Positions 1-64,000 of a DNA stretch of 64,000 nt are shown here, one piece after another; position 1 is the first letter of the stretch, and every line of letters starts with the position of its first letter. The notes beneath the pieces are model-generated. The model was not told the DNA's origin and did no database searches. It saw only the letters and a list, made by a program, of their open reading frames with translations. The position numbers and the translations under genes were made by a program. The DNA comes from Verrucomicrobiota bacterium (lineage in GTDB: Bacteria > Verrucomicrobiota > Verrucomicrobiia > Chthoniobacterales > UBA10450): NCBI GenBank assembly GCA_003218375.1, contig QHNH01000019.1, positions 62,001-126,000 on the forward strand, written 5' to 3'.

Positions 1-84
1 AACGCGCCGGGCTTTTTCCAGGTAATCCATCGCGTCCTGATTGTGCGCCGGGGCGTCGGGCCGGGCAAGAATTCCCGGAACCAA
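1..84 (-). CDS. Possible N-terminal end of a gene leaving the left edge
   Basis: Reading leftward from a TTG at 84 (or ATG at 30), one frame is open to the window edge and contains ARPDAPAHNQDAMDYLEKA, which resembles the start of a helical (TPR-like) repeat. Only about 28 codons are visible and the true start is uncertain: another frame also offers an ATG further upstream but soon stops. No function can be assigned. Positions 85-183 would then be the divergent promoter region shared with the small secreted protein at 184; no clear promoter boxes were recognised. Confidence 0.3.
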   Translation of the reverse strand, partial: MVPGILARPDAPAHNQDAMDYLEKARRV

Positions 85-183
85 TCCACCAGTTCGGCAG
101 TTCAATCCCTGGCTGAGCGCAGAGTGCTTGCTTTTCGCGCGGCGACCTGATTCAACTGGCGCTCCATCGTTCTGCCTTAACTT

Positions 184-486
184 ATGAAAACGTGCCTGCT
201 CGTTCTTTGCCTGATCGCCACCGCTGCCAGCTCCGTTCTTGGAGAAACCTATCGAGCACCAATCCAGCGGACGCGCCAGAAGCAACAGCGCGTGCGTCCC
301 GCGCCTCCGATCACCCGAACGGAAGTGGATGGCGTGATCCCGCGCGGCGTTCGGGGCGGTAATTTTTTGCAGATGTTCAATCCGAAGGCGCCCGCCAAAT
401 ATGGAACTTCCCAGGAAGCGGTTTCTCTGGACCCGAACGATCCGGGGAAGTGGAAGGGCATTAAGTTTTTCGTATTCCGGTTTTGA
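184..486 (+). CDS. Small secreted protein of unknown function
   Basis: A 100-residue protein beginning MKTCLLVLCLIATAASSVLG, a clear Sec signal peptide with likely cleavage near residue 20. The mature part of about 80 residues is basic and proline-rich, with no cysteine and no recognised domain. Its TGA stop overlaps the putative TTG start of the glycosyltransferase gene (sequence TTGA at 483-486), so the two are probably cotranscribed and translationally coupled. I do not recognise the family. A periplasmic or surface role follows from the signal peptide only. Confidence 0.6.
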   Translation: MKTCLLVLCLIATAASSVLGETYRAPIQRTRQKQQRVRPAPPITRTEVDGVIPRGVRGGNFLQMFNPKAPAKYGTSQEAVSLDPNDPGKWKGIKFFVFRF

Positions 487-1661
487 CGGACGCCATTGAC
501 GGTCCCGCGCCGGCCGAGGCGCGGCCGGTAGTCGCCTGTTATTGCGCGACTTTCCTGAAGCCGGAGATGTTGCACATCTACCGGCAGATCACTTCGCTCC
601 AGCGGGTGGAGCCGTTTGTCATCGCGCAAAAGCGGGAGGAAGCGGCGCGCTATCCGTTCGAGCGGATTGCTGTGGTCGGCAAACCGGGCACGCATTTCGC
701 CCGGCGATTCTGGTTCAAACAAATGCGCGACACGCCGTGGCAGGTTTCTCCGGGCGAAGTGCGAAAACTGACCGGCATTCTCGCGGAAATAAAAGCGGAG
801 CTGCTCCACATTTATTTCGGTCATATCGCCGTGCATCTGTTGCCGCTCATCCAGGCGTGGTCGAAACCGTCGGTCGTCTCGTTCCACGGCGCGGACGTGA
901 TGGTCGATCTCGACAAACCCGCTTATCGCGCGGCGACACAGCAAATGCTCGAGGCGGTCCGGCTTGTCCTGGTGCGGTCGGAGTCGTTAGGCCGGGCGCT
1001 CATCAACCTCGGCTGTCCCGCAGGAAAGATTCGGCTTCAGCACACGGGGATACCGGTCGACGACATTCCGTTTCGGACGCGCGAGTGGCCGGACAAGGGC
1101 GCGTGGAAATTCGTCCAAGCCTGTAGGCTCATCGAAAAAAAAGGGCTCCGGGTGAGCCTGCGCGCGTTCGCGAAATTCGCGGCGCGACATCCGGCCGCGA
1201 CGTTTACGATAGCCGGCGAAGGCCCGCTCCGGAACGAGCTGGGAAGAGTGGCCGCGGAACTCGGCGTCGCCGACAAAGTTTTCTTTCCCGGTTTCATTTC
1301 CCAGAACCAATTGCGCGAATTGTTTTATCAATCGCACATCTTCCTGCATCCGAGCGAAGTCGGAGGAGACGGAAACCAGGAGGGCGTTCCAAATTCCATG
1401 CTCGAGGCGATGGCGAGCGGGTTGCCAGTGTTCGCCACGGAGCACGGTGGAATTCCGGAAGCGATTGAGAATGGCAGAAGCGGAATCCTGGTGCCGGAGC
1501 GGGACGACACGGCGCTCGCGCTCGCGCTGCTCGAGCGCACTGCGAATCCGGAAGGGCTCGCCGCGATCGCCCGGAACGGTGCAGAAGTCGTCCGGAAGCA
1601 TTTCGAGCAGACCGGCCAGACGCGGCAGTTGGAAGATTACTATCTCGAAGCGATCGGTTAG
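483..1661 (+). CDS. GT4-type glycosyltransferase
   Basis: A 392-residue GT-B glycosyltransferase. The N-terminal half carries a Rossmann-like acceptor domain with VVSFHGADVMVD around residue 135, typical of GT4 enzymes. The C-terminal half has the sugar-nucleotide site: FVQACRLIEKKGL, then TIAGEGPLRNEL, then EGVPNSMLEAMASGLPV with the conserved Glu, followed by the GGIPEAI loop. Such enzymes move a sugar from an activated donor onto lipid or polysaccharide acceptors at the cytoplasmic face; the substrate cannot be told here. The start is read as TTG overlapping the previous stop; the first internal ATG (567) would remove part of the N-terminal fold. Confidence 0.85.
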   Translation: MTDAIDGPAPAEARPVVACYCATFLKPEMLHIYRQITSLQRVEPFVIAQKREEAARYPFERIAVVGKPGTHFARRFWFKQMRDTPWQVSPGEVRKLTGILAEIKAELLHIYFGHIAVHLLPLIQAWSKPSVVSFHGADVMVDLDKPAYRAATQQMLEAVRLVLVRSESLGRALINLGCPAGKIRLQHTGIPVDDIPFRTREWPDKGAWKFVQACRLIEKKGLRVSLRAFAKFAARHPAATFTIAGEGPLRNELGRVAAELGVADKVFFPGFISQNQLRELFYQSHIFLHPSEVGGDGNQEGVPNSMLEAMASGLPVFATEHGGIPEAIENGRSGILVPERDDTALALALLERTANPEGLAAIARNGAEVVRKHFEQTGQTRQLEDYYLEAIG

Positions 1662-1685
1662 GAACGGAATGCGACGGGGTCCGTG

Positions 1686-1794
1686 CGGAACATAGGCCTG
1701 TGGCCTGTGCGCCCAACGGACATTCTATCCGTTGCTCTTCGGCGGCAGCGGAGTGGAACTCTGCTGGGCGCACAGACCAGAGGTCTATGTTCCG
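1686..1794. repeat. Palindromic repeat, family A, copy 1
   Basis: An imperfect inverted repeat of about 109 bp with outer arms CGGAACATAGGCCTGTGG and CCAGAGGTCTATGTTCCG and inner arms built on TGTGCGCCCA / TGGGCGCACA. Four further copies lie at 2843, 6867, 33389 and 39005. The right arm overlaps the end of the leftward glycosyltransferase gene and supplies its final Gly-Thr codons and TAG stop. It can form a long hairpin between two convergent genes and may serve as a bidirectional terminator. Confidence 0.85.
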
Positions 1795-2819
1795 AAAAAT
1801 TCCGCAAGCTGTTTGGCGACGACCTCGAAGCTGAGCGACTTTGACGCAACCGGAACCATCGCTGCCACCATCTCGGAATAATATTCCCGGTCGCTCAACA
1901 ACCGTGAAGCGAGCTGCTCGATCTCCGCAATCGACCGCGCGAATCCGCATGTCTCAGGAAACGCGAGTCGATCGATCGCGCCGTTTCCGCCGGCGCACGG
2001 AACGCGGCAGAGCAAGGCGTCGCCTGCGACCTGGCCGGGAACGAAGCTGGTGTCGAGCTGGAGCACGATCCGGTGCCGCGCCAGTTCTCGCAAATAATCC
2101 GGGTAAGCCAGCTTCTTGTGAAGAACGCGCAGCTTCCCGGGAACGAATCCCAGTTCCGCCAGAAGCCGCGCGCCCTTGCGGCCCTCGCAATCGAAGACGG
2201 TCACGTGCTCGCCGGTGCTCTCGCTGAGCCGGCGCGCAGCAATCAGCGCCGCGAGATGATTTCGCGACGGCACATCCCATTCGCGAGTGCCGATGAAAAT
2301 CCCCGAGCGCTGTTCGATGGGCCGGGAAAAATTCCAGCGTGGATCATCGATGGGGTACGGCGTCGGAATGAACGCGGCCCGGCGGTCGCCCCGCGATGCA
2401 CGACATAGGTCCGCCGCCTCCGGCGTCGGTGCGAGGCAGGCATCCGCTTTCTGCACGATGCGAACGAAACGAGCAAGACGCGCGGAGTTCTGCAACTGGT
2501 TCGCGATTTGATGCAGCCCTGTTTCCTTTAGCGAGACCGCAACGAAACGTCCGGCCTTCTGCAACGTTTCGAGGGCACGCTCGGAAGCACTGAAATCGCC
2601 ACGAAGCAAAAGCAAAACCGGCGTGTCTCGCGCGAGCGCATCTGTTGTTTCGCGCTGAAAACTTCCATGGGTGCACGAGGCATAAGCGTGGAAGTTCGTC
2701 GGCGGATGGGGAAGCGCAGTTTCCCCGGCGCCATCCGGAAAATCCTGCGCCACGTCGTGGCCCCCAGGATTTAGGACCGTGAGGCGAAAGTTAGGGGGCG
2801 CATGCTGCTGCATTTCCAA
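1785..2819 (-). CDS. Glycosyltransferase-like protein
   Basis: A 344-residue protein with GT-B-like layout. The N-terminal part has an LLLLRGDFSASERALETL segment; the middle has PTPYPIDDPRWNFSRP followed by SGIFIGTREWD, like the start of a donor-binding Rossmann domain; the C-terminal part has a loop around GDALLCRVPCAGGNGAIDR that sits where retaining enzymes bind the nucleotide sugar. The canonical E-x7-E motif is not clear, so assignment is by overall pattern. It lies between two glycosyl or cell-wall genes. Its last codons and stop lie inside a palindromic repeat. It could be an inactive or divergent enzyme. Confidence 0.5.
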   Translation of the reverse strand: MEMQQHAPPNFRLTVLNPGGHDVAQDFPDGAGETALPHPPTNFHAYASCTHGSFQRETTDALARDTPVLLLLRGDFSASERALETLQKAGRFVAVSLKETGLHQIANQLQNSARLARFVRIVQKADACLAPTPEAADLCRASRGDRRAAFIPTPYPIDDPRWNFSRPIEQRSGIFIGTREWDVPSRNHLAALIAARRLSESTGEHVTVFDCEGRKGARLLAELGFVPGKLRVLHKKLAYPDYLRELARHRIVLQLDTSFVPGQVAGDALLCRVPCAGGNGAIDRLAFPETCGFARSIAEIEQLASRLLSDREYYSEMVAAMVPVASKSLSFEVVAKQLAEFFGT

Positions 2820-2842
2820 GACTCTACCAGATCAATTGCGTG

Positions 2843-2950
2843 CGGAACATAGGCCTCTGGCCTGTGCGCCCAACGGACATTCTGTCCGTTTTTTTGAGTA
2901 TTCAGCGGAGTGTAACTCCGCTGGGCGCACAGGCCAGAGGCCTATGTTCC
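2843..2950. repeat. Palindromic repeat, family A, copy 2
   Basis: Outer arms CGGAACATAGGCCTCTGGCC and GGCCAGAGGCCTATGTTCC are almost perfectly complementary; inner arms are TGTGCGCCCAACGGA and the CTGGGCGCACA side. It lies between the start of the glycosyltransferase gene (2819) and the TAG stop of the penicillin-binding protein gene (2950-2952), abutting that stop codon. Confidence 0.85.
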
Positions 2951-5628
2951 TATTCGTCTGGATCTGATGGCGGCGGAGGCGTGGGCCGCAAAATCGATTC
3001 CTCGGGGATTTCGTCGCTTGGGTGGACGGGTTCGGCGCGGCGAATTTCCTTCGGCGATTTTTGAGGAGTCGGCGTTACGGGTTCGGCTCGCAGAACCGGT
3101 TTCGTCGATTCGGGCTCGACCCTCTCGGCCTTCAACACCGGTTTTTCCGTTGGTGACTCAACTGCCTCGGCTTTCGGCGCGGGTTTGGTCGCATCCGGCT
3201 CTACGGCTTCCGCTTTTAGAACCGGTTTCGTCGGATCGGGCAATTTGTTTTGGTCGTCTGCGCCGGATGATTTCTCCGGCTCGGGTTTTTCCACCGGCTT
3301 TGGTTTCACGGTCGAGTGGATTGCGTTATACGGATCGTTTTCCGCGAGAAGGACCGGACCTTGCGGCGGAATGGGCGGAACCACCCTCGGGTCGACGGCC
3401 AGCGACGCGCGCGGAAAGCCGGACGCCGGCAGATCGCGCACCAGCCGCGTCCGTACTTCGCCGTGAACGTTGCACGGTTCGGTCGGCATTTGGGCGGAGG
3501 TCGCCAGCTCGACGTAGGTCGTTCGTTTCTTCACCGTATCGCCGCCGGCGGATTTCACCGTGTCGTAACATTTATCGGTCGCGAGCAGCCCGGACCGCGT
3601 GCAAATCTCCACCTTCTGCATCCCTTTCGGCTCGGGAATTTCTTTCGCCGGGTAGCGCTCGTTCGCGGCGTTCATCACATCCACCCAGATCGGCAACGCG
3701 ATCTCGCGCCCGAATGCGCCGCGGTAAATTCTCTGCGGCTTATCGAACCCGGCCCAGACGGCGCACGTGATCGAGTTGTCGTAGCCGGCGAAAAGCGCGT
3801 CGGTGAAATCATAGGCCGTCCCGGTTTTTCCGGCGACGGGAAATTTGCGGAGCCCGAATTTCTGCCGCGCGGCGCGTCCGGTTCCAGTTTCGAGTGCGTC
3901 CACCAGGCAGGAATGAACTTCGTAGGCGGTCTCCGGTTTGATGACCGTCTGCCGGGCCCGGTCCTTCGGCGATTCCCACACGACGGTGCCATCCTTTTCT
4001 TCGATGCGATCGAGAATGTGCGGCGCGTTCGGGCGCCAGCCGCCATTCGGGAAAATCGTGTAGGCCAGGGCGAGTTCGGCGAGCGTGATCTCACTGCTGC
4101 CGAGAAATGTCGCGGGGAACGGGCGCAGCGGCGACTTGATCCCGGCCGCCTTGCAGAGTTGCAGCACAGGATCGACGCCGACCGTCATGCCGATCCGGAC
4201 CGTCGCGCCGTTCTTCGATTTCGCCAGCGCCTGGCGCGCCGTCATCGATCCTTCGTACCGGTTTTCCTCCGACTCCGGTCCCCATTCGCCGAGAATCCCG
4301 GTGGTGCCGCCGATCATGACCGCGCGATTATCCAGCGCCGAATCTTCGACGAGCGATCCGGGAAACAATCCATTTTCGAAAGCGGCGGCGTAAACGAAAG
4401 GCTTGATCGCGGTGCCGGCGGGACGGCGCGCCTGGAGCGCGCGGTCGTATTGGTTATGCTCGAAATCGCGGCCGCCGATCAGAACGAGGATTCCCGCCGT
4501 CTGGTTATCGAGCGCGATCAGCGCCCCCTGCAAATAATCGGGCGACACACTCACGTTCGGGACCGCGAGTTGTTTGGCGCTCTTATAACGATTCGCGTAG
4601 ACTTCGTAGGTCGGGTGACTGTAGCCGGAGTGTTTCTCGGCTTCCGCGAGATGCGTTCGCAACGATTCCTCAGCGACGCGTTGCATTTCCGCATCGATCG
4701 TCGTGTGGATCCTGTAACCTTCATTCATCGCCCGGTCCCAGCCGACGGCGGCGATGACCTGTTGCCGGATGTAATCGACGGCGTAGGTCTGGCCCTGCGC
4801 GCTTTGCCGGCTGCCGATCGTGATCTCTTCCGCCTGCGCGATTTCGCAGCGTTCGCGGGAGATGAACCCGAGATCGCGCATCCGCGCCAGGGCGACATTC
4901 CGCGCGTCGCGTGAACCGTTCTTGTCGGTCCAGGGCGAAAGTTTATTCGGGCTCTTGATCAACCCCGCGAGCGTGGCGCATTCCGACAGCGTCATCTCTT
5001 TCGCCGGCTTTCCGAAATAGCCGCGGGACGCCGCCTCCGCGCCATAAAGTCCGGCGCCGAAATAAATCCGGTTGAGATACAGCTCCATGATTTTCTGCTT
5101 TCCGAAGCGCTCCTCGATCCGCTTCGAGAGAAAAATTTCGAGAAGCTTGCGACGAAAAGTTCGTTCTTTGAGCGAAAAGCTGTTGCGGGCCAGCTGCTGC
5201 GTGATCGTGCTCGCGCCCTGGCGGACATGGCCGGCCGTAAAATTCTTCAAGGCGGCCCGGACGATGCCCGAGAGGTCATAGCCGCCGTGCTGATAAAACT
5301 TATTGTCCTCGACGGCGACAACCGCATTGATCAGGTCGCGCGGCAGTTGTTCGTAGGGAACCGTCTCCCGATTCTCGACGTAGATCTGGCCGAAGATCTT
5401 GTCATTGCGATCGAGGATCACGCTGGCCGATTCCATCTGTTCGAGCTTCGAGAGGTCGAAGGTGCCGGCCTCGGCGCTGAGAACGCTGGTGAGGTACCAG
5501 AAATAGATTCCGAAGCCGAGCAGACCGACGAGCACCAGCGCGATCGGGACATAAAATGTCGGCCGCTTGTACCAGCGCGGGCGCTCGAAGTACTCGACGG
5601 GCGTTTGCGGAAGATAGGAAACGGGCAT
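2950..5628 (-). CDS. Class A penicillin-binding protein (bifunctional, PBP1A type)
   Basis: An 892-residue inner-membrane peptidoglycan synthase. One transmembrane helix (about residues 25-50) precedes a GT51 glycosyltransferase domain with the catalytic Glu in VEDNKFYQHGGYD and the second motif GASTITQQLARN. The transpeptidase domain has the SxN box (SKN in ALAKSKNGATV) and the KTG box (AGKTGTAYDFTDALFAGY). The usual catalytic SxxK reads GTAIKPF: Thr406 (ACC codon, 4411-4413) stands where Ser is expected. The last 150 residues are a Pro/Lys/Glu-rich tail with four near-repeats of about 14 residues around KPVLKAEAVEP. Polymerisation of lipid II seems intact; whether cross-linking is depends on the Ser-to-Thr change. 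Confidence 0.92.
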   Translation of the reverse strand: MPVSYLPQTPVEYFERPRWYKRPTFYVPIALVLVGLLGFGIYFWYLTSVLSAEAGTFDLSKLEQMESASVILDRNDKIFGQIYVENRETVPYEQLPRDLINAVVAVEDNKFYQHGGYDLSGIVRAALKNFTAGHVRQGASTITQQLARNSFSLKERTFRRKLLEIFLSKRIEERFGKQKIMELYLNRIYFGAGLYGAEAASRGYFGKPAKEMTLSECATLAGLIKSPNKLSPWTDKNGSRDARNVALARMRDLGFISRERCEIAQAEEITIGSRQSAQGQTYAVDYIRQQVIAAVGWDRAMNEGYRIHTTIDAEMQRVAEESLRTHLAEAEKHSGYSHPTYEVYANRYKSAKQLAVPNVSVSPDYLQGALIALDNQTAGILVLIGGRDFEHNQYDRALQARRPAGTAIKPFVYAAAFENGLFPGSLVEDSALDNRAVMIGGTTGILGEWGPESEENRYEGSMTARQALAKSKNGATVRIGMTVGVDPVLQLCKAAGIKSPLRPFPATFLGSSEITLAELALAYTIFPNGGWRPNAPHILDRIEEKDGTVVWESPKDRARQTVIKPETAYEVHSCLVDALETGTGRAARQKFGLRKFPVAGKTGTAYDFTDALFAGYDNSITCAVWAGFDKPQRIYRGAFGREIALPIWVDVMNAANERYPAKEIPEPKGMQKVEICTRSGLLATDKCYDTVKSAGGDTVKKRTTYVELATSAQMPTEPCNVHGEVRTRLVRDLPASGFPRASLAVDPRVVPPIPPQGPVLLAENDPYNAIHSTVKPKPVEKPEPEKSSGADDQNKLPDPTKPVLKAEAVEPDATKPAPKAEAVESPTEKPVLKAERVEPESTKPVLRAEPVTPTPQKSPKEIRRAEPVHPSDEIPEESILRPTPPPPSDPDE

Positions 5629-5643
5629 GCGGCGGCGAAGACG

Positions 5644-5735
5644 TGAATCGTTACAACGTTAAATCGTTACATCGAAAAAGATCGTATCGTTTCGACGCCG
5701 GTTCACGATGTAACGATATATCGATTCAACGATTT
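5644..5735. repeat. AT-rich inverted repeat upstream of the midA-type gene
   Basis: Segments at 5644-5674 and 5706-5735 are roughly complementary, built from repeats of AATCGTTACA and TGTAACGATAT. The composition is clearly more AT-rich than the flanking genes. It occupies almost the whole gap between the divergent penicillin-binding protein and methyltransferase genes, so it overlaps their promoters. It may be a miniature mobile repeat or a regulatory site. Confidence 0.55.
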
Positions 5736-5751
5736 GACGGTAAAGATACCC

Positions 5752-6876
5752 ATGCTCACGGGCGATCAAGCGCTGACCGACTTCATCCGTCAAACGATCC
5801 GCCAGCGCGGCCCGGTCCCGTTCGACTGGTTCATGGAGCAGGCGCTCTATCATCCGGAATTCGGCTATTACAGTTCCGGCCAATGCCAGATCGGGCGGCG
5901 CGGCGATTATTTCACGAACGTCAGCGTCGGTCCGCTCTTCGGGCGCTTGCTCGCGGCGCAGTTCGCCGAGATGTGGGAAATCCTGGGCCGGCCCGACGAT
6001 TTCGCGATCGTCGAGCAAGGCGCGCATCACGGTGAGTTCGCGCGCGATGTTCTCGAGGCGGTGCGGGAACGGACGCCGGATTTTTTTTGGGCGGTCCGCT
6101 ACTGTGTGATCGAACCGTTTCCGATTTTGGAAGCCCGGCAAAGGGAAAGGCTGCGCGACTTCACGGAAAAGCTGACGTGGCGGAAATCGCTTTCCGATCT
6201 GGAGCCGTTTAACGGTGTCCATTTTTCGAATGAGTTGCTCGATTCGATGCCGGTGCGGTTGATCAGCCGCGAGGGCAACGAAGAGTGGAAGGAGCGGCTG
6301 GTGGATAGATCTGGCGACGACTTGGCTTTCGTCACGCGGCCGATTGCCGACGAGAAGCTGCGGCGTCACGTCGAAAAATTACCGCGCTCTGGCAACGGGC
6401 TCTACGAAACGGAGGTCAACCTGGTGGCGTTGGACTGGATCGAAGACGTTGCTCGCAAACTCACTCGCGGGTTCGTTCTCGCCATCGATTATGGATATGC
6501 GCGCGCTGAGTTTTATGCAGCTGAGCGAACGAGTGGCACGCTGCAATGTCGCGCGGACCATCGCTCCGTTAGCTCGCCACTGGTTGAGGTCGGGTGCGCG
6601 GATATCACGGCGCACGTCGATTGGACGAGCATCGCCGAGCGCGCCGAGCAACACGGCCTGACGCTAATCGGTTTCACCGATCAACATCATTTCATCACCG
6701 GCCTGCTTGCGGATCGCACCCCGCCGGAGCTTGAGCGGCGCGCGTTGCAGACCTTGCTGCACCCCGAACTTCTCGGCACGCGGTTTCAATACCTCGCGCT
6801 TGGAAAAAAAATCCCCGACCATCAGCTGAGCGGTTTTCGCTTTTCTCGCGATGCGCGGACGGCGCTCGGAACCTAG
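5752..6876 (+). CDS. MidA/NDUFAF7-family SAM-dependent methyltransferase
   Basis: A 374-residue protein of the DUF185/MidA family. The N-terminal region has PFDWFMEQALYHPEFGYYSS and GRRGDYFTNVSVGPLFGRLL, both hallmarks of the family, then the SAM-binding strand IVEQGAHHGEFARDVL. Later FSNELLDSMPVRLI and VLAIDYGYARAEFY are further conserved blocks. The eukaryotic relative NDUFAF7 dimethylates an arginine of the complex I subunit corresponding to NuoD; a complex I locus lies 25 kb away, so the same role is plausible but inferred. ATG 5752 is preferred over an upstream TTG (5734). The stop lies in the left arm of a palindromic repeat. Confidence 0.85.
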   Translation: MLTGDQALTDFIRQTIRQRGPVPFDWFMEQALYHPEFGYYSSGQCQIGRRGDYFTNVSVGPLFGRLLAAQFAEMWEILGRPDDFAIVEQGAHHGEFARDVLEAVRERTPDFFWAVRYCVIEPFPILEARQRERLRDFTEKLTWRKSLSDLEPFNGVHFSNELLDSMPVRLISREGNEEWKERLVDRSGDDLAFVTRPIADEKLRRHVEKLPRSGNGLYETEVNLVALDWIEDVARKLTRGFVLAIDYGYARAEFYAAERTSGTLQCRADHRSVSSPLVEVGCADITAHVDWTSIAERAEQHGLTLIGFTDQHHFITGLLADRTPPELERRALQTLLHPELLGTRFQYLALGKKIPDHQLSGFRFSRDARTALGT

Positions 6877-6973
6877 GCTTGTAGCCTGTGCGCCCAGCGG
6901 GCTTGCAGCCCGCGGCAAGCGATGTCAACGGGTTGAAAACCCGTTGGGCGCACAGACAGGATGTCTATGTTCC
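6867..6973. repeat. Palindromic repeat, family A, copy 3
   Basis: Arms CGGAACCTAGGCTTGTAGCC and the GACATCCTGTC-type right arm ending TCTATGTTCC, with inner TGTGCGCCCAGCGGG and CCGTTGGGCGCACAG. The left arm supplies the Gly-Thr-stop of the methyltransferase gene; the right arm abuts the TAG stop of the outer-membrane protein gene. It therefore separates two convergent genes with no spare sequence. Confidence 0.8.
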
Positions 6974-8190
6974 TAGAACCGCACGGTGAATTGCGCGGCG
7001 ATCATGTGGGTGAGATCGCGCAGGCCATTCTTTTCGTGCTGGAAACTGTATTGCAACTTGAGCTGAGTATGCGCGGTAAAGCGATAGCCCGCCGCTATGT
7101 CCGCGCGCCAGAGATCGCGGCCCCATGGCGCGGTGCCGCCGTAACTACTGGTCACGTCGTCGAAGAATTGCTGGTTCCAGCGCACGGCGCCGAAGAGCTG
7201 CGGCGTGAATTTGTATTTCGCTTCGAGATAATAGGCGAACGTATCGGCATCCGTGAACCCCGGAATCTCGAAGCGCGCCTCGAAAAATTCCGCCCATAAT
7301 TGCCAGTGGTGCCAGGCGAAGCTGATGTCCTGCCCGAGGACGCGCTCGTGGAAGTCGCCGATGTCCTGGCCAACCGGCAGGGTCGGCTTCGCTTCGGGTC
7401 GGAAATAGGCGCCATCGCTCGCGGAGAAACCAAAGGTCCACATCTCGTTAGGCCGGAAACCGATCCGCCCGCTCACCGTCGGATGATCGAAGTCCATTCG
7501 GGTAATCGGCCACGACTCGGGCCGCGACGAGAGCGACGCGTTTTTGATTTCCGCCGCGTAATCGAATTGGCCGAGGCGTCCCGCTACCGAAACGCCCGTG
7601 GCGTAGCTCGGCCCCCAGATCACGGGGTTATGTTCGTATTTTTCTGCCGGTGGACCGACGCTGAGAAAACTGGCATAGGGCGCCGACATGTCCTCGATCG
7701 CGGTCACGTTTTCGTAGGGCAGGGGCGCATTGATAAAGGGATTTTCCCACGAGACATGGCGCGCGACGTAGGTGCCGACCACCGTCGAAAACTGGCCCGC
7801 CTGAAGATTGAACCGGCCATCTTTCCACGGCGTGAAGCGGACCGCGTATTCATCGAGCCGCAATTGCGCGCCTTCGTCGCTGGGATCGAACCCACGATCG
7901 ACCCGCGTCTGGGTGAAAACGTAAATGGAATCGCCGAGCTGGGCGTCGACAAACAAGCTCAGCCGCGGATTGAAGAGCGCGTCGCTCGTCGTGCGGATGA
8001 GGCCGGGAGCAGGGCCGCTGAAATAATACGCTTCGAGGTCGAGCGTGCCGCTGACACGGGCGCGGACATCGCCATTCAGCGTGGTGAAAGTGAGCGCTTC
8101 ATCGACGCGATCGAGAAAATCCTGGGCCGTCGCGTTGCTCGCCGCCGCCGCGGCCAGGCCAATCGCGATCACGGCTGACAAGTTCTTCAT
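6973..8190 (-). CDS. Outer-membrane beta-barrel (porin-like) protein
   Basis: A 405-residue protein with a signal peptide (MKNLSAVIAIGLAAAAASNA, cleavage after ATA). The mature part is rich in alternating strands with aromatic girdle residues (TFTTLNGDVRARVSGTLDLEAYYF, split here in meaning into several strands) and ends in ...AAQFTVRF, the terminal Phe used by the outer-membrane assembly machinery. It probably forms a barrel; the solute is unknown. The start overlaps the stop of the histidine kinase gene by 4 bases, so it is the last gene of a three-gene leftward operon with a kinase and a cupredoxin-like protein. Confidence 0.75.
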   Translation of the reverse strand: MKNLSAVIAIGLAAAAASNATAQDFLDRVDEALTFTTLNGDVRARVSGTLDLEAYYFSGPAPGLIRTTSDALFNPRLSLFVDAQLGDSIYVFTQTRVDRGFDPSDEGAQLRLDEYAVRFTPWKDGRFNLQAGQFSTVVGTYVARHVSWENPFINAPLPYENVTAIEDMSAPYASFLSVGPPAEKYEHNPVIWGPSYATGVSVAGRLGQFDYAAEIKNASLSSRPESWPITRMDFDHPTVSGRIGFRPNEMWTFGFSASDGAYFRPEAKPTLPVGQDIGDFHERVLGQDISFAWHHWQLWAEFFEARFEIPGFTDADTFAYYLEAKYKFTPQLFGAVRWNQQFFDDVTSSYGGTAPWGRDLWRADIAAGYRFTAHTQLKLQYSFQHEKNGLRDLTHMIAAQFTVRF

Positions 8191-9968
8191 GTGCGCCGCT
8201 CAGAATTCGTCCCGGCCTTTTCCGCCGGACGGAAACGGACTTCGAATTCCGTCCATTCCCGGTCCGATGAAACCAGGTTCAGCTCGCCGCCGTGCAGCCG
8301 CACCAGCTCGCGCGCCAGATTCAAGCCGAGCCCGTGGCCCGCGATTTTTTCGCCGTTCGCGCCGCGGGAGAAGCGCTCGAAAATGTAGGGCTTCATTTCC
8401 GCGGGAATCGGCGGCCCGCTATTGCCGACCGTCAGGTAAATCCAACCATTCTCCTCGCGCCCGGTGACGTGAATTCGGCCGCCGGGACGGTTGTACTTGC
8501 GGGCGTTCTCGAGCAGGTTTTGCAGAACGAGGGAAGTGTAACGCTGTTCGCCCGAGATGGAGAGCGAGGACGGAAGGTGCGTCTTTACCTCGAGTTTTAG
8601 CGGATCGGGCAGCGCATTCAAATCGTCCAGCCATTCTTCGATCAGGCGGCTGAGGTTAACGGGACGAAACTCGATCTTCACGTGGCCCGCGTCCATCCGG
8701 GAGAGGAGGAGGAGATCATCGATCACTCCCGTGAGGCGATAGGTCTGGTGATGCAGCGCCGAAAGTTCGTCGTAGACGGATGCGTCGAGATTTTCCCGGC
8801 GCAGCAGTTCCTCAATCCCGGCGCGCAAGACCGTGACCGGAGTTTTTAATTGGTGCGACGCGTCGGCCGAGAAGCGGGTCGAGCGTTCCAGTTCCTCGTG
8901 AGTGGAGGCGAGCGCGGCCTCGACGCGTTTCCGGCGCGCGAGATTTTCCTGCGAATCGATCGCCAGTTTCGCGACCGGGGCGGAAAGCCGTTTGGCGATG
9001 AGATGACTGGCAATGAAGCCGACGAGGAGCAAGAGTGCTCCCGCGCCGAGAATCTGCCAGCCCAGCCGACGCTGGCGCGCGATGGCGGTTTTTAGCGGGA
9101 AGACACAGACCTCGTAGGCGGCGGGGAAAGCGGATTGCGGATTCAGGCGTTTGAAAAAGAGCAGGTGTGGGTCTCCTTCGATATCGAGGTGCGAGCTGGT
9201 CTCCGCCTTTTCCGGCCCTGCGAGCCGGCGGCTCATCTCTTGGTCGACGACGGTTCGGGCCGATTCCAGGAGCGCCGGCAAATGCAGCCAACCGTTTAAC
9301 CAAATCCCACTTTTCATTTCGTCCGCGCCGCGCTTTTGCACGACTTCCAGCGGCTTGAAACCGATTACGAGTGCCGCGATCACTTCGTTGGTCTCCGTCG
9401 AAGTAATTGGCAGCGCGATGATCTCGTCGATCGTTTCCTCCGCGGTCCCGCCGCCGCGGAGCAGGTAACCGATTTGCGCTGTTGTCGGCAGCGGCTTCAG
9501 GGCGAGCTGCGTCTCTTCATCCGCGCGCAGCAAGCCCACCTCGGCCGGGTTCGGCGGCGGTAAGAGCGCGCCGGTTCGATCGAGGAAGCGGTAGAAACGC
9601 GCGTGCGGCACGCCCGAGATTTGATCCGGCTGCGGATTCGTTTCGTCCTGCATGATATCGCGCAGCTCGTCTTTCGCGCTTGGGTAAAGAAGATCGAGAG
9701 CGTTGTCTTCCAAGGCGGCGTGGATGCGCGGCTTCGCCACCAGGGCGCCGCAGCGTTCGGCCAGCGCGGCGTAGCGCAGCTCCTCCACATTGTGGAGCGC
9801 GGTCAGGTCGGATTGGAAATCGCGCTGCAGATCGCGCTGGAGATTCGCCATCGCGTTTCGCTGCGCCAGATAAAGGCCCGCCCCGGTGAGTCCCGCCACG
9901 ACAAGCATCATCGCGACCAGAAGTTTCGTGCGGAAACTGGCAGCGTCAGGTTTTCCTTGGTCGCTCAA
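8187..9968 (-). CDS. Membrane sensor histidine kinase (orphan)
   Basis: A 593-residue kinase. Transmembrane helices at about residues 15-36 and 302-325 enclose a periplasmic sensor region of about 265 residues. The dimerisation domain contains FSADASHQLKTPVTVLRAG with the phosphoacceptor His372. The ATPase domain has the N box (NARKYN), a GPPIP G1-type segment and GHGLGLNLARELV. No response regulator gene lies next to it; its neighbours are a cupredoxin-like secreted protein upstream and a porin-like protein downstream, each overlapping it by 4 bases. The signal sensed is unknown, but copper or redox sensing is a reasonable guess from the neighbour. Confidence 0.9.
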   Translation of the reverse strand: MSDQGKPDAASFRTKLLVAMMLVVAGLTGAGLYLAQRNAMANLQRDLQRDFQSDLTALHNVEELRYAALAERCGALVAKPRIHAALEDNALDLLYPSAKDELRDIMQDETNPQPDQISGVPHARFYRFLDRTGALLPPPNPAEVGLLRADEETQLALKPLPTTAQIGYLLRGGGTAEETIDEIIALPITSTETNEVIAALVIGFKPLEVVQKRGADEMKSGIWLNGWLHLPALLESARTVVDQEMSRRLAGPEKAETSSHLDIEGDPHLLFFKRLNPQSAFPAAYEVCVFPLKTAIARQRRLGWQILGAGALLLLVGFIASHLIAKRLSAPVAKLAIDSQENLARRKRVEAALASTHEELERSTRFSADASHQLKTPVTVLRAGIEELLRRENLDASVYDELSALHHQTYRLTGVIDDLLLLSRMDAGHVKIEFRPVNLSRLIEEWLDDLNALPDPLKLEVKTHLPSSLSISGEQRYTSLVLQNLLENARKYNRPGGRIHVTGREENGWIYLTVGNSGPPIPAEMKPYIFERFSRGANGEKIAGHGLGLNLARELVRLHGGELNLVSSDREWTEFEVRFRPAEKAGTNSERRT

Positions 9969-10615
9969 GGGGTCGCAGGAAAATCGACGTGAATGTTGGA
10001 TCCGCTTTTCAAATCCACGGCCTGCTCGCGAGTCGTGCGGCTGTCCACCCAGGCTTTGAGGGTGTAATGGCCGGAGGGCAGGCCGCTTAATCGAAAGTGG
10101 CCACTGTCGTCCGTCGTGACGAAATGCGGGGTCCCCAGCACCAGGATCAACCCGCGCATGTGCTCGTGAATATCGCAGCGCAGAGTGACCAGGCCAGCCA
10201 CGTCGAAGATTTGGGACGGCACCGGTTTTTCATCGGGGCGATACCGGCCGAGATCGAAGCGTTTGGCGGGCGAGTAGGAAAAGATGTTGTGGTAGGTATC
10301 TTTCTCCAGATTCGGGAACTCGACTTTGGTGCCGACCTGGACCGGCAACAGTGTCGGGACAAACGCCAGGTCTTTTTGCGCGACCTGTTTCGTCGGCAGG
10401 CTCGCCGGTTTCGGGAACGACCCGTCCAGATAAACCACGGCCAGCGGCGGATTGATTCCGAGCACGCCACCGGTGGTGACCACTTCATAACGTTTCGTCA
10501 TGAGCGGCGCAGATCGCGTCTTTGGCAGCTCGACCCGGCCTTCCACCGACGCCTGGGCGTCAGCAAACTTGAGCGAGCTGACGAGAACGGCGCAGAAGCA
10601 CAAAGCCAGACGCAT
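9965..10615 (-). CDS. Secreted cupredoxin-like protein with Ig-like C-terminal domain
   Basis: A 216-residue exported protein (signal peptide MRLALCFCAVLVSSLKFADA). The central part matches the blue-copper fold: FPNLEKDTYHNIFSYSP gives the first His ligand, and LRCDIHEHMRGLILV gives the Cys, His and Met ligands. Residues from about 160 form a carboxypeptidase-regulatory-like beta sandwich (DDSGHFRLSGLPSGHYTLKAW). Proteins of this design are often labelled methylamine-utilisation-like. It is the first gene of the leftward operon with the histidine kinase, so it may bind copper and feed the sensor. Function remains inferred. Confidence 0.75.
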   Translation of the reverse strand: MRLALCFCAVLVSSLKFADAQASVEGRVELPKTRSAPLMTKRYEVVTTGGVLGINPPLAVVYLDGSFPKPASLPTKQVAQKDLAFVPTLLPVQVGTKVEFPNLEKDTYHNIFSYSPAKRFDLGRYRPDEKPVPSQIFDVAGLVTLRCDIHEHMRGLILVLGTPHFVTTDDSGHFRLSGLPSGHYTLKAWVDSRTTREQAVDLKSGSNIHVDFPATP

Positions 10616-10959
10616 ATAATTGATTCGCGCCAGCCAGTCTCGCTGAGCAGGAAAAGTAAGTCCATCTTTTCACGCGAACGGCAATTTTAAGCATAATGCG
10701 CGGCGCGACCGGCGTGGCCCTGATCGAAGTTTACGATCTTCGTTAGGCGGAAGGCCGGCCTCGTCCGCGCCAGTGCTACCGATCGAGCGGCAGCGGTAGC
10801 TCGCGCCGAAACCGAGGATTGACGTACGGGCGGTCCGTCAGGCAATCTTGGGCCCCTTCCAAACTCCCTCCGCCCCATGACAAAACGTACTGCGATTGCC
10901 GACCTCGGTTCAATCGTGACGCGTTCCCCCGGGGTCGGCGGCCTAACGAGGAAAGACCC
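10616..10959. other. Gene-free divergent promoter region
   Basis: About 340 bp with no convincing coding frame between the divergent cupredoxin and protein-glutaminase-like genes. It contains two copies of the 9-mer RCCTAACGA in opposite orientations (10740-10748 and 10941-10949). A purine-rich GAGGAAAG at about 10948-10955 is a good ribosome binding site for the ATG at 10960. No promoter boxes were recognised with confidence. Confidence 0.6.
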
Positions 10960-11916
10960 ATGAAAACTCAAACGAAAAGCATCAAGGAATCAGCCATTGT
11001 AACCGTTGCCGCGATCCGGCGATCGAAGAGCGGGCCGACCGAATACCTGTTCAACGAAAAGCAACGCATCTTCGAACTACGCGCCACGACGCGCTCGCGC
11101 GGGAAATCCACCGCATTTCTCGAGCACGCCCTGGACAGGAAAATGCCGGTAAGAGTTGTCCTAGACAGCCGGCGAAGCGTCATCGAACGAATCGAGCCGC
11201 TGTCCCGCGAAGAAGTCGCGGAGTTCCGCGGGAACAAACTCCTGCTCAAAGATCCCGAGCGATCGTTGCGCGTCGATGTCAAAAAGATCGATCCCACGGT
11301 CTTCAACCTCGTCGAGTATCATCTGAAGCTCCGGTGTTTCAGGCGCTGCCGGCGAATCATCCCGAACTACAAAACTGCGAAGAAGATGTTCGACTTCTGT
11401 GCCCAGCAATCCTGCAATTTGGGCGGACCTTTCAGCGTCACGCCGTGTATCCCGTTTCAGTACGTCCGGGACGGTTGCTATGCGCGCGCCCACAAGATGC
11501 GCTGGATCATCACCACGAAGTATCGCTATTGCTGCGAAAAGGTCTTCAGCTTTGCCAACCAGAACAACGACCGCCTGGCGGTGAAAGCCGACAAATGGGG
11601 CGGGTGCTGTGTGGCCTGGTGGTATCACGTCGTGCCCCTGGTGCGGGTGAGATTGAGGTTCGGGAGGTTTTCAATCGCCGTCGCGATGGTGTTCGATCCC
11701 GGGATGTTCGATAAGCCGGTTCTGTTGAGCACGTGGCTCGCTGCCCAGGAGAACACCGCCTGCAGCAGCAATGCCCACGTTTCGATGTACTCGATCCAGC
11801 CAGGAAGCGCGTATACTCCCGCGAATTACGCCGGCACCGCGTTTTCCACCGACCCGTCTTACACCGCGACAAACGCCACCTTGATCGCTTACAAAAACCT
11901 GACCACCTGCCCGTAG
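10960..11916 (+). CDS. Protein-glutaminase-like (protein glutamine deamidase) enzyme
   Basis: A 318-residue protein. Residues 160-250 match the protein-glutaminase (Gln deamidase) family: PCIPFQYVRDGCYARAHKM with nucleophile Cys173, WWYHVVPLVRV with His223, and MVFDPGMFDKP with Asp246, the usual Cys-His-Asp order. Such enzymes convert protein-bound Gln to Glu. The first 120 residues resemble a pro-region or targeting domain, with no signal peptide visible; ten or more additional cysteines are unusual. ATG 10960 was chosen for its strong GAGGAAAG ribosome binding site. A small gene follows 69 bp downstream and may encode a partner or inhibitor. Target proteins are unknown. Confidence 0.75.
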   Translation: MKTQTKSIKESAIVTVAAIRRSKSGPTEYLFNEKQRIFELRATTRSRGKSTAFLEHALDRKMPVRVVLDSRRSVIERIEPLSREEVAEFRGNKLLLKDPERSLRVDVKKIDPTVFNLVEYHLKLRCFRRCRRIIPNYKTAKKMFDFCAQQSCNLGGPFSVTPCIPFQYVRDGCYARAHKMRWIITTKYRYCCEKVFSFANQNNDRLAVKADKWGGCCVAWWYHVVPLVRVRLRFGRFSIAVAMVFDPGMFDKPVLLSTWLAAQENTACSSNAHVSMYSIQPGSAYTPANYAGTAFSTDPSYTATNATLIAYKNLTTCP

Positions 11917-11985
11917 ATCATCGGGGCTGGATGGCCGTGCTCGTTTACGGTAAACAAAAGGGCAGTGAGCATTAGCGAGCGCAGG

Positions 11986-12195
11986 ATGACCGTCGCGCAT
12001 ATCCGCGAACAGACTCAGGGAGACGCCGTCGAAGTCATGTTTCTGGAATCCGCCCGGTTTTATCGATTGCTCAAAAGCAAACCGGATTTCAGCGCCCTTC
12101 TGGAACGCCTGCGCGCTGCGAGGCAAAAGGGCGAACCAGTCGAGATCGCCATCGCATCGCCTGGCAGCGACCTCATTGGTGATGTTAAGAGCTAA
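11986..12195 (+). CDS. Small protein next to the protein-glutaminase-like enzyme
   Basis: A 69-residue cytoplasmic-looking protein (from ATG 11986; a GTG at 11965 would add 7 residues). It is predicted alpha/beta: MTVAHIREQTQGDAVEVMFL, then a helix FYRLLKSKPDFSALLERLRA and a last strand VEIAIASPG. No signal peptide, no membrane segment, no cysteine. I do not recognise the family. Its position directly after the deamidase gene on the same strand suggests a shared transcript; an inhibitor or immunity role is possible but only a guess from context. Confidence 0.55.
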   Translation: MTVAHIREQTQGDAVEVMFLESARFYRLLKSKPDFSALLERLRAARQKGEPVEIAIASPGSDLIGDVKS

Positions 12196-12694
12196 GAAGA
12201 CGGTCGGTTCGCTTAAACCTCCATGCCAATCTAATTGATGCGCCATTGATATGAATTGGCTGTAGCTGGAGTAAGAGGGTTACCGTTCGACCACCTGACG
12301 TATGCTCTTCAATTTTCTTCGGTGCGCTGGGAAACTTGCGGACATCGTCTTTTTCAAAAACGCAATCCCCTCTTGAATCCCAAAGTTGCGGTGTCGGCAG
12401 GCGAAGGCGCATTCATACGGAGGCTGGACGGTCTCGCCATTTTGGCGGTAACATCCGCGCATGGCCAGCAATCCTCCCAAGCGTGGCTGCCTCGACGCCT
12501 TATTCAAGTTCCTCCCCCGTGCTTTGGGCCGAGATGGAGGCGATGAAGTGAGTGGAGGACCTGCTCGACTAGCAACGCGCCACCAGCGTGAACACTGAAA
12601 CCACGCCCTCGGGTCACTCCGAAAGAAAACCGAAGGAAACCTTTCAGGTTGTCTTTCTGATTGCGGCGCTCTTGGCTACAGCATTAGTCTTCTC
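12196..12694 (+). other. Stretch without a convincing gene
   Basis: About 500 bp. Several short frames are open but none has coding-like composition, a ribosome binding site or a recognisable product. The last 100 bp contain an open frame from a GTG at 12588 encoding a hydrophobic stretch (VVFLIAALLATALVF) that may be the frameshifted N-terminus of the following membrane protein. Confidence 0.5.
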
Positions 12695-13480
12695 TTGTTT
12701 CTCGTTCCGCTCGCGGCGCTCGGTTGCTGGTTTGCGCGCCGCAAGGACCTGGCTCTGCAACGTAAATCGTTTTGGCGAACGATCCTCGTCCTGGCTCCGC
12801 TCGGTTTCCTCCTCGACCTGCTCTTTGGCAACACGTTCTTCATTTTTCCCAACAAGCTCGCGACCGTTGGAATCAATGTTCCCGCGCTCGGCGGCCCAAT
12901 CCCTGTGGAGGAATTTCTGTTCTATCTCACGGGATTCATGGTCGTGCTGCTGAGCTATATCTGGGGAGATGAATATTGGGTTCGTGCTTACAACATCCCC
13001 GACTACTCGGTCGCCGCCAGCGGCACCGACCGCATCGTCCGCTTTCATCTGGAATCGGTCCTTCTTGGCGCCGCGCTCTTGAGCACGGCGATCCTTTACA
13101 AAAAGCTCCTTTCTTCGTCGCCCGAAGGGTTTCCGTGGTACTTCACCTATCTCGTGCTCGCGTCAATCATTCCGTCGGCGGGCTTCTTCCGCACCACCCA
13201 GCGATTCATCAATTGGCGGGCGTTCGGCTTTACATTCTTTCTCATTCTGCTGGTGAGTCTGCTGTGGGAGGCGACCCTCGCTGCGCCATATGGTTGGTGG
13301 GGTTACCAACCGCCCGCGATGATCGGCCTCGACGTCGGCGCCTGGTCAAATCTTCCGGTCGAAGCCGTCTGCGTCTGGCTGGCCGTGACGTTCACGACGG
13401 TGATCACCTACGAAGTCATCAAGATCTGGAAGGCACTCGGGACGAAACCGCTGGAGGCGTTCTTTGGGATCAGGAAGTAA
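12695..13480 (+). CDS. Lycopene-cyclase-domain membrane protein (CarR/CrtYcd type)
   Basis: A 261-residue integral membrane protein with about seven helices. It carries GGPIPVEEFLFYLTGFMVVL around residue 70, the Pro-x-Glu-Glu motif of the lycopene cyclase domain found in heterodimeric CrtYc/CrtYd cyclases, and a diverged second copy near the end (NLPVEAVCVWLAV). Thus it looks like two fused domains. Such proteins cyclise lycopene to beta-carotene or act as related carotenoid membrane enzymes. No other carotenoid gene is nearby. The only start in frame is TTG 12695; a more natural first helix lies in another frame upstream, so a frameshift at the 5' end is possible. Confidence 0.75.
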   Translation: MFLVPLAALGCWFARRKDLALQRKSFWRTILVLAPLGFLLDLLFGNTFFIFPNKLATVGINVPALGGPIPVEEFLFYLTGFMVVLLSYIWGDEYWVRAYNIPDYSVAASGTDRIVRFHLESVLLGAALLSTAILYKKLLSSSPEGFPWYFTYLVLASIIPSAGFFRTTQRFINWRAFGFTFFLILLVSLLWEATLAAPYGWWGYQPPAMIGLDVGAWSNLPVEAVCVWLAVTFTTVITYEVIKIWKALGTKPLEAFFGIRK

Positions 13481-13492
13481 CGATGTCGCGGC

Positions 13493-14353
13493 ATGTATAA
13501 ATATTGCGGCGACTGGGGCGTGGACATAGTGCGCTTCTTGCAGCTTAAGGTGACGCCTCCGGATCAATTTAACGATCCATTCGAGTTCATGCCGGCTCCT
13601 GCTGGTTGTTTCAATCTATCCGATTTGAACGAGATAATGTCTAACGAGAAAGCGATGCGCGAAGACTTTGATACTCTCAAGGCGCAGGGCGCGCCGTTGC
13701 AAGGTTTCGAATCTTATCGGCGGTACCTACAACAACAGATTCAGAACGAGAAATTCACGGATAAGTTAAAGGGAGGATTCAAGACGATAGAAGCGCCCGA
13801 ACGTTGCAGGAATCTCTGTAAAGAAGTGAGCGAGTCCCTCGGCTTGGTTTGTTTTACAACCAAGCCGGAGAATCTACTGATGTGGTCCCATTATGCCAAT
13901 GGTCATAAGGGCTTGGTCATTGGCTTTGACTCAGATCACGCATTCTTTAATGAACGATGCCGTCTGCGCCCGGTAGAGTATCCCAAGAGTGAAGACGACC
14001 GCCGCTTCGTTTGGGATTTTTCACTCAATCCCGGCGACGATGGATACCAGTCAATGGCCGAGACGTTCATTGTCACGAAAAGTCGTCGCTGGCACTACGA
14101 GGACGAATGGAGGATGCTACTAGAGCTCGAAAGCTTGGAACGACGGCTAATTTGTGGTGGCGTGTTGGGCTATTTTATCAACTTTCCGGTTGGCGCGATA
14201 ACGAAAGTAATTCTCGGATATAGGTGTCCGTTCGATACAGAACAGGCTATCCGAGAGGTCATGAAGCTGCATGGACTGTCACCGCGTGACAAGCTGTTGC
14301 GGGCTGAACCGCACGCCACCGAATTCAAGCTGCAATTTGTGAATGCTGGCTGA
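13493..14353 (+). CDS. DUF2971 domain protein
   Basis: A 286-residue soluble protein starting MYKYCGDWGVDIVRFLQ. It has the DUF2971 signature: VTPPDQFNDPFEFMPA near residue 25 and LLMWSHYANGHKGLVIGFD near residue 130, followed by the SRRWHYEDEWRMLLELE block. Members are scattered in bacteria and phage, often in accessory or defence regions, with no established reaction. The start lies 13 bases after the previous stop. Codon use is less GC-biased than that of neighbours, which suggests recent arrival. The next gene is convergent and equally AT-shifted. Confidence 0.8.
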   Translation: MYKYCGDWGVDIVRFLQLKVTPPDQFNDPFEFMPAPAGCFNLSDLNEIMSNEKAMREDFDTLKAQGAPLQGFESYRRYLQQQIQNEKFTDKLKGGFKTIEAPERCRNLCKEVSESLGLVCFTTKPENLLMWSHYANGHKGLVIGFDSDHAFFNERCRLRPVEYPKSEDDRRFVWDFSLNPGDDGYQSMAETFIVTKSRRWHYEDEWRMLLELESLERRLICGGVLGYFINFPVGAITKVILGYRCPFDTEQAIREVMKLHGLSPRDKLLRAEPHATEFKLQFVNAG

Positions 14354-14403
14354 TGCGTCTTTAGGCTCCTAAGTCCAGGTAGCGGCGTTCGCCTGTAACG
14401 AAT

Positions 14404-14919
14404 TCAAGTCTTACGCTTTGACTTCTTTGCTGCGCTGGGTCTGAAACCGTTGAGAGTCTTGGAAGCTGCGTCCCAATCGACGAGGGGACCGATACTCTCG
14501 AACACTGAAGTATCAACGTAAAAACGTTTAAGTTTTTTATCCTTTTGAGCGCGTTCGAGGTAAAGAAGGAGCAGTCTGTAAATCTCTTTGCTTGTGCTGC
14601 CCTTCGGAATTTCTTGTTCGTAAACAACCTTCCAACCACTGTAGCGAAAAATCTTGGTCCGAGTGCGGGTCACTCGTTTGGCGTCAACCGTCCACCATTC
14701 ACCGCGGATTTGCGTGCCGAGGAAATGAAGCCGGATATAGCCAATGATCTCGTTAAACTGCCAGGATCCTCCGTAAAACGTCCAATGATGACCGCGCATC
14801 ATCGCCTCTTGGTCGTGGTTCTCGGTCTCAAACATCATCGACTTGATGTAAGCCCCTTGCTTGGCTTCGTATTCGTTTTGAGCGAGCCGATACACTGGAA
14901 TGTCGAAGAAATAGTCCAT
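14404..14919 (-). CDS. Uncharacterised protein
   Basis: A 171-residue soluble protein starting MDYFFDIPVYRLAQNEYEAK. Aromatic residues are frequent in the first 90 residues (HHWTFYGGSWQFNEIIGYIR), the middle has EWWTVDAKRVTRTRTKIFRY, and the C-terminus is a lysine/arginine-rich tail. There is no signal peptide or membrane segment and I recognise no domain. It is convergent with the DUF2971 gene, 50 bases away, and shares its lower GC content; both may have come in together. Confidence 0.6.
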   Translation of the reverse strand: MDYFFDIPVYRLAQNEYEAKQGAYIKSMMFETENHDQEAMMRGHHWTFYGGSWQFNEIIGYIRLHFLGTQIRGEWWTVDAKRVTRTRTKIFRYSGWKVVYEQEIPKGSTSKEIYRLLLLYLERAQKDKKLKRFYVDTSVFESIGPLVDWDAASKTLNGFRPSAAKKSKRKT

Positions 14920-14981
14920 ACTCTGACTTTGGACTTTCGGTCTCGACCGGCCGCTAGTCGAGTAGCAGACGCCTTTAACAG

Positions 14982-17480
14982 CTACTCCGTCCGCAGTGCT
15001 TCCATTGGATTCACGCGGGTAGCGCGGCGGGCGGGGACGAAGCAGGAGATTGCGGCTACCAAAGTAAGCAGGCCGGCGACGACCAGATAAATGAAGGGGT
15101 CAAGCGGCTTCACTTTGAACAGGATGTTTTGGAGGGCCTGCGCAGCGAGGACGCCGAGGAGCAGGGCGGCGGCGCCGATGCCAAGAATAAGGCCGATGGC
15201 CAATTGCCAGGCGCCTTGTTGCATGACCATCCGGAAAATCCGTTTCGCGTCGGCGCCAAGAGCCATCCGGATGCCGAACTCCTGGGTGCGCTGGTTCACG
15301 GAGAAACTCATCACGCCGTAGAGACCGACCGCTGACAACATGAAGGCGACCGCGCCGAAAATGGTGAACAGCGTCGCGGTCAGGCGATTGACGCCGAGAA
15401 TCTCATCGTGCAAACGGCCGGGTGTGCCGGCGAAGTACGTGGGCAAATTGGAATCCAGTTCGGCGATCGCTTTGCCAAGGACCGGGCCCATGTTCGTGGC
15501 GTTTTGTCCGGCGCGCGGACGCACAACAATGGTGCAGAACTGCGCGGCTGGAGTGGCCGCTAACAACGGAACATAGAAGCCAACACTATCCCGTTCCCCA
15601 TTGAATGGTCCCTGCATCAGCATGTCAGGCGCGACACCCACGATGGTGCGCCACGGCTCGGGCTTTGCCGGATTGAAACGCCGCACTTGATGGCCGAGCG
15701 CACTCTGGCTGCCGAAAAATTTTCGCGCGAAACTAGCGTTCACGATCGCGACCGGCTGCTTCGCGTCGGAATCTTCGATCGTGAAATCGCGGCCCTCGAG
15801 CATCTTCAGGCCGAGCGTCGTGAAATAACCGTCCGAGACGGATTCCGAGTTGCCGCGCGGGCGGTCGCGATCGGTCTGGTAACTTTGGCCATCGACTTCG
15901 TATTGGCCGAAGTTCGCAAATGTCATTCGGAACCGGTCACTCATCGCTGCACCGTCGAACGCTGGATTGGCGCGGAGCGAACGCAGGGCGCGCACGAAAA
16001 ACTGGTGCTTCGCGTCGTCGGTCGGATAATCGCCCTCCATTAGACCCATGCGCGCACTGTAGACGGCGTTCTCGTCGTAGCCGTAATCCTGCGACGTTTG
16101 GTTGCGGATCGATTTGATTTGCAGCGTCGCAGCGATAAGCAGCGCTGCCGTGAGTGCGATCTGGCCGATGACAAGGATCCGCGTGATCACGTTCACCAGG
16201 CGGCTGCTGTTACCGCGACCGCCTTCTTTCATCATTTCCGCGGCGTTGCCCCGGGCGCTCAGAATCGCGGGCACGAGCCCGGACAAAAGTGTCGCGAGAA
16301 GCACGATGCCGAGGGTAAAGGCCAGGACTTTGCCATCGATGGTGAACTGGACCCAGTAGGGCAAAGGGAATGGCAAAGCGTTCGTCGCGCGGATGAGGAG
16401 ACCCACAGCCCACTCGGCAAAGAACACTCCGACGATCGCGCCCATCGCGGCAAGGAGGAAACTTTCCGTCATCATTTGCCGGACCAAACGCCAGCGGGTG
16501 GCTCCGAGGGCTCCGCGGATCGCGAGTTCTTTGGCGCGCAAGGCGGCGCGGCCGAATTGCATGTTCATCACGTTCACACAAGCGATCACCAAAACGAGAA
16601 GCACCGCGCCGAGCATAGCGTAAACGGTCTGGCGCAGTTGCGGACCCGTGAATGAATTTAGCAGCGGCTGAACGTTGGCCGAGGTCAGGTGCTCATTCGT
16701 TTTCGGATTATCTTTCGCGAGGCGTTTCGCGAGCGCGGAGAATTCCGCGTTCACCTGGTCGAGCGAAACTCCCTCCTTTAACCGGCCCATCACCGCGGGC
16801 GCCGAGCCCCCGGCCCGCGCGTCCTCGCGAGGCCTGAGCGGAAACTCGTTGTAGAGCGGCACCCAGAGTTGCTCCGAGATCGGGAACTTAAAGTTTTCGG
16901 GCATGACCCCGATGATCGTGGCCGCCTTGCCATTTATTCGGACCGATTGCCCAACGATGGTCGGATCGCCGCCGAAATCGCGTTTCCAGATTTCGTAGCC
17001 TAGGATGGTCGTCTTCTCCGCGCCCGGCTTGTTATCGTCCGCAATAAAATCGCGCCCCATGATCGGCGACACGCCCACGATCCGGAAAAAATCCTCGGTG
17101 ACGTAACCGCCGGTGTATCGCTGCGGATTGTTCTTGTAGGTAACGTTGATCGTCGAGCCGTTGAGGTAACCGGACATCAAGGCGAAGGACTGCTGTCCGG
17201 CCTTCAGGTCTTCGTAGTCCTGGGCGGCCGGGATGAAGCCGCTGCCGAAATTATTTTGCTGTGGCGTTGCCTGGGGGTCGAGCAGGCCGACGCTCGCGAG
17301 TTGTTCCGGGTGCGCGAAGGAGAATCCGCGCAGGACAAAGGCGTTGACGATGGTGAACTGAGTGGTTACCCCGGCGATGCCGAGGGCAAGGACCAGCACC
17401 CCCAGCAAACAAAACGATTTTTCCTTGAAGAGAATGCGCAAACCGATTCGGACATCCTGGCGAAAGGTATCGAGTATCAT
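14982..17480 (-). CDS. MacB-type ABC permease (duplicated, orphan)
   Basis: An 832-residue inner-membrane protein with two repeats of the FtsX-MacB permease unit: a helix near the N-terminus (FCLLGVLVLALGIAG), a periplasmic MacB-PCD domain, three helices around residues 285-420 (LGAVLLVLVIACVNVMNMQ), then a second periplasmic domain and three C-terminal helices (LLGVLAAQALQNILF, YLVVAGLLTLVAAI). It ends ATRVNPMEALRTE, a family signature. No ATPase gene is adjacent, as in the so-called acidobacterial duplicated orphan permeases. The transported or signalled substrate is unknown. Confidence 0.9.
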   Translation of the reverse strand: MILDTFRQDVRIGLRILFKEKSFCLLGVLVLALGIAGVTTQFTIVNAFVLRGFSFAHPEQLASVGLLDPQATPQQNNFGSGFIPAAQDYEDLKAGQQSFALMSGYLNGSTINVTYKNNPQRYTGGYVTEDFFRIVGVSPIMGRDFIADDNKPGAEKTTILGYEIWKRDFGGDPTIVGQSVRINGKAATIIGVMPENFKFPISEQLWVPLYNEFPLRPREDARAGGSAPAVMGRLKEGVSLDQVNAEFSALAKRLAKDNPKTNEHLTSANVQPLLNSFTGPQLRQTVYAMLGAVLLVLVIACVNVMNMQFGRAALRAKELAIRGALGATRWRLVRQMMTESFLLAAMGAIVGVFFAEWAVGLLIRATNALPFPLPYWVQFTIDGKVLAFTLGIVLLATLLSGLVPAILSARGNAAEMMKEGGRGNSSRLVNVITRILVIGQIALTAALLIAATLQIKSIRNQTSQDYGYDENAVYSARMGLMEGDYPTDDAKHQFFVRALRSLRANPAFDGAAMSDRFRMTFANFGQYEVDGQSYQTDRDRPRGNSESVSDGYFTTLGLKMLEGRDFTIEDSDAKQPVAIVNASFARKFFGSQSALGHQVRRFNPAKPEPWRTIVGVAPDMLMQGPFNGERDSVGFYVPLLAATPAAQFCTIVVRPRAGQNATNMGPVLGKAIAELDSNLPTYFAGTPGRLHDEILGVNRLTATLFTIFGAVAFMLSAVGLYGVMSFSVNQRTQEFGIRMALGADAKRIFRMVMQQGAWQLAIGLILGIGAAALLLGVLAAQALQNILFKVKPLDPFIYLVVAGLLTLVAAISCFVPARRATRVNPMEALRTE

Positions 17481-17731
17481 AACGAGGTGTTGGGTTGGAG
17501 TTGGAGACGATAAAGAGCGCTTCGAAAATGAGATGCAAGATGAGGCCGAAATGGATTCAAGAAATGCAGACGGCGGCGCGCGGACCCGTGGCTCACGTTA
17601 AACAAACGCCGCGGCGCCGGGATTTTGTTTAGGCGGCCGGCCGCGCTCTCCGCCGCCTGGCAAAGCGCGACGGAAGCAAACAGAATTGTGGCGAATAATC
17701 GCAACGGAGTTCTCCGGAACTGCGTTGTCGA

Positions 17732-17959
17732 TTAAGCGCGTAGATTCAGATTCGCGGATTGCGAGATCGACGTCGTGTGGATCGTCGTCAATGGCAACAC
17801 GATCGGCTGTCTCGCAACTTGCCAGATCGAAAAGAGTGCGCTGAGGACGACGGCGAAATAGACCGCGCCTTCAAAAATGCTGCGTTCTTTTTCTTCGGAG
17901 CGAACGAGCAACGCGTAGGTCGATTCGAATCCTTCGGTGGAGTGAATTTGATTTTTCAT
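17732..17959 (-). CDS. Small single-span membrane protein
   Basis: A 75-residue protein beginning MKNQIHSTEGFESTYALLVR, then a charged stretch RSEEKERSIFEGAV and one hydrophobic helix (VYFAVVLSALFSIWQVA, about residues 33-50), ending in a polar tail. It lies 250 bp before the ABC permease gene on the same strand. Family and function are unknown; the N-in or N-out orientation cannot be decided. Positions 17481-17731 between the two genes hold no convincing gene. Confidence 0.6.
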   Translation of the reverse strand: MKNQIHSTEGFESTYALLVRSEEKERSIFEGAVYFAVVLSALFSIWQVARQPIVLPLTTIHTTSISQSANLNLRA

Positions 17960-18142
17960 AGGATTGATTTGGTTTAACGATTGCCCCTATTGCAAAGGCC
18001 GTGCCACGACCTAACGAAGAGTTTTAAATCGCTGGGAAACAGCGATTTGCCGGCACCTTTCGGAAAACCGACAACCGTCATCTGGTCTCGCGCTCGGGAT
18101 TAGCCGTTCCGAATTTGGGATTCCCAAAACTCGTCCAAAAAA

Positions 18143-18172
18143 GAAGCGCAGGGAACGAAATCCCTGCGCTTC
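18143..18172 (-). terminator. Rho-independent terminator
   Basis: Perfect 12-bp arms GAAGCGCAGGGA and TCCCTGCGCTTC around a 6-base loop. On the minus strand the hairpin is followed by a run of six T (AAAAAA at 18137-18142 on the plus strand). It lies 20 bases after the stop of the small Cys/Trp protein gene and terminates that leftward transcript. Confidence 0.88.
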
Positions 18173-18192
18173 TCTTGAACGAACCAGCCGGC

Positions 18193-18387
18193 TTACATGT
18201 AGTTCAACGCGCCGCACCGCCAGCACGTGAACCAGCTCCAATTGGCGTGGACATAATTTCCCGCGCCATCATTCCAGCAGGTGTAGAGCAGATGCCGGCG
18301 GCGACCGCCCGCTTCACTCTCGTCGCCTTTTTCCGTCCCGCTGCCGCCCTCTTTATCCGGCTTTTGACCTGATTTTTCGTCAGCCAT
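18193..18387 (-). CDS. Small Cys/Trp-rich protein
   Basis: A 64-residue protein. The first 28 residues are highly charged and Gly/Lys/Glu-rich; the second half reads LLYTCWNDGAGNYVHANWSW then FTCWRCGALNYM. Three cysteines, including a CxxC, and three or four tryptophans suggest a tiny metal-binding or redox module. A purine-rich GAGAGGA lies 7-8 bases before the ATG on the minus strand and a strong terminator follows the stop, so it is a complete monocistronic unit. I do not recognise the family. Confidence 0.65.
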   Translation of the reverse strand: MADEKSGQKPDKEGGSGTEKGDESEAGGRRRHLLYTCWNDGAGNYVHANWSWFTCWRCGALNYM

Positions 18388-18503
18388 AATGTGTCCTCTC
18401 TTTTGTTGGGTTGTTGTTTGCCTGCCACATCATTCCGGGTGACGGCGGGTCGCCAGTTATGCCGATTCTCGACAGGAGAAGCAAGCCCTCTGTCCGTCCG
18501 AAA

Positions 18504-19421
18504 TCATGTGGTGGATGGCAGACGTTTCGGTGGTGGCGAATTTCGAAATTGTTCGTGGCCTCGGATGATTTCTTCGAACGCCCAACGCTCGTTAGGTGCA
18601 ACATCCGCGGGGAATTTCGCGGCCGACCGGTTCCACTTCACGAGCCAATCGGAGCCGAGCCACTCGCGTCGTCGTGCGAATGAGCTCCGAAGCGCGGCCG
18701 GCGTATGCGCGATGGTCGTTTCAATCTTTTCTCCCGCGTTCCGGCCGCGGGCCAGATGGAAACCGGCCGCCAGCAACGCTGCGCGGTTCGCTGTCGAGCA
18801 GGTGTAGGTGAAAAGCTCCACGGCGCGCCCGGCGCAGGCTACGAAGAGTTTGCGAAAGGCGCCGAGCGTCCAGAGATGGGCGGAGCTTTTGGTGGAGAAC
18901 ATATCGTAAAAGATGAGATCGGGCGCGGCGGCGCGCTCCATGGTCTCGAGAAAATCGCCGGGCAACAGCCGCCAGCTCAACCCGGCATCAATGGATGATT
19001 GCCAATGACCATTGGCGAGAATCGCGGTGGTTGCATCGACTCGCAGATACGGAAAATCGGGTTGCTGCCTGAGCGCGAGTCGCAATGAATCAAGGTCGTT
19101 TTCGAAACTGAGGAGCTGAAGCGGGCGCGCCCCCGAAACTTTTTCGTAGCACTCGATCGCAGCCATCGCATTCGCGCCCGCGCCGAGACCTACGTCCCAA
19201 ATCACGAGCGGCTCGTCATTCCGCGGCTTCTTCCGCAGCCGCTCGGCCAGGTACGACTGCTCGACGTACAGTTTTCTCGCCTCTTCCATCGGCGCGGTCC
19301 GCGAGTGCATGATCTCGCCCGACGAAATTTGCCGAATGCTGGCAAACCCTTCCCAGGCCCGGTGCACCTCATAATCGCCGAGGCGAATCGCTTGGGCGCT
19401 CATTCCATCGTCATTCGGCAT
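18504..19421 (-). CDS. MnmC-like SAM-dependent methyltransferase
   Basis: A 305-residue protein resembling the methyltransferase half of MnmC. It has the SAM-binding strand VIWDVGLGAGANAMAAI near residue 73, an acidic loop SFENDLDSLRLAL, and the conserved block LIFYDMFSTKSSAHLWT followed by ELFTYTCSTANRAALLAAGF and GEKIETTIA. MnmC methylates aminomethyl-uridine in the tRNA wobble position; without the FAD oxidase half, this copy may act on the same tRNA pathway or on another substrate. An alternative start (MSAQAIRLGDYEV) lies six codons in. Confidence 0.75.
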   Translation of the reverse strand: MPNDDGMSAQAIRLGDYEVHRAWEGFASIRQISSGEIMHSRTAPMEEARKLYVEQSYLAERLRKKPRNDEPLVIWDVGLGAGANAMAAIECYEKVSGARPLQLLSFENDLDSLRLALRQQPDFPYLRVDATTAILANGHWQSSIDAGLSWRLLPGDFLETMERAAAPDLIFYDMFSTKSSAHLWTLGAFRKLFVACAGRAVELFTYTCSTANRAALLAAGFHLARGRNAGEKIETTIAHTPAALRSSFARRREWLGSDWLVKWNRSAAKFPADVAPNERWAFEEIIRGHEQFRNSPPPKRLPSTT

Positions 19422-19436
19422 TCGTCATTCGTCATT
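19400..19436. repeat. TCATTCG short tandem repeats
   Basis: Runs of TCATTCGGCATTCGTCATTC lie around the start of the MnmC-like gene. A very similar tract (TCATTCGTCATTCTGCATTC) is found at 48300-48345 before the phospholipase D-like gene. Both sit at gene starts. They look like expandable simple-sequence tracts. Confidence 0.6.
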
Positions 19437-19557
19437 TGCAGATCCCGTCTCATTTTAGCGCGCTCGCTTCGCCTTTCGCAAAATCTCCGCTTGTCTTTGT
19501 CTCCCGCTTGCAGTTGAAGTGCTGTTCGGCCCCAAACCAAAATCAAACCAAAGCATT

Positions 19558-20532
19558 ATGAAACGCATTAGCATCCTTATTCCCGCCGTCGCCATTCTCG
19601 CGATCGGCGTTTCTGTCCGGGCCGATCTTTCAGTTCCTGACGTCAGCCAGCTCGCCGTCACCAAACAGCGCGTTGGATTGACGGACGTCAAGATCGCCTA
19701 TCACCGGCCCCTGGTGAATGGCCGCAAAATCTGGGGCGCCCTCGTCCCGCTGGGCGAAGTCTGGCGCGCAGGCGCTCACATGATTCCGACCGCCGACACC
19801 TGGACGGTGATTTTTTCCAAGATGGCCACCGCTTGGGGGAGCTATACCTACAGCCAGGCGGAAGACGCCTTGCGCGTCACGGTGAAACCGCGGCCTAACG
19901 AAATGGAAGAAGCGCTCGAATACGAATTCGAGGACCTCAAACCCGAATCAGCTACGGTGACATTGAAATGGGAGAAGCTCGCCGTGCCGTTCAAGATCGC
20001 GATCAGCGACGACGCCACCGTTGCGAATATTCGCGGCCAGATGCGGGGGATCGGTCAGTTCCAGTGGCAACCCCCGAACCAGGCCGCGCAGTTCTGCCTT
20101 ACGAAAAAGATTAATCTCGATGAGGCCTTGAAATGGGTGAATCTCTCGATCCAAAACGAGGAACGATTCGAGAACCTGACAACCAAATCCGAGTTGCTCA
20201 AGGCGATGAACAAGCCCGACGAGGCGAAGAAGGCCTGGGAGCAGGCGATCGCGAAGACTACGCCGATCGGGCTCTATTCTTACGGACGCCGGCTCCAAAC
20301 TGAGAAGAGAGATGCCGACGCGATGGAGATTTTCAAGGACGTCGCGAAACGCTATCCGGAAACGCCGTTCGGCCATTTGGCGAATGCACGAATCAAATCC
20401 GCCGCGGGCGATTTTGCTGGCGCCGCCGAGGACGCAAAGAAGGCTCAGGCGGTCGCTATTTCCGACGCGCAAAAAACGAGCATCAAAGCGCTGATCGATC
20501 GGCTCCAGGCCAAGCAGGACATCAACAAGTAA
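19558..20532 (+). CDS. Secreted DUF2911 protein with TPR-like C-terminus
   Basis: A 324-residue exported protein (signal peptide MKRISILIPAVAILAIGVSV). Residues 25-130 are the DUF2911 domain: IAYHRPLVNGRKIWGALVPL, GEVWRAGA, then HMIPTADTWTVIFSK and WGSYTYSQAEDALRV. In the usual family about 35 residues lie between the Arg-Ala-Gly-Ala and His-Met-Ile-Pro blocks; here the two are directly joined, so an in-frame deletion has removed a beta hairpin region. The C-terminal half has TPR-like helices (NKPDEAKKAWEQAIAK, RDADAMEIFKDVAKRY). The role is unknown. Confidence 0.8.
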   Translation: MKRISILIPAVAILAIGVSVRADLSVPDVSQLAVTKQRVGLTDVKIAYHRPLVNGRKIWGALVPLGEVWRAGAHMIPTADTWTVIFSKMATAWGSYTYSQAEDALRVTVKPRPNEMEEALEYEFEDLKPESATVTLKWEKLAVPFKIAISDDATVANIRGQMRGIGQFQWQPPNQAAQFCLTKKINLDEALKWVNLSIQNEERFENLTTKSELLKAMNKPDEAKKAWEQAIAKTTPIGLYSYGRRLQTEKRDADAMEIFKDVAKRYPETPFGHLANARIKSAAGDFAGAAEDAKKAQAVAISDAQKTSIKALIDRLQAKQDINK

Positions 20533-20572
20533 GCACGCGCGGTTGAACCAATCGCGCAGGTGTGTAGCGCTC

Positions 20573-23092
20573 ATGGATAATGGGAGAGCGAGAATTTTGC
20601 GGCGCACGCTGGGCGTTCTGCTCATGAGCGCGGCACTCGTTCGTTCTGCGGAACCACCGCCGCGGGATTTTCCGCGGCCGATGAGTGCCGCCGAAATCCA
20701 GCTCGCGCTCCAGAAGCTGAACGTGCTCGGCCGCGTGCTCTACATCGCGGCGCATCCCGACGATGAGAACACGAACCTGATGGCGCTGTGGGCGAACGGC
20801 TCGCTCTACCAGACGGCTTATCTTTCCGTTACGCGCGGCGATGGCGGTCAGAACCTGATCGGGCCGGAGTTGGGCGAACGGCTTGGGGTGATTCGTACCC
20901 ACGAGCTTCTCGCGGCGCGCCGCCTCGATCACGCCCAGCAATTCTTCACCCGTGCCGTTGATTTCGGTTTCTCGAAGAGCGCCACTGAAACGCTGCGGAT
21001 CTGGGACCGTGACAAAATTCTGGCCGACATCGCCTGGACAATTCGTCGCTGGAAGCCGGACGTGATCGTCACACGTTTCAGCCCCGACGACGACAAGACG
21101 CACGGCCACCACACCGCCTCCGCGATCCTGGCCCGCGAAGCCTTCCAGGCGGCAGCTGATCCGAAGCGTTTTCCGGAGCAGCTCGCGTTCGTGGAAGTTT
21201 GGAAACCGACGCGCATCGTCTGGAATACCTCGCCGTTCTTTTTCCAGAACCGAAACCTTCCCTTCGATCCGACTGGCCTAACGACACTCGAAGCGGGCGG
21301 TTTTTGTCCGCTCCTCGGAAAAGCGTTTACTGAAATCGCAGCCGCGAGTCTGAGCATGCATAAAAGCCAGGGTGTCGGCAGCCCGCCGCGCCGCGGCGCG
21401 CGCAAAGAATATTTCAAGCTGCTCGACGGCGCGCCGATGACGAACAGCTTGTTCGATGGAATAGACACGACATGGTCGCGCGTGCCGAAATCGGAAGCTG
21501 TTGCAGGAAAAGTGAAACAGCTTTTGTCGACATTTGTTCCGGCTGATCCCGCCGCGTCGGTCCCGAAGCTATTGGAACTGCGGAAGGAATTGTCGGCCAT
21601 CGATCAGAAGGATTGGTTCATCGCGAAGGTGGGCGAGGTCGATACCCTGATCGCGGCCTGCCTCGGTTTGCACATCGAAAGCTCGACGACGAGCTCCACC
21701 GTTTCCGCCGGCCAGGCGCTGCCGATAAAACTGGAAGCGATCAATCGCTCGAACGTGCCGGTGCAATTGGTCGAGGCCAGCACTCCAATTACCGGACAAA
21801 ATTTGCGGTTCGACACGCCATTGTCGCAAGACCAGTTCGTCGCCAAAGATCTGACGCCGATGCTGCGCAAGGAAGTCACTTACACGCAGCCATATTGGCT
21901 GCGAAAGCCGGCCGCGCTCGGCACCTTCACCGTCGACGACCAGAAGTTGATCGGCCTCGCCGAGAATGAGCTCGCCTTCCCCGTCGACATTTTCTTGCGC
22001 ATCGGTGATCAGGACCTTCGCTATTTGGTGGACACGAAATATCGTACCGTCGATCCCGTCATCGGCGAAGTGCGCCAGAACCTTGTCATCGCGCCGCCGG
22101 TCTTCGCGAATTTGCAGAACTCAGTCTTCGTCTTCGGCGACGACAAACCGAAGACGATCCAGGTACGCGTCGCGGCTTCGACGGGCGCGGTCACCGGCCA
22201 GCTCCGGCTCGAAGCGCCAAAAGGCTGGCGGATCGAACCGGCTTCCGTTCCGGTGGAAATGAAAACGGCCGAGGCCGAATCGTTCGCGACATTTACGATT
22301 CATCCCCCGCCGAATCCGGGCGAGGGAACGTTACGGGCGATCGTCAGGGTGGATGGCCGGGATCACTCGTTCGCGCGCGAACGCATTTCCTATCAGCACA
22401 TTGGCGTCCACGTTCTGATGCCGCCTGCCGAGGCGAGAATCGTCCGCGCCGATATCAAAAAGAAAGGGAACCTGATTGGCTACATCCCGGGCGCGGGCGA
22501 CGACATTCCGCAGAGCCTGCAGCAAATCGGGTACGACGTGAAGATGCTCGGCGGCCCGGAGATCACGGCCGAAAATCTCAAACGTTTTGACGCCGTGGTT
22601 CTCGGCATCCGCGCTTACAACACCCAAGACCGGATCTCGGCGTGGCATGCGGAATTGCTCGGTTACGTCAAAGCCGGCGGCGTGGTTGTCGCGCAATACA
22701 ACACGACCGCCGATCTGAAAACCAAAGAGATCGGCCCGTTCCCCCTCGAGATTTCGCGCGACCGCGTCACCGACGAAAATGCGGAGATTCGCATTCTCGC
22801 GCCGGATCATCCGCTGTTGAACACGCCGAACAAAATCACGGCCGACGATTTCAAAGGCTGGGTGCAGGAGCGCGGCCTCTATTTCCCGAACAAATGGGAC
22901 GCGAACTGGACCGCCCTGCTTTCCTGCAACGATCCCGGCGAGAAACCGCTCGATGGCGGCCTGCTCGTCGCGAAATCGGGTGAGGGCTATTTCATCTACA
23001 CTGGCTACGCCTTCTTTCGGCAATTACCCGCCGGCGTCCCCGGTGCCTACCGGTTGTTCGCGAACATGGTCTCGCTCCGCGACGTGAAATGA
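20573..23092 (+). CDS. PIG-L/LmbE-family deacetylase, large exported form
   Basis: An 839-residue protein. After a signal-like N-terminus comes the PIG-L deacetylase domain: VLYIAAHPDDENTNLMA with zinc ligands in AHPDDE, then SVTRGDGGQN and the HGHHTAS block with a further ligand. About residues 330-620 are beta-sandwich domains (NEW3-like), and the C-terminal part (VRADIKKKGNLIGYIPGAGD, FDAVVLGIRAYNT) resembles a class I amidotransferase-like fold. PIG-L enzymes remove acetyl groups from GlcNAc derivatives, as BshB does in bacillithiol synthesis; BshA and a BshC-like gene lie downstream. The apparent export signal argues for an extracytoplasmic substrate instead. ATG 20573 was preferred over TTG 20543. 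Confidence 0.85.
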   Translation: MDNGRARILRRTLGVLLMSAALVRSAEPPPRDFPRPMSAAEIQLALQKLNVLGRVLYIAAHPDDENTNLMALWANGSLYQTAYLSVTRGDGGQNLIGPELGERLGVIRTHELLAARRLDHAQQFFTRAVDFGFSKSATETLRIWDRDKILADIAWTIRRWKPDVIVTRFSPDDDKTHGHHTASAILAREAFQAAADPKRFPEQLAFVEVWKPTRIVWNTSPFFFQNRNLPFDPTGLTTLEAGGFCPLLGKAFTEIAAASLSMHKSQGVGSPPRRGARKEYFKLLDGAPMTNSLFDGIDTTWSRVPKSEAVAGKVKQLLSTFVPADPAASVPKLLELRKELSAIDQKDWFIAKVGEVDTLIAACLGLHIESSTTSSTVSAGQALPIKLEAINRSNVPVQLVEASTPITGQNLRFDTPLSQDQFVAKDLTPMLRKEVTYTQPYWLRKPAALGTFTVDDQKLIGLAENELAFPVDIFLRIGDQDLRYLVDTKYRTVDPVIGEVRQNLVIAPPVFANLQNSVFVFGDDKPKTIQVRVAASTGAVTGQLRLEAPKGWRIEPASVPVEMKTAEAESFATFTIHPPPNPGEGTLRAIVRVDGRDHSFARERISYQHIGVHVLMPPAEARIVRADIKKKGNLIGYIPGAGDDIPQSLQQIGYDVKMLGGPEITAENLKRFDAVVLGIRAYNTQDRISAWHAELLGYVKAGGVVVAQYNTTADLKTKEIGPFPLEISRDRVTDENAEIRILAPDHPLLNTPNKITADDFKGWVQERGLYFPNKWDANWTALLSCNDPGEKPLDGGLLVAKSGEGYFIYTGYAFFRQLPAGVPGAYRLFANMVSLRDVK

Positions 23093-23111
23093 AGCGCTGC
23101 GAATGGCGCCT

Positions 23112-23194
23112 CTTCTGTAGCCGCTTCGCTGTGCGAAGCGCGAGAGAATGCGTCGCCGAATCCCACGTCGCCCACAGGGCGGCGGCTACAGAAG
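23112..23194. repeat. Palindromic repeat, family B
   Basis: Arms CTTCTGTAGCCG and CGGCTACAGAAG are exactly complementary and enclose smaller inverted units (CGCTTCGCTGTGCGAAGCG). It lies in the gap between the deacetylase stop and the small membrane peptide and may cause partial termination or stabilise the upstream mRNA. Confidence 0.75.
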
Positions 23195-23213
23195 AAGCGG
23201 CCAAAGAAAAGTT

Positions 23214-23333
23214 ATGACCACGCACGATCATCCACCGTTCTTCTCGACCTGGCGCAAGGCCTATTGGTTCGCGATGGTTCTGTTCGCCATCGAGGTCGCG
23301 CTCCTCTACGCCTTCACGCTCCGGTTTTCGTGA
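23214..23333 (+). CDS. 39-aa single-span membrane peptide upstream of the symporter
   Basis: A 39-residue peptide starting MTTHDHPPFFSTWRKAYWFA, with one helix (FAMVLFAIEVALLYAFTL). AAAGAAAAG before the ATG is an acceptable ribosome binding site. Its TGA overlaps the GTG start of the symporter (GTGA at 23330-23333), so translation is coupled. The layout recalls small partner subunits encoded before some sodium:solute symporters. The size and overlap make it a real gene in my view; the family is not recognised. Confidence 0.7.
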   Translation: MTTHDHPPFFSTWRKAYWFAMVLFAIEVALLYAFTLRFS

Positions 23334-25009
23334 ACCGGCTCGATTACATCGTCCTCTTCGCGACGATCCTCGCGATCCCGCTCTACGGGCTTTGGCGCAC
23401 TTACAATCATCCGAACCTTCGCGAGTACCTCAAAGGCGACAAAACGATTCGCTGGGGCACCATCGGCCTCTCGGTCCTCGCGACCCAGGCCGGGCCGATC
23501 ACGTTCCTCTCGATGCCGGGGCAGGCTTACGAAAGCGGCATTGGGTTCATCCAAAATTATTTCGGGCAACCGCTCGCGCTCATCGTGGTCTGCGCGGTTT
23601 TCGTCCCGATCTATCAACGGCTCAAGGTTTACACCGCCTACGAATATCTCGGCCAGCGGTTTGACAAAAAGACGCGGCTTCTCGGCGGCTTCCTGTTTCT
23701 TATCCAGCGCGGGATCGCCGGCGGAATCACGATCTACGCCCCGGCCATCATTCTTTCCGCGCTGCTCGGATGGGATTTAAATCTCACCATCTGGCTCGCG
23801 GGCGGCTTCGTGATTGCTTACACCGTCGTCGGCGGCACGAAAATCGTCAGCCTCACCCAGCGCTACCAAATTCTGGTGATCCTTATCGGGATGGCGCTGG
23901 CTTTTGGCATCGCCGTCCATCGTTTACCGGCCGACCTGTCATTCGGCGATGCGCTGCAGATCGCGGGCCGGATGGGCAAACTGCAGGCGGTCGATTTCTC
24001 GATCGATCCGTCGAAGCGCTACACCTTTTGGTCCGGCATCCTCGGCGGTTTTTTCTTGTCGCTCTCCTACTTCGGCGCCGATCAATCGCAGGTGCAGCGT
24101 TATCTCGCCGGCGGTTCGCTCCGCGCCAGCCGGATCGGTTTGCTCTTCAACGCCCTCGTGAAAGTGCCGATGCAGTTCGTGATCCTGCTTCTCGGCGCCA
24201 TGGTCTTTCTCTTCTATCAATTCGAAAAGCCGCCGATCTTTTTCAATCAGCCGACCTACCAGCGCGCGCTCCAAACTGGTTACGGGCCGAAGCTAAACCA
24301 GCTCCAGACTCAATTCGATGAGGTCTTCGTGCGGAAACGCGAATTACTCCAGAGCGCCGGCCCGCAGTCGCCCGCCGCAGAACTTCAGCAACTCGATTCG
24401 CGCGCCCGCGGGATTCGCGAGGAAACCAGGAAAGTCCTCGAGCAAGCCGGCGCTAATCCGAAGAGCAAGGATTCCGATTACGTTTTCATCACGTTTGTGC
24501 TTCAACATTTGCCGCATGGCGTCGTCGGCCTGCTCGTCGCCGTGATTTTTTGCGCGACAATGTCGGCCACGTCCGCGGTCCTGAATGCGCTCGGCTCCAC
24601 TACGGCCGTAGATTTCTATCGCGTCTTCCGCCCGGGCGCCTCCGACCATCACTATGTCGTGGCGACGCGATGGTTGACGCTCGGCTGGGGCATCGTGACG
24701 ATCGCCGTCGCCTCGTTTTGCAGCCTCGTCGAGAACCTCATCGAAGCCGGCAACATTCTCGCCTCGGTATTCTACGGCAGCATCCTGGGACTTTTCCTGG
24801 TCGCGTTTTTCCTGCGGCAGGTGCGCGGGTCAGCGGTTTTCTTCGCCGCCGTTCTCGCGCAGACCCTCGTCCTCGCTCTCTTCTTCACCACGAACATCGG
24901 CTACCTTTGGTATAACTTCATTGGCTGCGCCGCCGTGCTCCTGTTTGCCTGGATCCTGCAATCGACTCTTTTCCGACCTAACGAGCCGTCGGCCGCGGCC
25001 TCTCACTGA
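23330..25009 (+). CDS. Sodium:solute symporter (SSS family)
   Basis: A 559-residue transporter with about 13 membrane helices. Typical SSS segments are seen: IGLSVLATQAGPITFLSMPG, the TAYEYLGQRFDKKTRLLGG block near residue 105, VVGGTKIVSLTQRYQ near residue 170 and FFLSLSYFGADQSQVQRYLAG near residue 240, followed by CATMSATSAVLNALGSTTAVD, corresponding to the sodium site. A soluble insertion of about 90 residues (around 320-410) is larger than usual. Start is GTG 23330, overlapping the stop of the small membrane peptide; the ATG of the next gene overlaps its stop. The solute is unknown; the neighbours suggest an amino-sugar or related compound. Confidence 0.9.
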   Translation: MNRLDYIVLFATILAIPLYGLWRTYNHPNLREYLKGDKTIRWGTIGLSVLATQAGPITFLSMPGQAYESGIGFIQNYFGQPLALIVVCAVFVPIYQRLKVYTAYEYLGQRFDKKTRLLGGFLFLIQRGIAGGITIYAPAIILSALLGWDLNLTIWLAGGFVIAYTVVGGTKIVSLTQRYQILVILIGMALAFGIAVHRLPADLSFGDALQIAGRMGKLQAVDFSIDPSKRYTFWSGILGGFFLSLSYFGADQSQVQRYLAGGSLRASRIGLLFNALVKVPMQFVILLLGAMVFLFYQFEKPPIFFNQPTYQRALQTGYGPKLNQLQTQFDEVFVRKRELLQSAGPQSPAAELQQLDSRARGIREETRKVLEQAGANPKSKDSDYVFITFVLQHLPHGVVGLLVAVIFCATMSATSAVLNALGSTTAVDFYRVFRPGASDHHYVVATRWLTLGWGIVTIAVASFCSLVENLIEAGNILASVFYGSILGLFLVAFFLRQVRGSAVFFAAVLAQTLVLALFFTTNIGYLWYNFIGCAAVLLFAWILQSTLFRPNEPSAAASH

Positions 25010-25776
25010 TGGCTCGGTCGATCATTTGTTTTGGACAACAGCCGTGCGGCTTTTTCCCGAAACGCTTTCTCTGGGCCAAGATCGTCACCGCCCGCCGGCT
25101 TCAACGCGAGATCGGCGGCGAGATCGTTTTCTTTTTCCACGATAGCGACCACGATCCGCGGGAGACGGCGACCGTCCTGCGGGAACGGCGGTCAGGGCGC
25201 GAGCACACCTTCAATTTCGATTTCGCGAACAAGATTCAGAAACAGTTCTCTCCGCTCTCCGCGAAACGGCTGCTGCCCGATTGGCAGGGTAAAATCGCGC
25301 GGCAACTGCCGAACTACGTCGGCCCGGAACTCGTCGAACACTTCAAAGCCGTGGCAGCTTCCAACGCCGCCGATTTTTGCCGCGACCTGTATGCGCGAAT
25401 GGGTTTGCTGGATGGAATTCGCCTGGAACGATCGAGCAATCCGGAATTCCGGCAGCGCGCGGCGACGATCGACGATTACTTTGTCGACGTAACCTGGGAA
25501 GGGGAGATCGTTCGCGCCCGTTGGCGCGAGGGCAAACTTCTGCTTCACAAAGGCGCCGATCGCTACATCGAGCTGCCGCCGCAAAAATTCAGCACCACCC
25601 AGATCAGCCCCGCGCGCGATACCCGTCTGCGCTGGATGCAGTCCGTGATTCACTGCACGCATTATGTGGCCGGCGCCGGTGAACGCGCTTATCTCAACGA
25701 AGCCGATGCGCCCGGAGTGATCTTTGTGCCACGCGATGAGATCTCCGATTCCGGTCTCGCGTATATTGGAGATTGA
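25009..25776 (+). CDS. Short BshC-like protein (putative cysteine-adding enzyme)
   Basis: A 255-residue protein. ICFGQQPCGFFPKRFLWAKI near the N-terminus matches the GQQ-G-hxx-P-hxxxxK block of BshC, the ligase that adds cysteine to glucosaminyl-malate, and IVFFFHDSDHDPRET matches its FWIAGEDHDFDE block. Near the end, IHCTHYVAGAGERAYLNEA matches the AAYVGGPGEIAYWAQL block and VIFVPRDE the following PR motif. Typical BshC has about 540 residues; this one lacks the C-terminal coiled-coil half and a central piece. TGATG and ATTGATG overlaps link it to the symporter and BshA genes. The assignment rests on motif order and on bshA next door. Confidence 0.6.
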   Translation: MARSIICFGQQPCGFFPKRFLWAKIVTARRLQREIGGEIVFFFHDSDHDPRETATVLRERRSGREHTFNFDFANKIQKQFSPLSAKRLLPDWQGKIARQLPNYVGPELVEHFKAVAASNAADFCRDLYARMGLLDGIRLERSSNPEFRQRAATIDDYFVDVTWEGEIVRARWREGKLLLHKGADRYIELPPQKFSTTQISPARDTRLRWMQSVIHCTHYVAGAGERAYLNEADAPGVIFVPRDEISDSGLAYIGD

Positions 25777-26903
25777 TGGAAACGGCGCCGCTCAAGATCG
25801 GGATCACTTGTTTTCCGCTCATCGGCGGCAGCGGCATTCTGGCGACGGCCCTCGGGACGGAGCTGGCCGCCCGCGGGCACGATGTCCATTTCTTCAGCCA
25901 CGCCAAACCTGTTCGGCTCGATCTTTCGCTACCGCGAATTCATTTTCATCAGGTCGCGGTCGGCGAAGCTACCGTTTTTCCCTGTCCCGATTATACCCTG
26001 CCGCTCGCGGTCAAAATGGCGGAAGTGGGACAGTCGGAGCGCCTCGATATTTTCCACGTCCATTACGCCGTCCCACACGCGACGGCGGCCTTTCTCGCGA
26101 CAGAAATGATCGGCGCCGGCGCGCCGAAAGTGGTGACGACCTTGCATGGCACCGACACGACCCTGCTCGGCCCGAACCCGCAATACCGCGCCGCGATCGA
26201 GCATGCGCTCATTCATTCCGATGCCGTCACCACCGTTTCCGAAAGTCTGCGCCGCCAAACCGAGGAAACTTTTCGGCTCCGCGATGTAATTCACGTCATC
26301 CCGAATTTTTTCACGCCGAATCCCTCGACCAGAAGCTGGGAAGAAGTGCGGCGCGAACTCGGCATCAGCGACCGTGAATTCCTCGTCGTCCACATGTCGA
26401 ATTTGCGTCCGACAAAACGCATCGATCTGCTGCTGCGCGTCATCGCCACTGCGTCACAGCGCGAACGCATCCGGCTGCTGATCCTGGCTGGTGCTCCCTT
26501 CGCTCCGTTCCAGCCACTCGTAAACGAGCTCGGTCTCCGCGACAACGTGATCGTAAAGGAGGACGCCGCCGTAGTTGAGGATTTCCTGCCGGCTTCCGAC
26601 GCGGGTCTTTACACTTCGCAGAACGAAAGCTTCGGCCTGAGCATTCTCGAAACGTTATTTTTCGGAAGACCAGTCATCGCGTTTCGCATTGGCGGTATTC
26701 CCGAGGTCGTGGGCGAAGCTGCCTACCTGCATGATTTCGGCGATATTAGTGGCATGGCCGCGTCGCTCGATGCGCTGATCGATTCACCGGAAGCGGCGAA
26801 GGAAATGGGGCAGCGCGGCCGAGAAAGAGCCGAGAAGCTCTTCACCGCCGCTCGCATCGTGCGACTGTACGAAGCGCTGTATCACCGAGTGAATGGTCGT
26901 TAG
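25776..26903 (+). CDS. bshA: N-acetyl-alpha-D-glucosaminyl L-malate synthase (BshA)
   Basis: A 375-residue GT4 enzyme, the usual BshA size. It begins LKIGITCFPLIGGSGILATA with the glycine-rich loop, has VHFFSHAKPVRLDL, the FHVHYAVPHATAAFLA stretch and KVVTTLHGTDTTLLG characteristic of BshA, and later HVIPNFFTP, VVHMSNLRPTKRIDLLL and ESFGLSILETLFFGRPVIAF with the E-x7-E donor site. BshA joins UDP-GlcNAc to L-malate, the first step of bacillithiol synthesis. The gene overlaps the BshC-like gene by one base, and its 3' end overlaps the convergent sirtuin gene by four bases. Confidence 0.9.
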   Translation: METAPLKIGITCFPLIGGSGILATALGTELAARGHDVHFFSHAKPVRLDLSLPRIHFHQVAVGEATVFPCPDYTLPLAVKMAEVGQSERLDIFHVHYAVPHATAAFLATEMIGAGAPKVVTTLHGTDTTLLGPNPQYRAAIEHALIHSDAVTTVSESLRRQTEETFRLRDVIHVIPNFFTPNPSTRSWEEVRRELGISDREFLVVHMSNLRPTKRIDLLLRVIATASQRERIRLLILAGAPFAPFQPLVNELGLRDNVIVKEDAAVVEDFLPASDAGLYTSQNESFGLSILETLFFGRPVIAFRIGGIPEVVGEAAYLHDFGDISGMAASLDALIDSPEAAKEMGQRGRERAEKLFTAARIVRLYEALYHRVNGR

Positions 26904-27655
26904 GCCAGCGCGGTCTCGACCGCCGCGGGAAATATCCCGGCCACGTCGCCCTCGATCCGGAGCGAAACGGACGGATCATGGTCGTGGTCCGTCGCGCCGC
27001 GGTTGATGATGATGTAGGGGACGCCGCGTTGGGCAGCGAGAAGCGGAAAAGAGGCTGCCGGATAGACGGACAACGTCGAACCGAGCGCGACCACCAGGTC
27101 GGCCCGCGCCGCGGCCTGCTGAGCCCGTTCGAGCATTTGCGGGTCGAGGCTTTGCCCGAAACTAATCGTCGCCGGTTTCAGGAATCCTCCGCAATCGCAG
27201 AGCGGCGGTTTGCGATTCACCCGAAAGAATTCGAAATGCGGCCCTGGATCGCCGCGCCATTTACAGCTCTGGCATTCGACCAGCAGATTTGTCCCGTGCA
27301 GTTCCACCAATAGATCCGCGCTCGTCCCGGCGCGCGCGTGAAGGCCATCGATGTTTTGGGTCACGACCATGAGCACTTTCCCGGCGCGCTCCAGCGTGAC
27401 GATGGCATCGTGGACCGCATTCGGCTGCGCGGCGCGAAATCCATCCCAGCCCTCGAGCTTGTAATCCCAGTGTTCGATCCGCGCCTTCTCCGACGTCATG
27501 AAGTCCTGGAAGTAAACCGGCTGGCGCCGCGTCCACACTCCTTGCGGCCCGCGAAAATCCGGAATCCCGCTGCCGGTCGAGATCCCGGCGCCGGTAAAAA
27601 TCAGGATGCGGCGTGATGAACGAAGATAGCCGTTGAGTTCCATCGCGACGTTCAA
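26900..27655 (-). CDS. Sir2-family NAD-dependent protein deacylase
   Basis: A 251-residue sirtuin. It shows FTGAGISTGSGIPDFRG at the NAD site, TQNIDGLHARAG, the catalytic His in LVELHGTNLLVE, zinc ligands CQSC and CDC (the second pair is CxC rather than CxxC), and VALGSTLSVYPAASFP and IIINRGATDHDHD in the Rossmann core. It removes acyl groups from lysines using NAD+. Its gene is convergent with bshA, the two stops overlapping. The stop is followed at once by the 3' end of the BNR-repeat protein gene... which reads in the opposite sense only in transcript order, both being on the minus strand, so the sirtuin may be cotranscribed after it. Confidence 0.9.
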   Translation of the reverse strand: MNVAMELNGYLRSSRRILIFTGAGISTGSGIPDFRGPQGVWTRRQPVYFQDFMTSEKARIEHWDYKLEGWDGFRAAQPNAVHDAIVTLERAGKVLMVVTQNIDGLHARAGTSADLLVELHGTNLLVECQSCKWRGDPGPHFEFFRVNRKPPLCDCGGFLKPATISFGQSLDPQMLERAQQAAARADLVVALGSTLSVYPAASFPLLAAQRGVPYIIINRGATDHDHDPSVSLRIEGDVAGIFPAAVETALA

Positions 27656-27661
27656 TTCGCG

Positions 27662-30600
27662 TCAGGGATACTTGATCTTCTCGAGGCCGGCCGTTTCCAG
27701 GACGGCATTCAAGGCGGCAACTTCATGCGGCATCAGGCGCCAGCGTTCCATCACCGATTGCACATCGTGCTGCAGCGCGGCGGCGGCGGCCTCGGCTTGC
27801 GCGGTCGGCGCCGCGTCCGCCTCCTGGAGATTGCCGAAAAGTTTCTCGACCTTACTCAACGCATCCAGCTCCAACGGTTGTCCGGCGCGAACGCGGGCCG
27901 GATCCGCAAATTCCTGCAGGTTTCTATTCAACGCTTCGATCTGCTCCTTGACCGGTTTGTCCCCGGCCTTCTCCTTCGCTTTCGCCAGTTCGCCGACCAG
28001 CGCTTCGTAAGCTTTCCCGATCGGCTGCAACGTCCTTCGCATTTCGTAAAGCGCTTTCGACAGGTCGAACTGTTTCGTGAGGTCGGTAACCGAAGCTTTC
28101 ACGTGTGGATCCATTTTCACCGGGAGCGGTTGAGTGAAACTCTTGCCGCCCGCGGTCAGGACGACGGAGTAATCGCCGGGCGCGGCCCAGGGTCCCGTCG
28201 GCTGCGGCGCCGTTTTTTGGAACACGGCGGTCATCGGGTAGTCCGCATCGGCATCCTTCAGGGGCGCCCAATGCACGTCCCAAAAAAACCGGTGCAATCC
28301 CGGCTCCGCCGATAACATCTGTGGTGGGCGCACCCAGTAGCGCGGAATTTTTAGTTTCGGATCGGGAGACGGCGCCGGGTCGGTGCTGGCGAATCGGCGA
28401 ACGACGTTGCCCTTCGCATCCTTGATTTCGAGCGTGACCGGTCCGCCGGCATTTGCGCCAACCCGATAATCGATCATCGCGCCCTCGGGCGGATTCTCGC
28501 CGGCCGGTTCGTCCGGCGGCAGCGGCGTATCCGTATTCAAATTCCAGCGCACCCGCATCGCGGTCTGCGGTTTGAAGAGAAACGTGTCCGGGCTCGCCAG
28601 CTCGGTTTGCCGAAAGGCCGTGATGTTATCGAGAATCCAAAACCCGCGACCATGTGTGGCTACGGCGATGTCGTCATCTTTCAAAATCAAATCGCGCACC
28701 GAAGTCGCGGGCATGTTTAACCGGAGCGAGCTCCAGTTTTCGCCATCGTCGAACGACACGTAAACCGCGCGCTCGGTTCCAGCGAAGAGCATTCCGCGCC
28801 GGCGCGGATCTTCGCGCACGACGTTGACGTTTTCGTTCTCCGGGATGCCGCGCGCGATTTCCTTCCACGTTTTTCCGCTGTCGTTCGTCCGGTAAATGTG
28901 CGGGCGCAGATCGTCGAGCCGGATCGTGTTCACTGCCGCGTAAGCCGTGTTCGCATCGAAGTGTCCCGCATCCAGCTGCGAAATTTTCTGCCACGCCGAG
29001 ATCGCGGGCGGCGTGACGTCTTTCCAGTTTTTCCCGCCGTCGGTCGTCAGGTGAATCAAGCCGTCGTCCGTCCCGGCCCAGATCCGATTTTTCTCCAGCG
29101 GCGATGGAGCCACGGCGTAGATCACGCCGCGCTGCCGCGATTGGGCGCTCGGTTGCGAACGAAATTTTCCGACGCTTGCCGGAACTTCGAAGCTCTTCCG
29201 CGTCAGGTCAGGGCTGATCTGTGTCCAATGCTGGCCACCGTCGCTGGTTTGCCAGAGTGTGTTGGTCGCGAAGAAAAGCAGGTGCGGATCGACCGGCGAA
29301 AAGAGAACCGGCTGCGTCCGCACCATCCGAAATTCGTCGGACCGAAACGGCTTCGGCAAAATGTTTTGGGCTTGATGGGTGCGGCGATCGTAGCGCGTCA
29401 GCTTTCCACCGTAGATGATATCTGGATCGAGCGGGTCGGGCGCGACGTAACCATATTCCTCCGCCGCCACCGGCCGCCAATCGCGAAACGAGATCGCGCC
29501 ATCCGGTCCGCGACTGGTGATTCCGACCGAACCGCTTTCCTGTTGCCCACTGTAAAGTCGATACGGAAACGCGTTGTCCGCGCTGACGTGGTAAAGCTGC
29601 GCGGTCGATTGGTTATACCACGAGCTCCAGGTCGCGCCGCCATTCACCGTGATGATCGCGCCCTGGTCGCTGCCAAGGATAATCACATCGGAGTTCGTCG
29701 GATTAATCCAGACGTTTTGATAATCGTCGCCGCCCGGCGCGCCCCGCCAGCCCTCCCAGGTCTTGCCGCCGTCCGTCGATTTCCAGCAAACGACGCTCGC
29801 GGAATAAACGATGTTCGGATGCTGCGGATCGATCCGAATCAGCGGCAAATCGCCGCCGCCGATCCGCGCGCCCGGGCGATCATCTTCCGTCGCCAGCGTC
29901 CAGCTTTCTCCTCCATCTTCCGACCGATAGAGCTTCCCGGCCTTCATGGTGGCGACAGCGGCGATCAAGGTTTGAGGCGCGCTCGCCGCGATTGCGAGGT
30001 TTGCCTGCACGATGTCGTTAGGCAGGCCTTTGGTTAATTGCCGCCAGGTTTTCCCGCCGTCGACCGATTTGAAAATGCCGCCGTTGGTTCCGTTCCACGA
30101 TCCATTTTCCCACGGGCCTTCCCGCGCTTCCCAGAGAGCCGCGTAAACCGTGTCCGGATTTGTCGGATCGATCTCCACATCCGCCGCGCCGGTGTTTTCA
30201 TCCCTGGAGAGCGTCTTCTGAAAATTCTTTCCGCCGTCGACGGAAAGATACACGCCGCGCTCCTCGTTAGGCCCATAGGGATGACCTGCGACCGCGACCA
30301 GCACGCGATCCGGGTTCCGCGGATCCACTGCGATCTGCGCGATCTGCTGCGCGTCGCGCAAACCGAGATGGGTCCACGTCTTTCCCGCGTCCGTCGATTT
30401 GTAAATCCCATCGCCGACCGACAAGTCCGGGCGATGCAAACCTTCGCCGCTCCCGACGTAGATGACGTTCGGATCGGAAACCGAAACGGCCATGGCGCCG
30501 ACGGAACCCGTCGGTTGATCGTCAAAGATCGGCTGCCAGGTCCGGCCGTAATCGGTGGTCTTAAAAACGCCGCCATTCACTTGCGCGCAGTAGAAGACAT

Positions 30601-30769
30601 TCGGTTGTGACGGGACGCCTGCGACGGCCCGCGTTCGTCCGCCGCGAAACGGTCCGATATTTCGCCAGCGCAGCAGCGTGGAAACGTCCGGCCTGGGCGG
30701 CTCAGCTTTTGTCTCTAGATCGCCCAGCAAAAAGACGATCAGGAAAAGCGCGATCGATCTCAACAACAT
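27662..30769 (-). CDS. Exported BNR/sortilin-type beta-propeller protein
   Basis: A 1035-residue exported protein (signal peptide MLLRSIALFLIVFLLGDLET). Most of it is a double beta-propeller with many Asp-box repeats: STDAGKTWTHLGL, SVDGGKTWRQLTKG, SEDGGESWTLATED, STDGGKTWEGWRG, TSDGGQHWTQISPD, TTDGGKNWKDVTPP, TNDSGKTWKEIARG and SFDDGENWSSLRL. Residues from about 730 form a beta sandwich, then helices near the end. Such proteins are often annotated as glycosyl hydrolases or VPS10-like, without proven activity. Start 30769 is chosen for the signal peptide; an in-frame ATG at 30916 would add 49 basic residues that lie in a palindromic repeat. Confidence 0.85.
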   Translation of the reverse strand: MLLRSIALFLIVFLLGDLETKAEPPRPDVSTLLRWRNIGPFRGGRTRAVAGVPSQPNVFYCAQVNGGVFKTTDYGRTWQPIFDDQPTGSVGAMAVSVSDPNVIYVGSGEGLHRPDLSVGDGIYKSTDAGKTWTHLGLRDAQQIAQIAVDPRNPDRVLVAVAGHPYGPNEERGVYLSVDGGKNFQKTLSRDENTGAADVEIDPTNPDTVYAALWEAREGPWENGSWNGTNGGIFKSVDGGKTWRQLTKGLPNDIVQANLAIAASAPQTLIAAVATMKAGKLYRSEDGGESWTLATEDDRPGARIGGGDLPLIRIDPQHPNIVYSASVVCWKSTDGGKTWEGWRGAPGGDDYQNVWINPTNSDVIILGSDQGAIITVNGGATWSSWYNQSTAQLYHVSADNAFPYRLYSGQQESGSVGITSRGPDGAISFRDWRPVAAEEYGYVAPDPLDPDIIYGGKLTRYDRRTHQAQNILPKPFRSDEFRMVRTQPVLFSPVDPHLLFFATNTLWQTSDGGQHWTQISPDLTRKSFEVPASVGKFRSQPSAQSRQRGVIYAVAPSPLEKNRIWAGTDDGLIHLTTDGGKNWKDVTPPAISAWQKISQLDAGHFDANTAYAAVNTIRLDDLRPHIYRTNDSGKTWKEIARGIPENENVNVVREDPRRRGMLFAGTERAVYVSFDDGENWSSLRLNMPATSVRDLILKDDDIAVATHGRGFWILDNITAFRQTELASPDTFLFKPQTAMRVRWNLNTDTPLPPDEPAGENPPEGAMIDYRVGANAGGPVTLEIKDAKGNVVRRFASTDPAPSPDPKLKIPRYWVRPPQMLSAEPGLHRFFWDVHWAPLKDADADYPMTAVFQKTAPQPTGPWAAPGDYSVVLTAGGKSFTQPLPVKMDPHVKASVTDLTKQFDLSKALYEMRRTLQPIGKAYEALVGELAKAKEKAGDKPVKEQIEALNRNLQEFADPARVRAGQPLELDALSKVEKLFGNLQEADAAPTAQAEAAAAALQHDVQSVMERWRLMPHEVAALNAVLETAGLEKIKYP

Positions 30770-30782
30770 CTGGTGCAGTTCC

Positions 30783-30937
30783 GGGGAGCGCACGCGCCTC
30801 GCGTGCTGATGGCGGCGCCCTCGCCGCCATGGACTTGCTCTGGTTTCGGCATGGGAGTTTTCACAGACAAGCATCGCCTGAAAAGTTCGCGATGACGGGG
30901 GCGTCATCGCCAGCACGCAGGGGCGCGCGCGCTCCCC
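30783..30937. repeat. Palindromic repeat, family C
   Basis: Outer arms GGGGAGCGCACGCGCC and the GGGCGCGCGCGCTCCCC side; inner units GCGTGCTGATGGCGG and its counterpart GTCATCGCCAGCACGC, plus GGCGGCGCCCTCGCCGCC. It fills most of the 220-bp gap between the propeller protein gene and nuoI. Confidence 0.7.
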
Positions 30938-30988
30938 AGACTGCCGTGATCCGTTGCGCCAATTGCGTCCGAATCATTTGGACTTGCA

Positions 30989-31549
30989 TTAAGTTTTCGG
31001 GACGGCTGGAGCTGGCGCCGGTTTCTTTTTTGCCGCGGCCGCCGCCGCGAGGTTTGCATCTACTTCGGCCGCCTCAAGAGGATGGATGCCGTGGTAGTAG
31101 GTGTTCGATTTCGCCAGCTCGTCTTTGCGCAGGAGCAGTGCGTCGAAGCGCTCTCGGCGGCTCAGTTCAAAAACTTTGTCCATCTTGATCGCTTCGAACG
31201 GGCAGACCTCCACGCAAATCTGGCAGCTCATGCAGACCGAGATGTCGATGTCGAAAATCTTCGGATAGAACTGCGGTTTGCCCATGTAATCAGGCTTCTT
31301 GTCGTCGCTCTTGACGATGTAGATGCATTGCGGCGGACATTCCTTCTCGCAAATCTTGCAGGCCACGCAACGGAGCCCCGCTTCCGGGTCGTTATCGTAA
31401 ACCAGGAACGGAAAGTTCCGGTAGTTCTCGGGCAGCGTCTCCCGTTCCTCCGGATATTGCACCGTAATCAGGCGATCCTTCTCGAAATAACTCCCGAGAA
31501 AATTCCGCGCCGTGACGGCCATTCCTTTTAGTACGCCGGTTCCGATCAT
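30989..31549 (-). CDS. nuoI: NADH-quinone oxidoreductase subunit I
   Basis: A 186-residue ferredoxin-type subunit of complex I on the cytoplasmic arm. Two [4Fe-4S] motifs are clear: CVACKICEKECPPQCI and CMSCQICVEVCPFEAI, which carry clusters N6a and N6b. It ends in an Ala/Lys/Pro-rich tail (AAAAAAKKKPAPAPAVPKT). The start MIGTGVLKGMAVTARNFLGS lies 2 bases after the nuoD stop. It is the last gene of the leftward nuoABCDI unit. Confidence 0.95.
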   Translation of the reverse strand: MIGTGVLKGMAVTARNFLGSYFEKDRLITVQYPEERETLPENYRNFPFLVYDNDPEAGLRCVACKICEKECPPQCIYIVKSDDKKPDYMGKPQFYPKIFDIDISVCMSCQICVEVCPFEAIKMDKVFELSRRERFDALLLRKDELAKSNTYYHGIHPLEAAEVDANLAAAAAAKKKPAPAPAVPKT

Positions 31550-31551
31550 AA

Positions 31552-32715
31552 CTAGCGATCCACTTCTCCCATGACGATATCGACGCTGCCGAGGATCACC
31601 ATAACGTCCGCGACGGTGTGGCCGAGGCAAAGGTCTTCCAACACCGTCAGGTTGATGAAACTCGGCGGCCGGACCCGGTAACGGTACGGACTCGCGCCAC
31701 CGTCACTTATTAAATAGAAGCCGAGTTCGCCTTTGGGTCCTTCGATCCGGCCATACGCTTCCCCGATCGGCGGCTTGAACGCGCGCACTTTTACCTTCGG
31801 ATTCATGATCGGCCCGGCCGGGATCTCTTTCATCGCCTGGTTAAGAATGCCGAGGCTCTCGCGCATTTCGAGCGCGCGCAACATCAGGCGATCGTAGCAA
31901 TCGCCGTGGTCGCCGAGCGGTATCCGGAACTTGAAGCGCGGATAGATGCCGTAGCCGTCTACTTTGCGGAGATCGTAGTTTACGCCGCTGGCTCGCAGCA
32001 TGGGTCCGGTGATACCGGCATTGATCGCAAGCTCCGCGGAAAGCTTTCCCACGTTCTGGGTGCGCGCGATCAGGATTTCGTTCGAGACAATCAGTTCTTC
32101 GAACTCATCGAGAAACCGAGGAAAGGCGTCGATGATTTTTTGCGCGCGCGCGAACCAGTCCGGGCCGGCGTCGACCCGGCAGCCGCCGAACCGCATGTAG
32201 TCGCACATCATCCGCGAGCCGGAGAGCGATTCAAACAGGTCGAGGATTTTTTCCCGTTCGCGAAAGGCGTACATCAGCGGCGTTCCCCACGCACCCATGT
32301 CGCTGAGGAGAAAGCCGAGAAGGGACACGTGATTTTGCAGTCGCGTCAGCTCCGCGAGGATGACACGCAGGTATTCCGCGCGCTCCGGCACTTCGATGCC
32401 CGCGAGCTTCTCGACACTGAGCGCGTAGGCCCAGTTGTTGGTCATCGAACAAAAATAATCGAGCCGGTCCGTGTACGGCATCGAGCCGAGGTAACTGGTG
32501 TTCTCGCCGATCTTCTCGTGGTTCCGATGCAGGTAACCGAAGACCGGTTTGAGTTTGCGCACCACTTCGCCGTCGAGCGCGACGTTCATCCGGAAGACGC
32601 CATGGGTGGAGGGATGCTGCGGCCCCATCGAAACTTCCATCAGGTCGCCTTCGATCCGCGCATTCATCGCCTTTGGCGGAGCTCCTTCGAGTTCGTGAAA
32701 TCCCGTCGCGCTCAT
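31552..32715 (-). CDS. nuoD: NADH-quinone oxidoreductase subunit D
   Basis: A 387-residue 49-kDa-type subunit that forms the quinone-binding site with NuoB. Family blocks are MGPQHPSTHGVFRMNVALDG near residue 30, GYLHRNHEKIGEN, YTDRLDYFCSMTNNWAYALS, GAWGTPLMYAFREREKIL and the C-terminal LGSVDIVMGEVDR. The start overlaps the nuoC stop by 4 bases. The arginine methylated by NDUFAF7 in mitochondria lies in the first block region; a MidA-type gene is present at 5752. Confidence 0.96.
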   Translation of the reverse strand: MSATGFHELEGAPPKAMNARIEGDLMEVSMGPQHPSTHGVFRMNVALDGEVVRKLKPVFGYLHRNHEKIGENTSYLGSMPYTDRLDYFCSMTNNWAYALSVEKLAGIEVPERAEYLRVILAELTRLQNHVSLLGFLLSDMGAWGTPLMYAFREREKILDLFESLSGSRMMCDYMRFGGCRVDAGPDWFARAQKIIDAFPRFLDEFEELIVSNEILIARTQNVGKLSAELAINAGITGPMLRASGVNYDLRKVDGYGIYPRFKFRIPLGDHGDCYDRLMLRALEMRESLGILNQAMKEIPAGPIMNPKVKVRAFKPPIGEAYGRIEGPKGELGFYLISDGGASPYRYRVRPPSFINLTVLEDLCLGHTVADVMVILGSVDIVMGEVDR

Positions 32716-33380
32716 TGCTGCGCCGCCGTCAGGTTCTCCGCGCCGTCCAATTGTGGTCGTGGCGTGTAGTGCTGCTTCGCCTTCTCCAGCACTTCGTCAT
32801 GCGGGGTCGGCTCGTATTCGTAATCGTCCGGCTCGCGATAATCTTTCCGCATCGGGAAATCTTCGAACTCGTCCCACATCAGGATGCGCCGCAGATCGGG
32901 ATGCCCGTCGAATTTGATGCCGTAAAGGTCGAAAATTTCTCGCTCCTGAAACTCCGCGCTCCGCCAGACCGGCGTGAGTGAAGGAAGCTGGGCGCCCTGC
33001 GCGCGATCCGCCGTCCGCATTCGGATAACGACAGGACCGTGCTTCAGCGTCATCGAAAAAAGGTGATAGACCGCCTCGAGATAGCCCGGGAAAAACTCTT
33101 CCTGCGATTCTTCGACTTCCTTCTCCGCCCCATCGACAACCTTTTTTACCTTCACTTTTTTGCTGACCTTGCGGTCGAGCCAATCCACGCCGGTGACGTT
33201 GGAGCAGTGGTCCAGCTTCAAGGCCGGATCGTCCCGAAGAAACAAGGCGACGGCTCCCGCATGCTCGTGATCGAGTAACAGCGACGGCTGGTTTGCCGGT
33301 CCCGGATTGGGAACGATCTCGATCTTCGCCCCGGGCACCGCTGCTTCCGCGCGTGCCTTGATTTCGTCGAGAGACTGCAT
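32712..33380 (-). CDS. nuoC: NADH-quinone oxidoreductase subunit C
   Basis: A 222-residue 30-kDa-type subunit of the peripheral arm. The signature EFQEREIFDLYGIKFDGHPD then LRRILMWDEFEDFPMRKDYR is intact. Compared with typical NuoC there is a lysine-rich insertion of about 20 residues after residue 75 (KKVKVKKVVDGAEKEVEESQ), probably a surface loop. The start lies just after a 108-bp palindromic repeat that separates it from nuoB; the stop overlaps nuoD. Confidence 0.93.
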   Translation of the reverse strand: MQSLDEIKARAEAAVPGAKIEIVPNPGPANQPSLLLDHEHAGAVALFLRDDPALKLDHCSNVTGVDWLDRKVSKKVKVKKVVDGAEKEVEESQEEFFPGYLEAVYHLFSMTLKHGPVVIRMRTADRAQGAQLPSLTPVWRSAEFQEREIFDLYGIKFDGHPDLRRILMWDEFEDFPMRKDYREPDDYEYEPTPHDEVLEKAKQHYTPRPQLDGAENLTAAQQ

Positions 33381-33388
33381 GACTAAAT

Positions 33389-33496
33389 CGGAACATAGGC
33401 CTCTGGCCTGTGCGCCCAGCGGACATTCTGCCCGCTCCCAATCTCTTTAGCAGAGTGGAACTCTGCTGGGCGCACGGACTGGAAGTCTATGTTCCG
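33389..33496. repeat. Palindromic repeat, family A, copy 4
   Basis: Arms CGGAACATAGGCCTCTGGCC and ACTGGAAGTCTATGTTCCG with inner TGTGCGCCCAGCGGA and GCTGGGCGCACG. It fills the nuoB-nuoC gap (33381-33501) inside the leftward operon. As an mRNA hairpin it could change the ratio of NuoAB to NuoCDI or protect mRNA ends. Confidence 0.85.
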
Positions 33497-33501
33497 GCAG
33501 C

Positions 33502-34125
33502 TCATGCGCGTTCGATCGCTGGGGGTCGAAAGATATTGGGATTACTCGGCGGCTCGAGATCGTGGGCGCCGAAGGCCGGCACTGGAAACTCGCTCGGCTG
33601 TTCGCGATCGAGGTGAGAAGCTTTGTCCTGGCCGGTGAGTTTTTGTCCGTCGATCTTGCGCTGCAGTTCCATGAAAGCATGCAGGAGTGCCTCCGGCCGC
33701 GGCGGACATCCGGGAATGTAAACGTCCACGGGAATGTACCGATCGATCCCTTTCAACACGTTGTATCCCTGTTTGAACGGCCCACCGGAAATCGCGCAGG
33801 CCCCCATCGAGATCACATACTTCGGGTCGGGCATCTGGTTGTAGAGCCGCACGATTTGCGGCGCCATTTTTTTGGTGACAGTCCCGGCCACGATCATGAG
33901 ATCGGCCTGGCGCGGCGATGGCCGGAACACTTCGCCGCCGAAACGGGCGAGATCGTAGCGCGACGCCGCGGTCGCGATCATCTCGATCGCGCAACAGGCG
34001 AGCCCGAACTGGAGCGGCCAGATCGAATTCTTCCGGCCCCAGTTGTAAAGTTCCTGCGTCGAAGTCACCCAGACGCCGCGCTTTTGCAGCTCGCTCCGCA
34101 GTCCTTCGTCGATCTGGTCGCTCAT
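33502..34125 (-). CDS. nuoB: NADH-quinone oxidoreductase subunit B
   Basis: A 207-residue subunit carrying cluster N2. The ligands are seen in [14 protein letters not shown] (two adjacent Cys), [12 protein letters not shown] and [20 protein letters not shown]. The start [20 protein letters not shown] overlaps the nuoA stop by 4 bases. The C-terminal 45 residues after the last ligand are a long polar tail rich in Pro and Asp. Confidence 0.95.
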
Positions 34126-34514
34126 CGCGCTCGCTCCCGCATTCTGGCCCAATCTAAACAACCTTTGCTCCACGCCCAAACGAGTCCCTCGAGGAGCAAC
34201 AAGAGAAAAACCAGGATCGCGATGAAGGCGCCGAACGGCAATCCGGTGAACGCCACCGCGAACGGCACCAAAAACACCGCCTCGACGTCGAAGACTAGGA
34301 AAATGATGCAGTACAAATAATACTGCGATTGGAATTGGACCTGCGCTTCGCCGATCGATTCGACGCCGCATTCGTAGGTCGCGTTCTTCTGCGGCCCCGG
34401 TTTCGGCGGCTGCAGAAATCGTCGCCAAATCCAGGCCAGCCCGAGGGGCAACAACGGAAAAACGAGCGCCACGCCGGCGAAGATGACGAGGAAAAAATAA
34501 GGATCGGGCGTCAT
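34122..34514 (-). CDS. nuoA: NADH-quinone oxidoreductase subunit A
   Basis: A 130-residue membrane subunit with three helices ([58 protein letters not shown]). [20 protein letters not shown] holds the conserved Cys-Gly-x-Glu loop, and FDVEAVFL is the family signature. It is the first gene of nuoABCDI and is divergent from nuoH; the 107 bp between their starts (34515-34621) must hold both promoters. Confidence 0.94.
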
Positions 34515-34621
34515 GTTACGAAGACTAAGCGATCCACGGGGTTTTGTTAAGCGAGAGTCCCGCGATCTGCCAGCGCATTCTGCCTTGCCTAAACAATCGA
34601 GCACCGCTTTTCTCATCGCAG

Positions 34622-35812
34622 ATGACCGGCGAGCGTGTGGACCAGATTTTCGTTGTCGCAAAGCACTGGCTCCTCTCGTTCCTCAATGGCGCGCCGGAGT
34701 GGTTGCAACCGATCGTCTCCAGTCTGATCAATATCTCGGCGGTGCTCGGCGTTTTCATGGCGCTCTTCGCGCTCATCTCGGTGCTGGAACGAAAAATTCT
34801 CGGGCGCATCCAGAATCGTTACGGGCCGAATCGGGTCGGGCCGTTCGGGCTTTTCCAGCCGATCGCCGATGGCATCAAGTTGCTCATCAAGGAGGACATC
34901 GTGCCGGCGCGTGCGGATAAGGTCGTCCATTTCCTCGCGCCGATCATGATGGCGGTGCCCGCGATTCTCGCGCTCGGCGTGATTCCCTACGGTCGCAACA
35001 TGACGGCGTTTTCCATCGATGGCGGGATCCTGTTTTTCTTCGCGGTCGGTTCGGCGACGGAGCTGGCGGTGTTCATGGCGGGCTGGGGGAGTAACAACAA
35101 GTTCTCGATGCTCGGCGCCATGCGCGCGATCGCGCAGATGGTCAGCTATGAATTGCCGCTCATCATCACCGTCCTGCCGGTCGTGATGATCGTCGGGTCG
35201 CTCTCCGCTGATGCGATCGTGCAGGCGCAGGCCGGATATTCCCACGGGTTCGCGCCGCGCTGGTTTGTCTTCACGCCCTGGGGCGCGGCCGCGTTCCTTT
35301 TGTTTTTCGTCTCGGGCCTGGTGGAATCGAACCGCACGCCGTTCGATGTGCCCGAAGGCGAATCGGAAATCGTGGCCGGTCACATGACGGAATATTCCGG
35401 CTTCAAATACGCGATCTTCTTCCTCGCGGAATATTTTGGAATGTTCGCAGTCAGCGGCCTGGCGGTGACTTTGTTCCTGGGCGGCTGGCACGCGCCGCTG
35501 CCGGTGCTGGAGATCATTCCATCCTACGTCTGGTTTTTCGCCAAGCTCGCCACCCTCCTTTTCGTTTTCATCTGGATCCGCGGGACGCTGCCCCGGATGC
35601 GCGTCGACCACGTGATGAATTTCGCCTGGAAATTCATGATGCCGATGGCGTTCACCTGCATCCTCGCGGCGGCGGTGTGGCATTATCAGGCGCACGGCCT
35701 TGGGGGGTGGCTCTGGTCGCTTGGAATTTTGCTCGTGGTTTATCTCGCGCTCTCTCGTTTTCTCAGGGCGGACAAGAACCTGTCGGCCCGGACTTATCGT
35801 TTCGCTGAATGA
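34622..35812 (+). CDS. nuoH: NADH-quinone oxidoreductase subunit H
   Basis: A 396-residue membrane subunit with eight or nine helices that closes the quinone chamber. Signatures: LERKILGRIQNRYGPNRVGP and FGLFQPIADGIKLLIKEDI in the first loops, SMLGAMRAIAQMVSYELPL, the acidic loop VESNRTPFDVPEGESEIVAG and WIRGTLPRMRVDHVMNFAWK. ATG 34622 was chosen because upstream residues to 34544 do not resemble the family. It is the first gene of the rightward unit; the stop overlaps nuoJ. Confidence 0.95.
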   Translation: MTGERVDQIFVVAKHWLLSFLNGAPEWLQPIVSSLINISAVLGVFMALFALISVLERKILGRIQNRYGPNRVGPFGLFQPIADGIKLLIKEDIVPARADKVVHFLAPIMMAVPAILALGVIPYGRNMTAFSIDGGILFFFAVGSATELAVFMAGWGSNNKFSMLGAMRAIAQMVSYELPLIITVLPVVMIVGSLSADAIVQAQAGYSHGFAPRWFVFTPWGAAAFLLFFVSGLVESNRTPFDVPEGESEIVAGHMTEYSGFKYAIFFLAEYFGMFAVSGLAVTLFLGGWHAPLPVLEIIPSYVWFFAKLATLLFVFIWIRGTLPRMRVDHVMNFAWKFMMPMAFTCILAAAVWHYQAHGLGGWLWSLGILLVVYLALSRFLRADKNLSARTYRFAE

Positions 35813-36291
35813 GCGTCGCCGCTTTTATTTCCATCGCGATCTTGACGCTGGCGGGCGCGCTCGCCGCCGCCTGTCTGCGCAAACTCATTCATGCCGCGCT
35901 CTGCCTGGTCGTCGCGTTTCTCGGCCTGGCCACCTTTTACTTTTTTCTCGGCGCTGAATTTGTCGGCCTCGTGCAGGTGTTTGTTTACGTCGGCGCCGTG
36001 GCCGTGCTGATCGTGTTCACGATTCTGCTGACGCGCCGCGAAGATGAAGACGCGGCCGGCTTTAACTGGGGCGGCGTCATCGTCGCCGTCGCCGTCTTCG
36101 CCGGCCTGGCGTGGACGATCATGAAAACACCATCGCTTTCCGTCGTCGCGCCGGTTATCGAACCGCTCACCGTCAAGCGCATCGGCGAAGTGCTCATGAC
36201 CAATTACGTCTGGCCGCTGCAATGCGTCGGCCTGCTCCTCACCGCCGCGTTGATCGGCGCGCTCGTGCTCGTCATGGAGGAGAAACGATGA
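35809..36291 (+). CDS. nuoJ: NADH-quinone oxidoreductase subunit J
   Basis: A 160-residue membrane subunit with five helices. The conserved third-helix region reads GLVQVFVYVGAVAVLIVFTI, with the pi-bulge region expected there, followed by LLTRREDE. Start ATG overlaps the nuoH stop (ATGA), and the stop overlaps the nuoK start (ATGA), so translation is coupled throughout. Confidence 0.93.
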   Translation: MSVAAFISIAILTLAGALAAACLRKLIHAALCLVVAFLGLATFYFFLGAEFVGLVQVFVYVGAVAVLIVFTILLTRREDEDAAGFNWGGVIVAVAVFAGLAWTIMKTPSLSVVAPVIEPLTVKRIGEVLMTNYVWPLQCVGLLLTAALIGALVLVMEEKR

Positions 36292-36602
36292 CGCCCACTC
36301 TCCAGCTTTGCCTCATCATCTCCGCCGCGCTTTTTTCGATCGGTTTGCTCGCGGCCCTCGGCAGGCGGCACGCGATTTTTATCCTCATCGGGATCGAACT
36401 CATGCTTGCGGCCGCGAATCTAAACTTCATCGCTTTCTGGCGCTTCGGCCCTGAGCCGCAGAATCCGACGGGCGTAATGGTCGCCATTTTTTCAATCGCG
36501 ATCGCCGCAGCGGAAGCGGCGGTCGGCCTCGCGCTCGTGATCGCTGTCTACCGCCATTACCGCACGACCAACGTCCGCCGCTTCAACCAGCTCAAAGGAT
36601 GA
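36288..36602 (+). CDS. nuoK: NADH-quinone oxidoreductase subunit K
   Basis: A 104-residue three-helix subunit: LCLIISAALFSIGLLAALG, then IFILIGIELMLAAANLNFIA with the conserved proton-path Glu, and a third helix with EAAVGLALVIAVYRHYRT with the second Glu. It ends TTNVRRFNQLKG. Start and stop both overlap neighbours by 4 bases. Confidence 0.94.
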   Translation: MTPTLQLCLIISAALFSIGLLAALGRRHAIFILIGIELMLAAANLNFIAFWRFGPEPQNPTGVMVAIFSIAIAAAEAAVGLALVIAVYRHYRTTNVRRFNQLKG

Positions 36603-37618
36603 ACCCACGCCTTCGCTTCACTTCATGCGTCGCGCTGCTGCTGACAGTTGTGGCGACCGAAGCGGCCGACAAGCCTGCAAAATCGCCGCTGCGTTTCGAA
36701 GACCTGGTGCGCGAGTTCGATTACGATCGCAACGCGCTCCTGAACATCCGCGAGGAGCGCAAGAAAGAACGCGATGGCGCGACGGTCATCGACTTGTCCT
36801 ATGACAGTCCGCGCGGCGGCCGCGTGCCGGCAACTCTGGTTCTTCCGCCGGGCAAAGGTCCGTTCGCCGGGATTTTGTTCGGCCATTGGATGATGCCGCG
36901 TTCTCCGGTCCGCAATCGAAAGGAGTTTCTCGAAGAAGCTCTCCTGCTCGCGCGTTCCGGGGCGGTCTCGCTTTTGACCGATGCTCCCATGGTCCGGCCC
37001 GGTTTTCTCCCGGAGAAAGACGAACTGAAGGCTGAGATCCAAAACGCCGAGGCGTCGCGCCAGCAGGTCATCGATTTCCGTCGCGGCGTGGACCTGCTGA
37101 TCGCGCGCGGCGATGTCGACCCCGCGCGCCTGGCTTTCGTCGGCCACAGCTACAACGCGCATACCGGCGGCATTCTTTCGGGCGTGGAAAAACGGATTAG
37201 CTCGTTCGTGCTGATGGCCGGCGTGTTCGCGGACGAGGAATACATCTTCGATTCCAAGACCCCGGCGATCATGGAGTTTCGAAAACGAATCGGCGAAGAA
37301 GCGCTCCACGATTTCTTCCGGGAACATGCGTTCGACGATCCGGTCTATTTCATCGGGCACAGCGCGCCGGCCGCCGTGTTGTTGCAGTTTGGCCGCGAGG
37401 ACACCCCGATCCCGGAGGCGCTGGCCCGCGGCTACTTCGAGCGTTTCGAAGAACCGAAAAAGATGGAGTTCTATAAGGCCGGCCATGCCCTCAACGCCGA
37501 GGCGCGCAAGGAGCGCATCCAATGGCTCGCCCAAAAATTAAAGCTCTCGCCGGTGGACGCGGAAGCGATCGAGCGCGTTCCCGACCTGGGGAAGGAAGAG
37601 AAAGAGGAGAAGGATTAG
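36599..37618 (+). CDS. Exported alpha/beta hydrolase inside the nuo operon
   Basis: A 339-residue protein with a signal peptide (SCVALLLTVVATEAADK). It is a dienelactone-hydrolase-like alpha/beta hydrolase: PFAGILFGHWMMPRSPVRNR near residue 100, nucleophile elbow FVGHSYNAHTGG (Ser about 184) and a late AGHALNAEARKERI with the likely catalytic His. The C-terminal end is strongly charged. Its ATG overlaps the nuoK stop (ATGA) and nuoL follows 27 bases later, so it is part of the operon although it has no known role in complex I. The substrate is unknown. Confidence 0.8.
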   Translation: MNPRLRFTSCVALLLTVVATEAADKPAKSPLRFEDLVREFDYDRNALLNIREERKKERDGATVIDLSYDSPRGGRVPATLVLPPGKGPFAGILFGHWMMPRSPVRNRKEFLEEALLLARSGAVSLLTDAPMVRPGFLPEKDELKAEIQNAEASRQQVIDFRRGVDLLIARGDVDPARLAFVGHSYNAHTGGILSGVEKRISSFVLMAGVFADEEYIFDSKTPAIMEFRKRIGEEALHDFFREHAFDDPVYFIGHSAPAAVLLQFGREDTPIPEALARGYFERFEEPKKMEFYKAGHALNAEARKERIQWLAQKLKLSPVDAEAIERVPDLGKEEKEEKD

Positions 37619-37645
37619 CCGGCGGCGGCTGCCCGTTCACCGATA

Positions 37646-39721
37646 ATGACTTCCTGGACCGCCGCGAACTTCTGGTTGATCCCGCTTCTGCCTCTTGCGG
37701 CTTCTCTGCTGATCCTGGGCTTCGCGAAATCCCATCGCGGCGTCGCGATTGGGTTGGCTGTCATCGGCCAGCTTACCACGCTTTCGATTTCGATCGCGGC
37801 GTTCGCGTGGACCTTGGGAACGCCGGGAGCGCGCGGGGTTCAAAACTTTACCTGGTTCACGTTTGGCGAGCAGGCCGTGCGCATCGGTTGCGTCCTCGAC
37901 CCGCTCGCGGCCGCCATGCTCGTCATGATCACGCTGGTCGGCCTTTGCATTTTCGTTTTCAGCAAGGGCTACATGGCCGGCGACAAGGATTTCTCGCGCT
38001 TCTTCGCCTATCTCTCGTTTTTTTCGGCGGCAATGCTCGGCGTCGTTATCGCCAACAGCCTCCTGCTGCTTTTCGTTTGCTGGGAGCTGGTCGGGCTCGC
38101 TTCGTATCTGCTGATCGGTTTCTGGATTCACAAACCGAGTGCGGCCGCCGCGGCGAAGAAGGCGTTCATCACCACGCGAATCGGCGATCTCGGATTTTTC
38201 CTCGGCCTGTTGTGGCTCTACCGCAGCACCGGCACGCTTTTATTTTATGACAACGGCAATGGTTGCCTCGAGAGCGCCGGGCTTCTCGCGATCGGATCGA
38301 GCTCGACTTTCATCGCGCTGCTGATTTTTTCCGGCGCTGTCGGCAAGTCGGGGCAATTCCCGCTCCACGTCTGGTTGCCGGACGCAATGGAAGGTCCGAC
38401 GCCAGTGAGCGCGCTCATCCATGCCGCGACGATGGTGGCCGCGGGTGTGTTCCTGGTCGCGCGCGTCTATCCGATCTTCTCGTTAGGCGCGATCGATGGC
38501 GTAACGCCGTCGCTTACGGTCGTCGTGTGGGTGGGCGTCATCACCGCGCTGATGGCGTCACTGATCGCGATCGCGCAGGCCGACATCAAGCGCATCCTCG
38601 CTTACTCCACCGTCTCGCAGCTCGGATTGATGATGGTTTCGCTGGGCGTCGGCGGTGTCGCAGCGGGCATCATGCACCTGCTCGCGCATGGATTTTTCAA
38701 AGCGCTGTTGTTCCTCGGGTCCGGCTCCGTCATTCACGCTTCGCATCACGAACAAGACATCCGCAAGATGGGCGGTCTGCGAAAACTGATGCCGGTCACT
38801 TTTGTCACTTACGCCATCGGCATGATGGCGCTCAGCGGCGTGCCCCTGTTTTTCGCGGGCGCCTGGACGAAAGAGGAAGTTCTGCACGCCACGGCGCATT
38901 GGCCAAAATCGCAGGCGCCGTATTTCCTGATGCTCGCCGGGGTCGTCCTGACCGCGCTCTACATGACGCGGCAAATGATTTACGTTTTCTACGGCAGCCA
39001 GCGCCGGAACATAGACTTGCAGTCTGTGCGCCCAGAGGGTTTGGAACCCGCTGAATCGAATGCAGCGGAGAACATCTCCGCCGGGCGCACAGGGCACAGC
39101 CCTATGTTCCGTCCCGAGTCGATCCACGAAAGTCCGCCGGTGATGACGCGTCCACTGATTGTGCTCGCGATCTGCACGATTGGACTGAGCGCCGTGCTCA
39201 CCCCAGCCTGGCCGTGGTTGCACGATTATTTGTCGGGCGAATCCGCCCACTTCGATTTCGCGCAGTTGATCCAGCCGATGCTCTTCATTTCGCTCGCGCT
39301 CGTCGCCGGCGGAATCGCGCTCGGCGTCCTCATCTATCGCCGTGCCGGGCTGACGGATCCGCTTCAACAAGCGCAGCCCGCTTTGTTTCGCTTCCTCGAA
39401 AACAAAATGTGGCTCGACGAACTTTACGCGCACACCGTGATCGCTCTCAGCAAAGCGGCCGCGCGCGTCTCGAACTGGATGGACCGGTTCGTTTGGGATG
39501 GGCTCGTGCGCGCGGTGGGCGGCATCGGCCGTTTCCTCGGGAGCTTCTCTGCCGGCGTGGATGAACGCGGCATCAATGCCGTCGTGGACGAAAGCGTTGG
39601 TGGCGCGCGCGGGCTCGGGCGGCTAATGTCGCGATTCCATTCCGGGCAGGTCCAATTATATCTGGGCGCCGTCGCGGTGGCGGTCCTGGCGCTTCTTCTT
39701 TTCTACGCATGGCTGGCCTGA
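37646..39721 (+). CDS. nuoL: NADH-quinone oxidoreductase subunit L
   Basis: A 691-residue antiporter-like subunit with the expected helices and motifs: LFVCWELVGLASYLLIGFWI with the TM5 Glu, KSGQFPLHVWLPDAMEGPTP with the TM7 Lys, VSALIHAATMVAAGVFLVAR and the QADIKRILAYSTVSQLGLMM loop. At residues 454-489 a stretch of about 36 residues (NIDLQSVRPEGLEPAES and following) is encoded by a family A palindromic repeat that entered in frame. It lies in a hydrophilic loop between helices, so the subunit may still fold. The end overlaps the next gene by 13 bases. Confidence 0.95.
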   Translation: MTSWTAANFWLIPLLPLAASLLILGFAKSHRGVAIGLAVIGQLTTLSISIAAFAWTLGTPGARGVQNFTWFTFGEQAVRIGCVLDPLAAAMLVMITLVGLCIFVFSKGYMAGDKDFSRFFAYLSFFSAAMLGVVIANSLLLLFVCWELVGLASYLLIGFWIHKPSAAAAAKKAFITTRIGDLGFFLGLLWLYRSTGTLLFYDNGNGCLESAGLLAIGSSSTFIALLIFSGAVGKSGQFPLHVWLPDAMEGPTPVSALIHAATMVAAGVFLVARVYPIFSLGAIDGVTPSLTVVVWVGVITALMASLIAIAQADIKRILAYSTVSQLGLMMVSLGVGGVAAGIMHLLAHGFFKALLFLGSGSVIHASHHEQDIRKMGGLRKLMPVTFVTYAIGMMALSGVPLFFAGAWTKEEVLHATAHWPKSQAPYFLMLAGVVLTALYMTRQMIYVFYGSQRRNIDLQSVRPEGLEPAESNAAENISAGRTGHSPMFRPESIHESPPVMTRPLIVLAICTIGLSAVLTPAWPWLHDYLSGESAHFDFAQLIQPMLFISLALVAGGIALGVLIYRRAGLTDPLQQAQPALFRFLENKMWLDELYAHTVIALSKAAARVSNWMDRFVWDGLVRAVGGIGRFLGSFSAGVDERGINAVVDESVGGARGLGRLMSRFHSGQVQLYLGAVAVAVLALLLFYAWLA
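39005..39111. repeat. Palindromic repeat, family A, copy 5 (inside nuoL)
   Basis: Arms CGGAACATAGACTTGCAGTC and GGGCACAGCCCTATGTTCCG, inner TGTGCGCCCAGAGGG and CCGCCGGGCGCACAG. It has the same architecture as the four intergenic copies but lies wholly within the nuoL reading frame, free of stop codons, and adds about 36 residues to the protein. Confidence 0.88.
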
Positions 39722-41184
39722 TCACCGCCCTCATTTTGTTGCCGCTGGTCGGCGCGCTTTTTGTCAGCGCCAGCCGCCCAAATTCCGCGCGCGGGATCGC
39801 GCTGGGGTTCACGGTCCTGAGCGGAGTCATCGCGTTTCTTTTGTGGCGGAACTTCGACAGCGCCGCGGCGGGAATGCAGCTCGTGGAGCGCCATCCATGG
39901 ATTCCTTCCATCGGCGCGGAGTACCTCGTTGGAATCGACGGCCTCAGTTTGCTCCTCGTCATTCTCACTTCGCTGGTCTTTCCCTTCGCCTTGCTCGCGC
40001 AACGTTTGAGCGGCGGCGCGTGCGCGCTTCTGCTCGTGATGCAGGCCGCGCTCTACGGCACGTTCACCGCCCAGAATTTCATTCTCTGGTTCTTGTTTTA
40101 TGAGATGAGCCTGATCCCCGGGTTTCTCCTCATCAAAATCTGGGGCGGCGAAAATCGCGACCGGGCCGCGACCAAGTTCTTCCTCTACACGTTTCTTGGC
40201 AGCGTCGCGATGTTGCTGGCGTTCCTCGGAATTTATTTTGCAAAAGGCACGTTCGATTTCGCGAAGCTGGCGGAACTCGCCCGGAGCGGCCCGCTGCTCA
40301 GCGGCAAGCTCGGCTGGATCGCATTCGCCGGCATCTTCCTGGGCCTTGCCGTGAAAGTGCCGCTCTTCCCGTTTCACACCTGGCTGCCGGACGCCTACGA
40401 AACCGCGCCGACCGGTGTCTCGATGGTGTTGACCGGCGTGCTTTCGAAGATGGGCGTTTACGGTTTCATCCGGCTGTTGCTTCCGCTTTTCCCGCGCGAG
40501 ATCCACGCCTTGGGCCCGTGGCTCCTCGGTCTCGCCGTTTGCTCGATCGTCTTTGCATCGCTTGCGGCCTGGGCCCAGTCCGATCTCAAACGGATGGTTG
40601 CCTATCTTTCGATCAACCATCTGGGCTATTGCCTGCTCGGCTTGTTCGCGGTGAGCGCCGCCACCGCGCGACCTGCTGTTGAACTCCAGGCGGCGCTCAG
40701 CGGTGTTTTCCTGCAAATCTTCAATCATGGCATCACCGCCGCCGCCTTGTTTTATTTCGTCGGCCTGTTGGAGGAACGGCGCGGCTCGCGCGGCATCCAT
40801 GACTTTGGCGGCTTGATGCAACGAACGCCGCTCCTCTGCGGCTGGATGAGCGTCGCCATGTTTTCCTCGCTGGGCTTGCCGGGGCTCAACGGATTCATCG
40901 GCGAATTCCTCATCTTCAAAGGCGCGTTCGCCCTCGCCGCCGTCGCGACCGCCGTCGCCGTTCTAGGCCTGCTCTTCACCGCCGTCACCTTCCTGCGCGC
41001 GATGCAGTTGCTCTTCAGCGGACCGCGGACGGAGAGTTGCAGTACTCTTCCCGATCTCCTGCGCCGCGAGAAGCTGGTGATTGTCCCTGTTACGCTCCTC
41101 ATGTTCGCCATCGGTATCGCGCCGCAATTCGTCTTCAACATCTTCAACACAACCGTCATTCAAATGACGCGGCTGTTTGTGTGA
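39709..41184 (+). CDS. nuoM: NADH-quinone oxidoreductase subunit M, first copy
   Basis: A 491-residue antiporter-like subunit with about 14 helices. Seen are [20 protein letters not shown] with the TM5 Glu, [20 protein letters not shown] with the TM7 Lys, [40 protein letters not shown] and [20 protein letters not shown]. The gene starts inside the 3' end of nuoL (13-base overlap). A second, different nuoM-type gene follows after the ORF6N gene. Confidence 0.93.
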
Positions 41185-41189
41185 GACCC

Positions 41190-41801
41190 ATGAGCAAAGC
41201 GATCATTCCTGTCCCGCGGATCGCGCCACGAATCCTTCTTCTTCGTGGAGAGAGAGTCCTGCTAGATTTTGATCTCGCTGCGTTATACGATGTAGAAACA
41301 CGAATCCTAAATCAGGCGGTAAAACGAAACGCTCGGCGGTTTCCGTCTGATTTTATGTTCCAGCTCTCGGACGAAGAGATGGAAATGATATCACAATTTG
41401 TGATATCTTCGGCGGAACGGCCTCGAAAAAAGGAAGCCTCGAACTCATCACAATCTGTGATGAGTTCACCCAAGCACCGGGGTAAACGGTATCGGCCCTA
41501 CGCCTTTACCGAACAGGGCGTCGCCATGCTTTCGAGCGTTTTGAAGAGCGACCGCGCGGTAAAAGTGAACATCGCGATCATGCGCGCGTTCGTGAAACTG
41601 CGCCAGACTATCGAGTCCAATCGCGAACTCGCTCGCAAATTCGCTGACCTGGAGCAACGAGTCGGCAAACACGATGAGGAGATCGCGGCGATCCTTGACG
41701 CTATCCGGCAATTGATGGCACCGCCGGAAAAACCGCGACGTGAAATCGGATTCCACGTGCGCGAGAAAGCGCCGCGTTATCGAGCCCGGAACCGTCGATG
41801 A
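41190..41801 (+). CDS. ORF6N-domain protein within the nuo operon
   Basis: A 203-residue DNA-binding-type protein. The ORF6N domain is clear: [49 protein letters not shown], then [20 protein letters not shown] and [16 protein letters not shown], followed by a short coiled coil. Such domains occur in phage antirepressor-like proteins. Between the two halves about 25 residues are encoded by two DNA palindromes (41387-41407 and 41441-41467). It begins 5 bases after the first nuoM and its TGA overlaps the ATG of nuoM2, so it is fully integrated in the operon. It may be an operon-borne regulator or a domesticated insertion. Confidence 0.85.
41387..41467. repeat. Two related palindromes inside the ORF6N gene
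   Basis: GATATCACAATTTGTGATATC (41387-41407, near-perfect) and arms GAACTCATCACA / TGTGATGAGTTC around ATC (41441-41467, perfect 12-bp arms). Both share the core TCACAATNTGTGA and stand 33 bases apart, like paired operator sites or hairpins. They lie in coding sequence at the point where other ORF6N proteins vary in length. Confidence 0.75.
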
Positions 41802-43330
41802 TCGCCTGGACCATTTACGTCACCTTCGGCGGCGCGCTCCTCCTGTTGTTTCTACCGAATGTTTTGGCGCGCTGGATGGCGCTGCTCTCGGCGCTCACCG
41901 GCTTCGCGATCAGCCTCAACGCGTTCTTCAACGCCGGGGACAGCGCCAACTTCAAGACCATCGTCCAGCTACCCTGGATTCGCGGACTCGGCTTCGAGTA
42001 TCACCTCGCCGCGGATGGCATCAGCCTGACGATGTGTCTGGTCACCGGGCTCACCGCGGTCAGCGCCGTCCTTTTTTCCTGGGACGTCGAGGAACGGCCT
42101 AACGAGTTCTTTTTCTGGTTGCTCCTCGTCGTGGGCGGCTCCTACGGCGTTTTCCTCAGCGCCGACTTGTTTCTTCTCTTCGTCTTCTACGAGCTGGTCA
42201 TCGTGCCGAAGTATTTCCTCATCGCGATCTGGGGTTCGACGAACAAGGAATACGGCGCGATGAAGCTGACGCTTTATTCCTTCTTCGGCGGCGCGCTCGC
42301 CTTGATCGGTATCCTCACGATTTACGTAGAGGCAGGCGGGCAAACGCTCGATCTGCAACAGCTCGCCCAGATCCAGTTCGCTCCGTCATTCCAAAACTCG
42401 GTTTTCCCGGTTTTGTTTCTGGGGTTCGCGGTCCTCGCCGGCATCTGGCCACTTCATACCTGGGCGCCCACGGGCCATGTCGCCGCGCCGACCGCCGGCT
42501 CGATGCTGCTTGCGGGTATCGTGATGAAACTCGGCGCTTATGCCGCGTTGCGCGTTGCGATGAATCTTTTGCCGCTCGGCTTTCAGACCTGGAGCAAATG
42601 CATCGCGCTGCTTGGCGTCATCGGCATCGTTTACGCGGCAGGCGTCGCCCTGCGCCAGCGCGACCTCAAATTCGTCATCGGTTACTCGAGTGTGAGCCAC
42701 ATGGGTTTTGTCCTGCTCGGGCTCGCCTGCGCGAATGCCCTCGCCGTCAGCGGCGCCGTTCTCCAAATGTTTTCGCACGGCGTGATCGCCGCCCTCCTCT
42801 TCGCCGTGGCCGGACGCATGATTTATCGCCGGACCCATACGCGCGAGCTGGACGTGCTGGCCACGATGAACCTGAGCCGCCTGTTGCCGTTCGCGGCCTT
42901 TTGCTTCGTTATCGCGTCGGCCGCTTCGATGGGCATCCCGGGCTTTAGCGGGTTCGCCGCCGAAATCACGATCCTGCTTGGGGTGTGGAAAGCTTATCCG
43001 CTGGCTGTCTTCGTTACCGGCGCCGGCATGGTGCTGGTCGCGGCGTTTACGCTTCGCGCTTTGAAGAAAACATTTTTCAGCGACACGGCGACTGCTGTGG
43101 GTGGATCGGCCGCTCCGCCGGGCGATGCCAACGAATTCTCGGCTTCGCCGACATTAATAGCATCGAGCGCGGAGCGCTCGATCCACCCAGGCTTCGCTCC
43201 CATCTCGGCCGCGGAAAAGTGGGGCGCAGGGCTGTTGATGTTCGCCACGCTCGCGGCCGGGATCTATCCGAAGTTCCTCCTCGATCGCATCCAGCCCGCC
43301 GTCGAAGCGCTGCGGTTCTTCAAACCATGA
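41798..43330 (+). CDS. NADH-quinone oxidoreductase subunit M, second copy
   Basis: A 510-residue antiporter-like subunit. It has [20 protein letters not shown] with the TM5 Glu and [20 protein letters not shown] at TM7; the Lys expected at TM7 is not obvious in the same place as in the first copy. Further blocks are [20 protein letters not shown] and [21 protein letters not shown] palindromic repeat (43098-43189) encodes about 30 residues near residue 435-465 between the last helices. Its ATG overlaps the ORF6N stop and its stop overlaps nuoN. Extra NuoM copies are known in some complex I variants, where they may add a proton channel or substitute. Confidence 0.88.
43098..43189. repeat. Palindromic repeat, family D (inside nuoM2)
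   Basis: Arms TGGGTGGATCG (43098-43108) and CGATCCACCCA (43179-43189) are perfectly complementary, with inner GC-rich units (GAGCGCGGAGCGCTC). It is in frame within nuoM2 and unlike the family A repeats. Confidence 0.75.
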
Positions 43331-44772
43331 ACTACTTCGAACTCCTGCGCCTGGCCGCGCCCGAAGCCGTTCTGGTTGTCACTGCCCTCATTGTGCTCGC
43401 TCTCGGTTTAGCGACCGAGCGCGCGCCAGTTCTTTGTTCCGGTGTCGCCGCGGCCGGTCTGCTCTTCGCTTCCGCAGCCGTGTTGATGCTCCCGCCCCAG
43501 GCCGCCCTCTTCAATGGCATGCTGGTTATCACGCCGCTGATCGCCTTGTTCAAGGTTATCTGTCTTGCGCTCGCTTTCTTCACCGTCATTGTCGCGCGGC
43601 AATCGGGTGGGCCGCACCAGGGCGAATATCTTGCGCTCCTCTTGCTGGCTACCGTCGGCCTCATGCTGCTCGTGGGGAGCGAGGAGTTGCTCGTCATCTT
43701 CATTGGCCTCGAGCTGACCGGCCTCTCGCTTTATGTCATGGCCGCCTTCGATAAAGGCGACGTGCGTTCCGCCGAAGCGGGCTTGAAGTATTTTCTTTTC
43801 GGAAGCACGGCCAGCGCGTTCACGCTTTTCGGGATCAGCCTCATTTACGGAACAACCGGCGTGACCGGCCTGGCTGCGATCGCGCCCAAGCTTGGGATGA
43901 TCACGCCGATTCTTGCCGCCGGACTCGTCATGACTCTGATCGGGTTCGCGTTCAAAATCGCCGCGGCGCCGTTTCACCTGTGGGCGCCGGATACTTACCA
44001 GGGCGCGCCCGTTTCCTCGGTGGCCTTTATCGCGTCCGCATCGAAGGTCGCTTCGTTTGTCGTCCTGGGAAAAATCGTGCTCGTTGGCTTCGGCCCGGCA
44101 CAAGGAGCTGCCGGCTGGCATGCGATGGTGGCCGGGTGGGCGCCGATTCTTGCCGCGCTCGCGGCTCTCTCCATTCTCATCGGCAATCTCGTCGCGCTCG
44201 CTCAGTCGAATGTCCGCCGTCTCCTGGCCTATTCCGCCGTCGCGCACGCCGGTTACACTTTGCTCGGTCTCGTCGCGGGCGGACGCGAGGGTTACAGCGC
44301 CACCCTTTTCTATACGACTACGTATGCTTTCACCCTGGTCGGCGCATTTGGAATAATCGGGCTGGTGCGGCGCGAAACCGGCGGGGACGATTTCGCGCAC
44401 TTTTCCGGGTTACGCCGACGTTCACCGTGGCTCGCCGGCTGCATGGCGGTCTTCATGCTTTCGCTGGCCGGCCTTCCGCCGCTGGCTGGTTTCTTCGGAA
44501 AGTTCTACCTGTTTAGCGCGGCCCTCCGAGTGGGAGGCAATCACGGTTTGCTTTGGCTGGTCGCGCTCGCCCTCTTCGGCAGTCTTATTTCCTTCTACTA
44601 TTATCTCATGGTGCTGAAGGCCATCTTTGTCGATAAGACCGCGGATAACATTCCGGTCCTGTCATCCGATTTTTTGCAGCGCGCTTCCATCACTCTGCTC
44701 GCTGTCATCGTCCTGTTTCTAGGTGTTTTCCCTGGCGGCCTGGTTTGGAAGATCACCAGCTCGTTACCCTAA
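43327..44772 (+). CDS. nuoN: NADH-quinone oxidoreductase subunit N
   Basis: A 481-residue antiporter-like subunit, the last of the operon. It shows ELLVIFIGLELTGLSLYVMA with the TM5 Glu, FKIAAAPFHLWAPDTYQGAP with the TM7 Lys, QSNVRRLLAYSAVAHAGYTL and SLAGLPPLAGFFGKFYLFSA. ATG 43327 overlaps the nuoM2 stop; upstream in-frame codons do not resemble the family. A hairpin at 44774 follows the stop closely. Confidence 0.94.
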   Translation: MNYFELLRLAAPEAVLVVTALIVLALGLATERAPVLCSGVAAAGLLFASAAVLMLPPQAALFNGMLVITPLIALFKVICLALAFFTVIVARQSGGPHQGEYLALLLLATVGLMLLVGSEELLVIFIGLELTGLSLYVMAAFDKGDVRSAEAGLKYFLFGSTASAFTLFGISLIYGTTGVTGLAAIAPKLGMITPILAAGLVMTLIGFAFKIAAAPFHLWAPDTYQGAPVSSVAFIASASKVASFVVLGKIVLVGFGPAQGAAGWHAMVAGWAPILAALAALSILIGNLVALAQSNVRRLLAYSAVAHAGYTLLGLVAGGREGYSATLFYTTTYAFTLVGAFGIIGLVRRETGGDDFAHFSGLRRRSPWLAGCMAVFMLSLAGLPPLAGFFGKFYLFSAALRVGGNHGLLWLVALALFGSLISFYYYLMVLKAIFVDKTADNIPVLSSDFLQRASITLLAVIVLFLGVFPGGLVWKITSSLP

Positions 44773-44773
44773 A

Positions 44774-44831
44774 CGGAGGGATGTGCTTCCGCACGTCCCA
44801 AAATTCGGACATGCGGAAGCATGTCGCTCCG
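44774..44831. terminator. Hairpin after nuoN, palindromic repeat type
   Basis: CGGAGGGATGTGCTTCCGCA and the complementary side GCGGAAGCATGTCGCTCCG flank a short AAAATTC loop. It begins 2 bases after the nuoN stop. There is no T-run, so it may be another short palindromic repeat that attenuates or ends the nuo transcript rather than a classic terminator. Confidence 0.5.
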
Positions 44832-44929
44832 ATTGAGAAACACTGGATGTTTGCCGCGGCCTTTGCTAGGGTCCTCACCGTCGTGGGAAAGAGGAATGGG
44901 TAGCCGTTAAGTTGGTTTCGCTTGCGAAC

Positions 44930-46102
44930 ATGTTTACCGAGACGGCACCGCCCGCATCTGTCGCCACTCCTTTTTCTCGCAAGAATCCGTTTCCGGCTCC
45001 GCTCCTCACCCGGCGCCGCCTTGACGGTCCCGGTTCCGAAAAAGAAACGTTCCACTACGAATTTTCGCTGGAACAATCCGGCTTCATCTTCGAGCCGGGC
45101 GATTCGTTAGGCGTTTTCCCTACGAACCCGCCGGAATTGGTGGACGAAATCATCAACCTGCTTGGGTTCACCGGCGAAGAAGAAGTCACCGGCACATCGG
45201 GCCAGAGCATTTCGCTGGGTGCCGCTCTTTTGCGGGAACGCACCGTCACCGCGCCCTCCCGGCAATTTGTCCAGCTCGTCGCCGAACGCATCCCTGCCGC
45301 GCGTTTTCTCCTGGAATACTGCGACCCGAACCAGCGCGCGAAACTCGATGCCTATCTCTGGGGACGCCACGTTGTCGATCTCGTGAGCGAATACGCCGAG
45401 CTGCGCAACAAGCTCTCCGCCTCGGAGTTTGCCAGCAGTCTTTCGAAACTTCAGCCGCGCCTTTATTCCATCGCTTCCAGTTTGAAGCGCTACTCCGAAC
45501 AGGCGCATCTCCTGGTCACGAACGTCGGCTTTACCAGTCATGGCCGCGCCCGGAAAGGCGTTTGCACCAGCTTCCTCTCCGAGCGGCTCGAGGAATGCGG
45601 TCGCGTTCCGGCCTTCATTCATTCCGCGAAACATTTCCGGCTGCCGGACAATCCGAACGCCCCTATTATTATGATCGGCGTCGGTACCGGGCTCGCGCCG
45701 TACCGCGGTTATCTCCAGGAACGTGAAGCCACCGGCGCCAGCGGCCGCAACTGGCTCTTCTTCGGCGAACAACGACGCGCGGCGAACTTTTATCATCAGG
45801 AAGAATTTGCCGCTTACGCCGCCTCCGGATTGCTGACCCGATTCGAGACCGCGTTCTCCCGCGATCAATCTTCAAAAGTATATGTCCAGCATCGGATCCG
45901 GGAAGCCGGCTCCGACATTTGGTCGTGGCTCAACGATGGCGCTTATCTTTATGTCTGTGGCGACGCCGAGCGCATGGCGCCTGATGTTGACGCCGCTTTC
46001 CACGCCGTGGCCGAAGAACATGGCGGATTGAGCAAGGACGCGGCGGCCGAATACGTGGCGAACCTGCGGACGCTGAAGCGCTACCGGCGCGACGTTTACT
46101 AG
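44930..46102 (+). CDS. Flavoprotein reductase, CysJ C-terminal type (FAD/NADPH)
   Basis: A 390-residue protein of the ferredoxin-NADP-reductase-like family found in sulfite reductase alpha subunits and cytochrome P450 reductases, without the FMN domain. After FEPGDSLGVFPTNPPELVDE come the FAD site QPRLYSIASSLKRYSEQ, the GRARKGVCTSFLSERL block, the NADP loop IMIGVGTGLAPYRGYLQERE and YVCGDAERMAPDVDAAFHAV. It passes electrons from NADPH via FAD to an unknown acceptor. The gene lies 157 bp after nuoN, but the hairpin there suggests separate transcription. Confidence 0.85.
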   Translation: MFTETAPPASVATPFSRKNPFPAPLLTRRRLDGPGSEKETFHYEFSLEQSGFIFEPGDSLGVFPTNPPELVDEIINLLGFTGEEEVTGTSGQSISLGAALLRERTVTAPSRQFVQLVAERIPAARFLLEYCDPNQRAKLDAYLWGRHVVDLVSEYAELRNKLSASEFASSLSKLQPRLYSIASSLKRYSEQAHLLVTNVGFTSHGRARKGVCTSFLSERLEECGRVPAFIHSAKHFRLPDNPNAPIIMIGVGTGLAPYRGYLQEREATGASGRNWLFFGEQRRAANFYHQEEFAAYAASGLLTRFETAFSRDQSSKVYVQHRIREAGSDIWSWLNDGAYLYVCGDAERMAPDVDAAFHAVAEEHGGLSKDAAAEYVANLRTLKRYRRDVY

Positions 46103-46187
46103 CTCTGCTGAAGAAGTAGAAAGCGACAAACTTGTCGCTACGCCGAGCTTGACGCGACGCTCTCTGTCTCAACAGAATCGCCGAACC

Positions 46188-46898
46188 ATGAGACCTACAA
46201 CCTTATTATTCACTACTCTGTTCGCGACCGCTTCCCTCGCCGTCGCCCAAACTCCGTCGGTCGCGCCGAAGGCGCCCACCACCACGAGTCCCGCTGCGGC
46301 TACGACTACGACTACTACTACGGCATCGAGTCCCGCCACCACTACCAGCACCACCACCTCTACCGCGCCGAGCGCGGATGAGATGAAGCAAATGATGGAG
46401 CTGGCCAAGCTCAACGATAACCACAAGCTCCTCGCTTCCACCGCCGGCACCTGGAGTTATGTCGTTAAAATGTGGATGGATCCTAAAGGCAAACCCACTG
46501 AATCGACGGGCACCGCCACCCGGAAAGCCATCATGGATGGGCGCTACGTCAGCGGCGAGTACACCGGGAAATTCAAGATGCCCGGCGCGGATGGCAAGAT
46601 GACAGAGATGAATTTCATCGGCATGTCGATGGACGGCTACGACAATGTGAAGAAGAAATTCGTCTCGGGATGGGTCGATAACATGGGCACTGGCATCATG
46701 ACGATGGACGGCACCTATGACGCCGCGACCAAGGCCTTCACCTACACAGGCGAGTACGAGATGATGCCGGGGATGAAAGAAAAAGTTCGCCAGGTCATTA
46801 AGATGACCGACGCCACCCACATGACCATGGAGTACTACGAGGATCGCGGCCAGGGCGAAGCCAAAACCATGGAGATCAACTACACGAAAAAGAAGTAA
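46188..46898 (+). CDS. Secreted DUF1579 protein
   Basis: A 236-residue exported protein (signal peptide MRPTTLLFTTLFATASLAVA). A Thr/Ala/Ser/Pro-rich linker (residues 22-65, long runs of Thr) leads into the DUF1579 domain: LLASTAGTWSYVVKMWMDPK, then ATRKAIMDGRYVSGEYTGKF, FIGMSMDGYDNVKKKF and YTGEYEMMPGMKEKVRQVI. The domain is a lipocalin-like barrel with no assigned reaction. A rho-independent terminator follows the stop. Confidence 0.8.
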   Translation: MRPTTLLFTTLFATASLAVAQTPSVAPKAPTTTSPAAATTTTTTTASSPATTTSTTTSTAPSADEMKQMMELAKLNDNHKLLASTAGTWSYVVKMWMDPKGKPTESTGTATRKAIMDGRYVSGEYTGKFKMPGADGKMTEMNFIGMSMDGYDNVKKKFVSGWVDNMGTGIMTMDGTYDAATKAFTYTGEYEMMPGMKEKVRQVIKMTDATHMTMEYYEDRGQGEAKTMEINYTKKK

Positions 46899-46923
46899 CG
46901 GAATCTCTTCGAGGAATAAATTC

Positions 46924-46962
46924 AGCCCGCTGCCGGCCGCATCCACGCGCCCGCAGCGGGCT
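46924..46962 (+). terminator. Rho-independent terminator after the DUF1579 gene
   Basis: Arms AGCCCGCTGC (46924-46933) and GCAGCGGGCT (46953-46962) are perfectly complementary and followed by CTTCCTTTTCT. It lies 25 bases after the stop codon. Confidence 0.8.
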
Positions 46963-46970
46963 CTTCCTTT

Positions 46971-47040
46971 TCTACTTCCTACTTCCTACTTTATACTTTC
47001 ACCTTTCTGACCTCTGACCTCCGTCCTCCGTCCTCCGCCA
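46971..47040. repeat. Low-complexity short tandem repeats
   Basis: Repeats of ACTTCCT, TTCTGACCTC and CCGTCCTC follow each other without coding potential between the DUF1579 terminator and the acyltransferase start. The strand is strongly pyrimidine-biased. Confidence 0.6.
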
Positions 47041-47054
47041 GCCACGCCGTAGCC

Positions 47055-48221
47055 TTGGCGAAAGCGGGCGAAATCGATCCGCGCTTTACTGATCGCGAGC
47101 GCCAGCCGGGCCTCGATCTTCTCCGCGCTCTCGCCATTATCGTCGTTGCGCTCTATCACGCGGCGCTTTTCGGCTTCAAGTTACCGGGCCGCGTGGATCG
47201 CTTTGGCTGGATCGGCGTCGATCTTTTCTTTGTCCTGAGCGGTTACCTGATCGGCGGCCAGCTCCTCGCATCTCGTATCCCGTATCCCGTATCTCGTATC
47301 CCGCATCGCGCATCCCGTATCCCGCTCGGTCGCTTCTTCGCCCGCCGCGCCCTGCGCATTCTGCCCGCCTACCTCGTCGTCCTCGCGATCTATTTCCTGC
47401 TGCCGTCGTGGCGCGAATATCCGGAAATGTTTCCGCTCTGGAAATTTCTTCTTTCCGTTCAAAACCTCGGGCTGCGCGGCGGCACCGCGTTTTCCCACGC
47501 CTGGTCGCTCGCCGTCGAAGACCAGTTCTATCTCCTCCTGCCGCTCGTCCTGTTGTTCGTCATTCGCTGGCGCCGCGCCGCCGCCATTGTTCCCTGCCTG
47601 ATTGTGCTGGGTGGATTCGCGCTGCGCTGGTTTCTCGCCTTGCGAAATCTCGGCGACGGTGGTGTCTCATTCCGCGGCTTCCAGACCTGGATCTATTACG
47701 CTACCTGGACCCGGCTCGATCCTCTCGTCTTCGGCGTCGCCCTGGCCGCGATCGAGAAGTTCCGGCCGCACTGGTGGCAACGCCTGCTGAATCTCGCGCC
47801 CTGGCTCTGGGTGCCTGGCTTGGCGCTGATTGTTTACGCCTTATACCTCGGCGACACCGACACTCTCACCGTCGCCACTTGCATCTGGCAATTCCCGCTC
47901 ATCGCGCTCGGCATGGCCGCGCTCCTTGTCTGCGCCGTCAGTCCGCGCCTGCCCTTTCGCCGAGTAAGGATTCCCGGCGCCGCTTTCATCGCCAGTATTG
48001 CTTACAGCGCCTACCTCATCCAAAAACTCGTCATCCATTTCGTCGCCCAATTCTGCGCCGCCCACGACATCGCGCTGACATCGGCCTCTGCTCTCATCGG
48101 TGTCGAGATCTGCATTTACGCCGCCGCCACCATCCTCTTCCTCGCCGTCGAACGCCCTTTCCTCCAATTGCGTCACCGCATAGCGTCTCGACGCGACGTT
48201 CAGACATGGGCTCGTCATTGA
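47055..48221 (+). CDS. Acyltransferase 3 family membrane protein
   Basis: A 388-residue integral membrane protein of the OafA/acyltransferase 3 type with about ten helices. GLDLLRALAIIVVALYHAAL carries the catalytic-type His, WIGVDLFFVLSGYLIGG the second signature and FSHAWSLAVEDQFYLLLPLV the third. Such enzymes O-acylate surface sugars. Between helices 2 and 3 a tandem DNA repeat (47267-47333) encodes SRIPYPVSRIPHRASRIP, an odd loop. TTG 47055 is the only start that keeps the first helix. Confidence 0.85.
   Translation: MAKAGEIDPRFTDRERQPGLDLLRALAIIVVALYHAALFGFKLPGRVDRFGWIGVDLFFVLSGYLIGGQLLASRIPYPVSRIPHRASRIPLGRFFARRALRILPAYLVVLAIYFLLPSWREYPEMFPLWKFLLSVQNLGLRGGTAFSHAWSLAVEDQFYLLLPLVLLFVIRWRRAAAIVPCLIVLGGFALRWFLALRNLGDGGVSFRGFQTWIYYATWTRLDPLVFGVALAAIEKFRPHWWQRLLNLAPWLWVPGLALIVYALYLGDTDTLTVATCIWQFPLIALGMAALLVCAVSPRLPFRRVRIPGAAFIASIAYSAYLIQKLVIHFVAQFCAAHDIALTSASALIGVEICIYAAATILFLAVERPFLQLRHRIASRRDVQTWARH
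47267..47333. repeat. CGTATCCC tandem repeats inside the acyltransferase gene
   Basis: About eight copies of a 7-mer resembling CGTATCC (with variants CGTATCT, CGCATCC, CGCATCG) run in frame and encode a repeated Ser-Arg-Ile-Pro loop. Since 7 is not a multiple of 3, gain or loss of one unit would shift the frame. Confidence 0.7.
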
Positions 48222-48299
48222 CTCGCAGCCTCCCGTCTGCTCACCGGCTACCGTCGCCGGTTTGACCATCTATCCGCGGGGCGCCCGCCTCCGCGTATT

Positions 48300-48348
48300 C
48301 GTCATTGGTCATTCCTTCGTCATTCGTCATTCTGCATTCGTCATTTCC
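48300..48348. repeat. TCATTCG short tandem repeats, second tract
   Basis: GTCATTGGTCATTCCTTCGT and CATTCGTCATTCTGCATTCG, ending CATTT two bases before the ATG at 48350. Almost the same repeat is found at 19400-19436. The tract replaces any normal ribosome binding site of the following gene. Confidence 0.65.
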
Positions 48349-48349
48349 T

Positions 48350-49405
48350 ATGGACATTCTCTCCGTCTTCTTTCTCGCCGAAGGCGAACAACCGGCCGCT
48401 GCCGTTATGGCGCGGCTTACCAGCTTCATCCGCGCTGCCACCCAGACCCTCGATTTCGCTCTCTACGACATGCGGCTTAGTCCGCCCCTCCGCGCCCAGC
48501 TGATCGCCATTTTGCGCGAGCGCGCGAATGCCGGCGTCCAGGTCCGCTTTTGTTACGACGGCGACAAACCGCCCCAGCCGAACGTCGCCGCCGGCCAGGA
48601 CCCGGCGCCCGCCGGGACGAGCACCTTCATTCAGTCGCTCGGTTATCCCGCGCGCCGCATCGCCGGGATGAAACTGATGCACAGCAAATTCATCGTCCGC
48701 GACCGCGCATCCGTCTGGACCGGCTCGACCAATTTCACCGACGACGCTTTTACCCTGATGGAAAACAATATCGTCGAGATCGATTCCCCCGCGCTCGCCA
48801 GTTCCTACGCCGAGGATTTCGAGCAGCTCTGGGAAAAAGAAAACTTCGAGAACACCGGCAAGATCCAAACTGAGCCGGTCGGGCTTATCTTTTCCGGTCA
48901 ACCAGCCACCGCTCGCGTCCAGTTCTCACCCGGGTGCGGGCTCGAGATCGATACCGAGATCGCCCGCCGCGTCCGCGCCGCCCAGCACCGAGTCCGCATT
49001 TGCAGTTTGCTCATCAACTCCGGCACCCTCATCGGCGAATTGTTGAATCTGCTCCATGCCGGCCGGGTCCGGATCGACGGCATCTACGATCGCACCCAGA
49101 TGGCGGACGTTTACGTGCAATGGCAGGGCGTCCCTTCGAACCATTGGAAAATCCCCGCGCTCCAGGAAATCATTGCGCGCGCCGGGCTCGTCGGGAAAAA
49201 CTCCACGCCTTATAGCCCCACTGGCCGGCACGATTTCATGCACAACAAAGTCCTCGTGATCGACGACACCGTCATCACCGGTTCCTACAATTTCTCCCGG
49301 AGCGCCCAGTTCAACGCCGAGAACATCTTGTTTATCGAAAGTGCACCGCTCGCCCAGACCTACAGCCGTTACATCGACCATCTGAAAGCAAAATATCGCT
49401 CCTGA
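48350..49405 (+). CDS. Phospholipase D-like protein
   Basis: A 351-residue protein with two PLD catalytic motifs: KLMHSKFIVRDRASVWTGST near residue 108 and FMHNKVLVIDDTVITGSYNF near residue 303, each with H-x-K-x4-D and a following Gly-Ser. No signal peptide is seen from ATG 48350, so it is probably cytoplasmic; a longer form from 48305 would start inside the repeat tract. PLD-family enzymes cleave or transfer phosphodiesters (phospholipids, or nucleic acid as in Nuc). The substrate cannot be decided. Confidence 0.85.
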   Translation: MDILSVFFLAEGEQPAAAVMARLTSFIRAATQTLDFALYDMRLSPPLRAQLIAILRERANAGVQVRFCYDGDKPPQPNVAAGQDPAPAGTSTFIQSLGYPARRIAGMKLMHSKFIVRDRASVWTGSTNFTDDAFTLMENNIVEIDSPALASSYAEDFEQLWEKENFENTGKIQTEPVGLIFSGQPATARVQFSPGCGLEIDTEIARRVRAAQHRVRICSLLINSGTLIGELLNLLHAGRVRIDGIYDRTQMADVYVQWQGVPSNHWKIPALQEIIARAGLVGKNSTPYSPTGRHDFMHNKVLVIDDTVITGSYNFSRSAQFNAENILFIESAPLAQTYSRYIDHLKAKYRS

Positions 49406-49420
49406 GTGAATTCGCTTTTG

Positions 49421-49475
49421 AAATTTGGAGCTTGGAACTTCTTTGGAGCTTGGAGCTTGGAATTTGGAGCTTTCG
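49421..49475. repeat. TTGGAGCTTGGAA tandem repeats
   Basis: Imperfect repeats of GGAGCTTGGAACTT and TTTGGAGCTTGGAGC between the PLD gene and the glycosylase start. A reading frame crosses it (MELGTSLELGAWNLELS) but looks like repeat translation rather than protein. Confidence 0.6.
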
Positions 49476-49487
49476 TGGGTTTTAGCA

Positions 49488-50222
49488 ATGTCGTGTAAAA
49501 CCTCTCCACTCCTCGCCTCCGCGCGCCGTCTCCGTGACGCCGTCGACGACCTCACGTTCGCGCCGCCGGTCACGCACGTTTACAACCCGCTCCGTTACGC
49601 TTGGCGCGCCCACGAGATTTATCTCCGGCGGTACGGCAACACGTCCAAACGCGTCTTGTTTCTCGGGATGAACCCCGGCCCGTTCGGCATGGCCCAAACC
49701 GGCGTCCCGTTCGGCCAGATCGCCGCTGTCCGCGACTGGCTCGGCATCGAAACTCAAATCGATCGCCCGCCGCGCGAGCATCCTAAACGGCTCGTCACCG
49801 GATTCGATTGCCACCGGAGCGAAGTCAGCGGGGAACGGCTCTGGGGATTGTTCGCGAAACGTTTCGGCACCGCCGAAAATTTCTTCCGGGACCACTTCGT
49901 CGCGAACTATTGCCCGCTCGCGTTTCTTGAAGAGTCCGGCCGGAACCGCACCCCCGATAAACTTCCACCGCATGAGCGCGCCGCGCTCTTTACCCGGTGC
50001 GACACGCACCTGCGCGAGATCATCCGGATTTTGAAACCGCAATGGCTCATCGGCGTCGGCGAGTTCGCCCTCCAGCGCGCGCGCGAAATCGTCGGCGCTC
50101 CCGCGTCGGCGGGACCGCGCCTCGGCCGGATCCTCCATCCCAGTCCCGCCTGTCCCGCGTCGAACAACAACTGGCCCGGCGCCGTCACCGCACAACTGCG
50201 CCAGCTCGGCGTCTGGAACTAG
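49488..50222 (+). CDS. SMUG1-type uracil-DNA glycosylase
   Basis: A 244-residue DNA repair enzyme. The first catalytic motif is FLGMNPGPFGMAQTGVPFG and the last is ILHPSPACPASNNNW, matching the G-M-N-P-G and H-P-S-P signatures of single-strand-selective uracil glycosylases. FVANYCPLAFLEESGRNRTP lies between. It excises uracil or oxidised pyrimidines from DNA. ATG 49488 was chosen since upstream codons lie in a tandem repeat. Confidence 0.85.
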   Translation: MSCKTSPLLASARRLRDAVDDLTFAPPVTHVYNPLRYAWRAHEIYLRRYGNTSKRVLFLGMNPGPFGMAQTGVPFGQIAAVRDWLGIETQIDRPPREHPKRLVTGFDCHRSEVSGERLWGLFAKRFGTAENFFRDHFVANYCPLAFLEESGRNRTPDKLPPHERAALFTRCDTHLREIIRILKPQWLIGVGEFALQRAREIVGAPASAGPRLGRILHPSPACPASNNNWPGAVTAQLRQLGVWN

Positions 50223-50245
50223 GCGAAATTTTCGACCTTCTCTGA

Positions 50246-50265
50246 CATACGCCGTTGTGCGTATG
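50246..50265. promoter_or_regulatory. Inverted repeat before the LuxR-type gene
   Basis: CATACGC (50246-50252) and GCGTATG (50259-50265) are perfect arms around CGTTGT. A half-site CATACGCC recurs at 50613-50620, just after the regulator gene and before the collagen-like gene. It could be an operator for the regulator; this is inference. Confidence 0.4.
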
Positions 50266-50302
50266 GACGGCGCGGCCAACCTCGATTAAAACCAACTTCG
50301 CC

Positions 50303-50602
50303 ATGCCCTCCCGGAACGGACGCCGGAACGGCCAGTCAAGGAGCCTGCGGGTAGCCGAGACCGAGCCGCCGTATTTGACGCAACGCGAACTCGAAGTCGT
50401 GGAGTGGATCGTTGCCGGAAAACGCAACAACGAGATCGGAAAGATCCTGGAATGCAGCCCGCGCACCGTCCAGAAACACGTGCAGCACATTCTCGAAAAG
50501 CTCGGGCTTGAAACTCGAACCGAAGTTTGCATCTGGTGGTATGAGCGGAGACTGGGCCGCGACACTTCCGCACTTCGGCCGCGCAAATTCAAGCGGCATT
50601 AG
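50303..50602 (+). CDS. Small LuxR-type DNA-binding regulator
   Basis: A 99-residue protein consisting mostly of a LuxR/FixJ helix-turn-helix: PYLTQRELEVVEWIVAGKRN, NEIGKILECSPRTVQKHVQH and ILEKLGLETRTEV. No receiver or ligand-binding domain is attached, so it may act as a stand-alone regulator of the secreted collagen-like and effector-like genes that follow. An in-frame ATG at 50255 would add 16 residues; neither start has a good ribosome binding site. Confidence 0.8.
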   Translation: MPSRNGRRNGQSRSLRVAETEPPYLTQRELEVVEWIVAGKRNNEIGKILECSPRTVQKHVQHILEKLGLETRTEVCIWWYERRLGRDTSALRPRKFKRH

Positions 50603-50720
50603 CTCCCAATCGCATACGCCATTCGGCCCATTGTGCTCGTTCCGGAAGATCGAGCATCATCTGTGCGCCAATGCACTTTCTTCCCAGCGTTCCCGTCCAC
50701 GCCATAGCGAAAGTAAACCC

Positions 50721-51872
50721 ATGAACCAACTTCCTCGCCGTCCCGGTCTCGTCACAATCCTCGCTCTCGTTGCGACACTAATGATCCCCCGCCCGGCATT
50801 AGCAGTCGAAGCGTTGCTCCTTCAGGATACTTATGTCGACAACGGCACGACTGGCAGTAAGCCACCGCCTAACGCTTCGAACTACGGCAGCGGAATGGAC
50901 CTGCGCGTTTTCAAAGGCAATGGACGCATCGGCCGGACATTCCTCAAATTCAGTCTCGCGACACTGCCACCGGGAACGCTAGCCAGCGATGTCACTCACG
51001 CCCGCTTGCGATTTTGGGTTAACAGTAACAGCACGATTGCCGGAGCGATCAGTCTTAATCCTGTAACCACTGCCTGGGATGAGTACACTCTTAAAGATAA
51101 CATAAGCACCAGCCTCGCTTTCGGTGCGCCAAAGCTGTCCGAATTACCGGTTTCATCGGTAGGCAATTTCATCAGCATTGATGTCACTGATTGGGTGAAG
51201 GCTTGGATCAGTGGCGCTCTGATCAACGAAGGCATCGAAATCGAGGCAAGCCTTTCAACTAGCACGCTCAATCTCGCGTTCGACAGCAAAGAATCGAACC
51301 AGACCAGCCATGAGCCGCGACTCGAAGTTTCCCTCAATAGAATAGGACCGACCGGTCCACAAGGCCCACCTGGAACTCCAGGCGTTGCCGGCGCGTCGGG
51401 ACCACCCGGACCTATCGGAAGTATTGGCCCTGTTGGACCGGCTGGTTCGCCTGGGCCGCAAGGCCCTCAAGGTGTCGCTGGACCGACCGGCACACGATGG
51501 TTTTCGTGGACGGGCGCACCAGAACAGAGCCTCGGTTCTCTTTTCGATTACTATCTCGACCTCACGAGCGGTGATGTCTGGCAAAAAGTCAGCACTGAAG
51601 GCGGCTCGGTATGGGCAAGCCAAGGCAACATTCGTGGAGCGCAAGGACCAACTGGCGCCGAAGGGCTCGCCGGTGTCGCCGGCCCGGCCGGCTCGCAAGG
51701 TCCCACCGGGCCGGCGGGTCCGCTCGGACCGCTTGGATCAACGGGACCGTCGGGCGAGGTTGGACCAGCAGGCCCTCCGGGTTCGCCCGGACCGGCTGCG
51801 ATCTGGCCTACTCGTATTTTACCGCAAGGTGATTTAGCAATGGGAGAGTTTACCCAGGGTCCGCAACCTTAG
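50721..51872 (+). CDS. Secreted DNRLRE-domain protein with collagen-like repeats
   Basis: A 383-residue exported protein (signal peptide [19 protein letters not shown]). Residues 35-205 form a DNRLRE-type beta sandwich: [35 protein letters not shown] and the typical [20 protein letters not shown]. The rest is Gly-x-y collagen-like ([20 protein letters not shown]) in two blocks around a 45-residue insert ([20 protein letters not shown]). It ends shortly after the second block. Probably a surface fibre. The next gene starts 36 bases downstream on the same strand. Confidence 0.85.
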
Positions 51873-51907
51873 TATCGAGCTAATTAGTCGCACAGCGTCT
51901 CCCTGGA

Positions 51908-54900
51908 ATGAAATTGCTTTCGCCACGTAGCCGAAGAGCCACCGCCACGATTCGCGCGCTCGTCTTAGTCCTGGGAATCACTCTTGTTCCGTTACTCATG
52001 CGGGGAAGTGCGCCCACTTGGTGGTCGCAGCGCGCTGTTATCATCGAAAACGCCGCGGCCGATGACTATGCCCCAGCCAACCAAGGTCAGCTAAAGAATA
52101 TCGCTAAGGCGGCAGTCGCGGAAATGGACACCAGGTTAACGGGCGGCGCTGGCGTCGAACTACATAACTTAATCAATAACTGGTCAGTTCCGAGCTTGAC
52201 CACAAACGATTTTGCACCGGTTACCGCGGGTCAACTCAAGAGCGTAGCGAAACCGTTTTACGACAAACTGATTGCTGCTGGGCTGGTCGATTTCTATCCG
52301 TGGCTGAGCGCGATCAATCCCGCCGACGACTTCGCGGTAGCCAACATTGGTCAGGTAAAGAATCTTTTTAGTTTCCAGATTCCGGCTTCTAATTCAGTCA
52401 CGGATTCTTTCCAGGATAGATTGGCTGCCGGACAGCGCGCTGGAAACCTTGCTTTGGAAGAGAATGCAGTCTGGTCTTGGGGAAATGCATTCGGTGGCGA
52501 CGCGACCTTTCAAAGGAAATACCCACAACGCGTGGCGGGTCTTTCCGGAGTAACCTCGGTTGCCGCCGGCGAAAACCACATGGTAGTTCTTCTTCAAACC
52601 GGCTCTGTTTTAACGTGGGGCAGCAATAATTCTGGCCAACTGGGCGACGGAACCACGACTGACCGTGATACACCTTCAACCGTCCCTAACCTTTCGAATA
52701 TCCTGTCCGTTAAAGCCGGCGGTAACCACACTCTGGCCTTGCAGCAAGACGGCACAGTCGTCGCATGGGGAGATAATTACTATGGCCAGTTAGGCGATGG
52801 CAGTAACATCGCGTCATCGAGTCCGGTCTCGGCGACTGGCCTCAATGACGTGCGCAAGATCGCGGCCGGCACCTGGCGGAGCGTGGCATTGAAGAACGAC
52901 GGCACGGTTTGGACATGGGGTTACGATCATTACGCGCCGCAGATCGGCCAGGACATTTCCAACAATAGTCCCGTCCAGGTCGCCGACCTCATTGACGTCG
53001 TCGACATTGCTGCCGGATTTGAACATGTCGTGGCCGTCAAAGTTGATGGCACTGTCTGGGCTTGGGGATCGAACTACGCGAACCAAGTTGGTAATGGCAA
53101 TCCCGGTTCGTTGTTTCAGGAAAGTCCGGTTCAGGTCCCGAATCTCGCTAACGTCCAGAAAGTAGCATCAAGCGACGATCACACGCTGGCTCTCTTAAAT
53201 GACGGGACCGTCTGGGCCTGGGGTTACAATTTTTTCGGTCAACTTGGCGATGGAACCACAACTCCCCGCCAAGGTCCGGTCCAAGTGATCGGGCTGACAA
53301 ATGTAATCGCCATCGCCACCAGTTATCAATACTCGCTGGCCATGAAAGCCGATGGCACTGTCTGGACCTGGGGCGATGGCAGCGCTGGGACACTTCCTGG
53401 AGTCGACCTGCACATCCCGCAACAGGTCGGTCTCGGCCTCTTCGATTCTAACCATAATGGGATCGATGATCGTTGGGAGATGCATTTTCTCGGGAATCTC
53501 GATCAATCCGGCGATGCCGACTTCGACGGCGACGGTATTTCTAATCGCCTGGAATATCTGCGCGGCACCGATCCCAGGGACTATTATAACGGAGTCGCCC
53601 CTGTCATCGAGATTGCTGGCGGGAACAACCAGATCGGTGATCCCGGGACCTTTCTCAGCAAGCCATTTAAGGTCCGACTGCGCAATCAAATTGGCCAACT
53701 CTTGGTCAATGCGCCCGTAACGTTTTCCATTTCCGGTGGCTCAGGTGCACTAGCTGCAACCTTGAGCGGCCCGCAGCAGCAGACCTTATTGCTGCGAACC
53801 GACGCGAATGGCGAGGCATCCGCCTACCACGCCCTGCCGGATGCGGCTGGCACGAGCACGCGGACGATCGCCAGCGCCGGGAACTCAGGCGCGTCCGCTT
53901 TCGCTACCTTTCGAGGCGTCGTCAGATTCTCTTTCCCACCTACACCTACGCCGACGCCGTCCGCAACACCCGATCCGAATACGAGCCCGACACCCACGCC
54001 GAGTCCAACCGCCACCCCTGGAGCTCCCTATCGCTATGCCATCATCGACCTCGGGAAAGAAATGTATCCAATCCGGATCAACAATCAGGGTGTCATCCTC
54101 GTGCAAGGCGTCGATGCCAATGACGATTGGGGAAACTTCCGATGGAAGGGCGGCGCGCTGGAGAGGCTCAACTATTCGGGCGCAAATACCGAGGTAGTCG
54201 CAAAGGATATGAACGACGCCGGCGTTGTTGCGGGCTATTTCCGAAACGACGGTCCGTGGCTAAACAATAAAGAGAACGAAATTCAGGGAGGACTGTTCTG
54301 GCCGGCAGCCAGCGCTAATGCGACAAGAATCTCTGCACCCTCCGCTCTTCGCACCTTCGAACCGCAAATACCGGGAACGTTTCGGGAGGCGGAATTCACT
54401 GTAATTAGCAATGCGAACGACATCTACGGCGACGCTTGCACCGGGACCGTCAGGGGCTTCTTGAATCACACCATTATGGTCATGAACAGCCAGGTCTGGC
54501 CCACCTCATCGCCTCTGCCGACGCAGCTGAGCAATGCTGCCGCAATTAATAACCCTTTGAATTCTGACACCTCGAACTGGCAAGGTTCCAGCGATACGAT
54601 TTCCCGAGCGAACTCGTCTCACCGGTATATTGGCCGCAAGTTCACGCCGCCCGCTACTATCTTCAAGTTTCTCCAAGGCACTCAAACTGGCATGATCGAT
54701 GGGCAATCCGTTTCTTTCGATCCGGTCGACATCAATGAAGGCGGTATTGTCGTAGGCAATAGTGTGCCCGGCGGCTCGATGGTGATCAGAACTCCCAAGC
54801 CAACTCCCACTCCGAGCCCGGGCGCACCTCCTCCGACTGGCCCACAACCTTTCACCGAAACAATCCTTTCACCCGGTAGTCCCCTGGCCATTAACGACCA

Positions 54901-56962
54901 CACTCGCCCGACCCCGTCCCCTCCCGCACCAACGTCGCCGTCACCCAGTCCTTCAACTACACCCAGCCCAACGCCGACGCCGAGTCCTGCTCCGCAGATC
55001 CTCGCGTGGGTGGGTAACGCCCTCGTCATTTGGGAACGTCAGGAAGATGGTCAAACTTGGCATCCTTTCGGCTTGGAAGAAATGATCCCAAGCATGGACG
55101 ACTGGGCATCCCTGAACCCCTACGAAATGAACGACAACGGCCTGATCGTCGGCACCGGCTGGTACACCGACCCTTCAAATCCCCAAGCGCAAAGCGAACA
55201 ACACGCCTTCCTCCTGGTCCCCGTCGAACTCATGGTGGATGGAAACCGGGATGGGGAGATGTCGGTCGAAAACATTGTGTCAGACAGGACGACCGAGGGT
55301 GCACCATACCGATTTTGGCTCAACAATGATCATGACGAAGAGCGTACCGTCGATGGTGATGATCGCGAACAGGACGACTACGACGGGTCGCCCGACTTCA
55401 ACAATCCCGGTATGCTGTGCGAGCGTGACTTGGAAGACTGGTCGCGACTTTGGATCAACCTCAACGGAATCGTCGATCTGATAAGGTCATCGGGTGTGAC
55501 GTTAGAATTGGCGTGGAAACCTACTGAAGGCGGAAACGTATGGCCCACTAGTGATGGGAATCCCGGAATAAAACTTATGCTGCATGACTCGCAGGCTGGC
55601 GCCGGTGCAGCCGATCCCACGTATTTGACAGAGAAGTCCAAAGCGAGCGCGCAAGCACACGGAATATGGGGTGGAGTGATTCGACCGGTCACTAAGAACG
55701 GCGTTTATGTATTGACCAACGATTTTCTCCAGTTCGTTACACAGGAAAATCCTCGTCTGTACCTGCTGTTCGAAGGATGGACAGCTGGCAAAGGCCAGCT
55801 CGTGCTCAACATTAAGAAAAACGGTCGCAAGATAGCCGAGTATCCGCCAACCTATCTTGAGCTTAAAGAGGTGAAAGAGATGTATGAGAGTTACGGCGTT
55901 GGGGACGTCCCTGAGGCGGGGGTCGATTATGATGCTCCTTGGCCCGCCTCGCACGCGATTAAGATCTCGTCTCCTCAGTTTGTGCCACCCCCCGACGAGA
56001 CGAAAGATTACATCCTATATGTTCATGGTTGGAATATGTCGCCCGCCGACAAAGACAATTACGGGGACACGTCATTTAAACGCCTGTGGTGGCGAGGGTA
56101 CAAAGGCCGATTTGGCTGTTTTAGGTGGCCAACGTTTTGGTTCGCCGGCGGCGAAAGAGGATCCTGGCTAGGAGAAGGCTCCGTCCGGATTCCGGGGACA
56201 AATATTTATGTGCCCAATCCGAAGCATTTTGACGCTAGCGAGCACCGTGCCTGGGCATCCTCGTTGGGATTATTAGACTTGTGCAATCAACTCAACAACC
56301 AAGGGTTTTCGGCAAAGCTGCGGATTGTGGCGCACAGCATGGGCAACGTAGTCGTAGGTGAAGCGCTACGGCGCTCGCGAAACGATCAGATCGTTCATAC
56401 GTACGTTGCATCTCAAGCCGCCTTGTCGGCGCACAGCTACGACTCCTCGACACCTCCAATGAACTTTCGTATTGGCTTCGGACCCACTACACCCGACGTT
56501 TACGGACACTATTTCGACTCGAGGGCCACGAGTTACATGAATCCCGAGATGATGGTTGGCAAGGCGGGTCGCTATTTCAATTATCTAAATCAAGAAGATT
56601 ACGCCCTCAACGGAATTCACTGGCAAATCGATCAGCAATTCAAACCGGATGATGGATATAGCTACGGTCGAGATCTAAACGACACGGGTGACTTCGACTG
56701 GTTTTACGGGAAGACGACGCGCCTTCACTTCGACGACGATCGGTACGAAATCTTCTCATGGGCTTCTGAATCGCGCTCGCTGTCGTTAGGTGCACAAGTT
56801 TGTCAGGGAGTAATGGAGAGAAGTGTGGATCTCAAAGCCGCTCCCTTCAACTTTGGAAATGAGCACAAGTACCACAGTGGTCAGTTTCGCGGCATGAACA
56901 TGGAGCGCTGGCCCTACTGGGAGAAGCTCCTTATCGACTTCGGTCTTAAGGATGCACAATGA
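51908..56962 (+). CDS. Giant secreted RCC1-propeller protein with C-terminal alpha/beta hydrolase
   Basis: A 1684-residue exported protein. After a signal peptide come three GQLK units (APANQGQLKNIAK, APVTAGQLKSVAK, AVANIGQVKNLF; residues 50-160), seven or so RCC1 repeats (WGSNNSGQLGDGTTTDRDTP type, to about residue 500), a calcium-loop segment FDGDGISNRLEYLRGTDPRD, a big-1-like Ig domain, a Pro/Thr linker (675-705), HAF-like repeats (INNQGVILVQG, MNDAGVVAGYF, MNDNGLIVGTGW), a second Pro/Thr linker and VPVELMVDGNRDGEMS. The C-terminal hydrolase has YVHGW (His1373), AHSMGN (Ser1477) and EHKYHSGQF (His1653). It may be a secreted lipase effector. The stop overlaps the next gene (ATGA). Confidence 0.85.
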   Translation: MKLLSPRSRRATATIRALVLVLGITLVPLLMRGSAPTWWSQRAVIIENAAADDYAPANQGQLKNIAKAAVAEMDTRLTGGAGVELHNLINNWSVPSLTTNDFAPVTAGQLKSVAKPFYDKLIAAGLVDFYPWLSAINPADDFAVANIGQVKNLFSFQIPASNSVTDSFQDRLAAGQRAGNLALEENAVWSWGNAFGGDATFQRKYPQRVAGLSGVTSVAAGENHMVVLLQTGSVLTWGSNNSGQLGDGTTTDRDTPSTVPNLSNILSVKAGGNHTLALQQDGTVVAWGDNYYGQLGDGSNIASSSPVSATGLNDVRKIAAGTWRSVALKNDGTVWTWGYDHYAPQIGQDISNNSPVQVADLIDVVDIAAGFEHVVAVKVDGTVWAWGSNYANQVGNGNPGSLFQESPVQVPNLANVQKVASSDDHTLALLNDGTVWAWGYNFFGQLGDGTTTPRQGPVQVIGLTNVIAIATSYQYSLAMKADGTVWTWGDGSAGTLPGVDLHIPQQVGLGLFDSNHNGIDDRWEMHFLGNLDQSGDADFDGDGISNRLEYLRGTDPRDYYNGVAPVIEIAGGNNQIGDPGTFLSKPFKVRLRNQIGQLLVNAPVTFSISGGSGALAATLSGPQQQTLLLRTDANGEASAYHALPDAAGTSTRTIASAGNSGASAFATFRGVVRFSFPPTPTPTPSATPDPNTSPTPTPSPTATPGAPYRYAIIDLGKEMYPIRINNQGVILVQGVDANDDWGNFRWKGGALERLNYSGANTEVVAKDMNDAGVVAGYFRNDGPWLNNKENEIQGGLFWPAASANATRISAPSALRTFEPQIPGTFREAEFTVISNANDIYGDACTGTVRGFLNHTIMVMNSQVWPTSSPLPTQLSNAAAINNPLNSDTSNWQGSSDTISRANSSHRYIGRKFTPPATIFKFLQGTQTGMIDGQSVSFDPVDINEGGIVVGNSVPGGSMVIRTPKPTPTPSPGAPPPTGPQPFTETILSPGSPLAINDHTRPTPSPPAPTSPSPSPSTTPSPTPTPSPAPQILAWVGNALVIWERQEDGQTWHPFGLEEMIPSMDDWASLNPYEMNDNGLIVGTGWYTDPSNPQAQSEQHAFLLVPVELMVDGNRDGEMSVENIVSDRTTEGAPYRFWLNNDHDEERTVDGDDREQDDYDGSPDFNNPGMLCERDLEDWSRLWINLNGIVDLIRSSGVTLELAWKPTEGGNVWPTSDGNPGIKLMLHDSQAGAGAADPTYLTEKSKASAQAHGIWGGVIRPVTKNGVYVLTNDFLQFVTQENPRLYLLFEGWTAGKGQLVLNIKKNGRKIAEYPPTYLELKEVKEMYESYGVGDVPEAGVDYDAPWPASHAIKISSPQFVPPPDETKDYILYVHGWNMSPADKDNYGDTSFKRLWWRGYKGRFGCFRWPTFWFAGGERGSWLGEGSVRIPGTNIYVPNPKHFDASEHRAWASSLGLLDLCNQLNNQGFSAKLRIVAHSMGNVVVGEALRRSRNDQIVHTYVASQAALSAHSYDSSTPPMNFRIGFGPTTPDVYGHYFDSRATSYMNPEMMVGKAGRYFNYLNQEDYALNGIHWQIDQQFKPDDGYSYGRDLNDTGDFDWFYGKTTRLHFDDDRYEIFSWASESRSLSLGAQVCQGVMERSVDLKAAPFNFGNEHKYHSGQFRGMNMERWPYWEKLLIDFGLKDAQ
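54692..55260 (+). repeat. Segment duplicated at 60839-61407
   Basis: Aligns with 60839-61407 at a constant offset of 6147 bases and without gaps. From about 54718 to 55050 only a handful of substitutions are seen; further right the similarity falls. It covers the second Pro/Thr linker and the start of the module before the hydrolase. Confidence 0.85.
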
Positions 56963-58017
56963 ATCGGCGAGCGTTCTCAATCTTCATCGTGTTGACCCTT
57001 GCCGTCATTGGGGTGGCACTCTGGATTCTGAATTATCGGCTGAAGTCACATTCGCGACCAGACCCTTCCTGGGCGACGCGAACAGGCGACAGCGTCACGC
57101 CTATGCCGAGCTTGCAGGCTACAGTCACGCCTGCACCGAACTCGAAAGAGCAACAGGAGGATCGCCGACGGTCCATGCTAGTGGCAATAGAGAACGCAAA
57201 CGTCCCTATTACCTTTTTTGGAAAGATCGTTGATCAGCGCGGCGATCCCGTTCCGGCCGTCTCTGTAAAATTCAGCTACAGCGTAGAACACGGGAATCCG
57301 ATCGGAGTCCCGTGGTCGGACACTACCGTTGTAAAAGGCGAGATAGCTTCGGGCACCAATGGAATGTTCTCGATTGGTGAGCTCAGAGGGAGCTCTTTGC
57401 ATATTGAGTCGTTGGACAAAGAAGGTTTTCAACATAACCCGCGTGGAGCAATCGTGTTTAACTATTTTGGACATACTGCGAGCGGGAAATTCGTTCCCGA
57501 CCGAGATAAGCCCGTCCTCTTTGTGATGACGAACAAGGCCTCTGCGGAACGGTTGGTCGCGAACGGAGGCCCTTTTGGGAAAACAATGCGCCTGCCGGGA
57601 GACGGTACGCCGCTACGTTGGAATATTTGGAGAGGGCAGCCCGACCAGAGCGGGGAGTTGGAGATCAGGTTGAAACGTGATCCCGTCGTTCTCGCCCGAG
57701 TGGGTCAGGCTGTAACGTGGTCTGACAAAGTTGCGATTATCGGCGGAGGAATCGTCGAAGCTCCGCCGGAGGAATTATTTTATCAAGCTCCCTCAGAGGG
57801 TTACGCCTCGGAGTTGGATTACCCGAAGATAGAACAAAAGCATGGTGTGTCTGCTCGCAGCTTCTACGTTAGGACCGCCGACGGAAAGCATGGCCGCATT
57901 GAGTTGGATTTATTCGCGGACGATGAAGGCCCGACTGCCCGTTGCTTGATCAAAGTCTTGATGAATCCCTCCGGTTCGCGGAATCTGGAAGGGATCCCGA
58001 CCAGGACTTCCCGGTGA
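56959..58017 (+). CDS. NPSGSRNLE-family membrane-anchored protein, copy 1
   Basis: A 352-residue protein with an N-terminal membrane anchor (IFIVLTLAVIGVALWILNY), a Pro/Thr/Ser-rich linker and a carboxypeptidase-regulatory-like beta sandwich (PITFFGKIVDQRGDPVPAVS to SIGELRGSSLHIESLDKEGF). The C-terminal domain ends LMNPSGSRNLEGIPTRTSR. ATG overlaps the stop of the giant gene, so it is translated with it. The anchor places the bulk outside the inner membrane. By position it may be an immunity protein or chaperone for the hydrolase; this is inference. Confidence 0.75.
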   Translation: MNRRAFSIFIVLTLAVIGVALWILNYRLKSHSRPDPSWATRTGDSVTPMPSLQATVTPAPNSKEQQEDRRRSMLVAIENANVPITFFGKIVDQRGDPVPAVSVKFSYSVEHGNPIGVPWSDTTVVKGEIASGTNGMFSIGELRGSSLHIESLDKEGFQHNPRGAIVFNYFGHTASGKFVPDRDKPVLFVMTNKASAERLVANGGPFGKTMRLPGDGTPLRWNIWRGQPDQSGELEIRLKRDPVVLARVGQAVTWSDKVAIIGGGIVEAPPEELFYQAPSEGYASELDYPKIEQKHGVSARSFYVRTADGKHGRIELDLFADDEGPTARCLIKVLMNPSGSRNLEGIPTRTSR

Positions 58018-58179
58018 GCAATGTCGAACGCCAGAATGTCGAGCTCCCCAACTCGGTTTGTTATTTGCTGGTCTAAACTGCCGAGATTCTAAGAGTGACC
58101 CCTCTCTCCCCTCGATCCAAGCGACGTATCCGTTCTGGAAGGAGATACTGACAAAATTTGATATTGAGGTGACGAATCG

Positions 58180-59214
58180 ATGAAAGCTACTCCAAGCAGG
58201 CTGCTGCTCGCGGCATTGCTTATCGCGGTGGTGCTCGCTCTTTCGTGGCTCGGGTGGCAAAGACGGGACGGAAAGCGCCGCAGCGCTGAACCGTCCGGCC
58301 CACAGACAGAGGAAACAAATTCAACGTCTGTCGCAGCCGTCGACGGTACGATGACACCAAAATCATCTCCGCCGCTGACGGTGGGAGCGCAGGAAAGGAA
58401 TTTCATCTCGGCTTTCAACACGCCGATCGCCTTCTACGGTCGCGTGATAGATCAATATGGCGATCCGGTTCCGGAGGCCGATGTGAAGCTTTCGGCGAAC
58501 GACAAGGCATTTGGAGGGCGCCCATCCCATTATACTCGTAAAACCGATACCGGCGGGCGATTCTCGATCGAGGGCATTGCAGGGATTACCTTGGGAGTAG
58601 AGGTTTCCAAACCGGGATATCACTCCATTCCGTCAGCTTACGGAAAGGTAACTTCCAGCGGACTTTTCGAGTATGGCCTTTCATCGAAAGGGCCATACCA
58701 ATCTTCCAAGGATGTTCCGACGATCTTCACGTTGCATAAGGTGGGAATGCTCGAGCCGCTGGTAAAAGTTGGTAAGAAGAACTTCCGCATCGCGCGGGAT
58801 GGCTCGCCGTTGTCAATCGCGATCGATGAGCAAGGCGCGCATCAGGTCATCTTCCGTTGCTGGAATCAGGAAATGCAACGCCCAGCAAATCAGCGGCAAT
58901 ATGACTGGCGGCTCGAAATCACGGTGCCCAACGGCGGCTTGTTGAGACGGGAAGACGGTTTCGCGTTTGAAGCGCCGCAAGACGGTTACGTTTCGAGTGA
59001 TACAATCGAGATGCTCGTGTCGATGGGCAATCAATGGCGTTCGTTGATCGAGCGTTCTTACTTCATCAATTTTAATGACGGCACTTCTGCGCGCGCCAAC
59101 CTGGAAATGCATCCTGGGGGCGATCACTTTGTCGTTTGGGAATCGTTCTTCAATCCCAAGCCAGGCTCGCGGAACTTGGAATCCGGTGCAGGCACGCAAG
59201 CTTGGGCTCGCTAG
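58180..59214 (+). CDS. NPSGSRNLE-family membrane-anchored protein, copy 2
   Basis: A 344-residue paralogue of the preceding gene. Anchor LLLAALLIAVVLALSWLGWQ, linker, then TPIAFYGRVIDQYGDPVPEA and GRFSIEGIAGITLGVEVSKP, and the C-terminal ERSYFINFNDGTSARANLEM followed by FFNPKPGSRNLESG. It has its own upstream gap of 162 bp (58018-58179) with no gene seen; a hydrolase gene does not directly precede it. GAGGTGACGAATCG before the ATG gives a moderate ribosome binding site. Confidence 0.75.
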   Translation: MKATPSRLLLAALLIAVVLALSWLGWQRRDGKRRSAEPSGPQTEETNSTSVAAVDGTMTPKSSPPLTVGAQERNFISAFNTPIAFYGRVIDQYGDPVPEADVKLSANDKAFGGRPSHYTRKTDTGGRFSIEGIAGITLGVEVSKPGYHSIPSAYGKVTSSGLFEYGLSSKGPYQSSKDVPTIFTLHKVGMLEPLVKVGKKNFRIARDGSPLSIAIDEQGAHQVIFRCWNQEMQRPANQRQYDWRLEITVPNGGLLRREDGFAFEAPQDGYVSSDTIEMLVSMGNQWRSLIERSYFINFNDGTSARANLEMHPGGDHFVVWESFFNPKPGSRNLESGAGTQAWAR

Positions 59215-59428
59215 GAGCTGAATGGCGGAAGTGGGGGCCCGCAAGATTACGGCTGGAAAGGCGGGAATTGCCCTCGCGCGTCGCCTGCGCTCGGAGACTG
59301 CGAAAGAAAAAGGGTCAGAAAAGAGAAACGAGGTGGCGCACGCTCTCCGCCGACCCATCATCCACCTTAACCCTTTCTTCCCTTGCGTTGATTTCTCTTT
59401 AACGGGAGCGATCGGTGGTTATTCCGCC

Positions 59429-59557
59429 GCGCACGGTTCGATTAGTGGACCAATAAACGACAATTGCTTCGGAGACGACCACGGCGCCGAGTGGAAGGAA
59501 AACATCCAACACCTTTCCCAGTTTTTTGACGAGTTTATCCACCAACTCGACCTTTGA
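59429..59557 (+). pseudogene. Remnant of a hydrolase C-terminus
   Basis: The frame ending at 59557 reads NCFGDDHGAEWKENIQHLSQ then FFDEFIHQLDL. This matches the last 40 residues of the hydrolase at 60839 (FGFGDEHGSQWERPIQRQCL then YFEKLTDEIR), including the likely catalytic His. The rest of the hydrolase is missing; upstream sequence (59215-59428) is not recognisable. The next NPSGSRNLE-family gene starts 9 bases later, as in intact pairs. Confidence 0.6.
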
Positions 59558-59566
59558 TCACCCACC

Positions 59567-60608
59567 ATGTTCGAAAGACTACGTCCACGCATATTAATTG
59601 CAGCGATAGCGATCGGCGCCTTCGCCATCTTTGTCGCTTGGTTTCTTTGGAACCGCGCCGCGTCTAATCGCACAACGAGCTCCTCAGGTAGAGTTGACGG
59701 TACACCTCCCGCAATGCAGCCAAGCGCGACCGCGCCCGGAACGTCTCCTATCACTCCCGCTTCGACCAATCGATCACAAGTCGAAGCAGCACTCTGGCAA
59801 AATCTCTTGCAAACTCCCATCGATTTTTCGGGGAAAGTCGTCGATTTGGAACGCCGTCCTGTGGCGGGGGCATTGGTAAAGTATTCGATCGCCGCGAAAT
59901 TAGGCGAACAAAATGCGACTATGGAACTACGTAGTGACGCGACAGGCTCATTTCGCATTAGCGGCGTCCCGGGGGTTAGGGCTCAGTGTAGAAGTTTCGA
60001 AACCTGGCTATTATTCGTTGAAGGAATCGCGAGGAACTTTTGGTTACGCGGTAGGTACAAATACTGATCGTCCGGTACCCACCAAGGAGAATCCAGCGTT
60101 GTTTTTACTACGTAGAGCCGGCCCACCTCAAAGTCTCGTTCAATTCCGCCGCTACCTAACGCCCTCGAAAGATGGCCATGTTACCACAATAAATGTGACT
60201 ACAGGTGATATCGTCAATAGCGCGGACAGTGTCAGCACGCTCGAAATCCAGACATGGGTCGATGATGAAAACAAAGACCCTAAACGCCGATTCAGTTGGC
60301 GGCTTAAACTCATTGTTCCCCACGGCGGGTTCAGGGAACGAACCGATGAATTCAAATTCGTAGCGCCCGATGACAACTATCAGTCGTCCGTGAACATTGA
60401 AATGGTGCCAAGCCGCGACGGGAACTGGAGTCGGCAAATCAAGAAAGAGTACTTTGCAAAGTTTTCGAATCGTTACGGGCGCATTGTGATCGAGTACGTG
60501 GCAGGCGGCCACAATCGCCTGTCATTGACAGCCTGGTATAACCCATCTGGTTCGCGTAACCTCGAATCCGGCCCGGAAGACAAAATCAATGTCCTGAATG
60601 AGCCGTAA
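59567..60608 (+). pseudogene. NPSGSRNLE-family protein, copy 3, frameshifted
   Basis: ATG 59567 opens a frame with a membrane anchor (ILIAAIAIGAFAIFVAWFLW), a linker and TPIDFSGKVVDLERRPVAGA to SFRISGVPG. At a run of five G (59971-59975) the frame changes: LGLSVEVSKPGYYSLKESRG and all following family residues to WYNPSGSRNLESGPEDKIN continue in the +1 frame to 60608. Removing one G restores a single protein of about 346 residues. It may be a recent mutation, a sequencing error or a phase-variable site. Confidence 0.75.
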
Positions 60609-60634
60609 TAAGGACAGAATCGGCAGACTAGACG

Positions 60635-60808
60635 CGCTCGATTGAGAAGAGCTATTTCATTCGTTTCTGGGAAGCCGTCCAAATATGGTCGCGTTCACAT
60701 TCGTCTCAACGGCGAAAGTCGGAAAGCTTCTCTCGCGTTACGCAAATTAACCCAACGGGATCGCGGAACGTCGAAGCCTGCACCGACGGTCAGTTTTCGG
60801 AGCAGTAA
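60635..60808 (+). pseudogene. Degenerate remnant of another NPSGSRNLE-family gene
   Basis: Three short pieces in different frames follow the family order: IEKSYFIRF (about 60638-60664), KYGRVHIRLNGESRKASLAL (about 60681-60740) and INPTGSRNVEACTDGQFSEQ with a TAA stop at 60806-60808. The order matches the end of intact copies (EYFAKFSNRYGRIVIEY to NPSGSRNLE). Upstream parts are absent. Confidence 0.6.
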
Positions 60809-60838
60809 TATCTAGCAACTGAGTCGCTTTGTACTCGA

Positions 60839-61407
60839 ATGGTCGATGGACAATCCATTTCCTTTGATCCGGTCGACATCAATGAAGGCGGCATTGTCGT
60901 AGGCAATAGTGTGCCCGGCGGCTCGATGGTGATCAGAACTCCCAAGCCAACTCCCACTCCGAGCCCGGGCGCACCTCCTCCGACTGGCCCACAACCTTTC
61001 ACCGAAACAATCCTTTCACCCGGTAGTCCCCTGGCCATTAACGACCACACTCGCCCGACCCCGTCCCCTCCCGCACCAACGTCGCCGTCACCCAGTCCTT
61101 CGACTACACCCAGTCCAACGCCGACGCCGAGTCCTGCTCCGCAGATCCTCGCGTGGGTGGGTAACGCCCTCGTCATCTGGGAACGTCAGGATGACGGCCA
61201 CACCTGGCATCCTTTTGGCTTGGAAGAAATGATCCCCTCTATGGACGGCTGGGAAAACCTGAACCCCTACGAAATGAACAATAACGGCGCCATCGTCGGC
61301 ACCGCCTGGTACGTCGATCCCTCAATCCCCGGTGCTCCAGGCGAATACCACGCCTTCCTCCTGGTCCCCGTCGAACTCATGGTGGATGGAAATCGCGATA
61401 ATGAAAT
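60839..61407 (+). repeat. Second copy of the duplicated linker segment
   Basis: Counterpart of 54692-55260. It forms the first 190 codons of the orphan cassette, and the near-identical core is about 60865-61197. Confidence 0.85.
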
Positions 61408-63010
61408 GTCGTTCGCCGATCTCGCCGGCCACGAAGCGGATCAAACCTCCGAAGAAAAGCCATACCGATTCTGGGTGAACGACGATGATGACGGCGCAGC
61501 GGGTAATCCTGGCGACCACGTGCCACCGCGTGCGCCCGATTACGCCGACGGCACCATTCAATCCATTCGCGATCTCGAAGATTTTGCAAGATTACATGTC
61601 AATGTCAGTGGGCTGGAGGCCGCGTTGGAATCAAACACCATTCAGGCTGCGTTCGAATGGAGACAAGCGTCAAATAATCCGAGGATCAAACTTTACAGAG
61701 CAACGTCCGCTGGAACTAGTTACTTAACCGACGAGTCAACGGCGAATTCAGCGATGTTGTACCCTTTTCGCGACACTTTAGGTGAAGTCGCGCCCGGGAC
61801 CCGACTCCTTATGCCACCCGGATTCTGGCTCGCCAAATCCGGGTTTACAAATGTTCCGAAAACCCTCCCACAAGCTTGGCTTTTGTTTGAAGGAAGTGGC
61901 GAAGGCAAGGGACAACTCGTGTTATCTTTTTGGAAAGCCGGCCGAAAAATCGGTGAAACTGCGCCAGTATGGCTCGAGCTAAAGAACGTCAAAAGAATGT
62001 TTCAGCGGGCCAAAGCAATTCCATTAAATGGCATTGCCGCCCCTTGGAGCGACGAAAATCCCTTGCCGACGGCGTACGTAGATGATCCGAATGGCTATGA
62101 ATTCGATCTGCCTGCGGATGAAAGCCATGACGCGATCATCTTTGTCCACGGTATCCATCCGCCTCTTTTCGACAGCGACGATTCGTATCTCAGTAACGTC
62201 AACACGGCCGAAACCGTCTATAAACGCCTATGGCACCAGGGCTACAAAGGACGATTCGCGTTCTACAAATGGCCGGCTCTCAATCCTGCGGGCTACTTTC
62301 TGAATGGCAGCGGTTTCGAGTTCAACCAGAGCGAATACCGGGCATTCAAGTATGGCAAAGGTCTTGCAGGGTTTGCGGCAAGCCTGCCGGCGACGTACAA
62401 CAAACATGTTTACGCTCACAGCCAAGGAAACGCAGTCGCTGCGGCGGCATTTCGAAACTACGGATTAAAGGCAAAGACGTGGATCGTCACGCAGGGCGCA
62501 CTACCAATAAGTTGTTTCGATAACGACCTGCGACATTACGTCTTCAACTACATAACGCCGGATTCCGCTTCAGATCTCGGATACCGTAGCTTTTTGGATG
62601 ACAAGGTCCAAACACGAATCGTAAATTTCTGCAATACCCAAGACACCGTTACGGGAAAAATTTGGGAACTTAATCACGAGTTCTTTAAACCGACTGTCCA
62701 TTTAGACGGACTCACAAGGATAGAATACTGGTTTTTTAGCGATCCGAGTGAAGTGCACGTAAAACGTTTCTTTAATACCGTTGAGTTGAACGATCGCGTT
62801 GTTAACGATCCGCATGAGTCGATGGCCATGGCTGTCAGGTCACGCAGCAAAGCCATCGCTCACGGAATAGACGTCCAGGGTAAATTGGATGAGATTGTAG
62901 ACTTGCACGCAATGTTCGGCTTTGGGGACGAACATGGCTCCCAATGGGAGCGTCCGATTCAGCGACAATGCTTACGGTACTTCGAAAAACTAACAGATGA
63001 AATTCGGTAA
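60839..63010 (+). CDS. Orphan C-terminal cassette: HAF/linker segment plus alpha/beta hydrolase
   Basis: A 723-residue open frame corresponding to the last 755 residues or so of the giant protein. It has no signal peptide, GQLK, RCC1 or Ig domain and no ribosome binding site. It begins DGQSISFDPVDINEGGIVVG, runs through the Pro/Thr linker almost identically at DNA level, then diverges: hydrolase motifs are FVHGIHPP (His437), KRLWHQGYKGRFAFYKWP, YAHSQGN (Ser528) and DEHGSQW (His699). Its end overlaps the next family gene by 14 bases. It may be silent until recombined into the full-length gene. Confidence 0.75.
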   Translation: MVDGQSISFDPVDINEGGIVVGNSVPGGSMVIRTPKPTPTPSPGAPPPTGPQPFTETILSPGSPLAINDHTRPTPSPPAPTSPSPSPSTTPSPTPTPSPAPQILAWVGNALVIWERQDDGHTWHPFGLEEMIPSMDGWENLNPYEMNNNGAIVGTAWYVDPSIPGAPGEYHAFLLVPVELMVDGNRDNEMSFADLAGHEADQTSEEKPYRFWVNDDDDGAAGNPGDHVPPRAPDYADGTIQSIRDLEDFARLHVNVSGLEAALESNTIQAAFEWRQASNNPRIKLYRATSAGTSYLTDESTANSAMLYPFRDTLGEVAPGTRLLMPPGFWLAKSGFTNVPKTLPQAWLLFEGSGEGKGQLVLSFWKAGRKIGETAPVWLELKNVKRMFQRAKAIPLNGIAAPWSDENPLPTAYVDDPNGYEFDLPADESHDAIIFVHGIHPPLFDSDDSYLSNVNTAETVYKRLWHQGYKGRFAFYKWPALNPAGYFLNGSGFEFNQSEYRAFKYGKGLAGFAASLPATYNKHVYAHSQGNAVAAAAFRNYGLKAKTWIVTQGALPISCFDNDLRHYVFNYITPDSASDLGYRSFLDDKVQTRIVNFCNTQDTVTGKIWELNHEFFKPTVHLDGLTRIEYWFFSDPSEVHVKRFFNTVELNDRVVNDPHESMAMAVRSRSKAIAHGIDVQGKLDEIVDLHAMFGFGDEHGSQWERPIQRQCLRYFEKLTDEIR

Positions 63011-64000
63011 GCGGAAAACAATTCTCATTGCAGCGATCGTTACCATTGTGCTGGTAACAGCGCTGTGGATCGGACTTCGCTCGGGACCGCCGGCCACGAT
63101 CCAGGGACGTTATGACGAGTTAAAGCTCACTACTTCGCCGAGCGCATCACAACCTCATTCCGCGATGGCGCCGGTCGTAGCAGCGAGCGCCGATACTACG
63201 CCCTTCACCGAAGCCGAGCGCCAGAAAGCAATCGAGCAGCTTGAAGCGACATCGATCGTTTTTTTTGGCAAAGTAGTTGATCAAAACGAATTACCAGTCG
63301 TCGGCGCACGCGCTACTTACACGGTACATCACCTGAGCTTCCACGGGAACGCACCCGTCGACGGGCCGGTAACAGACAACGATGGCCGGTTTGAAATTCG
63401 AACCCAAGGTCCGTCGATTACCGTGTCCGTGTCTCATCCTCAATTTTACGAAGGAAAGGATGCAGAACGGCAGATCGATTACGGCCACACAATAACCGCT
63501 CATCCGTTCTCGCCGAAACCCAGCCGAGAAAGTCCAACCCTGTTCAGACTTGTTAGAAAGGGGCAAGCGGAGACGGTCATCCACGTTCCATCTAAAGAAA
63601 TCCGATTACCTCTCGATGGGCGATCTGTGGAGATCAATCTCGGTGCAAATTCGCTAGCAGTAAGTATCCGCCTCCATTCTACAAGTGCGGCTTTGGAGCC
63701 AAACGAGTTCCGACATTTTGATTGGAGCCTCGGCTTGGCAGTATCAAATGGTGGTTTGGTCGAGCGGCTAAATTCGATCGACTTCTTAGCTCCAGAGAAC
63801 GGATACGTGCCCGAACTCGAGATTCAGCTGATCTCGACCGGCAGCCTGCAGTGGTCGTCCAGGATCAACAAAGAGTACTTTGTCCGTTTCGCAAACGGGA
63901 GGTATGGCCGGTTTCAAATAACCGTCTCGGGAGAAACTGGCTTCTGCAGATTCGAATCGTATCTTAACCCTTCGGGATCTCGTAATCTGGAGGTTGATCC
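62997..64000 (+). CDS. NPSGSRNLE-family membrane-anchored protein, copy 4 (cut by window end)
   Basis: ATG 62997 lies inside the end of the cassette gene (14-base overlap). The visible 334 codons encode an anchor (ILIAAIVTIVLVTALWIGL), a Ser/Thr/Pro linker, SIVFFGKVVDQNELPVVGAR and TDNDGRFEIRTQGPSITVSV, and the C-terminal KEYFVRFANGRYGRFQITVS to YLNPSGSRNLEVD, where the window stops. Only a few residues are likely missing. No stop is visible, so this gene is easily overlooked. As with copy 1, it directly follows a hydrolase gene. Confidence 0.8.
   Translation, partial: MKFGKRKTILIAAIVTIVLVTALWIGLRSGPPATIQGRYDELKLTTSPSASQPHSAMAPVVAASADTTPFTEAERQKAIEQLEATSIVFFGKVVDQNELPVVGARATYTVHHLSFHGNAPVDGPVTDNDGRFEIRTQGPSITVSVSHPQFYEGKDAERQIDYGHTITAHPFSPKPSRESPTLFRLVRKGQAETVIHVPSKEIRLPLDGRSVEINLGANSLAVSIRLHSTSAALEPNEFRHFDWSLGLAVSNGGLVERLNSIDFLAPENGYVPELEIQLISTGSLQWSSRINKEYFVRFANGRYGRFQITVSGETGFCRFESYLNPSGSRNLEVD

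What the first reader, a model, noticed from the sequence alone, without database searches (positions are those of the whole stretch)
10960..12195. Protein-glutaminase-like enzyme without signal peptide plus small neighbour
The Cys-His-Asp set (C173, H223, D246) is intact. Known protein-glutaminases are secreted; this one has no visible signal and an N-terminal domain of unknown type, and is followed by a 69-residue gene. It could be a toxin delivered by another route with a small inhibitor.
Basis: partly seen in the sequence, partly recalled or inferred. Interest (0 to 1): 0.5.

Follow-up and report, generated by a model that had tools for sequence, protein, structure and literature searches.

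The report
Protein deamidase with pro-domain-like inhibitor
A bacterial enzyme that changes glutamine to glutamate in proteins is encoded next to a tiny protein that looks like a free copy of the enzyme's own built-in safety cap, and the two genes sit side by side in most relatives examined, which suggests a way for cells to protect themselves from this enzyme.

Summary
Window 10960-11916 encodes a protein-glutaminase (PF18626) with an intact Cys-His-Asp triad. Its N-terminal domain "of unknown type" is the family's inhibitory pro-domain. The 69-residue neighbour is a second, free-standing copy of that pro-domain: profile comparison 98.8%, E 9e-17; its model's best PDB match is the pro-domain of pro-protein-glutaminase (Z 10.7, 1.2 A). 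The pair is conserved: 63 of 80 scan loci have the small gene downstream on the same strand. In 246 genomes of the Chryseobacterium family it is adjacent in 56 of 61 with the enzyme, and no adequate match lies in the 185 without it. Partners of signal-bearing enzymes carry hydrophobic N-termini; those of the nine signal-less enzymes (window plus eight loci of five named phyla) do not. The active-site loop is kept: invariant Ser, then Ala (32 of 56) or Gln (20 of 56). Best explanation: a trans-acting, pro-domain-derived inhibitor (immunity protein), working like SpeB-Spi but on a deamidase. Inhibition is inferred, not shown. "Toxin delivered by another route" lacks support: no T6SS sheath gene was found, and the genome's eCIS cluster lies on another contig. 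The papers searched showed no report of the pair.

The parts
10960..11916 (+). Protein-glutaminase (PF18626) in pro-form, 318 aa, no signal peptide
10948..10955 (+). Shine-Dalgarno-like GAGGAAAG upstream of ATG 10960
   Evidence: sequence
10984..11235 (+). cis pro-domain of the enzyme (residues about 9-92)
   Evidence: (residues 23-90 align with pro-PG 35-101, weak on its own)
11050..11073 (+). Active-site-covering loop of the cis pro-domain, FNEKQRIF; Q35 (11062-11064) at the position of pro-PG residue 47
11347..11913 (+). Catalytic (mature) domain, residues 130-318
   Evidence: 2zk9, Z 23.6, 172 aligned, 1.8 A
11476..11478 (+). Catalytic Cys173
11626..11628 (+). Catalytic His223
11695..11697 (+). 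Catalytic Asp246
11986..12195 (+). Small partner gene, 69 aa, a free-standing pro-domain copy (possible GTG start at 11965, then 76 aa)
12049..12063 (+). SARFY motif of the small protein: invariant Ser22, Ala23 at the pseudo-substrate position

Best explanation
The two genes form an enzyme-inhibitor unit. The enzyme is a protein-glutaminase made as a zymogen whose N-terminal OB-like pro-domain covers its active site. The small gene arose by duplication of that pro-domain and encodes it as a separate protein. It binds the active site in trans and holds down enzyme that has lost its own pro-domain inside the producing compartment, so it acts as an immunity protein. Shown here: homology, predicted fold, adjacency, co-occurrence, matching presence or absence of signal-like N-termini, and conservation of the active-site loop. 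Inferred: binding, inhibition, and the self-protection role.
For: Homology: the NCBIfam protein-glutaminase model matches the window's small protein over its pro-region (positions 54-110, E 5e-4) and matches 14 of 56 small proteins scanned. hhalign of 56 small proteins against 48 cis pro-domains gives probability 98.8, E 8.6e-17, score 77.8, against at most 14.9 in 50 column-shuffled controls. A profile of the 56 finds pro-protein-glutaminase 3a54/3a56 in the PDB at E 4e-7; the next hit has E 0.47. Fold: model pLDDT 94.3; best PDB matches are the pro-domain of 3a56 (Foldseek TM 0.85, 1.3 A, E 1.4e-3; Z 10.7, 65 residues, 1.2 A). Adjacency: 64 of 82 loci, i.e. 63 of 80 scan loci plus the window, L003 being the other miss. 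Co-occurrence: 56 of 61 enzyme-bearing genomes, none of 185 without the enzyme apart from two weak matches in long frames. In 40 genomes behind 41 of the scan loci, the matches, by coordinates and frame length, were the adjacent gene or the enzyme's own pro-domain. Flanks of 12 loci share no gene of 90 codons or more with one another beyond the pair, apart from a generic permease similarity. Localisation: among 36 pairs, 9 of 9 signal-less enzymes have signal-less partners and 27 of 27 others have partners with an N-terminal hydrophobic segment. Loop: Ser invariant 56 of 56, then Ala 32, Gln 20, Glu 2, Pro 2. Literature: propeptide removal raised Bacteroides helcogenes PG activity 17-fold, and the cut propeptide was either co-concentrated with the mature enzyme or still attached (PMC13139226, passages).
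Against: No binding or inhibition data; a two-chain complex could not be modelled here. 17 of 80 scan loci lack a detectable partner (L061 is cut by the contig end), as do 5 of 61 Chryseobacterium-family genomes (G852 has a broken copy), so the partner is dispensable in some; three of the 56 matches have a stop codon inside the matched stretch (G751, G763, G836). The Bacteroides helcogenes enzyme is active even with its pro-domain on, so the pro-domain fold need not be a full block. Gln at the pseudo-substrate position in 20 of 56 partners would be a substrate rather than a plain blocker. The fold match stands only 1.2 Z above unrelated OB-fold proteins (Z 9.5 and below), and Foldseek had no match at E 0.001 or better, with 8z3i at only E 0.33, TM 0.61. 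The Phd/YefM antitoxin family matches 2 of 56 members weakly (E 2e-4).
Confidence: 0.72

Rival explanations
1. The small protein is a folding chaperone or secretion escort in trans for the enzyme rather than an inhibitor, as pro-domains often are.
For: Same fold as the pro-domain, adjacent gene, matching signal-like N-termini.
Against: The enzymes carry a pro-domain in cis already, which could serve folding. The active-site loop is strongly conserved in the small protein (Ser 56 of 56).
Confidence: 0.15
2. The signal-less version is a toxin-immunity pair delivered by a contractile injection system or other non-Sec route.
For: No signal peptide in 9 enzymes and their partners. They keep the family's conserved cysteines and have three more (C130, C147, C191 in 9 of 9), odd for a purely cytosolic protein. 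The genome has an eCIS cluster with four eCIS_core proteins.
Against: No T6SS sheath match in the genome. The eCIS is on contig C27, the pair on C52, and the enzyme has no eCIS_core domain. Only 4 of 8 other signal-less genomes have the spike family PF04717, which also occurs in T6SS and phages.
Confidence: 0.12
3. The small gene is a Phd/YefM-like antitoxin or regulator unrelated to the pro-domain.
For: 2 of 56 members match PF02604 (best E 2.4e-4) and 1 matches TIGR01552 (6.3e-5).
Against: The window protein itself does not match. The model's best PDB match is the pro-domain of pro-protein-glutaminase; 14 of 56 match NF040782.
Confidence: 0.03
4. The small gene is a decaying duplicate without function.
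For: Absent in some loci, broken in G852, stops inside three further matches.
Against: Present in 56 of 61 genomes within a narrow distance (232-297 bases between matched domains) and across phyla. The cis and trans copies fall in almost separate branches (all 56 trans plus 7 cis on one side, support 99/90).
Confidence: 0.03

Closest known systems
Protein-glutaminase (EC 3.5.1.44) of Chryseobacterium proteolyticum, pro-form PDB 3a54/3a56, mature 2zk9; FBPG 8z3i
   Same: Catalytic triad, mature fold (Z 23.6, 1.8 A) and general pro-domain placement (8z3i Z 28.6 over 264 residues, 3.1 A; 3a56 Z 28.3 over 266, 3.7 A).
   Different: No signal peptide, below the Chryseobacterium equivalog cut-off (106.7 of 250 bits), Gln instead of Ala at the pseudo-substrate position of the cis pro-domain, more conserved cysteines. 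The downstream partner gene also occurs in Chryseobacterium, so it is not a difference.
SpeB-Spi (C10 protease with adjacent propeptide-analogue inhibitor; Kagawa 2005, not read, as cited in PMC2873492 passages)
   Same: Cysteine enzyme, and an adjacent small gene encoding a propeptide analogue that inhibits it.
   Different: The enzyme here is a deamidase, not a protease, and the pro-domain is an OB-like fold. Homology to Spi was not tested.
Propeptide-like cysteine protease inhibitors CTLA-2, crammer, BCPI (family I29; PMC4089206, abstract)
   Same: Free-standing pro-domain-like proteins that inhibit the enzyme in trans.
   Different: Animal proteins with cathepsin-type protease targets.
Bfp-Bfi pairs of Bacteroides fragilis (PMC2873492, passages)
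   Same: Cysteine enzyme genes co-transcribed with small genes for likely periplasmic or membrane-bound inhibitors.
   Different: Bfi resembles staphostatins, not the propeptide.

Membership tests
Protein-glutaminase (PF18626) | Pfam model above curated cut-off | tested here: met
   76.8 bits against 25
Protein-glutaminase (PF18626) | Cys-His-Asp triad | tested here: met
   C173, H223, D246; all 48 aligned enzymes
Protein-glutaminase (PF18626) | N-terminal inhibitory pro-domain over the active site | tested here: met
   Model aligns with pro-forms over both domains; profile match. Only presence and placement were tested, not inhibition
Protein-glutaminase (PF18626) | Signal peptide for secretion (characterised members) | tested here: not met
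   No hydrophobic N-terminus
Protein-glutaminase (PF18626) | Deamidation of protein glutamine | not testable with these tools
   needs an assay
NF040782 Chryseobacterium-type equivalog | Score at least 250 bits | tested here: not met
   106.7 bits
Pro-domain-like trans inhibitor (SpeB-Spi kind) | Small protein homologous to the partner enzyme's pro-domain | tested here: met
Pro-domain-like trans inhibitor (SpeB-Spi kind) | Gene adjacent to the enzyme across relatives | tested here: met
   63 of 80 scan loci, 56 of 61 genomes
Pro-domain-like trans inhibitor (SpeB-Spi kind) | Inhibits the mature enzyme | not testable with these tools
   needs an assay
Pro-domain-like trans inhibitor (SpeB-Spi kind) | Co-transcription | not testable with these tools
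   Same strand, 69 bases apart (48 from the GTG), no terminator-like site between the genes; no RNA data
T6SS effector-immunity pair | T6SS present in the genome | tested here: not met
   No VipA sheath match in the 97.8% complete genome; other T6SS genes not searched
eCIS cargo | Encoded in the eCIS cluster or carries eCIS_core domain | tested here: not met
   Cluster on C27, pair on C52, only PF18626 in the enzyme
Type II antitoxin Phd/YefM | Match to PF02604 | tested here: inconclusive
   None for the window protein, 2 of 56 small proteins weakly

The most novel reading that the evidence does not exclude
A two-stage lock on a deamidase. In the window and five other signal-less enzymes (6 of 9) the cis pro-domain presents a real glutamine to its own active site (Q35), so the enzyme could deamidate its own safety cap as a timer, while the separate small protein presents alanine there (9 of 9 signal-less pairs) and is a lock the enzyme cannot chemically alter. 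The unit has moved between phyla as a self-contained, signal-less deamidase-immunity module.
Probability: 0.17. Interest if true: 0.82.

Novelty: new variant of a known kind. Interest (0 to 1): 0.62.

Why it matters
Protein-glutaminase is an industrial food enzyme, and the papers I saw passages of treat it as a lone zymogen. If most natural copies come with their own trans inhibitor, that would explain how producers protect their proteins, gives a natural inhibitor to test, and shows that the "pro-domain copied into an immunity protein" solution known for SpeB-Spi also exists for a deamidase. The signal-less, cross-phylum version raises the question of where such an enzyme acts.

Tried and rejected
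Viral contigs: two scans gave no relative; phage records gave none; plasmids gave one, Sinorhizobium. Anti-phage-defence models match neither protein. The Sinorhizobium protein (L003) looked as if it held two tandem pro-like domains fused to the enzyme, which would have been a fusion link. The combined profile gives only 6.5 bits for the second (residues 87-147, E 4e-4 with one sequence searched) and 1.4 bits for the first, and the small-protein profile finds neither, so nothing rests on it.

In-frame readthrough from the enzyme's stop into the small gene: the window's two ORFs share a frame, but by coordinates others (such as L006 and L010) do not, so I dropped it.

One origin of the trans copies: the best tree puts 7 cis domains (six Chryseobacterium, plus L069) with the trans side (support 99/90), but holding the 56 trans copies together is not rejected (p-AU 0.186); columns are few. 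The nine signal-less enzymes are not one supported clade; they lie unresolved with L011 and L013.

Limits of the samples: the scan matched 240 relatives and kept the 80 most like the query, so 160 were not seen. The small-protein alignment holds 56 of the 64 found (L028, L037, L044, L070, L073, L080, L081 and L083 were left out), the enzyme alignment the window and 47 of 80 scan loci. L004's enzyme has no usual start codon ahead of its pro-domain and was read from stop to stop; L011 and L054 are cut at the 5' end of the enzyme. In one search at most 18 first-look candidates per genome were scored, so a weak copy could be missed. Several signal-less loci are on short contigs of metagenome assemblies, so single host assignments may be wrong. 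The AB5-toxin B subunits in the fold lists (up to Z 9.5 for the small protein, 9.6 for the enzyme's pro-domain) I take as a common OB fold; they were not pursued. The paper that solved pro-PG (Hashizume 2011) is not held. That residue 47 lies over the active site, and that the Ala47-to-Gln forms were an enzyme-substrate complex and an S-acyl intermediate, is recalled from its abstract; searches show only the two sequences and the PDB titles.

Full report
What is there. The ORF at 10960-11916 encodes 318 residues behind a Shine-Dalgarno-like site. It matches PF18626 Gln_deamidase_2 (E 1.7e-21) and the NCBIfam protein-glutaminase model (residues 106-317), below that model's equivalog cut-off. 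PDB sequence relatives are the Chryseobacterium proteolyticum protein-glutaminase structures and 8z3i. C173/H223/D246, matching the family's triad (Cys156, His197, Asp217 in PMC4214742, passages), are invariant in the 48 aligned enzymes. The AlphaFold2 model (pLDDT 93.8, pTM 0.92) aligns over both domains with pro-forms (8z3i Z 28.6 over 264 residues at 3.1 A; 3a56 Z 28.3 over 266 at 3.7 A), less tightly than the mature domain alone (2zk9, 172 residues at 1.8 A). So the N-terminal domain is the family's pro-domain, with some shift between the domains.

The neighbour. The 69-residue product has no Pfam family, but NCBIfam's protein-glutaminase model matches it over the pro-region. BLASTP between the two window proteins and phmmer against the PDB show nothing, so relatives were needed. 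One scan of genome contigs with a four-sequence alignment matched 240 relatives, of which the best 80 were kept (L004-L083). A profile of nine small proteins, iterated, found a homologous gene next to the enzyme, downstream and on the same strand, in 64 of 82 loci (63 of 80 scan loci, plus the window; the Sinorhizobium record L003 is the other miss; starts and gaps). A reversed-sequence control gave nothing better than E 1.4. Misses: L020, L023, L030, L032, L034, L035, L040, L042, L055, L057-L062, L069, L072; L061 is cut by its contig end.

Kinship to the pro-domain. hhalign of 56 small proteins against 48 cis pro-domains gives 98.8% and E 8.6e-17; 50 column-shuffled controls reached at most score 14.9 against 77.8. 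A profile of the small proteins picks pro-protein-glutaminase out of the PDB at E 4e-7, the next hit being at 0.47. The small protein's model (pLDDT 94.3) has the pro-domain of 3a56 as best PDB match (TM 0.85, E 1.4e-3; Z 10.7, 65 residues, 1.2 A). By fold alone the lead is modest: unrelated OB-fold proteins reach Z 9.5, and 8z3i ranks 23rd in Foldseek.

Conservation as a pair. In 246 genomes of the family of Chryseobacterium, 61 hold the enzyme. The small gene is adjacent and downstream in 56 of these 61, at 232-297 bases between matched domains; three of the 56 matches have a stop inside the matched stretch. Among the 185 genomes without the enzyme there are only two weak matches in frames of 440 and 234 codons (E 5e-4 and 8e-4), which I did not count. 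The five without an intact partner are G645, G769, G809, G817 and G852, the last with a broken copy. In 40 genomes behind 41 of the scan loci, 30 had matches and these, by coordinates and frame length, are the adjacent gene or the enzyme's own pro-domain. The own genome has one match to each family. The enzyme is rare near the window: 1 of 197 relatives searched, the own genome itself, and 2 of 387 in the phylum, the own genome and one broken copy. Twelve neighbourhoods compared share no gene of 90 codons or more with one another beyond the pair, apart from a generic permease similarity, so I infer that the pair moves as a unit.

Two location types. Bacteroidota enzymes and partners carry signal or lipoprotein-type N-termini. 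The window and L004-L010 and L056 (Xanthomonadales, Gemmataceae, Chlorobiaceae, Verrucomicrobia, Brocadia, Acidobacteria by record title; five phyla) carry none on either protein. Among 36 pairs, 9 of 9 partners of signal-less enzymes lack a hydrophobic N-terminus and 27 of 27 of the others have one. In L047 the enzyme's hydrophobic segment lies upstream of the ATG that I chose, and the enzyme of L011 is cut at its 5' end. These are not 36 independent events. Signal-less enzymes have three extra conserved cysteines (C130, C147, C191; 9 of 9 against 2, 4 and 2 of 39), which argues against a plain cytosolic enzyme and is unexplained.

The active-site loop. In pro-PG, wild-type and mutant PDB sequences differ at residue 47 (Ala or Gln), the residue over the active site (recalled from Hashizume 2011). 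At the matching position the small proteins have Ala in 32, Gln in 20, Glu in 2 and Pro in 2 of 56, in each case after an invariant Ser. The enzymes' own pro-domains vary more: Ala 19, Pro 11, Gln 7, Glu 7, Thr 4, His 1 of 49, with Ser before it in 11 of 49. In the window the cis copy has Gln and the trans copy Ala; this Q/A combination occurs in 6 of 36 pairs, and those six are signal-less.

Mechanism. Passages of PMC13139226 say that removing the pro-peptide raised activity of the Bacteroides enzyme 17-fold, that this enzyme is nevertheless active with the pro-peptide on, and that the cut pro-peptide was co-concentrated with the enzyme or still attached. A separate pro-domain binding in trans is therefore plausible. 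I conclude a trans inhibitor, most likely for self-protection. The nearest working analogue is SpeB-Spi, described as a propeptide analogue in PMC2873492 (passages).

Novelty. The listings of paper searches and passages of PMC9396377, PMC13139226, PMC6132073, PMC12791059 and PMC10318531 showed no mention of a partner gene. Only open-licence papers were searchable and none was read whole. One passage of PMC10318531 places PF18626 genes near Dot/Icm systems; I did not test this.

Noticed in passing
L085 (own genome, contig C27:157000-176900): An extracellular contractile injection system cluster: Phage_base_V spike, Baseplate_J, AAA ATPase and four eCIS_core proteins, one with a sub-threshold match to a toxin metalloprotease family.
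   Followed up: partly
L116-L118 (genome G817): A Chryseobacterium-family genome with nine protein-glutaminase matches, seven of them within 13 kb beside lipoprotein-type genes that look papain-like by eye, and no small partner detected.
   Followed up: partly
L002 (genome G508, same phylum): A protein-glutaminase remnant interrupted by five stop codons.
   Followed up: no
L003 4401-5513 (Sinorhizobium plasmid pEMPC1): A signal-less protein-glutaminase with an extended N-terminus that may hold two pro-like domains; support is weak for one and almost absent for the other.
   Followed up: partly
L006 6721-7554: A protein that looks caspase-like by eye, downstream of the pair; a possible activating protease, seen in this locus only.
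   Followed up: no
window 12695-13480: Weak lycopene-cyclase-domain match (below Pfam and NCBIfam cut-offs), followed by a DUF2971 gene (13493-14353) of lower G+C content.
   Followed up: no
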